Positions 1-42,941 of a DNA stretch of 42,941 bases are shown here, piece by piece. Source of the DNA: a virus; the IMG/VR virus record IMGVR_UViG_3300032893_000116, positions 1 through 42,941 of that record; one strand, written 5' to 3'. How positions within the stretch are numbered: position 1 is the stretch's first letter; each line of letters starts with the position of its first letter. Under the pieces are notes generated by a model, which saw only the letters and a list, made by a program, of their open reading frames with translations, did no database searches and was not told the DNA's origin. A program made the translations under genes and the position numbers.

Positions 1-127
1 CGAGCGCGCTATTCTGAGCGCGCGCCGATTTTTTGATCGTTTCGAGACCGCGCTTCCAGTCCCCTTCGGGGATCGGCTGGCCTTCCCCGGCGGCCGTGCG
101 GATGGTGACGGTGTTTCCCCTGGCGGC
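1..127. repeat. Terminal direct repeat, left copy
   Basis: These 127 bases are repeated exactly at the right end of the window (42815-42941). The metallopeptidase frame reads through the join to a proper stop codon. This supports a circular assembly or a terminally redundant genome with a 42,814-bp unit. The length of 127 equals a k-mer size widely used by assemblers, so the repeat is more likely an assembly overlap than a biological terminal repeat. Confidence 0.95.
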
Positions 128-664
128 TCTGGCAGCCTCTTCGATTTTGTCCGTTCCCGTGATCTGCGGCCAGAAGAACTGGCCGTGACTCTCCATGATG
201 CTGCGCGCCTGCTTCCGCTCCTGGCTCGCTTCGCCGTGCCGGTGGGCGATCAGCGCGAACCATCCAATGTCCACGTCGTGCTTTCGCAACTTGACGATGG
301 GGCGCCGAAGATTATCCGTCTTGCCCGGCGTGACGGCGATGTGGTGCAGCTCGTGGTCGAGCAGTGCGGCGCGTTCCGGATCATCGACGGTTCGCCACCA
401 GTAACCATCGAGCAAAATCTCCACATCGCCGCGGCCTGCCGCACGATCCTTTAGGCTCATTTTCCGCGTCAGTCCGAGAGCCTTGCACCCATGGTGTGTG
501 ATGGCATCAGACGCGGGCTCCCCATTCTCATTGTACTCGGGCTCGGCGAACAGGAAATCAATTTTCAGTTCGGCGTCGATTAGCGGTTGATGGTCTGGGT
601 ATTCGCGCATGATGTCATCGGCCATCTCTTGCACTTCGGGTCCGCACCGTTTGTAGGTTGGCAT
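1..664 (-). CDS. Phage metallopeptidase, HExxH type (3' end lies across the contig join)
   Basis: The frame opens at an ATG at 664 and runs off the left edge. Joined to the right end of the window it ends at a TAA at 42807-42809, giving 223 aa. Residues 104-108 read HELHH, a zinc-peptidase HExxH motif, preceded by a conserved 'ALLDHELHHI' context and an acidic/hydrophobic region around residues 80-90 (DVEILLDGYWW). This matches the small single-domain phage metallopeptidase family (PhageMetallopep type). Its substrate is not known to me. No signal peptide or membrane segment is visible, so it should act in the cytoplasm. The gene lies just upstream of recT in the early transcript. No clear Shine-Dalgarno precedes the ATG; an A+T-rich stretch and a GC-rich hairpin (686-708) lie upstream. 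Confidence 0.8.
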   Translation of the reverse strand, partial: MPTYKRCGPEVQEMADDIMREYPDHQPLIDAELKIDFLFAEPEYNENGEPASDAITHHGCKALGLTRKMSLKDRAAGRGDVEILLDGYWWRTVDDPERAALLDHELHHIAVTPGKTDNLRRPIVKLRKHDVDIGWFALIAHRHGEASQERKQARSIMESHGQFFWPQITGTDKIEEAARAARGNTVTIRTAAGEGQPIPEGDWKRGLETIKKSARAQNSAL

Positions 665-685
665 AGGTTGGGTTATTTTAAGTTT

Positions 686-708
686 GGCCCCTCTTCCCCA
701 CCGGGGCC
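686..708. other. GC-rich stem-loop upstream of the metallopeptidase gene
   Basis: The six-base arms 686-691 (GGCCCC) and 703-708 (GGGGCC) are exact reverse complements around an 11-nt loop. No T-run follows on either strand, so it is not a convincing intrinsic terminator. It sits in the 66-bp gap before the metallopeptidase gene and may be a transcript-processing or translation-control structure. Confidence 0.35.
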
Positions 709-730
709 GCTCGGCGTCTCGGCGGATTGA

Positions 731-1111
731 TTACCGCAAAGTGTCCCCGCAACGTAATTCCAGCGCCCGAGAGCGCGGCGTTCGCATCAGTGGCTTATAG
801 GCCGTCGGGTCTTTGCTCCCAGTCCTTTGGGAATCAGGCACATCACACGCTGCGTTGCGGGGACTTGCAGCAATGTCCTGACTTTCATTTTGGGTATGGT
901 AATTTCGCGATGGGTTCCGCACCCACCAAAATTCATGGTTCGGCTTGCGGGTGTTCTCCTGTCCACGCTGGCAAGAGAGCAATTCCTCCGCGTTTCTCAT
1001 TCGCAAGTTTCGCTCCGGGTCTGTGGGAGCCTGATGGGCGCGCTTTGCCAGCGTGAGCAACCACACCCATCCTGCTGTGAAAACAACTCCGACGATAAAA
1101 CCTGTAAGCAT
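731..1111 (-). CDS. Small single-pass membrane protein, unknown function
   Basis: The ATG at 1111 is preceded by a good ribosome binding site (GGAGG, 5 nt spacer) and gives 126 aa. Residues 2-20 (LTGFIVGVVFTAGWVWLL) form a hydrophobic N-terminal segment followed by basic residues, consistent with an N-terminal anchor. The remaining ~100 residues are polar and basic with no motif I recognise. The frame stays open upstream to 1159, but the ribosome binding site picks 1111. It is part of the early minus-strand run between a 94-aa protein and the metallopeptidase. The C-terminal half looks low in information content, so the true protein may be shorter. Confidence 0.5.
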   Translation of the reverse strand: MLTGFIVGVVFTAGWVWLLTLAKRAHQAPTDPERNLRMRNAEELLSCQRGQENTRKPNHEFWWVRNPSRNYHTQNESQDIAASPRNAACDVPDSQRTGSKDPTAYKPLMRTPRSRALELRCGDTLR

Positions 1112-1395
1112 TTTTCCTCCATTGCGTTCTGAGCCTCGGCCAGCGCGACGGCCAGCCAAGGAAATGAATTGCCCGCCCCGAAAGTGCCGTTTTCGCTCAG
1201 GGCTCCAGGCCGGAACTGCTGCGAGGATGGGCTTGAACCATCAAAACGCCCCTCGCGCGCGCGGCAGGCGCTAATAGTGCTCTTTCGGGCTTCCCGTTTA
1301 ATCGGCTCGGCCAGCACAGGCACGGGCAAAATTGGTTCTTCCCCTGCGTCCGATCTATTCGCGCACGTCAGGGGATTGGGTTTTGCGAAATTCAT
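997..1395 (-). CDS. Doubtful open frame, 132 aa
   Basis: This open frame starts at an ATG 18 nt after the stop of the 94-aa gene and overlaps the membrane-protein gene by 115 bp. Its product is rich in Arg, Ser and Pro, has no recognisable motif and no Shine-Dalgarno. It is the only candidate filling the 300-bp gap between 1112 and 1413. The overlap and the composition argue against it; it could equally be non-coding sequence. A tRNA T-arm-like hairpin lies inside it (1226-1242). Confidence 0.25.
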   Translation of the reverse strand: MNFAKPNPLTCANRSDAGEEPILPVPVLAEPIKREARKSTISACRAREGRFDGSSPSSQQFRPGALSENGTFGAGNSFPWLAVALAEAQNAMEEKCLQVLSSELFSQQDGCGCSRWQSAPIRLPQTRSETCE

Positions 1396-1413
1396 AGGCT
1401 GAGAAGTAGGGAA

Positions 1414-1698
1414 TCACAGCCCCCTCCGACTGCTGATGTGAACCAGCAGCACATTCACGGCGACCGAAATGGCATCCGCTTCCATGGCCAGATCCGGGTG
1501 ACCGGCGCGGTTGAGGTATTCCCTGGTGGCGACGATCTTGTTCCAGGCTTTGTTGCAGATCATGTAAGCGGTGGCCAACTCCTCCGAGGCTTTGGCGAGC
1601 GCAATGGTGGCGCTGGATAACTGGCTCCAGGCTGAGTCCAGGTGCTGGAGGCCAAGGGGGTGAAGGGCGGTGGGGATGACGGTGGGGGAGGGCTTCAT
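1414..1698 (-). CDS. Conserved-looking 94-aa hypothetical protein
   Basis: The ATG at 1698 lies 2 nt after the stop of the Gly-X repeat gene, so translation is probably coupled; GGAAAGG upstream can serve as the binding site. The product is mostly helical in appearance (residues 20-75 rich in Ala, Leu, Ser and Glu, e.g. 'SSATIALAKASEELATAYM') without membrane segments or cysteine clusters. I do not recognise a family. The same strand stays open upstream in this frame through the hexanucleotide repeat, but that extension is only an arginine/leucine-rich shadow of the repeat. Confidence 0.65.
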   Translation of the reverse strand: MKPSPTVIPTALHPLGLQHLDSAWSQLSSATIALAKASEELATAYMICNKAWNKIVATREYLNRAGHPDLAMEADAISVAVNVLLVHISSRRGL

Positions 1699-1700
1699 GT

Positions 1701-2099
1701 TTAACCTTTCCCGTCGCCGTAGCCGTAGCCGTCGCTGTAGCCGTAGCCGGAGCCGGAGCCGGAGCCGTCGCTGTAGCCGGAGCCGGAGCCGTAGCCGTAG
1801 CCGTCGCTGTAGCCGGAGCCGTAGCCGTCGCTGTAGCCGGAGCCGGAGCCGTAGCCGTAGCCGGAGCCGTCGCCGGAGCCGTAGCCGTCGCTGTAGCCGG
1901 AGCCGGAGCCGTAGCCGTAGCCGGAGCCGTCGCCGGAGCCGTAGCCGGAGCCGTCGCCGGAGCCGTCGCCGGAGCCGTCGCCGAAGCCGTAGCCGTAGCC
2001 GTCGCTGTAGCCGGAGCCGTAGCCGGAGCCGAAGCCGTAGCCGTAGCCGTCGCTGTAGCCGGAGCCGGAGCCGGAGCCATTTACGACCTGCACGTCCAT
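1701..2099 (-). CDS. Glycine-X dipeptide-repeat protein (Gly alternating with Ser/Tyr/Asp/Phe)
   Basis: The ATG at 2099 has an AGGGAG binding site and overlaps the end of the DUF6948-like gene by 19 bp. The 132-aa product starts MDVQVVN and then consists almost entirely of alternating glycine and Ser, Tyr, Asp or Phe, with 'GYSDGYGYG' recurring about six times. It has no signal peptide or membrane segment. Several other frames are also open because the DNA is a simple repeat, but this frame has the best start context and lies tightly between two convincing genes. Function unknown. Such Gly/Tyr/Ser-rich chains resemble flexible or condensing low-complexity proteins, which is only an analogy. 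Confidence 0.7.
   Translation of the reverse strand: MDVQVVNGSGSGSGYSDGYGYGFGSGYGSGYSDGYGYGFGDGSGDGSGDGSGYGSGDGSGYGYGSGSGYSDGYGSGDGSGYGYGSGSGYSDGYGSGYSDGYGYGSGSGYSDGSGSGSGYGYSDGYGYGDGKG
1713..2078. repeat. Degenerate hexanucleotide tandem repeat
   Basis: About 365 bp consists almost only of the plus-strand hexamers gccgga, gccgta, gccgtc and gctgta in varying order, roughly 60 units. Higher-order blocks recur, such as the string encoding GYSDGYGYG on the minus strand. Slipped-strand mispairing would change its length by whole codon pairs without shifting the frame. Confidence 0.95.
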
Positions 2100-2377
2100 A
2101 CGGCAACTCCCTTAATTGATTTCTTCGCGCGGTCGCTCGCGCTCAGAATCTCAATGGCTTCCGTGAGCACCACGCGATTAACCGCGCAGGGGAATTTGCA
2201 GTTCTCGGGCGCGGATGTTCCCTCCATCGCGAGCTCGGAGAGGGACGCGGCACCGGCCCAATACCAGATGCGGCGCGCGTCGGTGAGCGTGACTTCCTTG
2301 CCGCTTTTCGATTCCAGATGACCGGCGAACACGCCGGCTGAGTAGGTGCGGACGATGACGTATGGTTTTGCTTTCAT
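2081..2377 (-). CDS. DUF6948-family phage protein
   Basis: The 98-aa product contains the string 'YVIVRTYSAGVFAG', then 'ARRIWYWAGAASLSELAMEG' and 'CKFPC', a pattern I recognise from many short phage and prophage proteins annotated as a domain of unknown function (DUF6948). It is soluble with no membrane segment. The ATG at 2377 has no Shine-Dalgarno, but a TATAAC lies 9 nt upstream, so a nearly leaderless transcript is possible. A 7-bp stem-loop (2394-2410) separates it from the regulator gene upstream. It is the second gene of the early transcript. The family assignment is from memory of the motif; the function is unknown. Confidence 0.8.
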   Translation of the reverse strand: MKAKPYVIVRTYSAGVFAGHLESKSGKEVTLTDARRIWYWAGAASLSELAMEGTSAPENCKFPCAVNRVVLTEAIEILSASDRAKKSIKGVAVWTCRS

Positions 2378-2393
2378 GGGTTTTTGGTTATAG

Positions 2394-2410
2394 CCCCTCG
2401 GAGCGAGGGG
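2394..2410. other. Stem-loop between the regulator gene and the DUF6948-like gene
   Basis: Perfect 7-bp inverted repeat (CCCCTCG / CGAGGGG) with a GAG loop in the 42-bp gap. There is no T-run on the minus-strand 3' side, so it is not a typical terminator. It may act as an attenuator or a stability hairpin. Confidence 0.5.
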
Positions 2411-2419
2411 AAAGGGGTT

Positions 2420-2569
2420 TCATGCGGCATCCTTTTCCAGCAATTCCTTCACCGCTTTTTCTACCAGCCTGACTTCTGGCACGAGGCTTGCTTGAGCGTG
2501 CTTGCGGAGTTTTTCCGCGATCCCGGCATCCATCCGGTAGCTTTTCTGTTTCGACTTCTTTTTCCGCAT
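2420..2569 (-). CDS. Small ribbon-helix-helix-like DNA-binding regulator
   Basis: From the ATG at 2569 the product is 49 aa: a lysine-rich start (MRKKKSKQ), a short strand 'KSYRMDAGIAEKLRKHA', then 'PEVRLVEKAVKELLEKDAA'. This is the length and layout of a CopG/Arc-type ribbon-helix-helix protein that dimerises on a palindromic operator. An in-frame ATG at 2623 would add 18 residues. I prefer 2569 because an extended -10 box (2579-2584) and a 14-bp palindrome (2582-2595) lie immediately upstream, which would be inside the gene with the longer start. It is the first gene of the early minus-strand run, so autoregulation of that run is likely. The assignment rests on size and pattern, not on a diagnostic motif. 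Confidence 0.6.
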   Translation of the reverse strand: MRKKKSKQKSYRMDAGIAEKLRKHAQASLVPEVRLVEKAVKELLEKDAA

Positions 2570-2578
2570 GACGTGACT

Positions 2579-2605
2579 GGTATAGCAAATGCTATCATCC
2601 GTCAA
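2579..2605 (-). promoter_or_regulatory. Putative early promoter (minus strand), nearly leaderless
   Basis: On the minus strand: -35 TTGACG (2605-2600), a 15-bp spacer, and an extended -10 TGC-TATACC (-10 box 2584-2579). The predicted transcription start falls about 3 nt before the regulator ATG at 2569, so the message would be almost leaderless. The spacer is shorter than ideal, partly offset by the extended -10. Confidence 0.5.
2582..2595. promoter_or_regulatory. Palindromic operator candidate overlapping the early -10 box
   Basis: ATAGCA-AA-TGCTAT is a perfect inverted repeat with 6-bp arms. It overlaps the -10 box of the early promoter and lies 13 bp before the regulator gene, the usual position of a self-repression site. 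It differs from the inverted repeats at the plus-strand promoters, so a different protein probably binds it. Confidence 0.55.
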
Positions 2606-2623
2606 ATTTTTTTTGTTTACCAT

Positions 2624-2645
2624 TTTTGCTCTGGCAAAAGCAAAA
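2624..2645. promoter_or_regulatory. Inverted repeat upstream of the early promoter
   Basis: TTTTGCT (2624-2630) and AGCAAAA (2639-2645) are exact reverse complements separated by 8 nt, about 20 bp upstream of the early -35 box. The arms share the TGCT/AGCA core with the 2582-2595 palindrome, so it may be a second, weaker site. The rest of 2646-2778 is A+T-rich intergenic DNA between the divergent promoters with no gene visible. Confidence 0.35.
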
Positions 2646-2778
2646 TACGGTAAATCCGGCCGCCCTCATGAATTTCCCGATTTTTCTCCGCGCGCTCCGA
2701 TGATGTGATTGATATACAATGCACGAAACCCGCGTAAACATTGGCCCAAACCGATGTAAAAATAGTTGAAGATATTTG

Positions 2779-2806
2779 TGGACATCATACGCGAAAAGCG
2801 TATAGT
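2779..2806 (+). promoter_or_regulatory. Plus-strand promoter P1 with overlapping 17-bp inverted repeat
   Basis: -35 TGGACA (2779-2784), 16-bp spacer, -10 TATAGT (2801-2806). The inverted repeat ATACGC-GAAAA-GCGTAT (2787-2803) covers the spacer and half of the -10 box. The same arrangement, with the repeat starting 14 bp before the -10, occurs at the second promoter (4191-4218). Transcription would start near 2813 and run through a long structured leader before the first gene at 3108. Confidence 0.6.
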
Positions 2807-3107
2807 GGTTGCGTCGGAAGGAAAAGGGTTGAAGGGAACCCGAAGCCAACCGGCGGTGAGGTCAACCTTGAGCGACTCACCTAAATCTCTCGACTCGATG
2901 TGCTCGCACACTGCGAGAGCCGGATGTGGAACCGGCCCGGGAGCGCAACACAATGCGCAAACCCGGAGGAGCAGTGAACCTGTGCGGGGTAATGCAGCCC
3001 GGAACGCAAACGCGCTCCGGCCGGTCCCAAGCCCGGGAAAATGCAGAGGGGGAAAGCCCGAGAGGGCGGAAACCCGCCCGGGCTTCGGCCCGGGCACGAA
3101 AGGAAAA
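2807..3107 (+). ncRNA. Long, highly structured 5' leader or small RNA
   Basis: This 300-nt stretch between promoter P1 and the first plus-strand gene has no convincing coding frame but consecutive perfect stems: 2807-2811/2847-2851 enclosing 2826-2830/2837-2841; 2855-2860/2876-2881; 2887-2892/2914-2919; 2919-2923/2932-2936. It ends with GCCC(GAGA)GGGC at 3056-3067 and a C(UUCG)G hairpin at 3076-3095. Two forward frames happen to be open, as expected for GC-rich DNA, and their products look random. It could be a regulatory leader, an antitermination element or an independent RNA. I match it to no known RNA family. Confidence 0.5.
3076..3095 (+). repeat. Tetraloop leader hairpin, copy 1
   Basis: Perfect 8-bp stem GCCCGGGC/GCCCGGGC closed by a C(UUCG)G tetraloop, one of the most stable RNA hairpins. 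It is followed at once by 'acgaaaggaaaaatg', which holds the ribosome binding site and start codon of the next gene. No T-run follows, so it is not an intrinsic terminator. Related copies: 3485-3504, 4514-4533, 4850-4869 and a variant at 5079-5092. Confidence 0.9.
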
Positions 3108-3458
3108 ATGAAAACCATCCAGATTAATCACCACGGAGAGGGAAGCAGCACGACGGCCATGGTGGCCGTTGATGCCATCCGCGAAAACGGATGGCGGGGC
3201 GAAATGGAGGGCGGCGTCTCAGTGTGGGCGCAGACGGCGGAGCCCCTCGAGATAATCGAGGGGTGGCGCCACACGCTCCTGCCGGCCGGGACCACGGTGT
3301 ACCTCGGCAACGATGGGACCGTTTTGGTCCCGCGCGAGCAGGGCGGGATGTGGATTCGGAAGACCGAATCCGTGCGGCCGGTCGCCGGGTTGTTGCGGGT
3401 CAGTGCCCGGCGTCCGAGCCTGGACAGCCTGGACATTTGTCTGGTAGCGGCGAGGTAA
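3108..3458 (+). CDS. Hypothetical 116-aa protein, first gene of the plus-strand block
   Basis: The ATG at 3108 has a clear AAAGGA site 5 nt upstream, directly after the copy-1 tetraloop hairpin. The frame stays open upstream, but that part is the structured leader. The product is soluble, with a strand-like middle (residues 45-90, 'EPLEIIEGWRHTLLPAGTTVYLGNDGTVLVP') that suggests a small beta domain; the C-terminal 25 residues are basic. No family recognised. It is the first protein of a cluster of small genes controlled by promoter P1. Its role is unknown; by position it could be a regulator or an anti-host factor, which is speculation. Confidence 0.7.
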   Translation: MKTIQINHHGEGSSTTAMVAVDAIRENGWRGEMEGGVSVWAQTAEPLEIIEGWRHTLLPAGTTVYLGNDGTVLVPREQGGMWIRKTESVRPVAGLLRVSARRPSLDSLDICLVAAR

Positions 3459-3484
3459 ATCCAGCCAACCGCAAACCCAAACCC

Positions 3485-3504
3485 GCCCGGGCTTCGGCCC
3501 GGGC
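3485..3504 (+). repeat. Tetraloop leader hairpin, copy 2
   Basis: Identical to copy 1 over the hairpin and its downstream flank up to and including the start codon. The whole stretch 'aacccgcccgggcttcggcc' onward through 'aaaaatgaaa' is shared, so the leader and the binding site move as one unit. Confidence 0.9.
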
Positions 3505-3516
3505 ACGAAAGGAAAA

Positions 3517-3708
3517 ATGAAATACCAAGTCCACGCATCAATGGCGACCGTCACGGTCGAGGCCGCAAATCCGGTCTTTGCGGCCGAAATTGCGGAGCCC
3601 AAGCTTCGCGAAATTCTCACCGCTCACATCGATGAGCAACCGGCCGAAATGACGGTCGAAGGCCCGGACGGCCGGGAGACCGTCTTCTCCTTCGGGGGTG
3701 GGCTGTGA
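3517..3708 (+). CDS. Small 63-aa hypothetical protein
   Basis: The ATG at 3517 follows the copy-2 leader with an AAAGGA site. The product begins MKYQVHASMATVTVEA and contains 'DGRETVFSFGGG' at its end; the alternating hydrophobic pattern suggests a small beta or alpha-beta domain. Residues 16-35 look helical. No known family. It overlaps the next gene by 4 bp (GTGA), so the two are translationally coupled, and with the following two genes it forms one cluster ending in an XRE repressor. Confidence 0.75.
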   Translation: MKYQVHASMATVTVEAANPVFAAEIAEPKLREILTAHIDEQPAEMTVEGPDGRETVFSFGGGL

Positions 3709-3926
3709 CCATCCCCGTTCAAACCGAGCTCGTCCTGTCCGAGCAGGACAGGGCGGTCATCCTCCACGCGCTTCGGGTTGCGGAGCGGCTATGCAATCTC
3801 ACCGATCTTGTAATGGAGACGCTCGCACAGCGGGCTCCCCATTTGCTCCCGGAATTCAGCCCGGATGTCAAGGCGGCAATGGGAGCACGGGCGGCTGTCG
3901 AAGCTGCAATCGGGAGGATCATTTGA
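3705..3926 (+). CDS. Small partner protein of the first XRE repressor
   Basis: The start is the GTG at 3705 inside the stop of the preceding gene (GTGA overlap). The 73-aa product begins MTIPVQTELVLSEQDRAVILHALRVAE and ends AAIGRII. The same frame of conserved residues (MTI...S..D..ILRALR...AIRRII) is found in the C-terminal half of the 5111-5554 gene, which also precedes an XRE gene. Both end with the same string GGAGGATCATTTGAA that supplies the binding site and TTGA overlap for the repressor. It is therefore probably one half of a duplicated two-gene regulatory unit, perhaps a partner or antagonist of the repressor. Function not known. Confidence 0.75.
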   Translation: MTIPVQTELVLSEQDRAVILHALRVAERLCNLTDLVMETLAQRAPHLLPEFSPDVKAAMGARAAVEAAIGRII

Positions 3927-4141
3927 ACATCGCCCGTCAGCTCAAAGCCCTTCGGGCGCGCGCCGGGCTGTCCCAGGCTGGCGCAGCCCGGCGGCTCTCC
4001 GTGTCCGTGCGGACATTGCAAGGGTGGGAATTGGGGAACGGCCCCACGGAGTTCACGGGGCGGACTGTGCTCGAAATGGCTGAGGATTGGCCACCAGCGC
4101 GGCCTGAGACGCGTCCAAAACGCCGGAGAGGGTCAGCATAG
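3923..4141 (+). CDS. XRE-family helix-turn-helix repressor, copy 1
   Basis: The start is the TTG at 3923, fixed by a GGAGG site at 3913-3917 and the TTGA overlap with the upstream gene. The 72-aa product is one helix-turn-helix domain: 'LKALRARAGLSQAGAARRLSVSVRTLQGWE' shows the classic Ser-Gln turn and recognition helix of Cro/CI-like proteins, followed by 'PTEF' and a basic tail. It lacks any protease-sensitive or dimerisation domain, so it is closer to Cro or small XRE regulators than to full-length CI. A paralogue lies at 5551-5799. Candidate targets are the 17-bp inverted repeats at 2787-2803 and 4199-4215. Confidence 0.88.
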   Translation: MNIARQLKALRARAGLSQAGAARRLSVSVRTLQGWELGNGPTEFTGRTVLEMAEDWPPARPETRPKRRRGSA

Positions 4142-4190
4142 CAGACGCAAGCCCGGGCCTCTCAGCTCGAGTACGTGCCTGAGCCGGACC

Positions 4191-4218
4191 TTGCAAACAT
4201 ACCCCAATGAGGTATAGT
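4191..4218 (+). promoter_or_regulatory. Plus-strand promoter P2 with overlapping 17-bp inverted repeat
   Basis: -35 TTGCAA (4191-4196), 16-bp spacer, -10 TATAGT (4213-4218). The inverted repeat ATACC-CCAATGA-GGTAT (4199-4215) starts 14 bp before the -10, exactly as at promoter P1, and the surrounding CATAC...GTATAGT string is shared. The predicted transcription start coincides with the ATG at 4225, so the first message is leaderless. Confidence 0.6.
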
Positions 4219-4224
4219 CAAACC

Positions 4225-4398
4225 ATGAAAGAGAACATGAATATGAACGCGACGGAGGCGGCGGCGGCGACGGAGGCGGCGGCGGCGCGGGTTGCCGCGG
4301 GAGATGTCTCCCACCAGCGACATGCGGATGCGGATCTCCCAGACCCGTGGGAGGGATGCAGTCCGGAGCGGCACGCGTGGATCGCCCCTGAACTGTGA
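4225..4398 (+). CDS. Small Ala/Glu-rich 57-aa protein, probably leaderless
   Basis: The ATG at 4225 lies 6 nt after the -10 box of promoter P2 and has no Shine-Dalgarno, so translation would start from the 5' end of a leaderless message. An ATG at 4207 is inside the promoter and unlikely. The product has an alanine-rich helix at residues 10-27 (TEAAAATEAAAARVAAG) encoded by a short GC-rich repeat, then an acidic, Pro- and Trp-containing tail (DADLPDPWEGC). No family recognised. It is followed by a long hairpin element (4403-4489). Confidence 0.5.
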   Translation: MKENMNMNATEAAAATEAAAARVAAGDVSHQRHADADLPDPWEGCSPERHAWIAPEL

Positions 4399-4402
4399 CT
4401 TT

Positions 4403-4489
4403 TGAGTGGGGACGGTGAAAGGCCGGCGCGGGTAACCGGGTAGCGCGATAACCCCGGCCAGACGCAGTGGATAGAATCCTCCCCACTCA
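4403..4489 (+). ncRNA. Long nested hairpin element
   Basis: The outer 9-bp arms TGAGTGGGG (4403-4411) and CCCCACTCA (4481-4489) enclose a second 6-bp stem GGCCGG (4421-4426)/CCGGCC (4454-4459) and a third CGCG (4427-4430)/CGCG (4444-4447). Together they form an 87-nt elongated structure in the 168-bp gap between two genes. It may be a processed RNA, a transcription attenuator or an mRNA-stabilising element. Confidence 0.45.
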
Positions 4490-4513
4490 CAGATTTCCCC
4501 ACAACCCCAACCC

Positions 4514-4555
4514 GGCCGGGCTTCGGCCCGGCCAAAATAAAAAGCCCGAGAGGGC
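4514..4555 (+). repeat. Tetraloop leader hairpin, copy 3, with a second GAGA hairpin
   Basis: GGCCGGGC(UUCG)GCCCGGCC at 4514-4533 differs from copies 1 and 2 at stem position 2 (C to G), with the partner base changed to match (G to C), a compensatory change that argues for selection on the RNA stem. A second hairpin GCCC(GAGA)GGGC at 4544-4555 also occurs at 3056-3067 in the leader. The binding site of the next gene follows. Confidence 0.85.
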
Positions 4556-4566
4556 GGAAAGGAAGA

Positions 4567-4842
4567 ATGCAAATTGATCAATTAGGTTCTGCGGCCGCAG
4601 AAGCGGCTCAATCCGGCCAGGTGGTCGTCGAGTTCGGGGGTGGGCATTGGTGCTCATTCCCTCCCGGCGGTCAGCCGGAGCGAGCCTATTGGGCAACTGC
4701 CCTGGCAAGGAGCCAGTGGCAACGTCGGGCGGACGACCTCGCCGCCATTGGACGGCTGGATGTCGGGCAGTCGCATCGGGCTGTCCGGGGTTATCACCCA
4801 CGGCACGGCGAGTCGTTCGCGACGGTGACGCGGGTTGCCTAA
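4567..4842 (+). CDS. Hypothetical 91-aa protein
   Basis: The ATG at 4567 is preceded by GGAAAGGAAGA. The product has an acidic/alanine-rich start, a glycine stretch 'VVVEFGGGHWCSF' near residues 19-31, and a Trp/Arg-rich middle; the end is basic. No membrane segment and no known family. It sits between copies 3 and 4 of the tetraloop leader, so it has its own translation signal although it is probably on the same transcript as its neighbours. Confidence 0.65.
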   Translation: MQIDQLGSAAAEAAQSGQVVVEFGGGHWCSFPPGGQPERAYWATALARSQWQRRADDLAAIGRLDVGQSHRAVRGYHPRHGESFATVTRVA

Positions 4843-4849
4843 TCCCCCC

Positions 4850-4869
4850 GCCCGGGCTTCGGCCCGGGC
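4850..4869 (+). repeat. Tetraloop leader hairpin, copy 4
   Basis: GCCCGGGC(UUCG)GCCCGGGC followed by 'aacgaaaggaaaatatg'; same layout as copies 1 and 2 with one inserted base after the stem. Confidence 0.9.
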
Positions 4870-4883
4870 AACGAAAGGAAAAT

Positions 4884-5060
4884 ATGAAACAGAATCAAAT
4901 CAAAGTTTACGAAATGGGCGACGCCGAAATTCAAGCGGTATTCGCGAAAGCGGAAGCGGCCGGATATTCTTCCGGGTTGGCTTTCGTCAACGAGATGAAT
5001 CTCTGGGACGCGACTCGCGATGAAGTCCTCGCGATTCTTGAAGCTCCCGTCCAAGGTTAA
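4884..5060 (+). CDS. Small 58-aa hypothetical protein
   Basis: The ATG at 4884 has an AAAGGA site directly after the copy-4 leader. The product begins MKQNQIKVYEMGDAEIQAVF and contains two likely helices (residues 11-28 and 38-52). It is acidic overall and soluble, the size of many phage anti-host or regulatory proteins, but no family is recognised. The frame is open further upstream only as a shadow of the previous gene. Confidence 0.7.
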   Translation: MKQNQIKVYEMGDAEIQAVFAKAEAAGYSSGLAFVNEMNLWDATRDEVLAILEAPVQG

Positions 5061-5078
5061 CGCCACAACCCAAACCCA

Positions 5079-5092
5079 GCCGGGCAACCGGC
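5079..5092 (+). repeat. Leader hairpin variant with GNRA loop
   Basis: GCCGG(GCAA)CCGGC stands where the C(UUCG)G hairpin stands in front of the other genes, flanked by 'caaaccca' and 'cccacaacccaaaggaaaaatg'. The tetraloop class has changed (GNRA instead of UUCG) while position and binding site are kept. Confidence 0.7.
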
Positions 5093-5110
5093 CCACAACC
5101 CAAAGGAAAA

Positions 5111-5554
5111 ATGAAAACCATTCATACGCCGGAACCGTGGCACAAAGGCGAATCGCCCGACGCATACTTGGGTGCCTGGGTTGTACGGGGCAAGCGAGAT
5201 GGGGCGGGCTGCACAAGCCCCATCGTTTGCAACGTCAGTACGCCCATGGATCAGGAGCGCATTGTCTCATGCGTCAATGCCTGCGCGGGCATGGCGGACC
5301 CGGCGGCCGAAATGAAAGCGTTGCGCGCCGCAACAAGAAAGGGGAAATCAATGACCATTGAAATCAGGCAGGACTCGATTGAAATCTCCCGGGAGGACCA
5401 GGAGATCATCCTCCGCGCGCTCCGGCAATCGGAGTCCAAGCTAGAAGCAGAGGAGGCTGTCCGAGCGAGCGATTACCGAAACGCGGGCCTCCCTGCACCC
5501 GTCGAAAATTGCGCGCTCTGGCTGGTGCGGGACGCGATCAGGAGGATCATTTGA
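5111..5554 (+). CDS. Two-part protein: 'HTPEPW' phage domain joined to XRE-partner domain
   Basis: From the ATG at 5111 (AAAGGA site) the frame gives 147 aa. Residues 1-80 start MKTIHTPEPWHKGE and contain 'ERIVSCVNACAGM', a pattern I know from many short phage proteins of unknown role. Residues 81-147 start MTIEIRQDSIEISREDQEII and end DAIRRII, matching the separate partner gene at 3705-3926. An ATG at 5351 with GGGGAAATCA upstream could start the second half alone. So this is either a fusion made by loss of a stop codon or a gene with an internal start. It overlaps the second XRE repressor by 4 bp. Confidence 0.75.
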   Translation: MKTIHTPEPWHKGESPDAYLGAWVVRGKRDGAGCTSPIVCNVSTPMDQERIVSCVNACAGMADPAAEMKALRAATRKGKSMTIEIRQDSIEISREDQEIILRALRQSESKLEAEEAVRASDYRNAGLPAPVENCALWLVRDAIRRII

Positions 5555-5799
5555 AATTCTCCACCGAGCTGGTCCGGCTGCGCAAGGCCGCCGGGCTCTC
5601 CCAGTCCCAAGCCGCAGCCCGGCTCGGGGTGCCAGTCCGAACGCTCCAGAAATGGGAGCAGGGCGAGCGCGAGCCGACGGAATTCGTGATGGGGAATGTC
5701 TGTCAACTGGTTGGTATGGTTTCAAGAGTCCCCGCCCGGGCCTCCGGCGGGAGGCACAGGGCACAGCACGGAGGCGGCGCCACCGGGCGGGGAAATTAG
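5551..5799 (+). CDS. XRE-family helix-turn-helix repressor, copy 2
   Basis: The start is the TTG at 5551, set by GGAGG (5541-5545) and the TTGA overlap, identical in layout to copy 1. The helix-turn-helix reads 'LVRLRKAAGLSQSQAAARLGVPVRTLQKWE', followed by 'PTEF' as in copy 1. The C-terminal ~30 residues are Arg/Gly-rich and include a degenerate copy of the GC-rich leader sequence (about 5728-5748), so the ancestral gene may have ended earlier. It is the last gene of the plus-strand block; its stop overlaps that of the converging late operon. Confidence 0.85.
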   Translation: MKFSTELVRLRKAAGLSQSQAAARLGVPVRTLQKWEQGEREPTEFVMGNVCQLVGMVSRVPARASGGRHRAQHGGGATGRGN

Positions 5800-5894
5800 T
5801 GCACCAGTACCATCGCCAGCCAGGCGAACCAGATGACCACCAGGAAACCTCCCAGCCAGTCAATCGGTGCCCGTGGTGCGCGCTCAGTGTCCAC
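5796..5894 (-). CDS. Tiny single-pass membrane protein, 32 aa
   Basis: A GTG at 5894 overlaps the stop of the lipoprotein gene, giving a 32-aa product with a polar start (MDTERAPRAPID) and a membrane helix WLGGFLVVIWFAWLAMVLV up to the C-terminus. It is the last gene of the late operon and overlaps the converging XRE gene by 4 bp. Small size, membrane helix and position beside holin-like genes suggest a lysis accessory protein. Too short for certainty; translation would depend on coupling because there is no binding site. Confidence 0.4.
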   Translation of the reverse strand: MDTERAPRAPIDWLGGFLVVIWFAWLAMVLVH

Positions 5895-6306
5895 CGGCGT
5901 TCGTGCCGACGTTTAGGAGCGGCGTGGAGACGCTCCCGGGCAGCCCGAATGCTTTCAGCGCCCCATTCGCGCCCATCTGGCCCAGGAGCAGCCCGAAGTT
6001 GAAAGCCTGCGCTTGTTGAATCTGCTGGCCGGAATATCCAGCGTTCACGACGTTCGGGTCGTTCAACGAGTTTAACCCCTCGAGGCTCACCGTCACATTG
6101 CCATTCGTATCCCGCGTCACCTTGAGCGCGGAAATGCTCTCATTCTTCGGGAGCGTCAGGTCAACCGTGCCCTTGGCCTGATCCCATTTGATCCGGCTCG
6201 ATGGGACAGCCTGATTACCTGTCGCGCACCCGGCGCATAACGCCAGAGCCGCGATCGCGCCTAGGTTCACCACCATCCCCCATGTTACCAGTAACTTGAA
6301 TTTCAT
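5884..6306 (-). CDS. Putative lipoprotein, late operon
   Basis: The ATG at 6306 has a strong GGAGG site. The 140-aa product starts with a hydrophobic signal ending 'LALCAGC', a lipobox-like sequence with acylated Cys expected at residue 27, followed by a Gly/Asn/Gln-rich exported domain. Residues 75-140 are rich in Asn and Gly ('SLNDPNVVNAGYSGQQ'). It lies between holin-like membrane genes and the end of the late operon. A lipoprotein beside membrane proteins recalls outer-membrane spanins, but it is longer than usual Rz1 proteins and has no proline-rich tail, so a superinfection-exclusion or envelope role is also possible. Confidence 0.65.
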   Translation of the reverse strand: MKFKLLVTWGMVVNLGAIAALALCAGCATGNQAVPSSRIKWDQAKGTVDLTLPKNESISALKVTRDTNGNVTVSLEGLNSLNDPNVVNAGYSGQQIQQAQAFNFGLLLGQMGANGALKAFGLPGSVSTPLLNVGTNAGGH

Positions 6307-6316
6307 TTTGCCTCCG

Positions 6317-6538
6317 TTATTTGGTTTCCCCATTTTTGTCCCAGCCCAACGCATCATCGGCGTGCAGACACTCCGATGCTGTGGAATAATACAGGGTCTC
6401 ACATAGTGGAGTGATCTGCAAGTTGCAAGTGTCCGATTCGGCAGTTGCATTCACGACAATTCCCGTTCGTATGACATTGCTGGTTTTGAACACGACAAGG
6501 TCCCCAATCTTAGCTTCTCTACCGTTTTTATAGTGCAT
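6317..6538 (-). CDS. Small 73-aa beta-rich hypothetical protein
   Basis: The ATG at 6538 has GGAGG 8 nt upstream and overlaps the previous stop by one base (TAATG). The product starts MHYKNGREAKIGDLVVFKTSN and continues 'RTGIVVNATAESDTCNLQI', which looks like a small SH3-like or KOW-like barrel ('AKIGDLVVF...GIVV'). Proteins of this style are frequent in phages near lysis genes, without known function. Soluble, no signal peptide. Confidence 0.65.
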   Translation of the reverse strand: MHYKNGREAKIGDLVVFKTSNVIRTGIVVNATAESDTCNLQITPLCETLYYSTASECLHADDALGWDKNGETK

Positions 6539-6807
6539 TATTTTGCCTCCACAGTTTGGCCCGCGGTTTTGTCTTGTTCGGCGAGGGCGTCCGCGTGCCG
6601 TTTCACGCTCCCGTCGAAATAGGCCCGAAGGGCATTGCTCGCGCCGATGGCGGCCCCCAGGATGGCCAGTGTCCACCTTTGCGGAGTGGGCCAGTGGTCC
6701 TTGCTGAGAATATCGGAAATCTGGTCCAGCATCGGAGCGATGAAGCCGATCACGAAATAACAGGCCGCGCGGCCCCAGACTGGAAACCATCGGATAATCG
6801 AATTCAT
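6538..6807 (-). CDS. Holin-like membrane protein, 89 aa
   Basis: The ATG at 6807 has GGAGG 8 nt upstream. Two hydrophobic stretches are visible: residues 12-26 (ACYFVIGFIAPMLDQ) and 47-62 (WTLAILGAAIGASNAL), followed by a charged C-terminus. Size, two membrane segments, charged tail and position next to another small membrane protein fit a class II holin. It may pair with the 6804-7103 product as holin/antiholin. No endolysin gene is recognisable nearby, which weakens the lysis-cassette reading. Confidence 0.6.
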   Translation of the reverse strand: MNSIIRWFPVWGRAACYFVIGFIAPMLDQISDILSKDHWPTPQRWTLAILGAAIGASNALRAYFDGSVKRHADALAEQDKTAGQTVEAK

Positions 6808-7103
6808 CGTATTACCTCCGTTTTTTCCTTCGGGCATTGGGTGTCAGGATGGCGCACGCAATACAGGCTTTCCATCTGTTTGCTCATGCGGTCAATCGCA
6901 GCCGCATGTTCAGCCATCGCGTCCTGTAGCTTCACAAAGCGGGTTACAACCCAAGCCGTGCAGACAACGAAGGTGGTCACCACTCCGACTACTTCCCCAA
7001 GCTTGAGATGGGTCTCCCCGGTAACGATGTTGCCCGAATCACCGAGAAGCATGGCCCCTAATCCCAGCAGGCCCCCGGCGATTGAAGTCAGAAGTCGAGT
7101 CAT
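6804..7103 (-). CDS. Holin-like membrane protein, 99 aa
   Basis: The start may be ATG 7103 (MTRLL, 99 aa) or GTG 7118. Hydrophobic segments at residues 4-20 (LLTSIAGGLLGLGAML) and 37-56 (GEVVGVVTTFVVCTAWVVT) are followed by a predicted helix 'LQDAMAEHAAAIDRMSKQMESL' that could form a coiled coil, then a polar tail with two cysteines. This layout, two membrane segments plus cytoplasmic coiled coil, is common in phage holins. The gene overlaps the next membrane gene by 4 bp. Confidence 0.6.
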   Translation of the reverse strand: MTRLLTSIAGGLLGLGAMLLGDSGNIVTGETHLKLGEVVGVVTTFVVCTAWVVTRFVKLQDAMAEHAAAIDRMSKQMESLYCVRHPDTQCPKEKTEVIR

Positions 7104-7145
7104 GTTTTTCGAGTTCACTGCATTTGTGAAGCAGAGGTTTCCCGG

Positions 7146-7508
7146 TCAGTAAAATCTCAATCTTGGGTGCGTGGGAATCGTCACAGCCCCTTCGTTGGAC
7201 GGCAAACTTTCAAAGCCGTTCGTGTTCACGGCCGTAACGACGAAGAAGTAGGTCTGCCCCACGGCGAGCCCGCTGAGAGTGATGTTCGTTGCGGCCCCGG
7301 TGTTCGTGCTTTGGAAGCCCGGCGCTGGCACGACTACCGGATTGGTCCCGATATAGAAGCTGTTCGTGGACCAGTATAGAATATAACCGGCCACTCCGGA
7401 GTAGCTGTCCATGTCCCAGGAGAGCCGCACTGTCGGAGCGTAGGGGATCGGAGGCCACGCGAACACCGCGCAGCCAGCAAGCATGAGGGTGAGAAGGAGT
7501 TTTTTCAT
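7146..7508 (-). CDS. Secreted fibronectin type III-like protein
   Basis: The ATG at 7508 overlaps the esterase stop (ATGA). The 120-aa product has a signal peptide MKKLLLTLMLAGCAVFAWPP, possibly a lipoprotein (Cys at residue 13), then one fibronectin-III-like domain: 'VRLSWDMDSYSGVAGYILYW' and 'LAVGQTYFFVVTAVNTNGFES' show the conserved Trp, Tyr and Leu positions. Such small secreted FN3 proteins are typical of Verrucomicrobiota and their phages. It closes a run of signal-peptide genes behind the tail fibres. It may decorate fibres or the host surface; there is no direct evidence. Confidence 0.75.
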   Translation of the reverse strand: MKKLLLTLMLAGCAVFAWPPIPYAPTVRLSWDMDSYSGVAGYILYWSTNSFYIGTNPVVVPAPGFQSTNTGAATNITLSGLAVGQTYFFVVTAVNTNGFESLPSNEGAVTIPTHPRLRFY

Positions 7509-9388
7509 GGTTTGACGTTCATCCCCCAGCAGAAGGTATAGGCTTGGGTTGTGCCTGCTGGAAGAGTGGCGGGAAGCCCTCCGGCGTAGGGTATGCCCGT
7601 GGCATAGCTTGATGTCCCGCCGGATTGGAAACTGGTGTTGATATAGGTGCTGTCTCCAGTCAACATGGCCACGTAATACGTTCCTGCTGATACGCTTTGC
7701 GATGTGATTCCGGCCTCCTGCCAATAGAGCGTTCCGACCTTGCTGGTAATCTCCCCGGCGTCTTTCAGCAAACTCCCGGCTCCAGAATAAAGGCCGATTT
7801 TTACGGTTCCAACGCTGCTTGAATAGGCATAGACCCGTAAATTGGTGCAAGTCCCGCCAGAACTTAGGGTGATGGGCTGCCAGATAAGGTAGTTCGCTTG
7901 GAATCCACCATTCAACGCTCCCGCTGGTTCTGCCGCATCCACCCAGTTCGTATCGAACCCTCCCCCGGGCGTGCCGTAATTCGTGGCGAACACCGTGGAG
8001 AATACCCCCATGCAGAAGGTGTTTGAGGTCACGGTCGGCGACGGCAACAGGGCGGGCGGGCTGGAATCGTAGCTCACTCCTCCGGCGAAGAAGGTGTAGC
8101 CATTCGTTTGGTACGAGAAGACCGTCTGTCCGTTTCCTACCCGCAACGCCGCGAAATAATCCCCGGCCTGGACGCTCACAGCCGACGCCATCATGCCCGT
8201 CACCCAGAAATTCAGACCGGCCGGACAATACATCTCCGCCGTCTCCCGTAGGAAAGCGCCGCCGCTGTCATAGAGATCCATCTTCAGAGTCTGTGGTTGC
8301 ACGTTGGAATAAACGAAAACTCGCAGACCAGCCACCTGCCCTGGCGCGGAGAAGGTCGCCTTTTCCCAGATCATGAAGTCCGCGTCCAAAGCTCCATTTG
8401 TGGCGCCGTTCGTCGCGGTGAGATTTTGCCAGGACCAACTCGGATTCGCCACCGAGACAGAGCCCAAGACCCGGACCGATCCCACCGTCATCGGACCAGC
8501 CCTGCCCGGCCCGGTGTTCAACCGGGGCAGAGCCAGCCAGGGCAGCGCATTGGTCACCCATCCGCTCTGCCAGTTATGCGTGTAGGTGGTCAGGCTGTTC
8601 GGGTCGTCCACATAGTGCGGCACGCCGCGCGCCGTCAGCGCCGCATCCATATAATGCATGTCAAAGCAGAAATATCCCGTGCTCAGGCACAGGTAGATCC
8701 TCTGACTGTCCAGTAGCCCGGCCACGTGCGCATCCAGAAAACTATCCGTCAGCCGGTAGTTGGCTTTCCAGTTTGCGGCAGTAGAGAAATTCTCGCTCGA
8801 ATCGTAGGTGTCCCAGTTGGTCATGGTCAGCGGGGACTGGTAGATAGCCATTTTGTCAAACACCGATGGATTGCGGCACATCAGGCTGAACGCGCCGAGC
8901 CCAGAGCGCGAATACCCAATGATGCACATAGGCTCGCTGCCGGTCTTCGAGAAGTTGGTCCGCAGCCAGGGAACCAGCAGCGTGGTCAACAGAGTTTCAT
9001 AGCGCACGTTCGGATTGATGTCGCTATCCGCTCCGAAGAAGCTGGAGAGGTTGAGCCCGGGTAGGTTGCTCTGGGTCTGAAACTGCATTTCCGCAACGGT
9101 GCAGTAGTAATTGCTCTGCGCCTTGAGGTCGATGAACGCCTGCATCCCATTGCCGTAGGTCGTTTCCGGGTCCTGTTCGACGGGCAGCACGATGATAAAC
9201 CGGTGCTCCAGGTTGGTCGGTCCCACCGCAGGCAGCAAGCGCAGAGACACCGGGCTTGGGCCATTGCAGTCGGAAGTCACCGTAAAAGTGATCATGCCGA
9301 CTGCATTGGTCGCAGGGCTGGAGGCGGTGAAAGTATTTCCGCTGGCTAGGAGCGGGAGCAGGAGCAGGATGGGGAGGAACCTCTTCAC
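7505..9388 (-). CDS. Secreted esterase/alpha-beta hydrolase with two C-terminal beta domains
   Basis: The 627-aa product has a signal peptide (MKRFLPILLLLPLLASG), then an esterase domain to about residue 300: 'MCIIGYSRSGLGAFSLM' places the likely nucleophile Ser at 160 in a GxSxS elbow, and 'TYTHNWQSGW' gives a likely catalytic His at 271, as in esterase D/feruloyl-esterase-like hydrolases. Residues ~315-470 and ~485-627 are two related repeats ('DADFMIWEKATFSAPGQVAG' and 'GGFQANYLIWQPITLSSGG'), probably jelly-roll carbohydrate-binding domains. In a fibre locus this suggests a polysaccharide deacylase or depolymerase tailspike. The N-terminal signal peptide is odd for a virion protein. ATGA overlaps on both sides. 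Confidence 0.75.
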   Translation of the reverse strand: MKRFLPILLLLPLLASGNTFTASSPATNAVGMITFTVTSDCNGPSPVSLRLLPAVGPTNLEHRFIIVLPVEQDPETTYGNGMQAFIDLKAQSNYYCTVAEMQFQTQSNLPGLNLSSFFGADSDINPNVRYETLLTTLLVPWLRTNFSKTGSEPMCIIGYSRSGLGAFSLMCRNPSVFDKMAIYQSPLTMTNWDTYDSSENFSTAANWKANYRLTDSFLDAHVAGLLDSQRIYLCLSTGYFCFDMHYMDAALTARGVPHYVDDPNSLTTYTHNWQSGWVTNALPWLALPRLNTGPGRAGPMTVGSVRVLGSVSVANPSWSWQNLTATNGATNGALDADFMIWEKATFSAPGQVAGLRVFVYSNVQPQTLKMDLYDSGGAFLRETAEMYCPAGLNFWVTGMMASAVSVQAGDYFAALRVGNGQTVFSYQTNGYTFFAGGVSYDSSPPALLPSPTVTSNTFCMGVFSTVFATNYGTPGGGFDTNWVDAAEPAGALNGGFQANYLIWQPITLSSGGTCTNLRVYAYSSSVGTVKIGLYSGAGSLLKDAGEITSKVGTLYWQEAGITSQSVSAGTYYVAMLTGDSTYINTSFQSGGTSSYATGIPYAGGLPATLPAGTTQAYTFCWGMNVKP

Positions 9389-9765
9389 GGCGTAATTCCC
9401 AAGACATTACAGATATTAGTTATCTGCGTTGGCGTAGCGTTCGGCAACGCGGCGAGAATGGCCACGGCATCCTTTTGCTGCAACTGCGACTGGATATACT
9501 GGTTGCCCCATTCGTCCGCAATGCGCCAGCAGCCATAGGCCGTCAGATCGACCCCGGTGTATTTGTTGGTCCCGGTCAATCCAGCATTCAACAGGGAAAG
9601 CTGGTATTGGATTCCGTTCCATTGATTCGTACCCAAAGGGATTGTGACTGTCAAAGTCACGTTCGTCTGAATGGCCACCCCATTTGTCCAGAAGTAGGGG
9701 TGAGCCACTTGAGCCTGCACCGACAGGCCTACGGTGAGAAGTACGAGTGCGAGTAGTTTCTTCAT
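9385..9765 (-). CDS. Small secreted protein of the fibre locus
   Basis: The ATG at 9765, 2 nt after the fibre stop codon, gives 126 aa: signal peptide MKKLLALVLLTVGLSVQAQ with an A-Q-A cleavage site, then an Asn/Thr-rich domain with 'WNGIQYQLSLLNAGLTGTN' and a C-terminal helical part ending 'TQITNICNVLGITP'. No family recognised. It overlaps the esterase gene by 4 bp, so it is made together with it. Possible roles are fibre chaperone or periplasmic accessory protein. Confidence 0.7.
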   Translation of the reverse strand: MKKLLALVLLTVGLSVQAQVAHPYFWTNGVAIQTNVTLTVTIPLGTNQWNGIQYQLSLLNAGLTGTNKYTGVDLTAYGCWRIADEWGNQYIQSQLQQKDAVAILAALPNATPTQITNICNVLGITP

Positions 9766-9767
9766 AA

Positions 9768-12725
9768 TCAATTTTTGATAAACCAACTTATGAGACAGTT
9801 TGTAGTGGCTGCTGCATTGAGTCGCAGCGTGATCAGGTTGGCAGTGCAGACGGCGCGGGCATAAAAAGCGGTCGTATCGTCGGAGTTCACGGTCGCGAGG
9901 CAGACTGTGTTAGTCGTGACGTAATTGTTTGTGATTGAAGCCGTCGCAAGGCCAGTCGGCATGGTAACCAGTCCATAAACAGTGTTGCTTCCGTTCCAGT
10001 TCGTTGTCGTCCAGGTCGTATTGATCACTTGGTTGGTGATTAGTGAAGGCTGTGTGATTGTGCCAAATACCCTCAGATTCGCCGGGCTCTGATGGTTCGT
10101 ATTATTTCCCTCAATCCAGATTTCCGGCACAGTGTTGTTGCTCCATCCAGTGTTAAACGTCGAAATCATTGGAGAGTTTGGAGTCGCAGTAGTATTATTT
10201 TTGTTGGTTCCGAGAATTAAACCGAAGAAATTGGTTGTGTATGTATCATACACTAAAGCTAAATAGCCCTTCGCCGGAGCATAAAATCTGCTTTGGTTCA
10301 AGAACCCCATTGAACCGGCATCTCCTGAAATAATGGTAGCGCCCTGAACATTACCCGATACCGTTGCGGCTCCAGTCACATCTAGCGGAGTTGTAGAGGA
10401 TGCTTTTGCGACTCCAACATTTCCATTTGTCCCCACCTGAAACTTCACCGCCCCACTCCCATCCACCAGCGAAAGCACCGCATTCGCCCCCGCCGCCGTG
10501 TTGGAAAGATAGAGCGTCATGCCGCCGTTGGTGCCGATCTGGACTGTGCCGTTGGACTGGATGCACATTCCAATAGAATTTCCATTGGTGGTCCACAATT
10601 CCCATACATTAGTTCCACCAGTAATGCAGGGCTTCAGGATGAATGGGCAGCCGACGTTGGTGCCGATGACGGTCAGGTTGGTGGTAATGAGGTTACTGGC
10701 CCCTCCGCTGATGATGAGTACCCGGGCATTGGTACCACCCGCGTCTCCTGCGCTGGCCGAGACGGGATACGTTCCGTCCGCGTTGGTTGTGCCGAAGGTG
10801 ATTCCGGTCGAGGCCGTGGGACGGTTTGTGTATAGGCTATTTCCACCAAGCGTCGTTAGGTTTCCGTTGGTTGGCTGACAGTTATTAACGAGCGTAACCA
10901 ATCCGTTGCTGGTGGTCGTATCGTTCGAGACCAGTCGGCTGCTCAATCCGTTTGACGTAGTCGTGTCGTTGGCAACAAATGCGCTTTGGAGATTGTTAGA
11001 CGCGGTGCCTATGGCTGACACCACTCCATTGCTAGTCGTGGTGTCGTTGGCCACGAGGATGCCTTGCAGGTTGTTCGATGCGGTGAGCGTGAAGGTCTTG
11101 CTCCAGCCCCAGACAGTATTTGTCGCGGTGTTCATCGCGCTCACAATGTCCCACCAGCCCTTGCCGCCAGTGCCATTATTCGTGAGAGCCCCCGCCGCAT
11201 CAGCAGGCAATCCGCTGGAGATGGAAGCCACAAGATTGGTCCCATCGTCCCAGCTCATTACCGACGTGGGTGTATTGGTGTCGACGGTCACCACCCTCGC
11301 GCCGTTGCTGATGCTCTGACTCACTAGATTGGAAGCGATAAAGCTGCCGGTGACGACAAGCGAAGAAATGAATTGGGTGGCCGCATAGAGTGAGCCGCTG
11401 ACGACGACATTGGTGGCCGTGATGTTGGTGCCCTTGGCGTCGCCGAAGAAGAGGTTAGTGCTGGTGGTGACAGGGTTGTTGGTGTTGCCGGAGCCGGTGT
11501 GGCCATCGGTGTATGCGTTGGCTGCCGCGAGCACGCCGTTGCTGGTGGTCGTGTCATTGGCGACGAAGCGCGTACTCAGGCCGTTCGAGGTGGTCGTGTC
11601 ATTCGCAACGAAAGCCGCTTGCAGGTTGTTGCTCGCAGTCCCAAGCGTGGACACAAGTCCATTGCTCGTGGTTGTGTCAGCCGACAGGAACGCTGAACGC
11701 AGCGAATTGCTCAGCGCGGTGTCGAGAATGCTGGCCACGTTCGTCACGTCCGCGAGACTGGCTGTTCCCCCGGAGATGCTGGCCGTCAGGACAAGATCGC
11801 TTCCGTTCGTGGTGATGCCCATGTTAGGACCGGAAGTAATGCGCAGAGCTTTTTCGGCGACGTTCGTTGGGCTGCCGGGCGGGAGCAGGAAAGGAAGATC
11901 CCGGCCTCTCAATACCCGGTATGGGACATCGTTCGTTGTGAAAAAATACTCATTGTTGAACGGGTCATAGACATAGACTCCCTCTCCATTGTCCACGTAA
12001 AGGAATGTCTTTTGGCCGTCCGAAGACATGATGCCGCACGTTCCATACATGGCCAGATTAGTTGCGTAGCCGCTTGCTCGTGAAACGAGATTCGAGGCGT
12101 TGCCAAGGACGATCTGCCAGACCGTGTTTGTGTCAGTTCCGCCGGTTCCGCTGGCCGTGCTATGAATGGTGACGATCTGAAACCCGCTGGAATCGGTGTT
12201 GGTCACAAGCACGATATTCGTGCCCTGGGCAACTCGCACCGAAAGCGCAGCAATCGCGTTGCTCATCACGGCCGCCGTCACTCCGTTGGTAGGACCGCCC
12301 ACCGAGTTAATCAGGTTTGAAACCCAAATGAACGAAGCGTATCGGGCATCGGAAGCCGTTGCCGTGAACGCCAGCAGGTTCCCCTTCGGCAACGTTGTCG
12401 TGATGCAAGCCTGTGCGTTCCACACGCCCGGATCATCAGGGACAAGCAATGTCCATGAGCCGGACGGGTTGCCAGAAATGTCCAGACGGTAGTTTCCGGC
12501 GAGCAGATTGGAAAACCACGCAATTCCGTTCGCGTCGGTGTATTGCGAGACAGGCTCGCCCATGACTATATTTGTCTCGGTGGCCGTGTATAGGACCGTC
12601 TGGGTGAGCGTGGCCCGCCGATTTGTGACACTCCCCTGCGTAAAATTCTGGACCGGAACGCGGAGAGTGGCCGCGCCCAGGTCGAAGGCCAGCAGGATCG
12701 GAATAACTGAGAGTAGTTTTTTCAT
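9768..12725 (-). CDS. Large Asn/Thr-rich tail fibre with signal peptide
   Basis: The ATG at 12725 overlaps the previous stop (ATGA) and gives 985 aa beginning with a signal peptide (MKKLLSVIPILLAFDLGAA). Residues 20-125 resemble a fibre attachment domain ('LRVPVQNFTQGSVTNRRATL'). The middle carries repeated 'ANDTTTSNG' units spaced by 'ASNNLQ' segments, at least eight copies in two clusters, probably a trimeric fibrous shaft. The C-terminal third ('GTNGNVGVAKASSTTPLDVTG' onward) resembles the endosialidase-chaperone-type fibre tips in pattern, but no autocleavage domain is obvious. Receptor-binding fibre is the likely role. Confidence 0.75.
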   Translation of the reverse strand: MKKLLSVIPILLAFDLGAATLRVPVQNFTQGSVTNRRATLTQTVLYTATETNIVMGEPVSQYTDANGIAWFSNLLAGNYRLDISGNPSGSWTLLVPDDPGVWNAQACITTTLPKGNLLAFTATASDARYASFIWVSNLINSVGGPTNGVTAAVMSNAIAALSVRVAQGTNIVLVTNTDSSGFQIVTIHSTASGTGGTDTNTVWQIVLGNASNLVSRASGYATNLAMYGTCGIMSSDGQKTFLYVDNGEGVYVYDPFNNEYFFTTNDVPYRVLRGRDLPFLLPPGSPTNVAEKALRITSGPNMGITTNGSDLVLTASISGGTASLADVTNVASILDTALSNSLRSAFLSADTTTSNGLVSTLGTASNNLQAAFVANDTTTSNGLSTRFVANDTTTSNGVLAAANAYTDGHTGSGNTNNPVTTSTNLFFGDAKGTNITATNVVVSGSLYAATQFISSLVVTGSFIASNLVSQSISNGARVVTVDTNTPTSVMSWDDGTNLVASISSGLPADAAGALTNNGTGGKGWWDIVSAMNTATNTVWGWSKTFTLTASNNLQGILVANDTTTSNGVVSAIGTASNNLQSAFVANDTTTSNGLSSRLVSNDTTTSNGLVTLVNNCQPTNGNLTTLGGNSLYTNRPTASTGITFGTTNADGTYPVSASAGDAGGTNARVLIISGGASNLITTNLTVIGTNVGCPFILKPCITGGTNVWELWTTNGNSIGMCIQSNGTVQIGTNGGMTLYLSNTAAGANAVLSLVDGSGAVKFQVGTNGNVGVAKASSTTPLDVTGAATVSGNVQGATIISGDAGSMGFLNQSRFYAPAKGYLALVYDTYTTNFFGLILGTNKNNTTATPNSPMISTFNTGWSNNTVPEIWIEGNNTNHQSPANLRVFGTITQPSLITNQVINTTWTTTNWNGSNTVYGLVTMPTGLATASITNNYVTTNTVCLATVNSDDTTAFYARAVCTANLITLRLNAAATTNCLISWFIKN

Positions 12726-14230
12726 GGGGTCAGAGAAATGACTTCCCACCGCTGGGCAGTGCCGTTGTATATCGTGTGCAGGTAGGCCGGATTATTCGTG
12801 CTGGTCAAAGTGCCGCCAGTGCCCGTGGTGATCCGAAGTGAAGCCGTGGCCTCCGATCCGGATTCGTTGGCAATGGTCAAGCTGGTCTGGCCCTGAATGC
12901 GGATGACGCAGATAAAGCCGTCCTCCGGTGGTGTGCCGCTGGCATCCTTGGCCATGCTGATTATCCCGCCCGTGGTGGTCATTCCTGACGCGCGAAGGTA
13001 GGCATTCGTCCCAACCACGAGGCGGTTATTGCCGTTGGCCAGCGTGGTGATGAAGCCGGGAGAATAGGCCAGGCTCCCTTTCACGGTGTTCGTGCCTCCC
13101 CATAGGTTGTTCGATCCACGGCTTTGCGGAATCCAGTTGGTTGAAACATAGGCCGCCACTCCATTCGTCAGGTCCCTCAAGCGCGCCGTGGTGTTCGTGT
13201 TGGCTGCCGCTCCCGTGTTGAAATTCCAGAAGTCGGAGGCGCTGTCCTCCACCAGATTTGAGCCGGCCGCCCATGACAGATTCCCGCGCATGTAGGGGAT
13301 TCCCCAGAAAGCAGCGTTCGTGGTCCTGACGCCATTGGTCAGGGCTACGCTGTTCGTGGTGGCAGCGAACTGAAACGGCGCATATTGAGCTGGCGCAGGA
13401 ATGAGCCCCGGCACGTCTCCGCGCCTGACAACCGTGTTGTTCGTAGGGTGCAGCAAATCGAAAGTGAAACCATAGAGCCGCAGGGCATCAACGTAGGGCG
13501 TGACGTTCGTGGCTGCGTTCGCCGTGAGAATGAACGAGTTTGAGTCCATCCAGATTGCGCTGTTGCCGTGAATCCAGAGCACGTCCTGCTCCCAATCCAC
13601 GTCGTCCCATTGCCCGAGGAAATTCGTGAAGCCAAGCGTTGCCCGTTGCAGGACCGGATCGGTCAGAGTCGCGTTCGTGAACAGCTTGGCACCGCGAATG
13701 GTCTGTGCCGAGCTTGCGTCAACCAGGTTTGAGAAGGCGCTTGACGCAACTTTGACCGTGCTCGTGGTGTTCACATTGTTGAGCCATTCAACGAGTTCAC
13801 TGGCCATGTTCGTTCGCGTGTTCGTGGGGCAGGCCGTCCAGGGAATGAAGAACGGGTGAGCGTAGTTCACCTGCCAGTTGGTTGAATCGATGCGGCACCA
13901 TCCCGCGCTTGCCGTCAGCGTGAAATTCGTTCCTGCCGGCCCGATCAGCCATACGTTCGTTCCGATCAGGGACGGAGCCACGTAGGAGCCAGGAGCGTAA
14001 ACGGCCAGTTGGTTGTAAAGGTTGGACACGGACCAGGGGACGGTATTGGTGGCGGTGATCCATGCCGCAGCTTGAGCGGCATTCGTCCATGTTCGCTGGT
14101 CCGTGCCATTGATGAGCAGGTAGGCCCCGACTCCGGGCGTATTCGTGATCCCGATTGAGAAGCCGTATTGAGTGGCCCCTCGAGCAGGCAGCCAGGACAG
14201 AAGCAGGCAAAGTGTCAGGAGTTTTTTCAT
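12722..14230 (-). CDS. Second Asn/Thr-rich tail fibre/tip protein with signal peptide
   Basis: The ATG at 14230 overlaps the preceding stop. The 502-aa product starts MKKLLTLCLLLSWLPARGATQ, a Sec signal peptide. The body has fibre-like 'AQTIRGAKLFTNATLTDPVL' and ends with a beta-rich domain 'TSLTIANESGSEATASLRIT' plus 'LHTIYNGTAQRWEVISLT', a C-terminal pattern common in phage tail proteins. It lies between a baseplate-like protein and the large fibre, so it is probably a fibre or an adaptor. Thr and Asn codons dominate as in its neighbour. Confidence 0.7.
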   Translation of the reverse strand: MKKLLTLCLLLSWLPARGATQYGFSIGITNTPGVGAYLLINGTDQRTWTNAAQAAAWITATNTVPWSVSNLYNQLAVYAPGSYVAPSLIGTNVWLIGPAGTNFTLTASAGWCRIDSTNWQVNYAHPFFIPWTACPTNTRTNMASELVEWLNNVNTTSTVKVASSAFSNLVDASSAQTIRGAKLFTNATLTDPVLQRATLGFTNFLGQWDDVDWEQDVLWIHGNSAIWMDSNSFILTANAATNVTPYVDALRLYGFTFDLLHPTNNTVVRRGDVPGLIPAPAQYAPFQFAATTNSVALTNGVRTTNAAFWGIPYMRGNLSWAAGSNLVEDSASDFWNFNTGAAANTNTTARLRDLTNGVAAYVSTNWIPQSRGSNNLWGGTNTVKGSLAYSPGFITTLANGNNRLVVGTNAYLRASGMTTTGGIISMAKDASGTPPEDGFICVIRIQGQTSLTIANESGSEATASLRITTGTGGTLTSTNNPAYLHTIYNGTAQRWEVISLTP

Positions 14231-14847
14231 GCTGGTGTCAGGTTGTAGCTGGGGAGCCCGTCGTTGCCGACGCCCCACTGGATTTGATGGGCGCCGTCCG
14301 GTGAGGTCAGTGCGAACCATACGCCAGCCGGATTGATTCCTCTTCGGATGCAGGTGGACAGGCTGGCGGCAAGCTGGTCGCTGGTCACATAGACCACGCC
14401 CGGCGGCCCGGTGGGCGTTGTCACGGTCATCCCAACGTCAAGCACTGTCAGCAGGCAGATTCCCAGCACGTCCGTTGTGGCCGCGTCCCAGAGCGTGCAA
14501 TCGTAATTCCCGGCCGTGAGTCCGGACGTGTCGGCAGCGGTAAACGATATGGAGAAATGCTGCCGCGCCCCGGCGTCCCAATCGGCCGAAGTCAACGCCG
14601 TGGTGAAAGCTGACGTGGATTGCTCAACCGAGAGCCCGGCGAATGGTTGGGCGTGAACCGAGAGCTTGACCGTGGACAGGTTCCCCACGTCGTAAAGCTC
14701 AGAGTCCGTGCGCCACAGGGAGAAGCGGAACAGGGCTGGCGCCGCCTTGAAAATGACCGGCGACTTGGCGTTGTCATCGGTGAATTTCACGCCCCGCCGG
14801 CCGGGAAATACCTTGCAGCTTACGGTTGCGACAGTGGGCACGTTCAT
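14227..14847 (-). CDS. Tail/fibre-connecting protein, 206 aa
   Basis: The ATG at 14847 overlaps the previous stop by 4 bp. The product starts MNVPTVATVSCKVFPGRRGVKFTDD with a beta-rich N-terminal region and 'RFSLWRTDSELYDVGNLSTVKL', followed by a short linker at 'TPTGPPG' and a C-terminal domain 'GINPAGVWFALTSPDGAHQIQWGVGNDG'. This order (sandwich domain, Pro/Gly hinge, tail-fibre-like end) resembles upper-fibre or baseplate-to-fibre connectors. No signal peptide, unlike the genes after it. Family not certain. Confidence 0.55.
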   Translation of the reverse strand: MNVPTVATVSCKVFPGRRGVKFTDDNAKSPVIFKAAPALFRFSLWRTDSELYDVGNLSTVKLSVHAQPFAGLSVEQSTSAFTTALTSADWDAGARQHFSISFTAADTSGLTAGNYDCTLWDAATTDVLGICLLTVLDVGMTVTTPTGPPGVVYVTSDQLAASLSTCIRRGINPAGVWFALTSPDGAHQIQWGVGNDGLPSYNLTPA

Positions 14848-15251
14848 TCCAGTTTTGCTCCGGTAAAGGTCAAGGTCGCTTCATAGGCGACGGCCAGAAT
14901 TTCCTCGGGCCTGATTTCCGAATACGCGCAGCCGATCAGCGTTTGCCGGCCCGCGTCGAATGTCATTCTCAAGCTGCCCTGCCCGCCCATGGCCGCACCG
15001 AGCTTGCAGGCGTCCAGCCAGCAATCGTCAATCGACGAGAATTCCCGATGAATCTTAATCGTGACCTGGCACCCAAGATTCGCCCGGCTGAACACGCTTT
15101 GAAACGGAGCGCGAAACGGCTTTGCGACTTGCAACAACTGGCTGAAAGTTGGCGTCAGGCTGATAATCCACAAGCAACCGGGACCGCGCGACATGCCAGT
15201 GTCGCCGATCAGAACAGCGTCGCCTCCGTCCGGTTGCCATGTGGCCGTCAT
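14844..15251 (-). CDS. Tail protein of unknown role, 135 aa
   Basis: The ATG at 15251 lies directly after the tail tube gene. The product contains 'GDAVLIGDTGMSRGPGCLW' and 'LRMTFDAGRQTLIGCAYSEI', beta-rich and soluble. It overlaps the next gene by 4 bp. In ordinary siphoviruses the genes after the tube protein are tape-measure assembly chaperones, but no -1 frameshift site or chaperone pattern is visible here, and the tape measure gene lies elsewhere (30978-32471). Confidence 0.5.
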   Translation of the reverse strand: MTATWQPDGGDAVLIGDTGMSRGPGCLWIISLTPTFSQLLQVAKPFRAPFQSVFSRANLGCQVTIKIHREFSSIDDCWLDACKLGAAMGGQGSLRMTFDAGRQTLIGCAYSEIRPEEILAVAYEATLTFTGAKLE

Positions 15252-15254
15252 TCT

Positions 15255-16232
15255 TCAAGCGATGGTGAACAGCGCGCCTTGGACTCCTGCGGTGAATTGC
15301 CGGGTGGAGACAAAGGCCAGCTCACCGTCCCGCAGGTCGTTGTCGGCGTTTCCAAATCGGTAGCTGCCCTGGTGGAGCGCGCCTTTGGAGAGAGTGAAAT
15401 GAGTTGCCCCATCAACCACTCCCGCAACGGTCATGGTCTGCGAAACAGCATCCAGTGAACTGCCGCGTTTATTCGTCGCCCCCTGGACGTTGAGCATCGT
15501 CAGCACCTTGTCGTAAGCCTGTCCAACCGGCTCGAAGGTGGCAGCCACGGAAACAGATCGGAGGAATCTCTGCCACGTTCCGAGCATTTGAGTTTTGACC
15601 GTGCCGATGTCCAATGCGAATTTCACCTGCACGCCTTTGAGGGTGTCAATGGCAACCAGATCAGTCCCGAAAGTGACAGTATACGGCTGGTGGAGCAGGC
15701 TGGCATTTGTCAGGGTTGAATCCGTGAATGTTCCACCGGAAGCCGCCGCGGTGATCAGGCTGGAAGCGTCTGTCCAAGCCATCGTATCCCCGCGCAGCCC
15801 CATGATCCCTACAGGGCCGATCAGCGGACCCTCAATCGAGAAATTCAAATCCGGCATCTTGACCACAGCCGCGCTGATGATCGTGTGCAGGCTGGAATCG
15901 GCGCCGCTGGCGATCAGCGTGCAATCGTGCGCCGTGAAAAGCCCGGTCCCGGGGAGCGTGTTCGCATAGGGCCAGAGCGCCGCAATGTTCCCGGCCGAAA
16001 GGCGCGGGTCAACCGGGATGTCAGCGGTCACATATTCGTCAGTCAGAAAACTGTCAATCTCCATGCCGTAGAGATTCACCTTGCCGATGTCCTTTATCGG
16101 CTTGATCTCAACGGTCTGGTTGGCGTCCGTGAACCACGAGGTTGTGTCATAGGTCGATGGCGGGGTCTTGAGATACGCGAGCGTGTATTTCGCAGGTCCG
16201 AGAATAATAGTGGAACGGGATGGGATTGCCAT
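15255..16232 (-). CDS. Probable major tail (tube) protein
   Basis: The 325-aa product starts MAIPSRSTIILGPAKYTLAYL and has conserved-looking strings 'NQTVEIKPIKDIGKVNLYG', 'ADIPVDPRLSAGNIAALWPYA' and 'SEPRFG...'-type strands near the end ('GSYRFGNADNDLRDGELAFV'). Size, beta-rich sequence and position directly after the tail terminator fit the tail tube protein. No close family match is certain. It lies downstream of head-tail joining genes and upstream of fibres, as expected for a siphophage, although the tape measure gene does not follow it. Confidence 0.6.
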   Translation of the reverse strand: MAIPSRSTIILGPAKYTLAYLKTPPSTYDTTSWFTDANQTVEIKPIKDIGKVNLYGMEIDSFLTDEYVTADIPVDPRLSAGNIAALWPYANTLPGTGLFTAHDCTLIASGADSSLHTIISAAVVKMPDLNFSIEGPLIGPVGIMGLRGDTMAWTDASSLITAAASGGTFTDSTLTNASLLHQPYTVTFGTDLVAIDTLKGVQVKFALDIGTVKTQMLGTWQRFLRSVSVAATFEPVGQAYDKVLTMLNVQGATNKRGSSLDAVSQTMTVAGVVDGATHFTLSKGALHQGSYRFGNADNDLRDGELAFVSTRQFTAGVQGALFTIA

Positions 16233-16243
16233 AGTGTTTGTGG

Positions 16244-16951
16244 TTACGGTGCTGTTGCAATATTCGGGAACGAAGGAATGCTGTCATCAGGCAAATAAGC
16301 GGCTGCGCGGACAACGGTTCCGCTTCCGCAGGTGAATGGGGCAGAGTAAGCCTGACCGGTCTGCTGTGACGGGTAGCTTTCGTCCAGCGTGAAAAACATA
16401 CTTGCCAGAGGGGTGGCGCAAGCCAGGGTGCAAGTGCCAGATCCGAAAACGATGGACGGCGTGACAACCCGCACCATCAGGTTTGTATCCGCCTCCAGGC
16501 TCTGGAATGAGACTTCATAGGCAATAGGAGCGATGTCCACCGTGGCTCGCGTAATGCACGGCTTGCCGGGGCGAAGGAATTTTCCGAGGTTGAGCGGAGG
16601 ATAAAATTTGCACAGGTCAACCAGCCGGCGCGCAATGGCCAGCGCCTTGAGTCCGGTCCCGCCCGGGGCTCGATTGATGGCCGGAATTTCCATCACGAGC
16701 GCGCGCAGGTGAATATCCATCGGGCCAAAGCTGGCGTTTGGCATGGTGTCATCCGCCGATGGCCCCAGCCAGACGATGGCGGCCCCGGGCTTCCGGTTGT
16801 CTCCACCGGCCAGCGCCAGGCTCTGCTGAATTTCCTGCTCGAAATCGGCGATGTCCTCATGCGTGCAATACACATCGCCCAGGAATGGGTCGGAGCGAAC
16901 ACGGTCAACCATGTCCTCCTGAATATCGGTTAGCGTGGTGTAGCCGTTCAT
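16244..16951 (-). CDS. Tail terminator-like protein with C-terminal chitobiase-type beta domain
   Basis: The ATG at 16951 gives 235 aa. Residues 1-160 ('TLTDIQEDMVDRVRSDPFLG', 'MDIHLRALVMEIPAINR', 'ALAIARRLVDL') resemble tail terminator proteins that cap the tube. Residues ~170-235 ('PLASMFFTLDESYPSQQTGQ', 'YSAPFTCGSGTVVRAAAYL') match the small beta-sandwich found at the C-terminus of chitobiases (CHB_HEX_C pattern: 'YTLDGSxP...Y..PF.....TVVRA'). That domain would sit on the outside of the tail and may bind sugars. It overlaps the tail completion gene by 4 bp. Confidence 0.65.
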   Translation of the reverse strand: MNGYTTLTDIQEDMVDRVRSDPFLGDVYCTHEDIADFEQEIQQSLALAGGDNRKPGAAIVWLGPSADDTMPNASFGPMDIHLRALVMEIPAINRAPGGTGLKALAIARRLVDLCKFYPPLNLGKFLRPGKPCITRATVDIAPIAYEVSFQSLEADTNLMVRVVTPSIVFGSGTCTLACATPLASMFFTLDESYPSQQTGQAYSAPFTCGSGTVVRAAAYLPDDSIPSFPNIATAP

Positions 16952-17601
16952 TTCGCCCTCCGCGCTTTAATGGCCTTGAGGTATTGCCCGGCCGCGTCAA
17001 CTGCGGCCTGCTTCATTTCGTCAGGAGTGGGCAGCACAGTGGGGTCGCCCTTCTGGTCCGCGTGGCGAATGAACCGGAACATGAGCCGGTTCCCAAGGCT
17101 TGCCCGGCTGACGGTTCTCCACCGGCCTGAACCTGTCAGGATGCGTTCCCGGCCTTTCGTGCCATCCGTGGACTCCAATCCGATACACTTGGCCTTGCCG
17201 TCAACCACGCGCCAAGCGAGCTGCAGGTTGTCGAATTCACCGGCTCTGTGTCCGTAGGCAGCGCCATCAGCAGGGATGGTGAGAACCTTGCGGTTCACCG
17301 GGTCGATTGGCCCGCCCATGAGTCGCTGGCGCATTCCGATTTGGTCCACGCCCACGGAAAATCCGGTTTGCTCCGCGCTGAAAACGTGCGTCGCCCGGGA
17401 GGCTTTGGCATAGAATTGAGTGGGCACGCTGCCCTCCGGCCGCGCGGACCATCGGCTTGAGCTTAGGCCGATCAGGTGGCGCTTGATGCGCTGCGACACG
17501 CCTTGAGCCATGGCGCGGTTAATCTCCACGGAGAGCAGGGCTTTGGTCACCGCTTCCGCGTTGCCGATGCGACTGGAGTCAATGGAGATGGTGAGGCTCA
17601 T
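16948..17601 (-). CDS. Tail completion / phage virion morphogenesis protein
   Basis: The ATG at 17601 overlaps the stop of the 40-aa gene. The 217-aa product has an N-terminal helical part with 'SQRIKRHLIGLSSSRWSARP', an arginine-rich start typical of Mu gpG/P2 gpS-like and HK97 gp10-like proteins, then a beta-rich middle 'DQIGMRQRLMGGPIDPVNRK' and a C-terminal helix 'DEMKQAAVDAAGQYLKAIKARRA'. The location between head-tail connector genes and the tail terminator supports a neck or tail completion role. Confidence 0.65.
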   Translation of the reverse strand: MSLTISIDSSRIGNAEAVTKALLSVEINRAMAQGVSQRIKRHLIGLSSSRWSARPEGSVPTQFYAKASRATHVFSAEQTGFSVGVDQIGMRQRLMGGPIDPVNRKVLTIPADGAAYGHRAGEFDNLQLAWRVVDGKAKCIGLESTDGTKGRERILTGSGRWRTVSRASLGNRLMFRFIRHADQKGDPTVLPTPDEMKQAAVDAAGQYLKAIKARRAK

Positions 17602-17720
17602 TCGTCCTTCGGCAGTTCCTTTTCGAGCGCAGCAGAAAAGTCCAAAATATAGGCATCAAGCGCCTTATCGAATTCGTCCTGCACTTCGGCAGGTGGATTA
17701 GTATTTGTAGCTTCCGACAT
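17598..17720 (-). CDS. Small acidic 40-aa protein overlapping the MuF-type toxin gene
   Basis: The ATG at 17720 lies inside the last codons of the 17698-19212 gene and the TGA overlaps the next start. The product MSEATNTNPPAEVQDEFDKA... is short and acidic (about eleven Asp/Glu against four Lys), with a likely helix over residues 14-35. It sits exactly where a toxin-type gene would have its immunity gene, directly after the nuclease-like domain, but it is smaller than known nuclease immunity proteins. It could equally be a structural peptide. Confidence 0.6.
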   Translation of the reverse strand: MSEATNTNPPAEVQDEFDKALDAYILDFSAALEKELPKDE

Positions 17721-19212
17721 AGGCTTTCTTTGCTTCTGGCGAATTCCAGGCAATGCGAGCATGGAAACCCTCGAACTTGTAAATGTCTGCGGTGCGCGTG
17801 TCAGGATTAATAATGCTGGTCATAGTCCATGACTTGACCGGTCGCCCGAGTTTCTTGCTTAGATCGGCAACTGCCGCGTTCTTGCGGTCCATAATGTCTT
17901 TCGCCTTCTTCTCATTCCACGCAGCCTTGTCTTCCGGGCTCGCTTTCTTCAGCCACTCGGTTTCAGCCTTGCCCGGCTGTCCGATGGTGGCCCGCCATTG
18001 CTGCGCTGATTTGCCATTGCTGGCCAATCCAGTTTTAACTTCGATGGCGCCATGATCTTGCACAAGGTCGACTGCGTAATTCGCCTTGGCTTCGTTCAAT
18101 GGCCGGGCATCGGAAAGCCCTTGCGCTTTCAAATGAGCAATGATGATCTTTTCCCCGAGCGCGCCGACTTCCTGTTTGCTCGGATGCTCTTTCAATTCCA
18201 CGGACTCACCTGAGAATGCGCGCTGATCTGTTTTCTGTAGCGAAATGGCAGAGCTGCCAGAAGTGAATCTCCCATGGGCATCATGATAAGGATTTCCGAC
18301 TTCGCCAGCGTTCACCAGCAACTCCTCCCACCATTTTCGGTTAGCCATTGCCTTCTGTTTCAGGCTTTCCGGCAGCGCAAACGAGACTCCGCGCGGTTTC
18401 ACTTCCTGCCCGGGCTCAAGCACGCCAACGGCCACGGCTTCCTCGTAGGGCACATCGTCAAAACCCATGCCGGAATTGAACGCGAATGGTGGATAGTCCA
18501 AATCAAGCGCGTCTTTGAAAAGGTCGCTGCTGCCGAGCTTTTCCCAAATCGGATGATTCTTGAGCGCAACCATTCGGCCATCCTCGGTCAATACCCATCC
18601 TTCGTCCGTGCCTGATTGCGCCCCGGCAAGCTGGAAACGCTCTGGCCAGGAGTCGCCTTCGACTTCCTCAAGCTCCCCGCCTTTGATGCGCTTGAATCCC
18701 CGGGGCACTTCGCGCTCTTCGACGCGGACCAGTTCCCATGCCGGGAAAGCGTCAAGGGCGCCCTCATCCTGCCCTTGCCTTACCTGCCCGTAGCCTTGGG
18801 CAATTTGGACGTTCGTGTCCACCACGAGCTTTAGCCGAGCCGCACTGGCAAAGTCTTCGATGGTGCCTTCCTTGCCTGGCTCCGGCTCATAGCCCATCGC
18901 ATCGTAAAGCTGTTTCAACTCCGCACGCGCGCTCGCCGGGTCAAAGCCCACGGTGGTCAAGCCAAGTGGATTCTCAGGAGTGGCCCGCGCCGGCCGCGTC
19001 TCCTGCATGGGCTCAAGAATCGATCCGACCACGGCTTTCATGCGCTCCAGGGCCTCGGTGATCGTGTTCTGTGCGGAGAAAAAGGAACGCTCCCGGATGG
19101 CCTTGTCCAGCGCCTGAAGCTCGGCGGTGGTCATGGTCGTGGGCATGATCTCGCGCACGGCATGGAGCCCCAGGGCCTCGAGAAACGGCATTGGAGAAGG
19201 GAGTAGGCTCAT
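17698..19212 (-). CDS. MuF-type minor head protein with C-terminal PD-(D/E)XK-like nuclease domain
   Basis: The start is the ATG at 19212 in an ATGA overlap; the frame is open for 12 codons upstream. Of 504 aa, residues 1-~175 ('ARLKLVVDTNVQIAQGYGQV', 'RVEEREVPRGF') resemble the Mu gpF/SPP1 gp7-like head morphogenesis proteins. Residues 305-320 (GNPYHDAHGRFTSGS) are a hinge motif often found before accessory domains in phage head proteins. Residues ~345-504 look like a PD-(D/E)XK nuclease: Glu 354, Asp 382 ('NYAVDLV') and Glu 391-x-Lys 393 ('AIEVKTG'). Known MuF toxins share this layout, so the protein may be packaged and injected with the DNA. The nuclease call is motif-based. Confidence 0.7.
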   Translation of the reverse strand: MSLLPSPMPFLEALGLHAVREIMPTTMTTAELQALDKAIRERSFFSAQNTITEALERMKAVVGSILEPMQETRPARATPENPLGLTTVGFDPASARAELKQLYDAMGYEPEPGKEGTIEDFASAARLKLVVDTNVQIAQGYGQVRQGQDEGALDAFPAWELVRVEEREVPRGFKRIKGGELEEVEGDSWPERFQLAGAQSGTDEGWVLTEDGRMVALKNHPIWEKLGSSDLFKDALDLDYPPFAFNSGMGFDDVPYEEAVAVGVLEPGQEVKPRGVSFALPESLKQKAMANRKWWEELLVNAGEVGNPYHDAHGRFTSGSSAISLQKTDQRAFSGESVELKEHPSKQEVGALGEKIIIAHLKAQGLSDARPLNEAKANYAVDLVQDHGAIEVKTGLASNGKSAQQWRATIGQPGKAETEWLKKASPEDKAAWNEKKAKDIMDRKNAAVADLSKKLGRPVKSWTMTSIINPDTRTADIYKFEGFHARIAWNSPEAKKAYVGSYKY

Positions 19213-19655
19213 GCTCCATCCTGTTCCCACCGCGTAAATTGGCGGCACTTCGGCATGATGCTTGGGACTGGCCCGGTGCTCGTTTCAGCCGTGAAGGTGG
19301 TTGCCGCGTTGACGAAGAAACGCTTTTGGGCCACGTCCTGAAGTCGCTTGACCGCTTCGCGCTGTTCCTCTGACCGCTCCAGGCTTGAGAATATCTTGGC
19401 AGGAAAGCGGTTGGCCGCCGCCGTCCGAGCCATAATCAGCGCCGTGCGCTTCAGTTCGCCCGGGATCATACCATCATCCCCAAGGGGAATCCCTCCGGCC
19501 GAACAATAGCCCCGGACTTCGGTGCTGACACTGGCCAGAATATCCGGCAGAGGATCAGGCGTGTCTGTGGCCGTGAAATACGCCTTGAGCGCGTTAATTT
19601 CCGGCACGCTCATCACGTCCGCAAGGTCATCCGGCGTTAATGTGATCCAGGCCAT
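19209..19655 (-). CDS. Head-tail connector (Mu gp36/DUF1320-like)
   Basis: The ATG at 19655 gives 148 aa starting MAWITLTPDDLADVMSVPEI. The pattern 'EVRGYCSAGGIPLG', 'GELKRTALIMARTAAANRFP' and a helical middle with 'EEQREAVKRLQDVA' fits the Mu gp36 (DUF1320) head-tail adaptor family. No Shine-Dalgarno is visible. It overlaps the MuF-type gene by 4 bp and lies in the usual place after the capsid gene, although a secreted protein gene is inserted between them. Confidence 0.7.
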   Translation of the reverse strand: MAWITLTPDDLADVMSVPEINALKAYFTATDTPDPLPDILASVSTEVRGYCSAGGIPLGDDGMIPGELKRTALIMARTAAANRFPAKIFSSLERSEEQREAVKRLQDVAQKRFFVNAATTFTAETSTGPVPSIMPKCRQFTRWEQDGA

Positions 19656-19718
19656 GTGTGTTTTGTGGCGCGGGGAGGGAATCCATAAAACCTCCCCGCG
19701 CCTCGCGCCCAAGAGTGG

Positions 19719-20204
19719 TCAGTATTGGCCGATCAGCACGTTTGTGACGTAGCCGGTCATATTGGTGGCCTGATTGTTGTTCGTTATCATGTAGAGCTTC
19801 AGGTAGGTGAAGTTATCACAGACTGAAGCCGCGATGTTCGTGTACGAAAAAGCCTCAGTGGCCCCCTTCGGCACAATAAATGCCTGAATCATCTGGTTTG
19901 TGGCCGAGCAATAATTCGTGCCGTCAACCGATGTCATAAAAAACAGCCCGACAACGCCCGTGGTGCAAAGCGATGTCCCCACGTAGCGCCCGCAGATAGA
20001 GAAGCTGCGGCCAGGCGTGAGCGAAATGGCCTTGGCGTTAATGACGTTAGTGAACCCGGTTGAACCGGACATTGCGCCCGGGTCGAGGGTCACGATGTTG
20101 CTGAGTGCGTTTTGCACTTTCACCGGCACAACTTGCGCCGCAGCCGGAAGAATAAAGGCCAGCGCAAGCGTGGCCGTGATGAACAGGAGTTTAATCGTCT
20201 TCAT
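19719..20204 (-). CDS. Signal-peptide protein between capsid and connector genes
   Basis: The 161-aa product starts MKTIKLLFITATLALAFILP followed by AAAQ, a textbook Sec signal peptide with cleavage after Ala-Ala-Ala or Gln. The mature part is Asn/Thr-rich and beta-like ('SICGRYVGTSLCTTGVVGLF', 'YTNIAASVCDNFTYLKLYMI'). It has the style of the fibre-locus secreted proteins but sits between the major capsid and the connector genes, where secreted proteins are not expected. It may decorate the capsid after export or be a moron. No family is recognised. Confidence 0.75.
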   Translation of the reverse strand: MKTIKLLFITATLALAFILPAAAQVVPVKVQNALSNIVTLDPGAMSGSTGFTNVINAKAISLTPGRSFSICGRYVGTSLCTTGVVGLFFMTSVDGTNYCSATNQMIQAFIVPKGATEAFSYTNIAASVCDNFTYLKLYMITNNNQATNMTGYVTNVLIGQY

Positions 20205-20241
20205 ATTCTTTTTGAGAGTGAAGTTGCGGTTGGTTTGTGGC

Positions 20242-21213
20242 TTACGTGATCGTCAGCCGGCGGATTGACAGCGTGGACGTTGACTCGATGTCCTCATTCC
20301 ACTCGATCTTGTGAACGTCGCTGGACGCATCCTCATCGCGGTAGGTCCGCACGCCTTCAATCAGCACGTCCGAGCTACTGAAGCACTTGAAGGGGCTGGG
20401 GTCATAGAGCGTCGGGTTGGGAGAGCTTGACCACATATAAAGCTCGCTGGCCATGGCCTGCGTCTTGGTGACCGTGGTCTGGCCCTGTTTGGTGGCCGTG
20501 ATGCTGATCGGCTCGATGTGCGGCGTGATCGGGTAGGAGAGCATGGCCTGGAGTTGCGCCGTGCTCAGCCCGAGCGTGATGGCGAACATGCGCGCTTTGG
20601 TCTTGGGGTGATCGCGCAGCGTGATCCACGTTGTCGGACTCATCGCAATGTGCAGGTTTTTGGCGCTGCCCACATCGGTAATCAGGAGCCCGATTTGCTC
20701 GTCCAGTTGGTCGATGGGGTCGATGTTCGCATTGCTCCAGTTGCCCCGGCCGGCGACCGCCGTGGTGTTTGCCGCAACTGTGTCCAGGACGCGCTTCACG
20801 TAGCTGGTGGCCTTGCGGCTCAACATGCTCGTGATCTTTCCCTGATCCAAGAGTCCGTTGACCATCTGGCCGGCGGCCCCGGCTTCCTCGCGCTCGTGAT
20901 CGTCAACCGTGACCGCCAGGCCGTGCGGGACGCAATGGAACGTGCCATCCGTCGCTTGAAACCTGATGCGCTTCACCTGCCCGCCCACGCCCCGGTAGGT
21001 GTCCTCCGGCAGGAAGCTGTTGCGGTCGTCAAATTTTTTGTAGGTTCCGCTCGCGCCCGTGACGCGCACAATGGGGCACAGGGATTGTGCCAGATCATAC
21101 GCAGCCAGGCGATCCTGCATGAAGCCGATGGCGAGATTCGTCAAAGGCCAGTTGAATACAGCGGACGAGATTGCGCTCGGCTGCGTATTCATAATGAGTC
21201 CAGTGTTAGGCAT
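20242..21213 (-). CDS. Major capsid protein, HK97-like
   Basis: The 323-aa product (ATG 21213; a second ATG at 21192 is equally possible) contains 'NTQPSAISSAVFNWPLTNLA' at its start, then 'YRGVGGQVKRIRF', 'EREEAGAAGQMVNGLLDQGK' and a C-terminal beta region 'HKIEWNEDIESTSTLSIRR'. Size and position after protease and decoration genes fit the major capsid protein of a Mu-type head. The coding region is not interrupted and has no obvious N-terminal scaffold domain, consistent with a separate protease/scaffold gene. Confidence 0.75.
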   Translation of the reverse strand: MPNTGLIMNTQPSAISSAVFNWPLTNLAIGFMQDRLAAYDLAQSLCPIVRVTGASGTYKKFDDRNSFLPEDTYRGVGGQVKRIRFQATDGTFHCVPHGLAVTVDDHEREEAGAAGQMVNGLLDQGKITSMLSRKATSYVKRVLDTVAANTTAVAGRGNWSNANIDPIDQLDEQIGLLITDVGSAKNLHIAMSPTTWITLRDHPKTKARMFAITLGLSTAQLQAMLSYPITPHIEPISITATKQGQTTVTKTQAMASELYMWSSSPNPTLYDPSPFKCFSSSDVLIEGVRTYRDEDASSDVHKIEWNEDIESTSTLSIRRLTIT

Positions 21214-21255
21214 ATCTCAAAAGGTTGGTGAGTTGCTTGATGTTTTCGATGGTGG

Positions 21256-21660
21256 TTACGACAGCGGGCACGGACCAAAGTAGGAGGCTTCGATCAGATC
21301 CCCGGAGACGCCGCTTTCAAAAGCGACCCCAACCAGGACTCGGCTGCCGCTTCCGGCGTCCGTGACGAACGTGCCATCGGTGTTCTGCTGAATGTAATCC
21401 CCGGTGGAAACCGTTCCGCCCAGCTTCACGCGGAGCGTGCCGTGGTAGCCAGCGACGGCAACCACGCAGGAACAGGCAGGAGTGGTGTTCGCGCCTTGCA
21501 GGATGATGCCGGAGATTTTGGTGGTTGCGCTCGCGCTGATGGTCGCAGTCGGAACGCCCGAAACGGACGAAACAACGACGCCGTAGCCGTCCTTGTCCGT
21601 CAAGTCAGTGGCCGGTGTGCAGGCCAGTATTGCATTTGGTCGAAGACCAAGAGCAGACAT
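21256..21660 (-). CDS. Capsid decoration protein (DUF2190-like)
   Basis: The 134-aa product is small and beta-rich with 'TKISGIILQGANTTPACSC', 'GYHGTLRVKLGGTVSTGDYI' and 'GSRVLVGVAFESGVSGDLIE'. The alternation of glycine turns and strands and the 'G..I.A/E' ending are typical for DUF2190-type head decoration proteins that sit on the capsid surface as trimers. It is placed between protease and capsid genes, as usual. Confidence 0.75.
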   Translation of the reverse strand: MSALGLRPNAILACTPATDLTDKDGYGVVVSSVSGVPTATISASATTKISGIILQGANTTPACSCVVAVAGYHGTLRVKLGGTVSTGDYIQQNTDGTFVTDAGSGSRVLVGVAFESGVSGDLIEASYFGPCPLS

Positions 21661-21692
21661 AGTATATCAGTCTTTCTTTGATGGTGGTTGAA

Positions 21693-23006
21693 TCACTCGC
21701 CCCTCAGCCCAACCAGGGCGGGCTGTTCGCGGGTGACTTGCTCGAAGGCTTGCGCGTAGCTCAGGCGCGGGTTGCGATTCCGCAACTGCGCGATGGCTTC
21801 CGTCAGGGCCTCTTGCGTGGGCTCGCCCATCTGGGCATTCGGAGCCGGGGTGCGGGCGGTGGCGCGGTTCGTGAGCGGTTGCGCCTTGGTCTTGTCGGGA
21901 ATGGCAGGAATCGCCTTCAGGACTTCCAGGGTGCTGTCACGGTTGGCGACCAGCAGCTTTTTCCAGGTCTCCTTCGCCTCGGGGGCAAAGCGGTTTTTGT
22001 AGGTGTCCAGGTCGGATTCGATCTGGGAGTTGTGGAGGGTGTTGTTCTCCTGCTCCAAGGTGGCAACGCGGTTCTTGAGAGTGGAGACTCCAGCCTCAAT
22101 CGCCTCGTCGGTCGCATCGTCGGGCAGGCCGATCAGTTTGGCTATGTTCATTTTGTGGTGTTTGGCTACTTCCGACGTTGTGCCGGAAAAACGGTTGTTC
22201 AATGCCTTGTGCAATCCGGCCCGGGCTTTCTCCAGGCGTTTCTTGCTGGCGTCGTGAGCGGCGCGCTTGCCACGGTCATCCGAGCCTTTGTATTTCTTGA
22301 GGCGAGAATATTCCTTGTGGGCCTCATGGTATTTTTCGATGGCCTTTTCGTGCCCGGCAGTCCCTTCGGACTTGTCCTCCATCTCTTCTTCGCTGGTGTC
22401 ATTCTCAGGCCCCACATAGACAGGGTGGCCGTCAACCTCGATGAATCCGTCTTTGTTCGCGATGATCATAGAATCAGCTCTGTTTGACAGGGGCACCATA
22501 CCTCTCAGGTTCGGATCATTGGTGAGCGCCACGCGGTGCAATCGCAAAGGTCGGAGGCGGTCAGGCTTGTCGGTGGTCCGGTTCTTTGTTTTCGTGTCGC
22601 CAGTGGGACTGACCGCCTCGCAATCCTCCCGGCGCCAGACTGGACTGACCAGCCGGTAACGCCCGCCCTTGACAGCAGACTCGCCCACATCGGACCAGCG
22701 AATGCGCCCCCACACGCCAGTGTGGTCCGTATTGCGGAGTTCCGTGATCCACCCGGCAGCCTCGGACGGTTTGCCGCTGTCATGGGAAAAATGGTCGAAG
22801 TCGATGAGCAATCCCGGGAAATTCGGAGCCTTCGCATCCTCCCGGAAATGGTTCACGATGCCATCGCACGCGGCCTTGTCGATCACCTGGCTGATTCCGG
22901 ACGGGTGCGAGAATTCCCCGGTGGGGATCAGGTGATACCAGTTGTCCTCCGGCATTTGAAAATCCCGGTTGAGAACAAGGGCTAATTCAGATCGTATATC
23001 ACTCAT
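21693..23006 (-). CDS. Prohead protease/scaffold (Mu gpI-like) with inserted domain
   Basis: The ATG at 23006 overlaps the portal stop. Of 437 aa, residues 1-~180 look like the Mu I protease: 'GLLIDFDHFSHDSG' (His 72/75) and 'YRLVSPVW' (Ser 121) are likely catalytic elements. Residues 184-285 are an insertion starting 'NKDGFIEVDGHPVYVGPEND', then a Lys/Glu/Asp-rich helical stretch. Residues 286-437 ('MNIAKLIGLPDDATDEAIEAG', then a coiled-coil 'RVATLEQENNTLHNSQI') look like the scaffold part. The insertion start resembles one in the portal ('RDGWVTIDDHPVFIG', residues 527-541). Confidence 0.75.
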   Translation of the reverse strand: MSDIRSELALVLNRDFQMPEDNWYHLIPTGEFSHPSGISQVIDKAACDGIVNHFREDAKAPNFPGLLIDFDHFSHDSGKPSEAAGWITELRNTDHTGVWGRIRWSDVGESAVKGGRYRLVSPVWRREDCEAVSPTGDTKTKNRTTDKPDRLRPLRLHRVALTNDPNLRGMVPLSNRADSMIIANKDGFIEVDGHPVYVGPENDTSEEEMEDKSEGTAGHEKAIEKYHEAHKEYSRLKKYKGSDDRGKRAAHDASKKRLEKARAGLHKALNNRFSGTTSEVAKHHKMNIAKLIGLPDDATDEAIEAGVSTLKNRVATLEQENNTLHNSQIESDLDTYKNRFAPEAKETWKKLLVANRDSTLEVLKAIPAIPDKTKAQPLTNRATARTPAPNAQMGEPTQEALTEAIAQLRNRNPRLSYAQAFEQVTREQPALVGLRGE

Positions 23007-25390
23007 TGCTTTGCTCCTTCGGCCATGCCGTTTATAAGTGCGGCGGAAATCGTTCCTTCCAATGCCCGGGCGGCGGCCGGGTCGGCCATGATGTCTTTTT
23101 GCATCTGCGGGAAATCGGTCAAAAACTCGTGCAGCTTTTTCTTGAGCAAGGCCGGGTCGGAGATGCCCATGATGGCCTTGAGGCGTTCGCGGGCTGGCCC
23201 GAGGTCATCAGCAAGGGCCTTGGCAAATAGCTCGCGCCCCTTGGCCTCCAGCGTGACGAATTGGCCTTTCTCGTGGCGTGGTTGGAAAGCGGAGTGGTGG
23301 CGGGCATTTTCAATCTTTTCAGAGCGGTTTTTGTGCGGCGGATACTTTGTGCCAGATCCCCTCACATGGCTTAAATACGCGCCCTCAGCGTCCAGAATTG
23401 TTTGCTCGCCTCCGAATACGCTGTCTATTTGTTTCGATGACATTCGGCGGAAGTCCAGTGTTCCGTCTTTCCGTCGAGGTAAATCGCTGATGGCCCGTCT
23501 AGCATTATCGTGGGCCATGATGGCGCTGAGCCGTAACTGGTATGCGGTTTCGCTTTCTCCTGGTTCGCGCTCACGGCTTGTTTGGGCAATCCTAACCGGG
23601 AATGGCGGCCGGATGGTGTCGTATTTTCCATGCTTATCCTCGTATTTGACATGAGCCATTCCCATCGGCCCTTTGGTTTCCGGTTCCTGACTTTCGGATG
23701 AAAGCGCGTGGGACTTCTTTGGTTTCGTGTCGCTGGATTTGCTTTCGCCAGTCCAATCTTTGCTTATCCCAATGAACACCGGATGATCGTCAATCGTCAC
23801 CCAACCATCGCGATTCTCAACGTCATCTTTGGCCTGGCTGGTGTCTTTCGGCTGGCCCGGCTTTGAAGGCTCCCCCGGCTTCCCCACCATCGGCACGGGC
23901 TCGGGCTTGTCCTCGAGGGTGTAGCCTGTGCGCTCCCCGATTTCCTCCGCGTCAACCTTGAGCCCGGCCCCGGAAAGCGCTGTCACCTGGGCGCAAATGG
24001 CGTCAACGTCCGACTCCTCCGCAAATTGCCAATAAGCCAGAACCGGCTGCCCGGGGAAATTGTCAGCCAGGAATTGCCGGTCGAACTGGACGTTAAACAC
24101 TCCTGCGATGCGCTTGCCGTGAGCTTTGGCGATTTGCTGGAATGTGTCCTCATGCGCCCCGCCGGCCAGCGTGCCACTCCCGGACTCGGTGAGCATCGTA
24201 AGCTTGCCGCCCGTGCCGATCAGAATCAGTTGCTCGTCCAGGTATTTCAGGTAGGGCGTGAATGGGTCAGTCCCGCGCGGGCTGTCGTTGGGCGTGTAGG
24301 CGCTGCCGAAGGGAATGGCACCACTGCCACCCTCTGCCACACTCTTGGCCGCCTGCTCCCACTGAGCCTTGCCCTGCGGGTCTTGGGGAGCGTTCTGGGC
24401 CATCGTGATCACGCCGCTGGGGATGCCATAGATTTCGATGAATCCGGCCCAATCCTTCACGGCCAGATTTTTTCTGAGGAAAATCAGGAGGGCAATCCAG
24501 TCAATGTGTCTATGATTTTCGGCAATCAGGAAATTCTGCGGGTCGATAATCAGGTTGTCGGGCAGGGACTCGAAGCCGCACAAGCGGGAATCCGGGTTGT
24601 ATTTCCACAGGCCCCGGTAGCCGTCTCGGACGATATTCCATTGCATCACCGGCTCAAGATGAGGCGCATTGCGATCTCCCTGAATTTCGACATGAGCGAA
24701 GCCGCGGAAAACAGAGGTGGCCAGATGCTCAATGGCCCCACCTTCGCCTGTGAGATTGTCCATATTGTCATAGACTCCTCGCAGAGCAGAGGCTTGCTCA
24801 TCAGCAAGGGTTTCATCGAATTCGGGATGATCGTCGGCAATGCGGATGTCCCAATCCATTTCCGCAATCGCGTCCAGGCGCCGGCCCATCAGAGCCATGA
24901 GGGTGTCGTGGTTCTGCTCCAGGTAGGAATACATCCATTCCAGGTCCGCGAACCAGCCGCGGCGGAAAAATTCCATCATGCTGATCGCACGCTGGATATT
25001 GAGATGCCTGAACGGGTTGTAAAAATCCCTCCACCGATTGGCCCGGGCAACGATTAGTTGCGGGCTCGAAGGCATCATCCGCGTTCCGGCCGCTGGCCCG
25101 TAGGGGCTTCGCTCTTGGAATGGAGGCTGGAATTGCGCCATCTGGCCGGCGGCAACTTCGGCAATGGGCATCGGCGTCTTGCGCTCCGTCTCAGGCGAGA
25201 TCAGGGGCAGCGCATCGGGCACCATGGCGGGCTGCGTCTTGGGCGTGAGCGATTCCAGTTGGGAGATTTGATCACGAGAGGCATCCTGTCGCCCCGGGGG
25301 CATCCCTGCGCGCTCAGCAGCACCGGCAAGGCTGGCTTGCATGGCCGAGACTGTCTCGGCTTCCTTGGGGCTTTGGCGCGCGCGTTTCAT
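23003..25390 (-). CDS. Portal protein (Mu gp29/DUF935-like) with large insertion
   Basis: The ATG at 25390 overlaps the TerL stop. The 795-aa product is longer than typical Mu gp29-like portals (about 510 aa). Residues ~100-495 carry the portal core ('SPQLIVARANRWRDFYNPFR', 'WMYSYLEQNHDTLMALMGRR', 'TLAGGAHEDTFQQIAKAHGK'). Residues ~525-712 are an insertion starting 'RDGWVTIDDHPVFIG' and ending 'PRHEKGQF'; the rest (715-795) is the usual C-terminal helical region. The portal channels DNA and binds terminase; the insertion probably decorates it or is delivered with DNA. It shares a start motif with the insertion in the protease. Confidence 0.8.
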   Translation of the reverse strand: MKRARQSPKEAETVSAMQASLAGAAERAGMPPGRQDASRDQISQLESLTPKTQPAMVPDALPLISPETERKTPMPIAEVAAGQMAQFQPPFQERSPYGPAAGTRMMPSSPQLIVARANRWRDFYNPFRHLNIQRAISMMEFFRRGWFADLEWMYSYLEQNHDTLMALMGRRLDAIAEMDWDIRIADDHPEFDETLADEQASALRGVYDNMDNLTGEGGAIEHLATSVFRGFAHVEIQGDRNAPHLEPVMQWNIVRDGYRGLWKYNPDSRLCGFESLPDNLIIDPQNFLIAENHRHIDWIALLIFLRKNLAVKDWAGFIEIYGIPSGVITMAQNAPQDPQGKAQWEQAAKSVAEGGSGAIPFGSAYTPNDSPRGTDPFTPYLKYLDEQLILIGTGGKLTMLTESGSGTLAGGAHEDTFQQIAKAHGKRIAGVFNVQFDRQFLADNFPGQPVLAYWQFAEESDVDAICAQVTALSGAGLKVDAEEIGERTGYTLEDKPEPVPMVGKPGEPSKPGQPKDTSQAKDDVENRDGWVTIDDHPVFIGISKDWTGESKSSDTKPKKSHALSSESQEPETKGPMGMAHVKYEDKHGKYDTIRPPFPVRIAQTSREREPGESETAYQLRLSAIMAHDNARRAISDLPRRKDGTLDFRRMSSKQIDSVFGGEQTILDAEGAYLSHVRGSGTKYPPHKNRSEKIENARHHSAFQPRHEKGQFVTLEAKGRELFAKALADDLGPARERLKAIMGISDPALLKKKLHEFLTDFPQMQKDIMADPAAARALEGTISAALINGMAEGAKQ

Positions 25391-26772
25391 GCGTCAATCT
25401 CCCGGCTGCGCCGGCCAGCCAGCACTTCAATGCGCCTCGAGGGGAACACGATGGGAGCCATGTCTGGCCCGGGTGCGAGCGCACGCATGGCGCCGGAGGC
25501 AGCGTCGATTTGGTCATCGTGGTCGCCAAGCGGGAATACTTCGGCCTCGTCCAGAAAAGCCGCATTCCATGGGCCTTTGACCAGCTTGAAGTTTCCAGCC
25601 TGAGCCGCGCTGCTCATGGCCTGAGCCCGGACGATCTTGTTGACCTCGGGCTTTTCGGCCATGAAATCCCGGCCCACCATGCAACCGCGGCGGTAGTGGT
25701 CAATCAGGTGCACTCCACTCGCGCCCGGCTCCTGCTCCATTCGGATCATCACGCCCCAGCCGTCAAGTTCCTTCGTCTGCGAAATCAAATGCTCTATGGC
25801 CAGCGGGGACTCCTGACAATGCCGCATATCCTTGAGAAACCAGATTCCCTCCGGGGACAGCCCGAGCAACGCGCCGGCGGTAAAGTCAGGATCGTGTCCA
25901 GCCCTGGGCTTGGTTGCGGCCAAATCCCAGTAGCGGCACCATCGGCATTCGCTGGGAGCCTGGTCAACCGGGTCGCCGAACCAGTCCCTCCTGAACATGC
26001 TGCCCTCTGCCACGGACCAATCCCCGTTGAGCAGTCGGGCGCGGGTGACCGGATCAAGCGTGTCGAGGGAGTGAATATATTCCGCTTTGTCTAGGCTTGG
26101 ATTATCGTCCAATCTTGCCGGAATGAACCATCTGCCGTTGGCCCTGCCGTTCTCAATGAACCTTTCTTTAACCCACCGATGCCCGATTCCGCCCGGGTTG
26201 GACGCGGCCCGCATCCTGATTGGGATTTTGCAATCGGCAGACCGCCGCATTCGAGAAAACAGGTAGCGGTAGTCTTTTTCCCGAAATTGCGTCAACTCAT
26301 CCCATCCGACGAAATGGAAATTGCCGCCCTGATATTGGTAAATGTCATTTTCCGTGTCGCAATAACCGAATTTCAGGACAGCACCGCTCGGAAATGTCCA
26401 GGAATGGTCCTGACTTGACCAGCGGGCCTTGCCTTCAATCCATTCATGCCCGAGTTCGATCAGCGCCCCGGGTTGCTTGAGGTCTTGGAACGTGCGGCGC
26501 AACAGCAGTGCCCGATATTCCGGGTAGGCAACGTATTGCAGCGCCGCCATGAGCAACGCTGCGCTTTTGCCGCCGCCAGCGGCGCCGCCGTAAAGGACCT
26601 CACGAACCGGAGTCAAGGCCAGGAAGGCGGCTTGGGTCGGATGGGGCTGGTGCGGGATGAACGGGTTTTCCGTCACCGTCTCCCTCAGCACCGCCCACAA
26701 AACGCTCCAGTCTTCCTCGGACAGCTTCGGTGTCGAGCGGGGGCTTTGGTTGAATTGTGATAGGGCTACCAT
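25387..26772 (-). CDS. terL: Terminase large subunit
   Basis: The 461-aa product has Walker A 'LYGGAAGGGKSAALLM', Walker B 'FVGWDELTQF', the coupling 'SNPGG' and nuclease motifs 'YWDLAAT' and 'GDHDDQIDAASGA' (paired Asp). It is the packaging ATPase/nuclease that feeds DNA through the portal. The ATG at 26772 would make it overlap TerS by 173 bp; later GTG codons near 26690 keep the conserved 'ENPFIPHQPHPTQAAFL' start and shorten the overlap. No Shine-Dalgarno at 26772. The start is therefore uncertain, the identity is not. Confidence 0.9.
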   Translation of the reverse strand: MVALSQFNQSPRSTPKLSEEDWSVLWAVLRETVTENPFIPHQPHPTQAAFLALTPVREVLYGGAAGGGKSAALLMAALQYVAYPEYRALLLRRTFQDLKQPGALIELGHEWIEGKARWSSQDHSWTFPSGAVLKFGYCDTENDIYQYQGGNFHFVGWDELTQFREKDYRYLFSRMRRSADCKIPIRMRAASNPGGIGHRWVKERFIENGRANGRWFIPARLDDNPSLDKAEYIHSLDTLDPVTRARLLNGDWSVAEGSMFRRDWFGDPVDQAPSECRWCRYWDLAATKPRAGHDPDFTAGALLGLSPEGIWFLKDMRHCQESPLAIEHLISQTKELDGWGVMIRMEQEPGASGVHLIDHYRRGCMVGRDFMAEKPEVNKIVRAQAMSSAAQAGNFKLVKGPWNAAFLDEAEVFPLGDHDDQIDAASGAMRALAPGPDMAPIVFPSRRIEVLAGRRSREIDA

Positions 26773-27148
26773 TTGGACCAGAGATTTCAGTGCGGACGGG
26801 AGCTTTGAGCCCAAGCAAATCGTCAAGGGCTTGGCGGGCGCGGACGCGATCCCCAAGGCGAGAATTAGGATCGAGGCACATGCGCCGGTAAAACGCGGCA
26901 GACTCAGCAGCGCATTCCTTTCTGTCCCCTGCGATTTCGCGGGCAAATTCCCTCCGCGCCCGAGCAATAAAGTTGTCCGCGGTTTTCCAATGTCCCCCGA
27001 ATTTCTCCTTGAAAGCCTTATGAATTTCCGAGCGAGTTGAGCCCGGCAGTATTTCCATGACAAACAAAAGCCGCTCCTGCTGGCTCGCAAAATCGTGCGA
27101 AAGTTCAGCTTTTTTCTTGGGCTTTTTTGGAGCGCGCTCTTCATTCAT
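26600..27148 (-). CDS. terS: Terminase small subunit
   Basis: The ATG at 27148 is the first gene after the late promoter. The 182-aa product has a basic start, an N-terminal helical DNA-binding region ('RSEIHKAFKEKFGGHWKTAD', 'FIARARREFAREIAG') and the string 'RTEISGPNGSPITIQPKPPL' near residues 117-136, common in small terminases of Mu-like and related phages. The C-terminal 40 residues are read out of frame with TerL over the shared stretch. It recognises the packaging site and recruits TerL. Confidence 0.75.
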   Translation of the reverse strand: MNEERAPKKPKKKAELSHDFASQQERLLFVMEILPGSTRSEIHKAFKEKFGGHWKTADNFIARARREFAREIAGDRKECAAESAAFYRRMCLDPNSRLGDRVRARQALDDLLGLKAPVRTEISGPNGSPITIQPKPPLDTEAVRGRLERFVGGAEGDGDGKPVHPAPAPSDPSRLPGLDSGS

Positions 27149-27177
27149 CAGACCATGCGTCTCATGTTGGGTGTACC

Positions 27178-27206
27178 CCGATAGCAGAAAATAAAATCGG
27201 CGTCAA
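27178..27206 (-). promoter_or_regulatory. Late promoter for the head/tail operon
   Basis: On the minus strand: -35 TTGACG (27206-27201), a 17-bp spacer, -10 TATCGG (27183-27178) with an extended TGC in front. It lies 30 bp before the terS start and just downstream of an intrinsic terminator, so the late operon is independently transcribed. Confidence 0.65.
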
Positions 27207-27245
27207 GCACTTTCTGTAAAGCAGTTGACGCCGACAAGTTGACGC
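27197..27245. promoter_or_regulatory. Iterated TTGACGC sites with a 10-bp inverted repeat at the late promoter
   Basis: TCGGCGTCAA (27197-27206) and TTGACGCCGA (27225-27234) are perfect reverse complements 18 bp apart; a third TTGACGC lies at 27239-27245. One arm contains the late -35 box. They may bind an activator or repressor that times late transcription, or be part of the terminase recognition region beside terS. Confidence 0.5.
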
Positions 27246-27249
27246 AAAA

Positions 27250-27300
27250 GGCAAACGAAAACGGCCAGCAGGGGAAAGGAAATCAAACCCCACTGGCCGT
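27250..27300 (-). terminator. Intrinsic terminator at the end of the early/middle transcript
   Basis: The hairpin ACGGCCAG/CTGGCCGT (27261-27268/27293-27300), extended by GGGG/CCCC, is followed on the minus strand by TTTTCGTTTGCCTTTT, a uridine-rich tail. It lies 22 bp after the stop codon of the last gene of the transcript (27322) and before the late promoter. Confidence 0.8.
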
Positions 27301-27321
27301 CAGCCCCGTGAATGGGCTAAA

Positions 27322-27645
27322 TCAGTCTCGCATCGCAAGCATTAAGCAGAACGCTTTCGCTCGCTGTTCGGCGGTGGCGTGAACCGATCCTCCTGGATGG
27401 CCCATGCAGATGGAATCGAGATGAATCGTGTATCTTTTCCATTCGTCAGGGCCGTTTAATTCCCATATTTTGACGGGGAAAAGCGTTTTTTCAGCTCCCC
27501 ACATCAAGTTCAAGTCACGAGTGTATTTCGGGACCGCGCAACCCCGCATTGCATCCGGCTTTTCGGGATTATACCACATCACCTTTTCGGATTCATGCAA
27601 GCCCATGGCTTTTGCAATCGTTTCATTTTGTTCTTGTTCAGTCAT
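27322..27645 (-). CDS. Small protein resembling the phage ABA-sandwich domain
   Basis: The ATG at 27645 is preceded by AAAGGAAACCAA. The 107-aa product begins MTEQEQNETIAKAMGLHESEKV and contains 'WYNPEK' and 'YTRDLNLMWGAEK', a layout I associate with the small phage 'ABA sandwich' domain; that match is tentative. It ends with 'ATAEQRAKAFCLMLAMRD'. It is the last gene before the terminator. Many such proteins are accessory and dispensable. Confidence 0.6.
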   Translation of the reverse strand: MTEQEQNETIAKAMGLHESEKVMWYNPEKPDAMRGCAVPKYTRDLNLMWGAEKTLFPVKIWELNGPDEWKRYTIHLDSICMGHPGGSVHATAEQRAKAFCLMLAMRD

Positions 27646-27656
27646 TTGGTTTCCTT

Positions 27657-27857
27657 TCAGTTTCCACAACCCGCGCAGCCATGCGCCGGTCCCTCATTCG
27701 CGCTGCCGAATTTCTCCCGGGCCGTGCGATACGCCTCGGCGGTCAATTCGAGCCATTCACCGTCAACCCGGCCCATTCCCATGAGCGTGGGCAGATAATC
27801 GGGCGGGCGGGTTGGGGCGCGCGCGGCAAGGTCGGAGAGCAGGAGGCGGAAGGTCAT
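27657..27857 (-). CDS. Small 66-aa protein with Cys-rich C-terminus
   Basis: The ATG at 27857 overlaps the stop of the tip protein (ATGA). The product starts MTFRLLLSDLAARAPTRPPDYL and ends 'GPAHGCAGCGN'. The CxxC near the end and the 'MTF..LL..LA....PP.Y' pattern are common for short proteins at the end of phage tail modules, function unknown. Soluble. It follows the tail tip genes and precedes the last gene of this transcript. Confidence 0.65.
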   Translation of the reverse strand: MTFRLLLSDLAARAPTRPPDYLPTLMGMGRVDGEWLELTAEAYRTAREKFGSANEGPAHGCAGCGN

Positions 27858-28987
27858 GGCGCACACCTGCAATTTCCTTGCGCTGTCTGGACAACTCCGG
27901 GAGGCGCGGACAGCGTCACCGCGTCCCCGTCCTGCTGTTGGGAGCAGGTCGTATTTTGACCGTCGTTGAAATAGAGGCACCATGGCCCGGTGCATTGGAC
28001 TTTGAGCCGGCTGGCGGTGCTGGCCCCGGTGAGCGGCAGTGTGGCGCCCTGGCTTGAGTTGGGCACGCTTGAGCCGGTAGCCGCTACCACTTGGCCATCC
28101 TGGTAGGAAAGGGCTGTCTGCGTGCCCCAGGGCGGCATATCAGCCATGTCCAGCATGGCTTGACAGTCCCCCTGACATTCCTCCTGCGTGTAGGGGTTGG
28201 AGAGCGTGACGCGCGCGGTCATGATGGCTGTGGCCGTGATTTCCTGATACAAAACAGCCGTCTGGCCGATGAACCAATCCACGATGGCCCATGTCAGCAA
28301 CACCGGGTTGAAGGTCGCTGTGAAATCGCTTTCCGTGGCCGTCTCGCTTTGGACGTGGCAGACGCCAAGGGTATCCCCTCGAGGGAGCCCTGGGTATTGG
28401 GGCAAAATCGTGTCCCCGGCGCTGACAACCGGCGTGAGCCCGGGAATTGGCGTGGGCGTGTAAACCGGCCATTGAATTTGTGCAACTGGATTTGGCGCGT
28501 CCGTGTCGCTGCGCCGATCCGAGTGGTAAGTCTGCTCGGCGTTTTTGTCGAAGGAAACGCTGTCCGATCCGGCTGGATAAAGATGCGTCCCATCCGGCAT
28601 GGTGATGTCCGCCAACAGCTTTACTTTGCACGTCAGAAACCGCTTGGACACGCTCGGAATGATCGCCCCATCCTCATTGGGCCCGGCAGAGGAAAGCCCC
28701 CAGCACTGCGTATTGAGCCATGGCGGGCCCGCCCCTGGCGTGGTTGGATTCGTGCAGGTGTAAACGTGCTGGTAGGGGAGCGCGCCGAAATACTGCCCTC
28801 CACTGGCCCGGTCGCCGGGGGAGAAATTCGCTGGCACCGTGCCCCAAGTCCCATCCGGGGCGAACAAATACCATCCGCCGATGGGCGTGAAGGGCAGAAA
28901 CCCGGTCCAGTATTTCGTCGCCAAAATCCGCGCGTATTGGCAGACGTTGGAGGGCGGCGGCGGGGGCTTGCAAGGCGGGCATCTCAC
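27854..28987 (-). CDS. Tail tip protein with Cys/Pro-rich start, 377 aa
   Basis: The GTG at 28987 overlaps the stop of the hub gene (GTGA), starting MRCPPCKPPPPPSNVCQYAR; the frame is also open upstream but only within the hub gene. The product has more than ten cysteines and beta-rich segments ('TPIGGWYLFAPDGTWGTV', 'LYQEITATAIMTARVTL'), and ends with a domain 'SRLKVQCTGPWCLYFNDGQN'. It lies after the hub gene, so it is probably part of the tail tip or baseplate. No family recognised; the Cys content may mean disulfides or a metal site. Confidence 0.6.
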   Translation of the reverse strand: MRCPPCKPPPPPSNVCQYARILATKYWTGFLPFTPIGGWYLFAPDGTWGTVPANFSPGDRASGGQYFGALPYQHVYTCTNPTTPGAGPPWLNTQCWGLSSAGPNEDGAIIPSVSKRFLTCKVKLLADITMPDGTHLYPAGSDSVSFDKNAEQTYHSDRRSDTDAPNPVAQIQWPVYTPTPIPGLTPVVSAGDTILPQYPGLPRGDTLGVCHVQSETATESDFTATFNPVLLTWAIVDWFIGQTAVLYQEITATAIMTARVTLSNPYTQEECQGDCQAMLDMADMPPWGTQTALSYQDGQVVAATGSSVPNSSQGATLPLTGASTASRLKVQCTGPWCLYFNDGQNTTCSQQQDGDAVTLSAPPGVVQTAQGNCRCAP

Positions 28988-30981
28988 GGCACCGCCTCCG
29001 TGCAAAGCACAACGCGATATTCCACGTTGCAACTCCCATCGGCTTGGGGAATGTAAAACGGCATTCGCGTCCAGACGGCGCATGTCCCCGGCTGGACGTA
29101 GGCCGAAATGTTGACTCGGAGCGTTCCGGCCGAGTCCCGGATTTGCACGTCTCCCCCTTGCGCGGAGGCCTGCGCGCTCACCTGCGGCACAACCGCCCCA
29201 GTGGTCTGGCGGGTCAACTGAAGCTGAGACACGTTGGCGTCACAGGTCACTATGGCTTGATGGGTGCCACCTTGCGGGATGTCCGCACCAAACGCCTGGT
29301 AGCTGGTGCGCCCGTCCGTGCCGCTGGAATTCTCGGTCTTGCCCTGTGTGGCCATGCTCATGCTGCCAGCCCCGCCCATTTCCCCGTCGTTTCGCATGGA
29401 TGGCCGGTTCGTGACAACCCGCCATTGGAGCAAGCGCAGGTAGTCCATTATCTGCTGTGGACTGACGTGCTTGGGCGGGCCGATCATTAGTTCCGTAATC
29501 CCGTTTTCCAGGTCCTCCCGGACGCTTTGAACTTGCGCGGCGGCGCTGGCCCACTCAGGCCGGCCGTTCACAATGGATAGCCGATGCCCCGTCCAGCTTT
29601 GCGAGCCGCATTCCTGCGCCACCAGGCGGATATTCCCCGCGCAATAAACGAGGCTGAGGGCATCGTAAATCGACTGGGCAAAACCAGGCGGGACCGGCTC
29701 CGCGCTCTGGTCTGTGTTGCTGTAGGCGAACGTGTTTCCGGGTGCGGGAACATTGCAGACGGTTTTCTTGACCGTGAATGGCGCGTGGTCAACCGTTTTG
29801 ATCGGCTTGGGCGGGTCATCCTCGTTGTATTCGGTGTAGCTGATTTCCGCATAGAACACATCCTCCACGCAGGTTACAGGGTTGGCTCCGGTGGCCATCC
29901 AGGGATGAAGGTTTCCGGTCACCAGCAGGTAATCGTTGCCGGTCCCTGGCAGGCCGCGGCTCACATTGTCAATCGAGGAAACCACCACGCGGGGCTTGCT
30001 GAATAGCGGGCAGAACTGCTCCCAGAAAGCGGCGGTGCGGTAATCGTATGTCCCTCCCGCTTCGCAGCCCACCGTTTCAAGCCGCGCGGTGAAGCCAGTG
30101 GACCGCGAGCCCCCAAGGGGCAGCGTCACGAGCAGCGCGCCAAAGCTGAATTCATCCTGTGCCGGGTCACCGGCCGTCTGCTCGATCAGTGAAAACCGGC
30201 TCTGAGAAATCCCGTCAACCGTGAACAAGTTGGACTGCTCGAATTTCACAACCACCTTGCTTCTGGCTTGGGAGCGCATCGGCTTGAGCGCGATGGCGTC
30301 AACGGTTGGGTCTGCGGCGTCGAGGTTCGCGGTGGGCAAATCCGGCTGGCCCCAGGCGTAAAAGGTAGGGTAGGGCGAAGTTGAGTAGTCAAACCACGTC
30401 ACCACGTCCGGGCGCATCACCAGGCAATTCTCGAGGGCCGCGGCGCAGGTGATGTCCTGCTTTTCGCTGATGGGGAGCCACATGTCCACTTTCACGGAAT
30501 CGGCCGCCAGTTGGATCGGGGCGCCGTGATCGTGCGCCCATTGGACGATTGCGCGAATTTGATCGCCTGCGGTGAGCAATGCGCCAGCGCGGTCGCAGAA
30601 AAGGAAGACGTGGCTGGTGTTCGTGTCCGTTTCGGTGGTGGCCCCACCAGAGTAGCCGAAGACTTTCCATACCTGCCCGAAAATCATTTCTTTGAACCAC
30701 AGGTAGGGGTCTTGCAACTCCAGAGCCCAGGAGACATTGGCGCCGCTGGCATCGTGCCCGGGGTCAACCACGGAGCCCACGAAGTAGGGCACGCCGTTGC
30801 GTGAAACCGTCACCAGTTCCAGGTAATCAAAAATCGGCGTGGTGATCAGGTCACCCACGATGGCCTTGGCGCGCAGCACGGAGGCGTCCCGCGAAACGCG
30901 GGAGATGATCGGGTCGGAGAAACCCCAGCCGGCGAAGGTGTCCACGGTCCCCTTGTAAGTGAGTGTCCAGATGGTGCTCAT
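28984..30981 (-). CDS. Tail hub/baseplate protein, 665 aa
   Basis: The ATG at 30981 overlaps the tape measure stop. The product has a beta-rich N-terminus 'STIWTLTYKGTVDTFAGWGF', a large hub-like middle, and 'DLENGITELMIGPPKHVSPQ' near residue 500, a motif of the gp27/hub-like region in siphophage tail tips. The C-terminal third (Gln/Ser/Thr-rich, then 'MPFYIPQADGSCNVEYRVVL') may be the receptor-proximal end. It follows the tape measure gene, the standard order within a tail module, but the tail tube gene lies 15 kb away. Confidence 0.65.
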   Translation of the reverse strand: MSTIWTLTYKGTVDTFAGWGFSDPIISRVSRDASVLRAKAIVGDLITTPIFDYLELVTVSRNGVPYFVGSVVDPGHDASGANVSWALELQDPYLWFKEMIFGQVWKVFGYSGGATTETDTNTSHVFLFCDRAGALLTAGDQIRAIVQWAHDHGAPIQLAADSVKVDMWLPISEKQDITCAAALENCLVMRPDVVTWFDYSTSPYPTFYAWGQPDLPTANLDAADPTVDAIALKPMRSQARSKVVVKFEQSNLFTVDGISQSRFSLIEQTAGDPAQDEFSFGALLVTLPLGGSRSTGFTARLETVGCEAGGTYDYRTAAFWEQFCPLFSKPRVVVSSIDNVSRGLPGTGNDYLLVTGNLHPWMATGANPVTCVEDVFYAEISYTEYNEDDPPKPIKTVDHAPFTVKKTVCNVPAPGNTFAYSNTDQSAEPVPPGFAQSIYDALSLVYCAGNIRLVAQECGSQSWTGHRLSIVNGRPEWASAAAQVQSVREDLENGITELMIGPPKHVSPQQIMDYLRLLQWRVVTNRPSMRNDGEMGGAGSMSMATQGKTENSSGTDGRTSYQAFGADIPQGGTHQAIVTCDANVSQLQLTRQTTGAVVPQVSAQASAQGGDVQIRDSAGTLRVNISAYVQPGTCAVWTRMPFYIPQADGSCNVEYRVVLCTEAVP

Positions 30982-32471
30982 TGCAATGCGTGGTCGCTGC
31001 GCCGGGCGGATTCAAGTGCGGCAATCCTGTCAGCAATGGCCCCCAGCCGCTGATCCTGTGAGGCGTTGGATTTGGTCAACACATCGAGGAGCTTGTCCAA
31101 GCCCGGGGCTGGACGGTTAAGGATGCTTTCCAGGATTCGAGCCCAGGCATCGTGCCCTTGCGATGTTCCCGCCCGGTTGAATTCCGTGATGGCGTGCTGC
31201 CAATCCCGCACATTCACGTCGATTGGCTCGCGTGGTTCCCGTCGTGATTCGAGCCCCGGCGGCGGACCGGCGGGGGCGTTGATGTTCTCGATTCGCCTCT
31301 GCGTGCTGATCCGACTCGACGCGGCAGCGCGAGCAGCAGCGGCGGCTTCATCATCCTTCAGAGCAGCGGCAGCAGCGGCCTTGGCGCGGGCCTCCGCCTC
31401 CGCCAGTTCTTTCTTGGCCTGCTCGGCGCGGGCCTTGTCCGATTGCACGGACAGGTCGAATGTGGTTTTTCGGCTTATGGCCACGTCCAGCTTGAGGTTT
31501 CGTTCCGCCAGTTCCCGCGTTTCGCGCTCCTGAACGGCCTTCTCAAAAACAGAAACGCCCTGCCCTTTACGTTTGGCAGCGTCAAACTCAGCCTGTCTCG
31601 CGTTTACAGAATCGGTCAATTCGCGGATTTTGTCCTGCTGTTCTTTGATTTCCTTTTCGAGCGCCGGAAGCGCCGCCTTTGCCCCCGTTTCCGTCTTCGT
31701 GGCTGCGTTCGTGTAGGACGGGACTTGGGGCTTGATTCTGGCCACTTCCTCAAGTGCCTTTTTCTCGGCCTCCCGGTTGCGCGCCGCCGACTCATCGTGC
31801 GCCTTGGCCTCGTTCACCTTTTCGTCAATGGAAGCCTGAATTTTCCGGCGCTTCCGGTCCTCCTCCAGAGCCATCAAATCTTCTTCGGCGTCGGCAGCGT
31901 CCTCTGTGGCTTGAATGTCCTTTTTCAACCACTCGTATGCGGCCTCCTCCACGTCGTTCATCTCCTTGCCCTGATTGGCGATGGCCTCCATGGCCTTTTT
32001 CGTTTCCTTCCCAAGCTCGTGCTCGCCCGTCTCCGCTTCCTTGAGCGCCTTGGCGAATTCCTTAGCCTCAAGTCCGGCCGCGTTAAGCTCCAACCGGTTC
32101 CCCTCGATGGTCCGAGTAAATTCCTGCATGGCCACGCTGGCTTTTGCCGCTTCCTCGATTTCGTCAAACACCTTCTTCACCTGCTCGGCGGCGTAGCCCA
32201 GCGCCACCGCCAGAAGCGTGATCGGATGCTTGAGAACGTGAATCGCCTCCATAGCCCCGGGGATGCGCCCCAACTCGTGCGAGAAAGAGCGAATCAGCGC
32301 GATGGCCGTCCGCTTCTCGTGCGAGTTCATCATTTCCTCGTGCGTGCTCTGGTGCGTGGCCTCCGCGACCTTGCCGGTTGCCGCTTGCGTTTCTTTTAGC
32401 GCGGCAATGGCATCTTGCGCGGCTTTGAGGTCTGCCACTGTGGAAAATCGGATAATCAGTTCATCGCCCAT
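30978..32471 (-). CDS. Short tape measure protein, 497 aa
   Basis: The ATG at 32471 gives a mostly helical protein with 'DELIIRFSTVADLKAAQDAI' at the start, a hydrophobic stretch 'HPITLLAVALGYAAEQVKKV' near residues 84-103, and a very long Ala/Glu/Lys-rich coiled-coil (residues ~105-430). Tape measure proteins set tail length at roughly 0.15 nm per residue, so a tail of about 75 nm is expected (inference). It is followed directly by the hub gene. It lies in the early/middle transcript, upstream of the terminase, unlike usual siphophages. Confidence 0.7.
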   Translation of the reverse strand: MGDELIIRFSTVADLKAAQDAIAALKETQAATGKVAEATHQSTHEEMMNSHEKRTAIALIRSFSHELGRIPGAMEAIHVLKHPITLLAVALGYAAEQVKKVFDEIEEAAKASVAMQEFTRTIEGNRLELNAAGLEAKEFAKALKEAETGEHELGKETKKAMEAIANQGKEMNDVEEAAYEWLKKDIQATEDAADAEEDLMALEEDRKRRKIQASIDEKVNEAKAHDESAARNREAEKKALEEVARIKPQVPSYTNAATKTETGAKAALPALEKEIKEQQDKIRELTDSVNARQAEFDAAKRKGQGVSVFEKAVQERETRELAERNLKLDVAISRKTTFDLSVQSDKARAEQAKKELAEAEARAKAAAAAALKDDEAAAAARAAASSRISTQRRIENINAPAGPPPGLESRREPREPIDVNVRDWQHAITEFNRAGTSQGHDAWARILESILNRPAPGLDKLLDVLTKSNASQDQRLGAIADRIAALESARRSDHALQ

Positions 32472-32476
32472 GGGTC

Positions 32477-32617
32477 TTATTTTGTTTCAGGTTTTTGGTG
32501 AACAGTCAAGATTTCCCGAATTAACCGCACGAGCATCAGCGCCACGGCGACCAGGCCGCAGGCGCACACGAGCGGCGTCAAAAACAGGATCAGCAACATG
32601 AACATGCCGCAGGTCAT
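32477..32617 (-). CDS. Tiny membrane protein, 46 aa
   Basis: The ATG at 32617 overlaps the stop of the upstream gene (ATGA). The product has one long hydrophobic helix at residues 5-34 ('MFMLLILFLTPLVCACGLVA', then 'VALMLVRLIREILTV') and a short polar tail. Not visible as a longer frame, but the overlap and clear membrane helix support a real gene. It stands just before the tape measure gene. Possibly a membrane-anchored regulator or lysis-timing peptide; unknown. Confidence 0.6.
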   Translation of the reverse strand: MTCGMFMLLILFLTPLVCACGLVAVALMLVRLIREILTVHQKPETK

Positions 32618-32820
32618 TCGTTCCTTTCAAATTTCCGGTCGAAATTGTGGATGTGAATGCTTTCCGCGCAGCCGATGCGCCGAGGCGGGCAGACGGTCAA
32701 TTCCATGGCTTCCCAGTGGAGCATAATCCAGTTGCCGGTGATTGAGTCCACCTTCCAGCGGAAGCCGGTTTTCTTTTCGCGCCACAGGGAGCCGATGGTG
32801 ATTTCGGCGATGGTGGTCAT
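32614..32820 (-). CDS. Small beta-rich 68-aa protein
   Basis: The ATG at 32820 gives MTTIAEITIGSLWREKKTGF... with strands 'WKVDSITGNWIMLHWEA' and a basic, histidine-containing end. Size and strand pattern suggest a small SH3-like fold. No binding site is visible. It overlaps the tiny membrane gene by 4 bp, typical of this genome. A 61-bp gap separates it from the gene upstream. Function unknown. Confidence 0.6.
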   Translation of the reverse strand: MTTIAEITIGSLWREKKTGFRWKVDSITGNWIMLHWEAMELTVCPPRRIGCAESIHIHNFDRKFERNE

Positions 32821-32881
32821 GTTTTCTGGTGGTCTGATGGTTTTGTTAGTGCGTTTGGCAAGTCAAGTTGCGGGGGTGTCA

Positions 32882-33244
32882 CTAGATACCGGTCCGCCCG
32901 TTTGATTTTTCCACAGCACGGACAAAACGGGTATCTTGCTCCCGTTTGCACAGAGGGCTGATGCTTCTCAAGCGTTCGTCCCGGGCTTTTCGCTGCTCTG
33001 GGGTTAGTGCCGCCTCCCTTGCGGCCCATGAATGTTCCATCAGGGTTAAACCGCGCATTGGCAACAATTCTGGAAATTGCTGGCCGATGGCAAATCGGAT
33101 GGACTTCCGCATTGTGCATTTCGGCTCCGGGTCCGTTGGATTTGAAACTCGGTGATCCTGGTCCGGGTCAAGCGGACAGTGATTTACGCTGCATCGGTCC
33201 CAACGGGGACACATTTTGGCTGGATTTTTCGTTATAGTGGTCAT
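32882..33244 (-). CDS. Cys-rich putative zinc-binding protein, 120 aa
   Basis: The ATG at 33244 starts MTTITKNPAKMCPRWDRCSVNHCPLDP..., with three Cys in a CxxxxxC(x)4C array and a fourth at 'PKCTMRKSIRF', the pattern of a short zinc-binding phage protein I have seen in other phages without function. The C-terminal half is helical and basic ('EQRKARDERLRSISP'). It overlaps the upstream gene by 77 bp if both starts are right. A longer upstream start exists in frame but would extend the overlap. Confidence 0.65.
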   Translation of the reverse strand: MTTITKNPAKMCPRWDRCSVNHCPLDPDQDHRVSNPTDPEPKCTMRKSIRFAIGQQFPELLPMRGLTLMEHSWAAREAALTPEQRKARDERLRSISPLCKREQDTRFVRAVEKSNGRTGI

Positions 33245-33440
33245 TTTTTGTGGTGTTTTCGACCTCAACCGGCCGCAATTTCTGCTCATGCACGATCAGC
33301 GCCGGGCCGCCGTCTTCCGGCTGGACGCAGAAAAAGCGGCGCATGGCGACCGATTCCAGCAAGATTTTGATGCGCAGTTCGTGCTCGGACTCCCCGGAGG
33401 AGATGCGGGCGATTGCGAGTTGGCCGGGGGAGAAGGTCAT
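33168..33440 (-). CDS. Small 90-aa hypothetical protein
   Basis: The ATG at 33440 lies 3 nt after the preceding stop. The product starts MTFSPGQLAIARISSGESEH and has a strand-like middle 'MRRFFCVQPEDGGPALIVHE'. Its last 25 residues are encoded in the stretch that also codes for the next gene in another frame, so either overlap is real or this gene's end is non-essential. Soluble, no family recognised. Confidence 0.5.
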   Translation of the reverse strand: MTFSPGQLAIARISSGESEHELRIKILLESVAMRRFFCVQPEDGGPALIVHEQKLRPVEVENTTKNDHYNEKSSQNVSPLGPMQRKSLSA

Positions 33441-33443
33441 GGG

Positions 33444-33914
33444 TCAGAATTCGCAGATTGTTCCATCGACTCGCGCAACCATCGGCATCGGCCCGGACTC
33501 GTCAATTGGCGGATAACAGGAAACGCCGTGGCTCGGATCACGCGCGTCGCCGTTTCGTTCTTCCCACCATGCCGCCTTGACCTCCTTGAACTCGAACGGG
33601 AAAACCCACATCGGCCAGCCGGAATCGCGGAGGGCGGCGAGCGTGCAAGCGGGACATTCGTCGGTTGCCTTGAGGGCTTTTTCCACGTCGGCTTTGAATT
33701 CGCGGGAGTTGGGCCCGAGTTCGTTTACCTCGGCGAGCGATTGCTCCGTAGGTCGCTCGATTCCAACGAAAGGAATTCCGCGCTCTCCGCAATATCGGCA
33801 GACGCGATTCGGGTTTTTGGTGCAGGCCGCTTCGTGCCAGAGAATCCAGCGGGCGGACTGGCCACCTTTGCCGCAATGTTCGCAGTAGAAGCGTTTGACG
33901 GTCTTGGTTTTCAT
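33444..33914 (-). CDS. Zinc-ribbon-like protein, 156 aa
   Basis: The ATG at 33914 overlaps the previous stop (ATGA). The product starts with two CxxC-type pairs: 'FYCEHCGKGG' and 'VCRYCGERG', with His between them ('LWHEAAC'), a classical zinc-ribbon or double zinc finger; a third pair 'ECPAC' follows near residue 87. The C-terminal part is Trp- and acid-rich. Early-region zinc ribbons often bind nucleic acid or host transcription proteins; nothing specific can be assigned. Confidence 0.65.
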   Translation of the reverse strand: MKTKTVKRFYCEHCGKGGQSARWILWHEAACTKNPNRVCRYCGERGIPFVGIERPTEQSLAEVNELGPNSREFKADVEKALKATDECPACTLAALRDSGWPMWVFPFEFKEVKAAWWEERNGDARDPSHGVSCYPPIDESGPMPMVARVDGTICEF

Positions 33915-34111
33915 GGCTTGACGGGGTGTGCGGTGAATTTCGGGGAGTGGCCGGTGCGAATTTCGACAAGCTCACCGGCCAGCAGGCGTTCGCGGAAAAG
34001 GTCAAAGACGGGGTTTTCGTTTGGCCATTCGGGCATGATTTCGAGCCAACGACAAATAATCGCGCAATCCCGCCGGGCTTTCGTGCTGAGAATTTCGCAT
34101 TTAGTCGGCAT
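33911..34111 (-). CDS. Small 66-aa protein next to the helicase gene
   Basis: The ATG at 34111 overlaps the helicase end by 11 bp. The product starts MPTKCEILSTKARRDCAIICRW and has 'NPVFDLFRERLLAGELVEIR', suggesting two helices and a basic end 'TGHSPKFTAHPVKP'. No known family. Its place directly after the replicative helicase suggests a replication accessory protein, for which there is no direct evidence. Confidence 0.6.
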   Translation of the reverse strand: MPTKCEILSTKARRDCAIICRWLEIMPEWPNENPVFDLFRERLLAGELVEIRTGHSPKFTAHPVKP

Positions 34112-35444
34112 AACGGGGGCTGGGGTTGTCGTTGCGGTCGATTTTGGCGGCGGATTCGAAGCGGGTAAAATTCTTCAGGAACGTGAATTTGACGTGGCCT
34201 GTTCGGCCGTTCCGGTTTTTGGCGATAAACATCTCAACTTCATCGGCGGCGGTGTCGGCGGTTTCCTTCCGGTAGAGCAGGGCCACCACGTCCGCATCCT
34301 GCTCGATGGCCCCGGAGTCCCGCAGGTCGGAGAGCATCGGCGCGCGCCCCTCTTTTTCGCTGCTCCGATTGAGTTGGGCCAGAGCCAGCACAGGAATTCC
34401 GAGTTCCTTGGCAAGCCCTTTAAGCGCATTGCTCACCAGCGTCGTTTCCTCGTATCGGGTTTTTCGATTGTCCCCGCACCGCACAAGCCCGAGATAATCG
34501 AGAATCAAAAGCTCGATCCGCTGCTTTTCTCTCATCAGGCGCGCTGCGGTGAAAAGCTCGGAAATCGAAATCCCGCTTTTGTCGTTGATCCTGAGCGGTG
34601 CATTTTGGACGGCAAGCGTCGTTAACGCAACCTTGGAAAGCTGCCGCTCCGTGGCGCGCTCGGGAGAGCCCGCATGTGCCTCACACGCCCGGCGTTCCAC
34701 CCGCGCCCGGCCGTGGATAATCCGCTTGACGATTTCCTGCTCGGACATTTCCAGCGTGAACAGCCCCACCGGCCGCTTGTGGTCAATCGAGATGTGTTCG
34801 GCGATGTTCACGGCAAGGCTGCTTTTCCCCACCGCCGGGCGCGCGGCTAAAATCATGAGTTGCCCGGGGAAAAGGCCGCCGATGATGAAATCCATGTCCG
34901 GGTATCCGGTCATTATTCCCGGCACTTTCTGACCATTCCAAGCGGCCTCCAGTTCGGTCGTAAAATCCTGACAGGCTTTGTTCATGTCCCGATCCTCGGT
35001 GGCCTCCGCTTGCGCGCGCTGGATTGAGCCTACGGCGCCAGCGATGTCGAATGGAGGAGACCACGGGCCGGAGGAAACCTCGAAAGCGGCTTGCACCTGT
35101 TCGCTCGCCGCGCGGATCAGCTTCCGGCGGACGGCCAGATCCCGGAGGGTCGCCGTGACAACCGGCCAATTCTCCGGGCTGCTCCAATCAGCCATGATCG
35201 TCGGCAGGAGGGTCTTTTCCACACCGGCCGCGGTCAATTCCCCGTCGAGGAATCCGATGTCCACGCACTTGCAGCCGGGCAGCAGGCTTTCGGCGGCCTT
35301 GAGCTTGTCCACCACGAGACGGTGCTGGGTTTCATAAAACCAATCGGGCTCAAGCTGAGAAATGAATCGGGCCTCATCACAGCAAATGGCCAGGGCGCTG
35401 CGCTCAGAGGCGGGGGAGTGCGGGGGTAATCGGTCGCTGTTCAT
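34101..35444 (-). CDS. dnaB: Replicative DNA helicase, DnaB-type
   Basis: The 447-aa product has the N-terminal DnaB domain (residues ~1-130) and RecA-like core with Walker A 'ARPAVGKSSLAVNIAE', a Walker B 'ELLILDYLGLV', motif 'LALAQLNRSSEK' and the arginine-finger region 'SDLRDSGAIEQDADVVALLY'. It unwinds DNA 5'-3' at phage replication forks. No primase domain is fused and no separate primase was found, so the host primase is probably used. It follows the replication initiator gene with 4-bp overlap, as loader and helicase genes often do. Confidence 0.92.
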   Translation of the reverse strand: MNSDRLPPHSPASERSALAICCDEARFISQLEPDWFYETQHRLVVDKLKAAESLLPGCKCVDIGFLDGELTAAGVEKTLLPTIMADWSSPENWPVVTATLRDLAVRRKLIRAASEQVQAAFEVSSGPWSPPFDIAGAVGSIQRAQAEATEDRDMNKACQDFTTELEAAWNGQKVPGIMTGYPDMDFIIGGLFPGQLMILAARPAVGKSSLAVNIAEHISIDHKRPVGLFTLEMSEQEIVKRIIHGRARVERRACEAHAGSPERATERQLSKVALTTLAVQNAPLRINDKSGISISELFTAARLMREKQRIELLILDYLGLVRCGDNRKTRYEETTLVSNALKGLAKELGIPVLALAQLNRSSEKEGRAPMLSDLRDSGAIEQDADVVALLYRKETADTAADEVEMFIAKNRNGRTGHVKFTFLKNFTRFESAAKIDRNDNPSPRYAD

Positions 35445-36373
35445 GACTGGAGGTATTGAGCTTTAAGGGCCTTTATTTCGGCCTCCAGAATTGGCCGGCG
35501 CTTCCAATCATCCGGCCAGCGATCACGCTGCCAGGATTCGCTCGTAGTGCCTTTGAGCTTTTCAAGTTCCTGCTCTTTGATTTCGATGCATTTTTCGAGA
35601 TGAATTCGATGGGCAACAAGGTGGCCATTCGGCCCTGTTTTTGTCGGTGGCCCGGATGGTCGCCCGTCGGCCTCCCACCTCGTTTTAATTCGGGCCAGCA
35701 TTGCTTGCCAGGAATGCACTGGGCGTTTAAGGTGGTCCAACCAGCCGCAGGCTTCCATTTCATTAAACCAGTCTTCGGCTTTCCATGGGGCAAGCCCGAT
35801 AATGGCGGCGTGAGCTTGAACCTGACCGATGTCGGGATATTCCGGAAGCTCGCGCGCGCGCGTACTCTCTCCTGCATTCTTATCTTCTTCGTTAGTGGTT
35901 GGCTGTTGGTTGGCTGTTGGTTGGCTTGTTGGTTGGCAGCAGTCAGTATTTATATCGCAAACCCTTGAATCGCACAGCTTTGCTATTGTTCCTTTGGTGG
36001 TTGGCTTGTTGGTTGCAAAATGGCCATCTTGTTGGTTGGCTGTTGGTTGGCTTGTTGGTTGGCAGCAGTCAGTATTTATATCGAAAACCCTTGAATCGCA
36101 CAGCTTTGCTATTGTTCCTTTGGTGGTTGGTTTGAAGGTTGCAAAATGGCCATCTTCCAAATGTTGCTTCGCAGTGCGGTAATTCTGCCTAGAAAGCCCG
36201 ATATTTTCGTAATCCCCAATCATCGCTTCCCCGAGTTCCAAACCCAACTTGTTGTAGCCGATTCTACGCTTTGCCCGAAGCGCAATGCAGGTCAGCAAAA
36301 TAAATGCCGGGCCATCCAGGAGCAATTCCTGACATTCCGGTGAGCGCATCATTTTCACAAATCCCTCATTCAC
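35441..36373 (-). CDS. Replication initiator, winged-helix type, with internal tandem duplication
   Basis: The ATG at 36373 gives 310 aa. Residues 20-80 resemble the winged helix of phage replisome organisers ('GYNKLGLELGEAMIGDYENI', 'RQNYRTAKQHLEDGHFATFK'). Residues ~73-115 (GHFATFKPTTKGTIAKLCDS to TANQQ) are repeated as residues ~115-157 with four base changes, a 126-bp in-frame tandem duplication. The C-terminal part ('GLAPWKAEDWFNEMEACGWL', a helical coiled segment at the end) is like DnaD-type helicase loaders. It probably opens the origin and loads the DnaB-like helicase encoded directly downstream. Confidence 0.75.
   Translation of the reverse strand: MNEGFVKMMRSPECQELLLDGPAFILLTCIALRAKRRIGYNKLGLELGEAMIGDYENIGLSRQNYRTAKQHLEDGHFATFKPTTKGTIAKLCDSRVFDINTDCCQPTSQPTANQQDGHFATNKPTTKGTIAKLCDSRVCDINTDCCQPTSQPTANQQPTTNEEDKNAGESTRARELPEYPDIGQVQAHAAIIGLAPWKAEDWFNEMEACGWLDHLKRPVHSWQAMLARIKTRWEADGRPSGPPTKTGPNGHLVAHRIHLEKCIEIKEQELEKLKGTTSESWQRDRWPDDWKRRPILEAEIKALKAQYLQS
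35904..36156. repeat. 126-bp in-frame tandem duplication
   Basis: Two adjacent copies (about 35904-36030 and 36030-36156) differ at only four positions. Each copy also contains short 'ttggttggc'-type microrepeats that may have promoted slippage. The unit is 42 codons, so the reading frame of the initiator is kept. Confidence 0.95.
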
Positions 36374-36406
36374 GGATCGCCTTTGAAACTGAAAAGCCCG
36401 GCCGGA

Positions 36407-36565
36407 TCAGGTTGGATGCCTGAGCACTTGCGCATTGGAATGCGCGAGGGGCGGCCTAAAACGGTCGGGCTTTTCAACTTCAATGTCGATACCGTGCTCA
36501 TAATTTCCGCCCCCGTCCTGGCACAACGGCCCGGCTGGGTCAAGACTTTTCACAGTGCATCGCAT
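36407..36565 (-). CDS. Doubtful 52-aa frame starting inside the direct repeat
   Basis: An ATG at 36565 opens MRCTVKSLDPAGPLCQ followed by an acidic-then-basic stretch to 36407. The first 16 codons lie in the 61-bp direct repeat and occur again in the other copy, where the frame runs 30 codons. It overlaps the 30-aa gene. A GTG at 36553 is an alternative start. It could be the original gene that followed the zinc-ribbon gene before the ASCH cassette was inserted. Confidence 0.35.
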   Translation of the reverse strand: MRCTVKSLDPAGPLCQDGGGNYEHGIDIEVEKPDRFRPPLAHSNAQVLRHPT

Positions 36566-36577
36566 GGGCGTGTTTTC
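36517..36577. repeat. 61-bp direct repeat, left copy
   Basis: Exact match with 37091-37151. On the minus strand it encodes the C-terminus KHAHAMHCEKS and stop of the gene upstream, then, in another frame, the start MRCTVKSLDPAGPLCQ of the following frame. The two copies flank the ASCH gene. Confidence 0.97.
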
Positions 36578-36632
36578 TCCAGTTCGGCGCAGCGCGGCGT
36601 GCGTGCCCACCAGTATCATATTCGGTTTTCAC
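36540..36632 (-). CDS. 30-aa chimeric peptide, C-terminus shared with the zinc-ribbon gene
   Basis: A GTG at 36632 in the ASCH stop (GTGA overlap) opens MKTEYDTGGHARRAAPNWRK, ending HAHAMHCEKS, the same last 11 residues as the 37114-37317 product because they lie in the direct repeat. Probably a by-product of the duplication, although the coupled start allows translation. Confidence 0.35.
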   Translation of the reverse strand: MKTEYDTGGHARRAAPNWRKHAHAMHCEKS

Positions 36633-37042
36633 ACAGCCACCTCGAAGAAGCCCTGCCGTCCCTTCCAAGGGATTGGGGTTGGCAACCTTTTGACTCTGGC
36701 GAGCTGCCAGGCAAAGCGGCCGGGGGTGTAGTCCCCGAAAATCGTCTCGGCCCCGGGGAAGACATTTTCCACCCTGGCACAGTCCACCAGCTCGCACGTC
36801 GCCACGATGGCGCCGAAGGGCAGAAACCGTGGGGTGACTATCGCGCAGTTTGGAGCCAGGCATTTTAGTGCTGCGGCGAATTCGTCCTGCCAAAGCAACC
36901 GCGCCAGGTCAGGTATTCGAAACTTTGCGGCGTGAATCGCCAGCGGCCCTCGGTGGTTCGTGGTCCAGTGACGCGTTTCATACGTTTTGGCTCCAACCGA
37001 GACGAGACTGGCCCATGGTTGCCAGAGTGAGATTGCTTTCAT
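36629..37042 (-). CDS. ASCH-domain protein
   Basis: The ATG at 37042 gives 137 aa beginning MKAISLWQPWASLVSVGAKT, then 'YETRHW', 'PLAIHAAKF' and 'GAIVATCELVDCARV', the conserved elements of ASCH domains, a PUA-like fold that binds RNA or, in some members, hydrolyses modified cytidine nucleosides. In phages they are frequent morons of unclear role. The frame is open upstream, but the other starts lie in the repeat. The gene is enclosed by two 61-bp direct repeats, suggesting an inserted cassette. A weak AAAGG site is present. Confidence 0.85.
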   Translation of the reverse strand: MKAISLWQPWASLVSVGAKTYETRHWTTNHRGPLAIHAAKFRIPDLARLLWQDEFAAALKCLAPNCAIVTPRFLPFGAIVATCELVDCARVENVFPGAETIFGDYTPGRFAWQLARVKRLPTPIPWKGRQGFFEVAV

Positions 37043-37090
37043 TTTATCATTCTGCCTTTTGCTTTCTGCCTTTCCTTTCACCACCCACCC

Positions 37091-37151
37091 CCTGGCACAA
37101 CGGCCCGGCTGGGTCAAGACTTTTCACAGTGCATCGCATGGGCGTGTTTTC
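37091..37151. repeat. 61-bp direct repeat, right copy
   Basis: Identical to 36517-36577. This copy contains the true end of the 67-aa zinc-ribbon gene and lies 49 bp upstream of the ASCH start. Confidence 0.97.
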
Positions 37152-37317
37152 CTTGGTGGTTTGGGTCGTAATACCGCGTCTCAAAATCGAGGCAGCGCCG
37201 GCAAACGGGCGCGTGCCGCCATTCGACGCTGGGTCGCCCACAATCGCAGGTGAGCTTTCCCTCGCGGGCCAGCCGGGCGCGGCGGACGTGCCAGGGTTCC
37301 TTGCGGGCAGCAGTCAC
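37114..37317 (-). CDS. Small zinc-ribbon protein, 67 aa
   Basis: The GTG at 37317 overlaps the previous stop (GTGTGA). The product MTAARKEPWHVRRARLAREG... has two Cys pairs 'LTCDCGRPS' and 'PVCRRCLDF', spaced as in a short zinc ribbon, and ends HAHAMHCEKS inside the direct repeat. Basic N-terminus suggests nucleic acid binding. Overlapping gene order indicates coupled expression with the 57-aa Cys-rich gene before it. Confidence 0.65.
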   Translation of the reverse strand: MTAARKEPWHVRRARLAREGKLTCDCGRPSVEWRHAPVCRRCLDFETRYYDPNHQGKHAHAMHCEKS

Positions 37318-37487
37318 ACTTTCAACGCCTCCCTCGCTCGAACCATTCTTTCCGCCTCCGTTGGGCAATCCTCTGCAAACGTGCATCCGTCCAGGCACGT
37401 TTCGGTCTGATCGCAGCAGGGGCAGAGCGCGTCGGCGAGCGCATATTCCCGCAGTTTTTCAAAGGCGGCTTTTTCTTTGGCGATCAT
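37314..37487 (-). CDS. Cys-rich 57-aa protein
   Basis: The ATG at 37487 overlaps the previous stop (ATGA-like). The product MIAKEKAAFEKLREYALADA... contains seven-residue-spaced cysteines 'LCPCCDQTETCLDGC' and 'EDC', probably a compact zinc-binding knuckle, with helical ends. No family known to me. It is followed by another zinc-ribbon gene, so this stretch encodes several small metal-binding proteins in a row. Confidence 0.65.
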   Translation of the reverse strand: MIAKEKAAFEKLREYALADALCPCCDQTETCLDGCTFAEDCPTEAERMVRAREALKV

Positions 37488-37948
37488 TGTAACTCAAAAA
37501 TCAGTTTCCCAGTCCGGCACTTCCCAGTTAGACTCCAACCAGCCTTTTTGAAACAGCATCCCGGATTAGTAGATCGGACCCGAGACGGATCAACCAGCGT
37601 GTAGCACCGGCGGCGGCCCCATGCAGCCCATACCACAGAGACAGCCTCTCGGATCAGCAGACTGCTAAGGACCGGGCCTTCGTTCCTGAATATCGCGCAG
37701 TTGAAACCCTCCTGAGGGGGTTGTATGTCGTCGATAAACTGCCTCCAGCAAAACAGGGCCGTCCCGTCACCCGTCAGCAAAACGAGTTTGTGCCCAGGGC
37801 CGACAAAGAGTCGCTGTCGTTGCTCGCGGTAGTGCCGTGCGGAGTAGTGCCTCTGCGCGATCTCATATCCCAGTTCATCCCCATCGCGCGTCCTAAACCA
37901 ATGCGCGCTCACCTGCGGGAGCATCTCGCTCTGCTGGAACAGATTCAC
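37484..37948 (-). CDS. Conserved phage protein, possibly acetyltransferase-like fold, 154 aa
   Basis: The GTG at 37948 overlaps the lipoprotein stop; an ATG at 37924 is an alternative. Strings 'RLFVGPGHKLVLLTGDGTAL', 'CAIFRNEGPVLSSLLIREAV' and 'CYTLVDPSRVRSTNPGCCFK' followed by 'KAGW' are well conserved among many phage and bacterial proteins, and the late pattern (Asn-Pro-Gly ... Phe-Lys-Lys-Ala-Gly-Trp) resembles GNAT acetyltransferases, although the acetyl-CoA loop is not obvious. Function unknown. Confidence 0.75.
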   Translation of the reverse strand: MNLFQQSEMLPQVSAHWFRTRDGDELGYEIAQRHYSARHYREQRQRLFVGPGHKLVLLTGDGTALFCWRQFIDDIQPPQEGFNCAIFRNEGPVLSSLLIREAVSVVWAAWGRRRCYTLVDPSRVRSTNPGCCFKKAGWSLTGKCRTGKLIFELQ

Positions 37949-38061
37949 CTAAATCCCTCCAAACATCTCCTCATTCCAAGCTCCATCGGCGAGAGTCCAA
38001 ACATATCTCGGCTCGAGCAGGAGCAAAGGGTGAGAAACAGGAGCAGAGGCAGGAGTTTCAT
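37945..38061 (-). CDS. Tiny lipoprotein, 38 aa
   Basis: The ATG at 38061 opens MKLLPLLLFLTLCSCSSRDM..., a signal peptide with a good lipobox (Leu-Cys-Ser-Cys), so the mature lipoprotein would be about 25 residues. The stop overlaps the next start (GTGA). Small outer-membrane lipoproteins act in lysis (o-spanin) or superinfection exclusion; its place in the early region favours exclusion, but this is only a guess. Confidence 0.55.
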   Translation of the reverse strand: MKLLPLLLFLTLCSCSSRDMFGLSPMELGMRRCLEGFR

Positions 38062-38098
38062 AGGTAGAATGAGAAGCTCGGGTAAGGTCGCGAGTCCG

Positions 38099-38248
38099 CT
38101 AAGAAGCCTTCCAGGAACCGCACTGGCGCGCCGGTTTGTCCTTCACGAAACCACCCGGTTCCGTCACAGGATTCCGCCCCATATTCCGCACACAGCCGCA
38201 ACTTGTTCTGTCCGGCTCGCGGTGTGGGCATTTTGGCTTTTGTTTCAT
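38099..38248 (-). CDS. Small 49-aa Cys-containing protein
   Basis: The ATG at 38248 overlaps the stop of the membrane peptide (ATGA). The product MKQKPKCPHREPDRTSCGCV... has Cys at 7, 17, 19 and 42 ('QCGSW'), perhaps a small metal site. No family recognised. The evidence for it is the overlapping start and the position in a continuous run of genes. Confidence 0.4.
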   Translation of the reverse strand: MKQKPKCPHREPDRTSCGCVRNMGRNPVTEPGGFVKDKPARQCGSWKAS

Positions 38249-38349
38249 TTCAATTCCTCAATCAGTCTTCGGGTGAACCAGCCGAGTGAAAAACCGGCCA
38301 TAATCAGCCATGTGTGGAGCAAAATTACGGAGAGAATTACCAGCACCAT
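38245..38349 (-). CDS. Tiny membrane peptide, 34 aa
   Basis: From the ATG at 38349: MVLVILSVILLHTWLIMAGF followed by SLGWFTRRLIEELK, one long membrane helix and a charged end. It overlaps the next gene by 4 bp. A competing frame from 38400 (47 aa, starting MKTHRTFELAGH, ATGA overlap with the VRR-NUC stop) covers the same bases; the hydrophobic frame looks more like a protein. Membrane peptide plus following lipoprotein recalls a spanin pair, unusual in an early region. Confidence 0.45.
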   Translation of the reverse strand: MVLVILSVILLHTWLIMAGFSLGWFTRRLIEELK

Positions 38350-38397
38350 GCTCGTAAAAAATACGATGTCCTGCGAGTTCGAATGTCCGGTGAGTTT

Positions 38398-38808
38398 TCA
38401 TACCCCAAAAAACCTACTCACTTCTTTTATAGCCATTCCCAAATCACGCGCGACAAAGACGGTCATCCCGTTGCCGCGCAGTCCGTTGCAAACGTCCGCT
38501 TGATCCGCAGTTAGATCGTTTTCGGGCGTCTTGAATTCAACGAGCACGGCTTTTCCATCCCGCAAGAGCGTGAAATCCGGCCAGCCTTTTTGAATGCTCG
38601 CAGGCTTGTCCATCCGGGAATGGACGAAGGAAATTCCACTGTAGTTAAGCCACTGAATAAACCGCTCATGCATTTCTTTTTCAAGCCCGCGCTCATATTT
38701 GTCCCGGGCTTCTGCGGTGGTCTGAGCGTGAAAACCAAGCTCGGTTCGGATTTCGGGCGCGATCTTGGATTTCACGCTGTCAGGGAGGTCTGATAGGTTA
38801 TAGCCCAT
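38398..38808 (-). CDS. VRR-NUC nuclease
   Basis: The 136-aa product contains 'FVHSRMDKPASIQKGWPDFT' and 'AVLVEFKTPENDLTADQADV', the G-W-P-D ... E-F-K pattern of VRR-NUC PD-(D/E)XK nucleases. Free-standing phage VRR-NUC proteins are thought to act as Holliday-junction resolvases or flap nucleases during replication and recombination. The N-terminal 50 residues are helical. It lies in the early replication/recombination region with RecT and the Cas4-like nuclease. Confidence 0.85.
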   Translation of the reverse strand: MGYNLSDLPDSVKSKIAPEIRTELGFHAQTTAEARDKYERGLEKEMHERFIQWLNYSGISFVHSRMDKPASIQKGWPDFTLLRDGKAVLVEFKTPENDLTADQADVCNGLRGNGMTVFVARDLGMAIKEVSRFFGV

Positions 38809-39124
38809 GGACCTCCTTCACGGCGGCGAGGGCCTCATCAATCTTCATCTGAAACCGCTTTGCGATATGGTTTCGGGCGTCTTCCAGCGCCTCCGCCAGC
38901 AATTTCGCCTTATCGGGCGATAGCCAGCCCTTGCCGCAATCTGGGGAGAGGGCCTTGCTTCTCCGATCCCGATGCTGGGCGCACTCATCGCATTTACAGA
39001 CGCTCCCCGGCGTGGACTCTATCCACGCCCTCATCTCCGCACACGCAGCCTCGGCCTTCTCCGCGCGGTCTTTCCACGCTGCGTTTGAATCCGACAGCAC
39101 TTCCTTGATGAATTCTTCGCTCAT
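38798..39124 (-). CDS. Coiled-coil protein of the early region, 108 aa
   Basis: The ATG at 39124 overlaps the previous stop. The product is helical with 'DRAEKAEAACAEMRAWIEST', then a Cys array 'VCKCDECAQH' and 'ALSPDCGKGWLSPDKAKLLA'. The string 'AEAACAEMR ... LSxDCGKGWLS' is repeated in the following upstream gene (39121-39729), so the two are paralogues. Such proteins are common, variable early genes of phages, function unknown. Confidence 0.7.
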   Translation of the reverse strand: MSEEFIKEVLSDSNAAWKDRAEKAEAACAEMRAWIESTPGSVCKCDECAQHRDRRSKALSPDCGKGWLSPDKAKLLAEALEDARNHIAKRFQMKIDEALAAVKEVHGL

Positions 39125-39729
39125 TGGGCCTCCTTCACGGCGGTGAGGGCTTGACGGGCAATCTTAGCTACTTGGCTCGGAACGACTCCGCAGGCGTTTT
39201 GCTGGCGCAAAGGGACCATATCGTTAGTGATTTCCTCCAGCGCCTCCGTCAGCAACTTGATCTTTGCTTTCTGCTGCTCAAAGCTGGAAAGCAGTTTGCC
39301 GTAAGCCGTGATTGCATCTTCGCGCAGCTTTCGGTCGCGGTCACGCTCCGACATGAGCCTGGTTGCCTCTTCCCGGCTCAGCCAGCCCTTGCCGCAGTCG
39401 GAGGAGAGGGCGTGGTCAACGTCGTGAGACTCTACACAGTCAATCGAATCACAACTCAGGATGTGTCGCATCTCCGCGCACGCGGCCTCGGCTTGCTCCA
39501 ATTTCCCTTTGCACTCTTCGTAATGGTCCAGCGCAGCCGGCCGCGCGATCTGGCCGCGCAGCATGTTGGTCCAGACGCACGCCGGGTCGGTGCGCAACGA
39601 CTCCAGCATGGCTTCAGCGTTAGCGCGTTTGTCCTGCTCAGTTTTCAACAGGCTCTTTAGCCGAGCGGCTTCCTCCTCATGTGCCTCCGCGCGGTGCAGC
39701 ATCGCGGTGAGTTCAGTGCATTCGGTCAT
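39121..39729 (-). CDS. Coiled-coil protein, paralogue of the 108-aa protein, 202 aa
   Basis: The ATG at 39729 is preferred over an upstream in-frame ATG at 39768 because it overlaps the previous stop. The product has a long helix 'HRAEAHEEEAARLKSLLKTE', the shared block 'AEAACAEMRHIL...LSSDCGKGWLS', and a second coiled-coil 'SSFEQQKAKIKLLTEALEEI'. It ends 'IARQALTAVKEAQ', similar to the paralogue's 'IDEALAAVKEVHG'. Probably produced by gene duplication. Confidence 0.7.
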   Translation of the reverse strand: MTECTELTAMLHRAEAHEEEAARLKSLLKTEQDKRANAEAMLESLRTDPACVWTNMLRGQIARPAALDHYEECKGKLEQAEAACAEMRHILSCDSIDCVESHDVDHALSSDCGKGWLSREEATRLMSERDRDRKLREDAITAYGKLLSSFEQQKAKIKLLTEALEEITNDMVPLRQQNACGVVPSQVAKIARQALTAVKEAQ

Positions 39730-39938
39730 AATAACGCCCCCACGGAAACAAGGATGACCTTCTGACACCGGAGCGGGTCCATCTTGCAGCTTTCGGAATT
39801 CACGAGGCGGTCAAAGGCTTCGGCCAGAACAGCCTCGTTCTCGGCAATAATGGCGACTTGTTTCTGGCCGTCATCTCCCATCGCCACCACGGTCCCGATC
39901 CCGCGGCGGCCTTTTAATTCTGGCAGGTTGGTAATCAT
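39726..39938 (-). CDS. Small 70-aa hypothetical protein
   Basis: The ATG at 39938 has GGAGG 4 nt upstream and overlaps the preceding stop. The product MITNLPELKGRRGIGTVVAM... has strands 'KQVAIIAENEAVLAEAFDRL' and 'CQKVILVSVGAL', an alpha-beta pattern with two Cys. Soluble, unknown function. It stands in the middle of the early operon with 4-bp overlaps on both sides. Confidence 0.65.
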   Translation of the reverse strand: MITNLPELKGRRGIGTVVAMGDDGQKQVAIIAENEAVLAEAFDRLVNSESCKMDPLRCQKVILVSVGALL

Positions 39939-40303
39939 TTGACCTCCTTCCAACACGGAGTCCACACCTTGCCGTCGGCGGAGATTTCACCACAAGTGTC
40001 AGCCAGATATTCAAACGTGTGAAATATGTCGTTTTCAAGCCACATGGAACGGCTGCTTAATCGCATGATAACGCTCCATTCCTCAGTAGCAATCCACCGA
40101 AACCACCGCGCAGCAGCGAAATCTTCGCGCGTCAGCGGGACGCGTTTTGTGGTTGGCTTGATGCGGTAGGACTCCAGCTTTTCTATCACAATGTCGGTTT
40201 GGTCATACCATTTACCTTCAATGGATTGCACTTGAACCGTCTCGCCCTCTGCCCATCGTTCGAGCAGGTTGGCAAAATGGGGCGCATTTTCTTTCGTGAT
40301 CAT
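39935..40303 (-). CDS. Conserved small early phage protein, 122 aa
   Basis: The product MITKENAPHFANLLERWAEG..., with 'GKWYDQTDIVIEKLESYRIK' and 'PTTKRVPLTREDFAAARWFR', has a layout I know from short phage proteins of unknown function ('AEGETVQ...W.D......YRIKP...VPLT'). It contains Trp-rich strands and no membrane segment. Overlaps of 4 bp with both neighbours show it belongs to the early operon; the upstream partner is the Cas4-like nuclease. Confidence 0.7.
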   Translation of the reverse strand: MITKENAPHFANLLERWAEGETVQVQSIEGKWYDQTDIVIEKLESYRIKPTTKRVPLTREDFAAARWFRWIATEEWSVIMRLSSRSMWLENDIFHTFEYLADTCGEISADGKVWTPCWKEVK

Positions 40304-41400
40304 TCGCCCTCCTTCACGATGCTCGGCGCGCTCTGTTTGCTCTCCGTGCAGCCTTGCAGGGTGTTTTCAATGGTTGACGCGAGCGCTTTTCCTTTCAGCC
40401 CGGTTGCACTCCTGATGGCGGCCTCCGTGTTCTTTTTCGTGAGCGAGACGGCTGAAACAAAGTCCTGCTCCGTGACGCCGAGCTTTACCAAGCGGTCGTG
40501 GACCGTGAGCAAGTCGGTGATCGTCTCGCGGAACGTGCCGGGCTTCAGAGTCCAGCCGGGAATTTTTCCTCCGGCCCCCATGAATGATTTCGCCTGCTCC
40601 CGAATGTCGGCAATGACGCGCTCCGCAACTTGCGCGACACCGAGATAATAGGATAGTTCCTCTGGGGTCATGTGCTGGGACTGGACACCGTTCGTTTTGT
40701 CCAGCGTGGCCAGCGCCGCCTTGCACGTCGGCCGGGCTCTGCAATACCGGCACGCCTCCAGGCTCGGCCGGAAAACCGCGTTCGGCTGCAATGCGTGTTG
40801 CATGATCAGCCCCAAATCAAACTCCGAGGCCTTCAGGTCTTCGCCTTCGTAAACGACTGGCGGCTTTGCGACCCCGTAGCGGGAGATCGTGGTGCACGCC
40901 CACGAGCGCCCCGGCCATTTTTGATCGGCCAGGACCGCGAGAGCCCGCAACTGGAGATTCACTTCGGGACTCGGCACGTCCAGCCAGCCGCTCTTGAAAT
41001 CCAGGATGACGCCGAAAGTCCCTTCGACGGCCAGCAAATCAGGAACGCCGGAAAATCGGCTTTCGTGGTCCCACAGCCGCTCTTCGATGGAAACGATTTC
41101 GGCGTCTTTCAGCAGACATTCGAGCCGCTTGGTAACCGTCTCTTCTGCGGTAGCCCAAATGGCCTCCGCAACGTCCAGATTCGCGGGACTCAAAACCGGA
41201 AGAACGCCCCGGTAAATCCCGATTTCGTGTTCGGCTCTGAGCTTGAGCCATTCGTGAATTTTGTTCCCATCCTCGGTCCACTCGCGGGGTTTTTCCGGCA
41301 GCCCGCAGTCCTGCTCCGCGCGGAATTTGGCGGGGCACAGGCTCATTGCGTAAAAGCCGGAGGCGCTGGGTTTTCCGGCGCGGGGGTCAGGGGTGTTCAC
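40300..41400 (-). CDS. Cas4-like PD-(D/E)XK nuclease (DUF2800-type)
   Basis: The GTG at 41400 overlaps the previous stop (GTGA) with GAGGG upstream. The 366-aa product has 'RFSGVPDLLAVEGTFGVILD' plus 'FKSG', the D-(x)n-D-x-K nuclease core, and Cys residues placed as in iron-sulphur nucleases: one near residue 21 ('SLCPAKF') and 'CRYCRARPTC' near residue 230. This is the arrangement of AddB/Cas4-type 4Fe-4S exonucleases. With RecT two genes upstream it forms a recombination pair, the exonuclease making ends for annealing. Confidence 0.85.
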   Translation of the reverse strand: MNTPDPRAGKPSASGFYAMSLCPAKFRAEQDCGLPEKPREWTEDGNKIHEWLKLRAEHEIGIYRGVLPVLSPANLDVAEAIWATAEETVTKRLECLLKDAEIVSIEERLWDHESRFSGVPDLLAVEGTFGVILDFKSGWLDVPSPEVNLQLRALAVLADQKWPGRSWACTTISRYGVAKPPVVYEGEDLKASEFDLGLIMQHALQPNAVFRPSLEACRYCRARPTCKAALATLDKTNGVQSQHMTPEELSYYLGVAQVAERVIADIREQAKSFMGAGGKIPGWTLKPGTFRETITDLLTVHDRLVKLGVTEQDFVSAVSLTKKNTEAAIRSATGLKGKALASTIENTLQGCTESKQSAPSIVKEGE

Positions 41401-41687
41401 GATTCCCTCGCTTTCAGCATCGCGTCGGCCAATGCGTATGCGGTCGTTGCCATCAGTTCGGATTCCGGCCATCCCTCGATTGTCCCGAGTTTAGGATAAC
41501 CCTGCCCATCTAATCCGAAACTCATTCCCTGCAACGCCATCCCCGCAAACCAATCGCGGAGAGACATTCCCGCAGTAGAGTTGACTCCGTGCAGTTCAAA
41601 TCCGTCCGCAATGATCGTACGAGCGCGGATTGATTCAACGACCGGAAACGCTGGCCCGCCATTCGGTTTAGCTGTTTTTGTTTCCAT
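41397..41687 (-). CDS. Conserved small phage protein, 96 aa
   Basis: The product has 'NGGPAFPVV', 'GMSLRDWFAGMALQGM' and 'ATTAYALADAMLKARES', a pattern frequent in short phage and prophage proteins between recombination genes. Its role is unknown. It overlaps the RecT gene by 20 bp and the nuclease gene by 4 bp, so it is expressed with them; it may assist recombination but nothing in the sequence shows how. Confidence 0.75.
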   Translation of the reverse strand: METKTAKPNGGPAFPVVESIRARTIIADGFELHGVNSTAGMSLRDWFAGMALQGMSFGLDGQGYPKLGTIEGWPESELMATTAYALADAMLKARES

Positions 41688-42768
41688 AGAAACTCACGAT
41701 TTTGGCGAGCGTTGCGGCTTTGATGTTCGCGAACAGATCAGCGGGGACTTCGCTCCACTCGCAGCACTCCGAAATATCCACGCCCAAATCGTTCTTGATG
41801 GCGGTGCGGAAATCATCAAACGAGACACCGGCCTCCTGGCATTGTGCGACAACCTCGTCGGACCACGATTGAACGCGGGCAGGTTCGGCTGGCGGGGATT
41901 GCTGTTCCGGGGCTGGTGCGGTTTCCTTTGGCCTGTTCACCGATCCCGGCGGCCGGCCGCGGCGGCGGGGCGGTTCCTGCTGGCCGGCTGGAGTTGGGAC
42001 GCCGGCAGCGATGGCTTCCTGAGCCGGAGCAGTCGGCGCGGGTTGGCTGCTCGGTCCCGGCTCGATTGGTCCGAGCATGGCCGGCGGCTGCTCCCGCGTC
42101 GGGAATATCGGCCGCACGATTTCGGAAACCACCTTCGCGGCGGCGGGATTATCCTCTCCCTGAATGTAAAGCCCACCGAGCAGCGTCGGGAACGTGCTTC
42201 TCAAGGCGTCGGCTTCCGCGCATTTGACGATCTGCTCTGCGGCCTTGGCGCCCTCCCAAAACGGCGTAGGGTAGCGCGGCTTCCGTTGTGCGATGGACAG
42301 CCGCCGATACATCGGCTTTCGGCCCGATCGATGGACGCGAGCCCATCCCCCAACCACCGTTTCAACGTCGGGGATGAAGAAGTCCCCCTCCCGCTCTTTC
42401 ACGTCGTTTTCACCGTCCATCAGAATTACTCCGGACTCCATCCCTTCGAAGTCTGGGCACGTCTCTGCGCGCTTCAAGAGCGACTGGTGAGATGCGATCA
42501 GGCTGTAGCTGGGACCGTCCGCGGCATCGTAGCCCACCAGGTAGGCGTCGCCGGCGAATGGGTTAAGGCGTTGGGCCTGGCAGAGCATCAGGAAGCGCAT
42601 TGCGTCACGCTCTGAGCAGGTTTTGCCTGATTTCGTCGGCGTGGCGATCATGGTCTGAACAATGCGGATGTTCAGTCGGATTTTGTCGGGTGCTCCGAAC
42701 GGGACGAATTCAACGGATTTCTCCGGGTCGATTCGTTGGAGCGTGGTGGTTTGATTTTGTGGATTCAT
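41668..42768 (-). CDS. recT: RecT/Bet-type single-strand annealing protein
   Basis: The 366-aa product has the RecT core at residues ~40-200: 'MLCQAQRLNPFAGDAYLVGY', 'SLIASHQSLLKRAE', 'SIAQRKPRYPTPFWEGAKAA' and 'EADALRSTFPTLLGGLY'. The C-terminal part is Pro/Gln-rich with a basic 'PRRRGRPPGSVNR' that resembles an AT-hook, then a helical end. RecT-type proteins pair single strands in phage recombination; together with the Cas4-like nuclease it forms a Red-like system. It is the gene after the metallopeptidase, at the right edge of the unit. Confidence 0.88.
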   Translation of the reverse strand: MNPQNQTTTLQRIDPEKSVEFVPFGAPDKIRLNIRIVQTMIATPTKSGKTCSERDAMRFLMLCQAQRLNPFAGDAYLVGYDAADGPSYSLIASHQSLLKRAETCPDFEGMESGVILMDGENDVKEREGDFFIPDVETVVGGWARVHRSGRKPMYRRLSIAQRKPRYPTPFWEGAKAAEQIVKCAEADALRSTFPTLLGGLYIQGEDNPAAAKVVSEIVRPIFPTREQPPAMLGPIEPGPSSQPAPTAPAQEAIAAGVPTPAGQQEPPRRRGRPPGSVNRPKETAPAPEQQSPPAEPARVQSWSDEVVAQCQEAGVSFDDFRTAIKNDLGVDISECCEWSEVPADLFANIKAATLAKIVSFYGNKNS

Positions 42769-42806
42769 GGTTTATCAGTTTCTCGGATCTTGTTTTGGTT
42801 TGGTGG

Positions 42807-42941
42807 TTACTTGGCGAGCGCGCTATTCTGAGCGCGCGCCGATTTTTTGATCGTTTCGAGACCGCGCTTCCAGTCCCCTTCGGGGATCGGCTGGCCTTCC
42901 CCGGCGGCCGTGCGGATGGTGACGGTGTTTCCCCTGGCGGC
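42807..42941 (-). CDS. Phage metallopeptidase, C-terminal end (continues at position 664-1)
   Basis: The frame enters from the right edge and stops at TAA 42807-42809 after 'SARAQNSALAK'. Because 42815-42941 duplicates 1-127, this is the same gene as the 1-664 entry; only 42807-42814 adds new coding bases. The following 38 bp to recT show no feature. Confidence 0.8.
   Translation of the reverse strand, partial: AARGNTVTIRTAAGEGQPIPEGDWKRGLETIKKSARAQNSALAK
42815..42941. repeat. Terminal direct repeat, right copy
   Basis: Identical to positions 1-127. See the left copy for the interpretation as a circular or terminally redundant genome. Confidence 0.95.

Follow-up and report, generated by a model that had tools for sequence, protein, structure and literature searches.

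The small-gene block and its leaders

The window analysed here comprises the 42,941 nt of IMG/VR record IMGVR_UViG_3300032893_000116. Its plus strand carries a block of small genes whose starts are repeatedly preceded by very similar tetraloop hairpins, and this raises the question of what role these structures play for the genes behind them. Only two promoter-like sites were found in 2380-5900, both on the plus strand: one at 2779-2806 (TGGACA-N16-TATAGT), whose spacer and −10 are overlapped by the dyad CATACGCGAAAAGCGTATAGT, and one at 4191-4218 (TTGCAA-N16-TATAGT), with the dyad CATACCCCAATGAGGTATAGT. The motif CATAC-N9-GTATAGT has two exact copies in the window, both within these sites. 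The first site is followed by genes A (3108-3458; 116 aa), B (3517-3708; 63 aa), C (3705-3926; 73 aa) and D (3923-4141; an Xre-type HTH gene). The second is followed by a possible but doubtful ORF (4225-4398; 57 aa), starting approximately where transcription from 4213-4218 would be expected to begin, and by genes E (4567-4842; 91 aa), F (4884-5060; 58 aa), G (5111-5554; a 147-aa open frame) and I (5551-5799; Xre-type HTH), all on the plus strand. No family match was obtained for A, B, E and F. Overlaps of 4 nt join C to B, D to C and I to G. Gene C is a paralogue of the last 67 aa of G (5351-5554), which have their own ATG at 5351 and their own RBS, and D is a paralogue of I. These duplicated gene pairs indicate that the block consists of two parallel units. 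In the phages searched, no relatives were found of gene A, gene G, a 993-aa protein encoded on the minus strand or the block DNA, nor of the major capsid protein; TerL relatives were remote (54% at best, in partial contigs), and the contigs carrying them showed no such hairpins 5′ of an RBS.

Hairpins with 8-bp stems and a C(UUCG)G loop were observed on the plus strand at 3076-3095, 3485-3504 and 4850-4869 (copies 1, 2 and 4; GCCCGGGC-UUCG-GCCCGGGC) and at 4514-4533 (copy 3; GGCCGGGC-UUCG-GCCCGGCC). At 5079-5092 (+), the 5-bp stem with a GCAA loop reported in a first-pass annotation is present and folds as claimed (copy 5; GCCGG-GCAA-CCGGC), within flanks homologous to the other leaders. Copy 1 stands at the head of the block, 12 nt 5′ of AUG 3108. 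Copy 2, identical to copy 1 across 44 nt, follows the stop at 3458 and lies 12 nt 5′ of AUG 3517. Copy 3 comes after the stop of the doubtful ORF at 4398 and lies 33 nt 5′ of AUG 4567, copy 4 is located 7 nt 3′ of the gene E stop (4842) and 14 nt 5′ of AUG 4884, and copy 5 follows the stop at 5060, 18 nt 5′ of AUG 5111. A further hairpin with a GNRA loop, GCCC-GAGA-GGGC, was found at 3056-3067 and 4544-4555 (+), as part of an exact 20-nt element present at 3053-3072, ahead of copy 1, and at 4541-4560. In the second location it lies 11 nt 5′ of AUG 4567 and adjoins the Shine-Dalgarno in the place of the UUCG hairpin. The first-pass description of four 8-bp hairpins directly upstream of the RBS thus holds for their existence and folding, and fails for the position at 4514, where the GAGA hairpin intervenes.

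The number of UUCG hairpins is not a chance result: four with at least 8 pairs occur in 2600-5850 (+), vs none in 500 dinucleotide shuffles of the region. They are confined to the plus strand block, with no 8-bp UUCG hairpin before the minus strand genes of the window. Starts within 4-nt overlaps (3705, 3923 and 5551) have no hairpin leader, and the absence of such a hairpin at starts 4225 and 5351 as well indicates that genes of the block can manage without one. Since the leaders are alike and the genes behind them unlike, the leader appears as a module in its own right.

Evidence for RNA-level selection on the hairpin class

Copy 3 has G-C at pair 2 where the other copies have C-G, a difference that had been taken as covariation proving that the stem matters. 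The identity of copies 1 and 2 across 44 nt means that the copies are duplicates rather than independent observations, and a single two-sided change, with four distinct rows, was reached in 248 of 500 shuffles. The compensatory pair is thus real, yet taken by itself it lacks statistical significance and does not prove that the stem matters.

The case for an RNA-level function, also advanced in the first-pass annotation, was instead sustained by other, unrelated viral contigs, in which the same hairpin follows a stop codon, precedes a Shine-Dalgarno and has outer pairs that covary. Its first outer pair is paired in 35 of 35 cases (GC 17, CG 15, TA 1, AT 1 and GT 1) vs 48% expected. Furthermore, UUCG lies on the message strand in 40 contigs and its mirror image in 3, a bias that points to the RNA level, since the same DNA dyad would show no such orientation. 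Judged from these sequences, the wider viral data support RNA-level selection on the stop-hairpin-Shine-Dalgarno arrangement in phages. The covariance model that had been proposed as a check (R1, built from the five copies) recovered all five in the window; elsewhere it matched just single hairpins or pairs, all of them in contigs previously chosen by pattern. The exact leader (CCGGGCTTCGGCCCGG with AAAGGAA nearby) was absent outside the window among 2.9 million viral contigs, and other phages yielded no homologous block, so conservation of the block itself is unsupported. One phage contig carries two consecutive genes, each preceded by an identical 20-mer.

A twister-like element and the role of the hairpins

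Upstream of copy 1, a putative self-cleaving ribozyme of the Twister-P1 type was identified at 2986-3054 (+), ending 21 nt 5′ of the first UUCG hairpin. The match to RF03160 (type-P1 twister) covers the full model, with a score of 56.5 bits that is below the gathering score of 67.2 and an E value that varies with the size of the search, from 2.5e-11 to 7.9e-14. The Rfam search at gathering cut-offs returned nothing, the twister surfacing in a permissive search alone, and the model matched none of 14 control genomes. As in type-P1 twisters, the element contains P2, P3 and P4, the conserved L1/L4 letters and a UAA cleavage-site context, with the parts for two pseudoknots (P2/P4 and L1/L4 letters UGCA/UGCA, CCG/CGG, GCCGGUCCCAAGCCCGG and GAGGG). 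Its placement 5′ of an RBS and a small gene is likewise that of several viral twisters, most of those read out lying directly there. Unlike in the type, the P1 stem adjoining the cleavage site is not formed (GGGG vs GGAA), the score is under the cut-off, and GAGA and UUCG hairpins lie downstream. Twister cleavage can proceed without P1 (PMC5408937). By eye, a split P1 pairing with CCCG (3057-3060) or CCCGC (3073-3077) seemed possible. The element shares its unusual GAAAA joint with a Subdoligranulum plasmid twister that scores over the cut-off. On the model match, the element probably cuts the unit 1 leader between U2990 and A2991. A group II intron considered at 3020-3050 was abandoned once the twister model matched. 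A second structured RNA considered at 4380-4505 was discarded, its stability being equal to that of shuffles (z 0.14) and no known ribozyme matching it.

A processing role had been suggested for the hairpins themselves; their stems measure 8 bp, and the twister-like ribozyme just upstream fits that role better. An 8-bp stem is below the length for typical RNase III cutting, and RNase III sites at the hairpins were rejected because the stems are so short.

Our preferred explanation, to which we give an even chance, is one of RNA punctuation, in which structured elements divide up the messages of two parallel transcription units, each made up of small phage genes. We infer that the two promoters would be used. 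Cistrons not translationally coupled to the preceding one begin with a copied leader cassette, in which a stretch rich in A and C leads into a very stable hairpin with a UUCG, GCAA or GAGA tetraloop and then into an open AAAGGA Shine-Dalgarno. The hairpins would act in the RNA as barriers against nucleases, capping or separating independently translated cistrons, and stabilisation of the 5′ end appears the most likely of their roles. In unit 1, the predicted ribozyme cut would leave a message that starts with a 5′-OH, followed by several compact structures before gene A. More tentatively, and with considerable doubt, the arrangement might constitute a natural ribozyme-plus-hairpin insulator, in which the twister trims unit 1 and the cassettes are protected independent modules whose genes can be swapped without retuning. 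An unrelated contig carries a duplicated leader made of a twister and a GAAA hairpin, which would suggest that phages reached such an arrangement more than once.

An alternative that we consider unlikely, yet worth weighing, is that the hairpin beside the Shine-Dalgarno tunes initiation, through ribosome docking or by blocking read-through or coupling, the genes being translated independently. The hairpin-to-AUG distance is indeed nearly fixed (11-18 nt in all five copied leaders, the GAGA hairpin standing in at close range where the UUCG hairpin is farther away), and only uncoupled starts carry hairpins. The Shine-Dalgarno was also predicted to be open behind four of the five hairpins (0.66-0.80 unpaired), the mean at minus strand starts being 0.47, but this openness stems from the A/G-rich flank and was about equal with shuffled hairpins, the fractions of shuffles at least as open as the native leader being 0.34, 0.37, 0.75, 0.12 and 0.03. 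Shuffling thus caused no clear change in predicted openness, which leaves an RBS-exposing role of the hairpin unsupported.

It is improbable that the hairpins serve to bind an RNA-binding protein, of phage or host, that governs the whole block. Near-identical hairpins ahead of non-homologous genes would recall translational operators, but the loop is not constant (UUCG, GCAA or GAGA), a variation that preserves stability rather than one specific ligand, and the same hairpin is also present in unrelated phages. Besides, no RNA-binding family was detected in the block, and the CATAC-N9-GTATAG dyads are the likelier targets of its two HTH proteins.

Very improbable, too, is a function as weak or partial transcription terminators, either as hairpins without a U-run or directed against antisense transcription of the minus strand. 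Although a T-run follows the UUCG hairpin in 6 of 21 cases in T4 and 67 of 120 in viral contigs, and two copies scored as terminator-like on the minus strand, there is no T-run 3′ of any copy on the plus strand, the minus strand tails (GGGTTTGGGTTT) contain no U-tract, and an intrinsic terminator scan gave no plus strand match at the hairpins; these results bear out the initial view that they are not terminators. A terminator ahead of each gene would moreover shut off its own operon.

The least probable reading is that of DNA dyad sites (operators, or recombination boundaries for small-gene exchange) with an incidental RNA hairpin. It draws on the boundary-like succession of similar leaders and different genes, and on a parallel with Cluster K phages, whose ESAS repeats are regarded as DNA-level sites (PMC3203893). 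Against it stand the 40 to 3 message-strand bias, loops that are RNA-stabilising tetraloops, and hairpin positions tied to the Shine-Dalgarno rather than to promoters. As a by-product, the leaders may still recombine.

Comparison with known systems

Phage T4 has intercistronic C(UUCG)G hairpins, which Tuerk and colleagues reportedly described in 1988, and to our knowledge the role of such phage hairpins has been unproven since they were first noticed there. The wider viral pattern identifies the hairpin of the block with this intercistronic CUUCGG hairpin, repeated here as a leader cassette. Both combine a UUCG loop, a C-G closure and a stable stem (8 bp in four copies here), and both occur on the message strand, several per genome, downstream of one gene's stop and upstream of the following Shine-Dalgarno. 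The T4 genome has 21 UUCG hairpins, 6 before an RBS-like site and 6 followed by a T-run; some in T4 and viral contigs lie near terminators, whereas no copy here has a T-run. T4 stems vary by place, in contrast with one cassette at five starts within 2 kb, and some leaders here have GNRA loops. The hairpins are a known phage feature, of which a repeated cassette with an element resembling a self-cutting RNA is an unusual version. Within the block, five near-isogenic leaders differ in loop type, include a compensated pair and stand before different genes, with a likely self-cleaving RNA adjoining, so that stabilisation, translation and protein-binding models could be separated in one small construct.

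The SAS/ESAS of Cluster K mycobacteriophages (PMC3203893) are similar in being short one-orientation repeats just 5′ of the ATG of small genes that are non-structural and belong to unrelated families; about half of the SAS are preceded by an inverted repeat. Unlike the leaders described here, the SAS consensus GGGATAGGAGCCC includes the Shine-Dalgarno; it is not found at these starts, its one match in the window (2 mismatches, at 7444) being far from the block. ESAS inverted repeats gave no support for RNA pairing, whereas the present hairpin class does.

RiboJ, in which a ribozyme and a hairpin precede the RBS, raises message level (PMC6206723). The unit 1 leader is arranged likewise, from a putatively self-cleaving ribozyme through hairpin and RBS to the gene, and would be a natural analogue, cleavage being predicted here. 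RiboJ is synthetic and based on the sTRSV hammerhead, in contrast to a natural, putative twister-like element. If the proposed reading is true, nature has its own counterpart of the ribozyme-hairpin-RBS insulator built in synthetic biology.

The plus-strand block and its two units

The window, a complete viral record of 42,941 bases bounded by a 127-bp direct terminal repeat, carries most of its genes on the minus strand, including those for terminase, portal, major capsid, DnaB helicase and RecT. Its only sizeable plus-strand block, at about 2780-5800, contains the tetraloop leaders and is made up of small genes without known family and two HTH genes. Among deposited phages, the top matches of the terminase large subunit (25387-27144) were Methanobacterium phages psiM2/psiM100 (47%). 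The segment 1355-2106 is of low complexity, with PATATA, SRSRS and GYGYG repeats across three overlapping frames, and holds a single minus-strand ORF of 241 aa.

Analysis of the region 2380-5900 revealed only two promoter-like sites, both on the plus strand (2779-2806 and 4191-4218), which had escaped the first-pass annotation. Both have an N16 spacer, TATAGT and the dyad CATAC-N9-GTATAGT, of which no further exact copy was found in the window. Also overlooked was the paralogy between the gene pairs 3705/3923 and 5351/5551, with E values of 6e-5, for a match confined to a short stretch, and of 1e-12. Taken together, the promoter-like sites and the paralogous pairs resolve the block into two parallel units. 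Each has a promoter, a long leader, hairpin-led small genes and, last, two coupled genes, the second of them an HTH gene whose product, we infer, may bind the shared promoter dyad. A doubtful ORF at 4225-4398 contains the exact 18-nt tandem repeat GCGACGGAGGCGGCGGCG at 4249-4284.

The hairpin leaders

All five tetraloop hairpins of the first-pass annotation were confirmed as described: 8-bp C(UUCG)G hairpins at 3076, 3485, 4514 and 4850, and a GCAA hairpin at 5079. None of 500 dinucleotide shuffles of the region produced an 8-bp C(UUCG)G hairpin, compared with the four observed, which are confined to the plus strand of the block. Hairpin-to-AUG spacings are 12, 12, 33, 14 and 18 nt, so that the claimed position directly before the RBS stands for four leaders but not for UUCG copy 3, where a GCCC-GAGA-GGGC hairpin (4544-4555) lies nearer, 11 nt from the AUG. 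This GAGA element is an exact 20-nt repeat whose other copy precedes leader copy 1. Thus, a UUCG or GNRA tetraloop hairpin ends 11-18 nt before the AUG in five out of five leaders. No hairpin is present at 3705, 3923 and 5551, where the start and the previous stop overlap by 4 nt. Since the flanks are homologous (an A/C-rich stretch 5′ and AAAGGA 3′ of the hairpin) while the proteins encoded behind the leaders are not alike, the leader is a copied cassette.

Before copy 3, the segment 4380-4505 could form a long-stem RNA (TGAGTGGGGA / TCCCCACTCA) whose interior contains a pseudoknot-like GCGC/GCGC match; its stability was no greater than that of shuffles, and an Rfam search of it gave no match.

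A twister-like element upstream of copy 1

The whole leader preceding copy 1 (2780-3070) exceeds shuffled sequence in stability (z -3.1). Its 3′ third only is accounted for by a full-length twister-P1 match at 2986-3054, missed in the first-pass annotation, which scored 56.5 bits, below the curated cut-off of 67.2 (E values of 2.5e-11 for the region searched and 3.3e-10 for the whole window); the model matched none of 14 control genomes. The match includes stems P2, P3 and P4 as well as the conserved loop nucleotides. No P1 stem forms next to the cut; P1 has been reported as dispensable for twister (PMC5408937). The unusual GAAAA joint is identical over 31 nt in a Subdoligranulum plasmid twister above the cut-off. 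Altogether, the element is best described as twister-like, not as a certified twister.

Among the other viral and plasmid twisters examined, most are found immediately upstream of an RBS and a small gene. The viral contig IMGVR_UViG_3300035211_000099 has three twister-like elements on its minus strand (6174, 31369 and 38242); two of these stand in near-identical leaders, each with a GGGGGA-GAAA-UCCCCC hairpin downstream, and at least one of the two leaders lies directly before an RBS. This contig represents an independent twister-plus-tetraloop leader repeat. A Subdoligranulum plasmid record (OY725880.1) holds two twister-like elements 2.3 kb apart (2974-3035 and 5277-5339), one of them above the cut-off. 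Another viral contig, L222, holds twister and twister-sister ribozymes (2812-2874 and 5163-5234), both above the gathering score, within 2.4 kb.

Evidence for RNA-level selection on the hairpin class, and relation to known systems

The base-pair change in copy 3 had been taken as covariation showing that the RNA stem matters. Within the window this did not hold, since half of the shuffles equalled the single two-sided change in four distinct rows, but it was borne out for the hairpin class in other viral contigs. Scans of these for the core of this hairpin, at a distance of 2-30 nt upstream of a Shine-Dalgarno and ATG, located a shorter core in at least 120 contigs and a longer one in 40, nearly always preceded by a stop codon. 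In the longer-core set, the first pair outside the fixed core was complementary in each of the 35 distinct cases, which comprised five types of pair, versus 48% expected with shuffled partners; in the shorter-core set, among the matches listed, pairs 1-3 outside the core were above every shuffle. The mirror-image pattern (the same DNA dyad, with a CGAA loop on the message strand) occurred in 3 contigs versus 40, which points to an RNA tetraloop, since a DNA dyad is indifferent to orientation. In one contig (L181), two successive genes are headed by one and the same 20-mer.

Many viral contigs (L033-L152) show a stop, a short gap, GGGGCTTCGGCCCC, AAAGGAG and ATG ahead of recurring genes. Because about half of them, among the matches listed, have a T-run, the functions of terminator and leader seem to form a continuum there.

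The most likely working mode is RNA punctuation of messages. Transcription of unit 1 would start near 2813, as judged from the -10 site, and the twister-like ribozyme would cut the message at the predicted U2990|A2991. The remaining message would have a 5′-OH and a compact structure, followed by the GAGA and UUCG hairpins and gene A (3108-3458). Further hairpins stand at every uncoupled start having this leader and could block nuclease entry from either side. Alternatively, the hairpins might serve translation; we prefer stabilization because shuffling the hairpins left the predicted Shine-Dalgarno openness unchanged, although this is a weak test.

The hairpins have the sequence features of T4-type intercistronic CUUCGG hairpins and would work like these; a count in T4 gave 21 hairpins of this kind, of which 6 precede an RBS-like site and 6 are followed by a T-run. 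The window leaders lack the SAS consensus; their likeness to SAS/ESAS (PMC3203893) is one of layout. RiboJ (PMC6206723) has its parts in the succession proposed here for unit 1: ribozyme, hairpin, RBS, gene. What is new is that a cassette with mixed tetraloops is repeated and is linked to a ribozyme-like element and to duplicated units; the arrangement in the window is thus a variation on a known kind.
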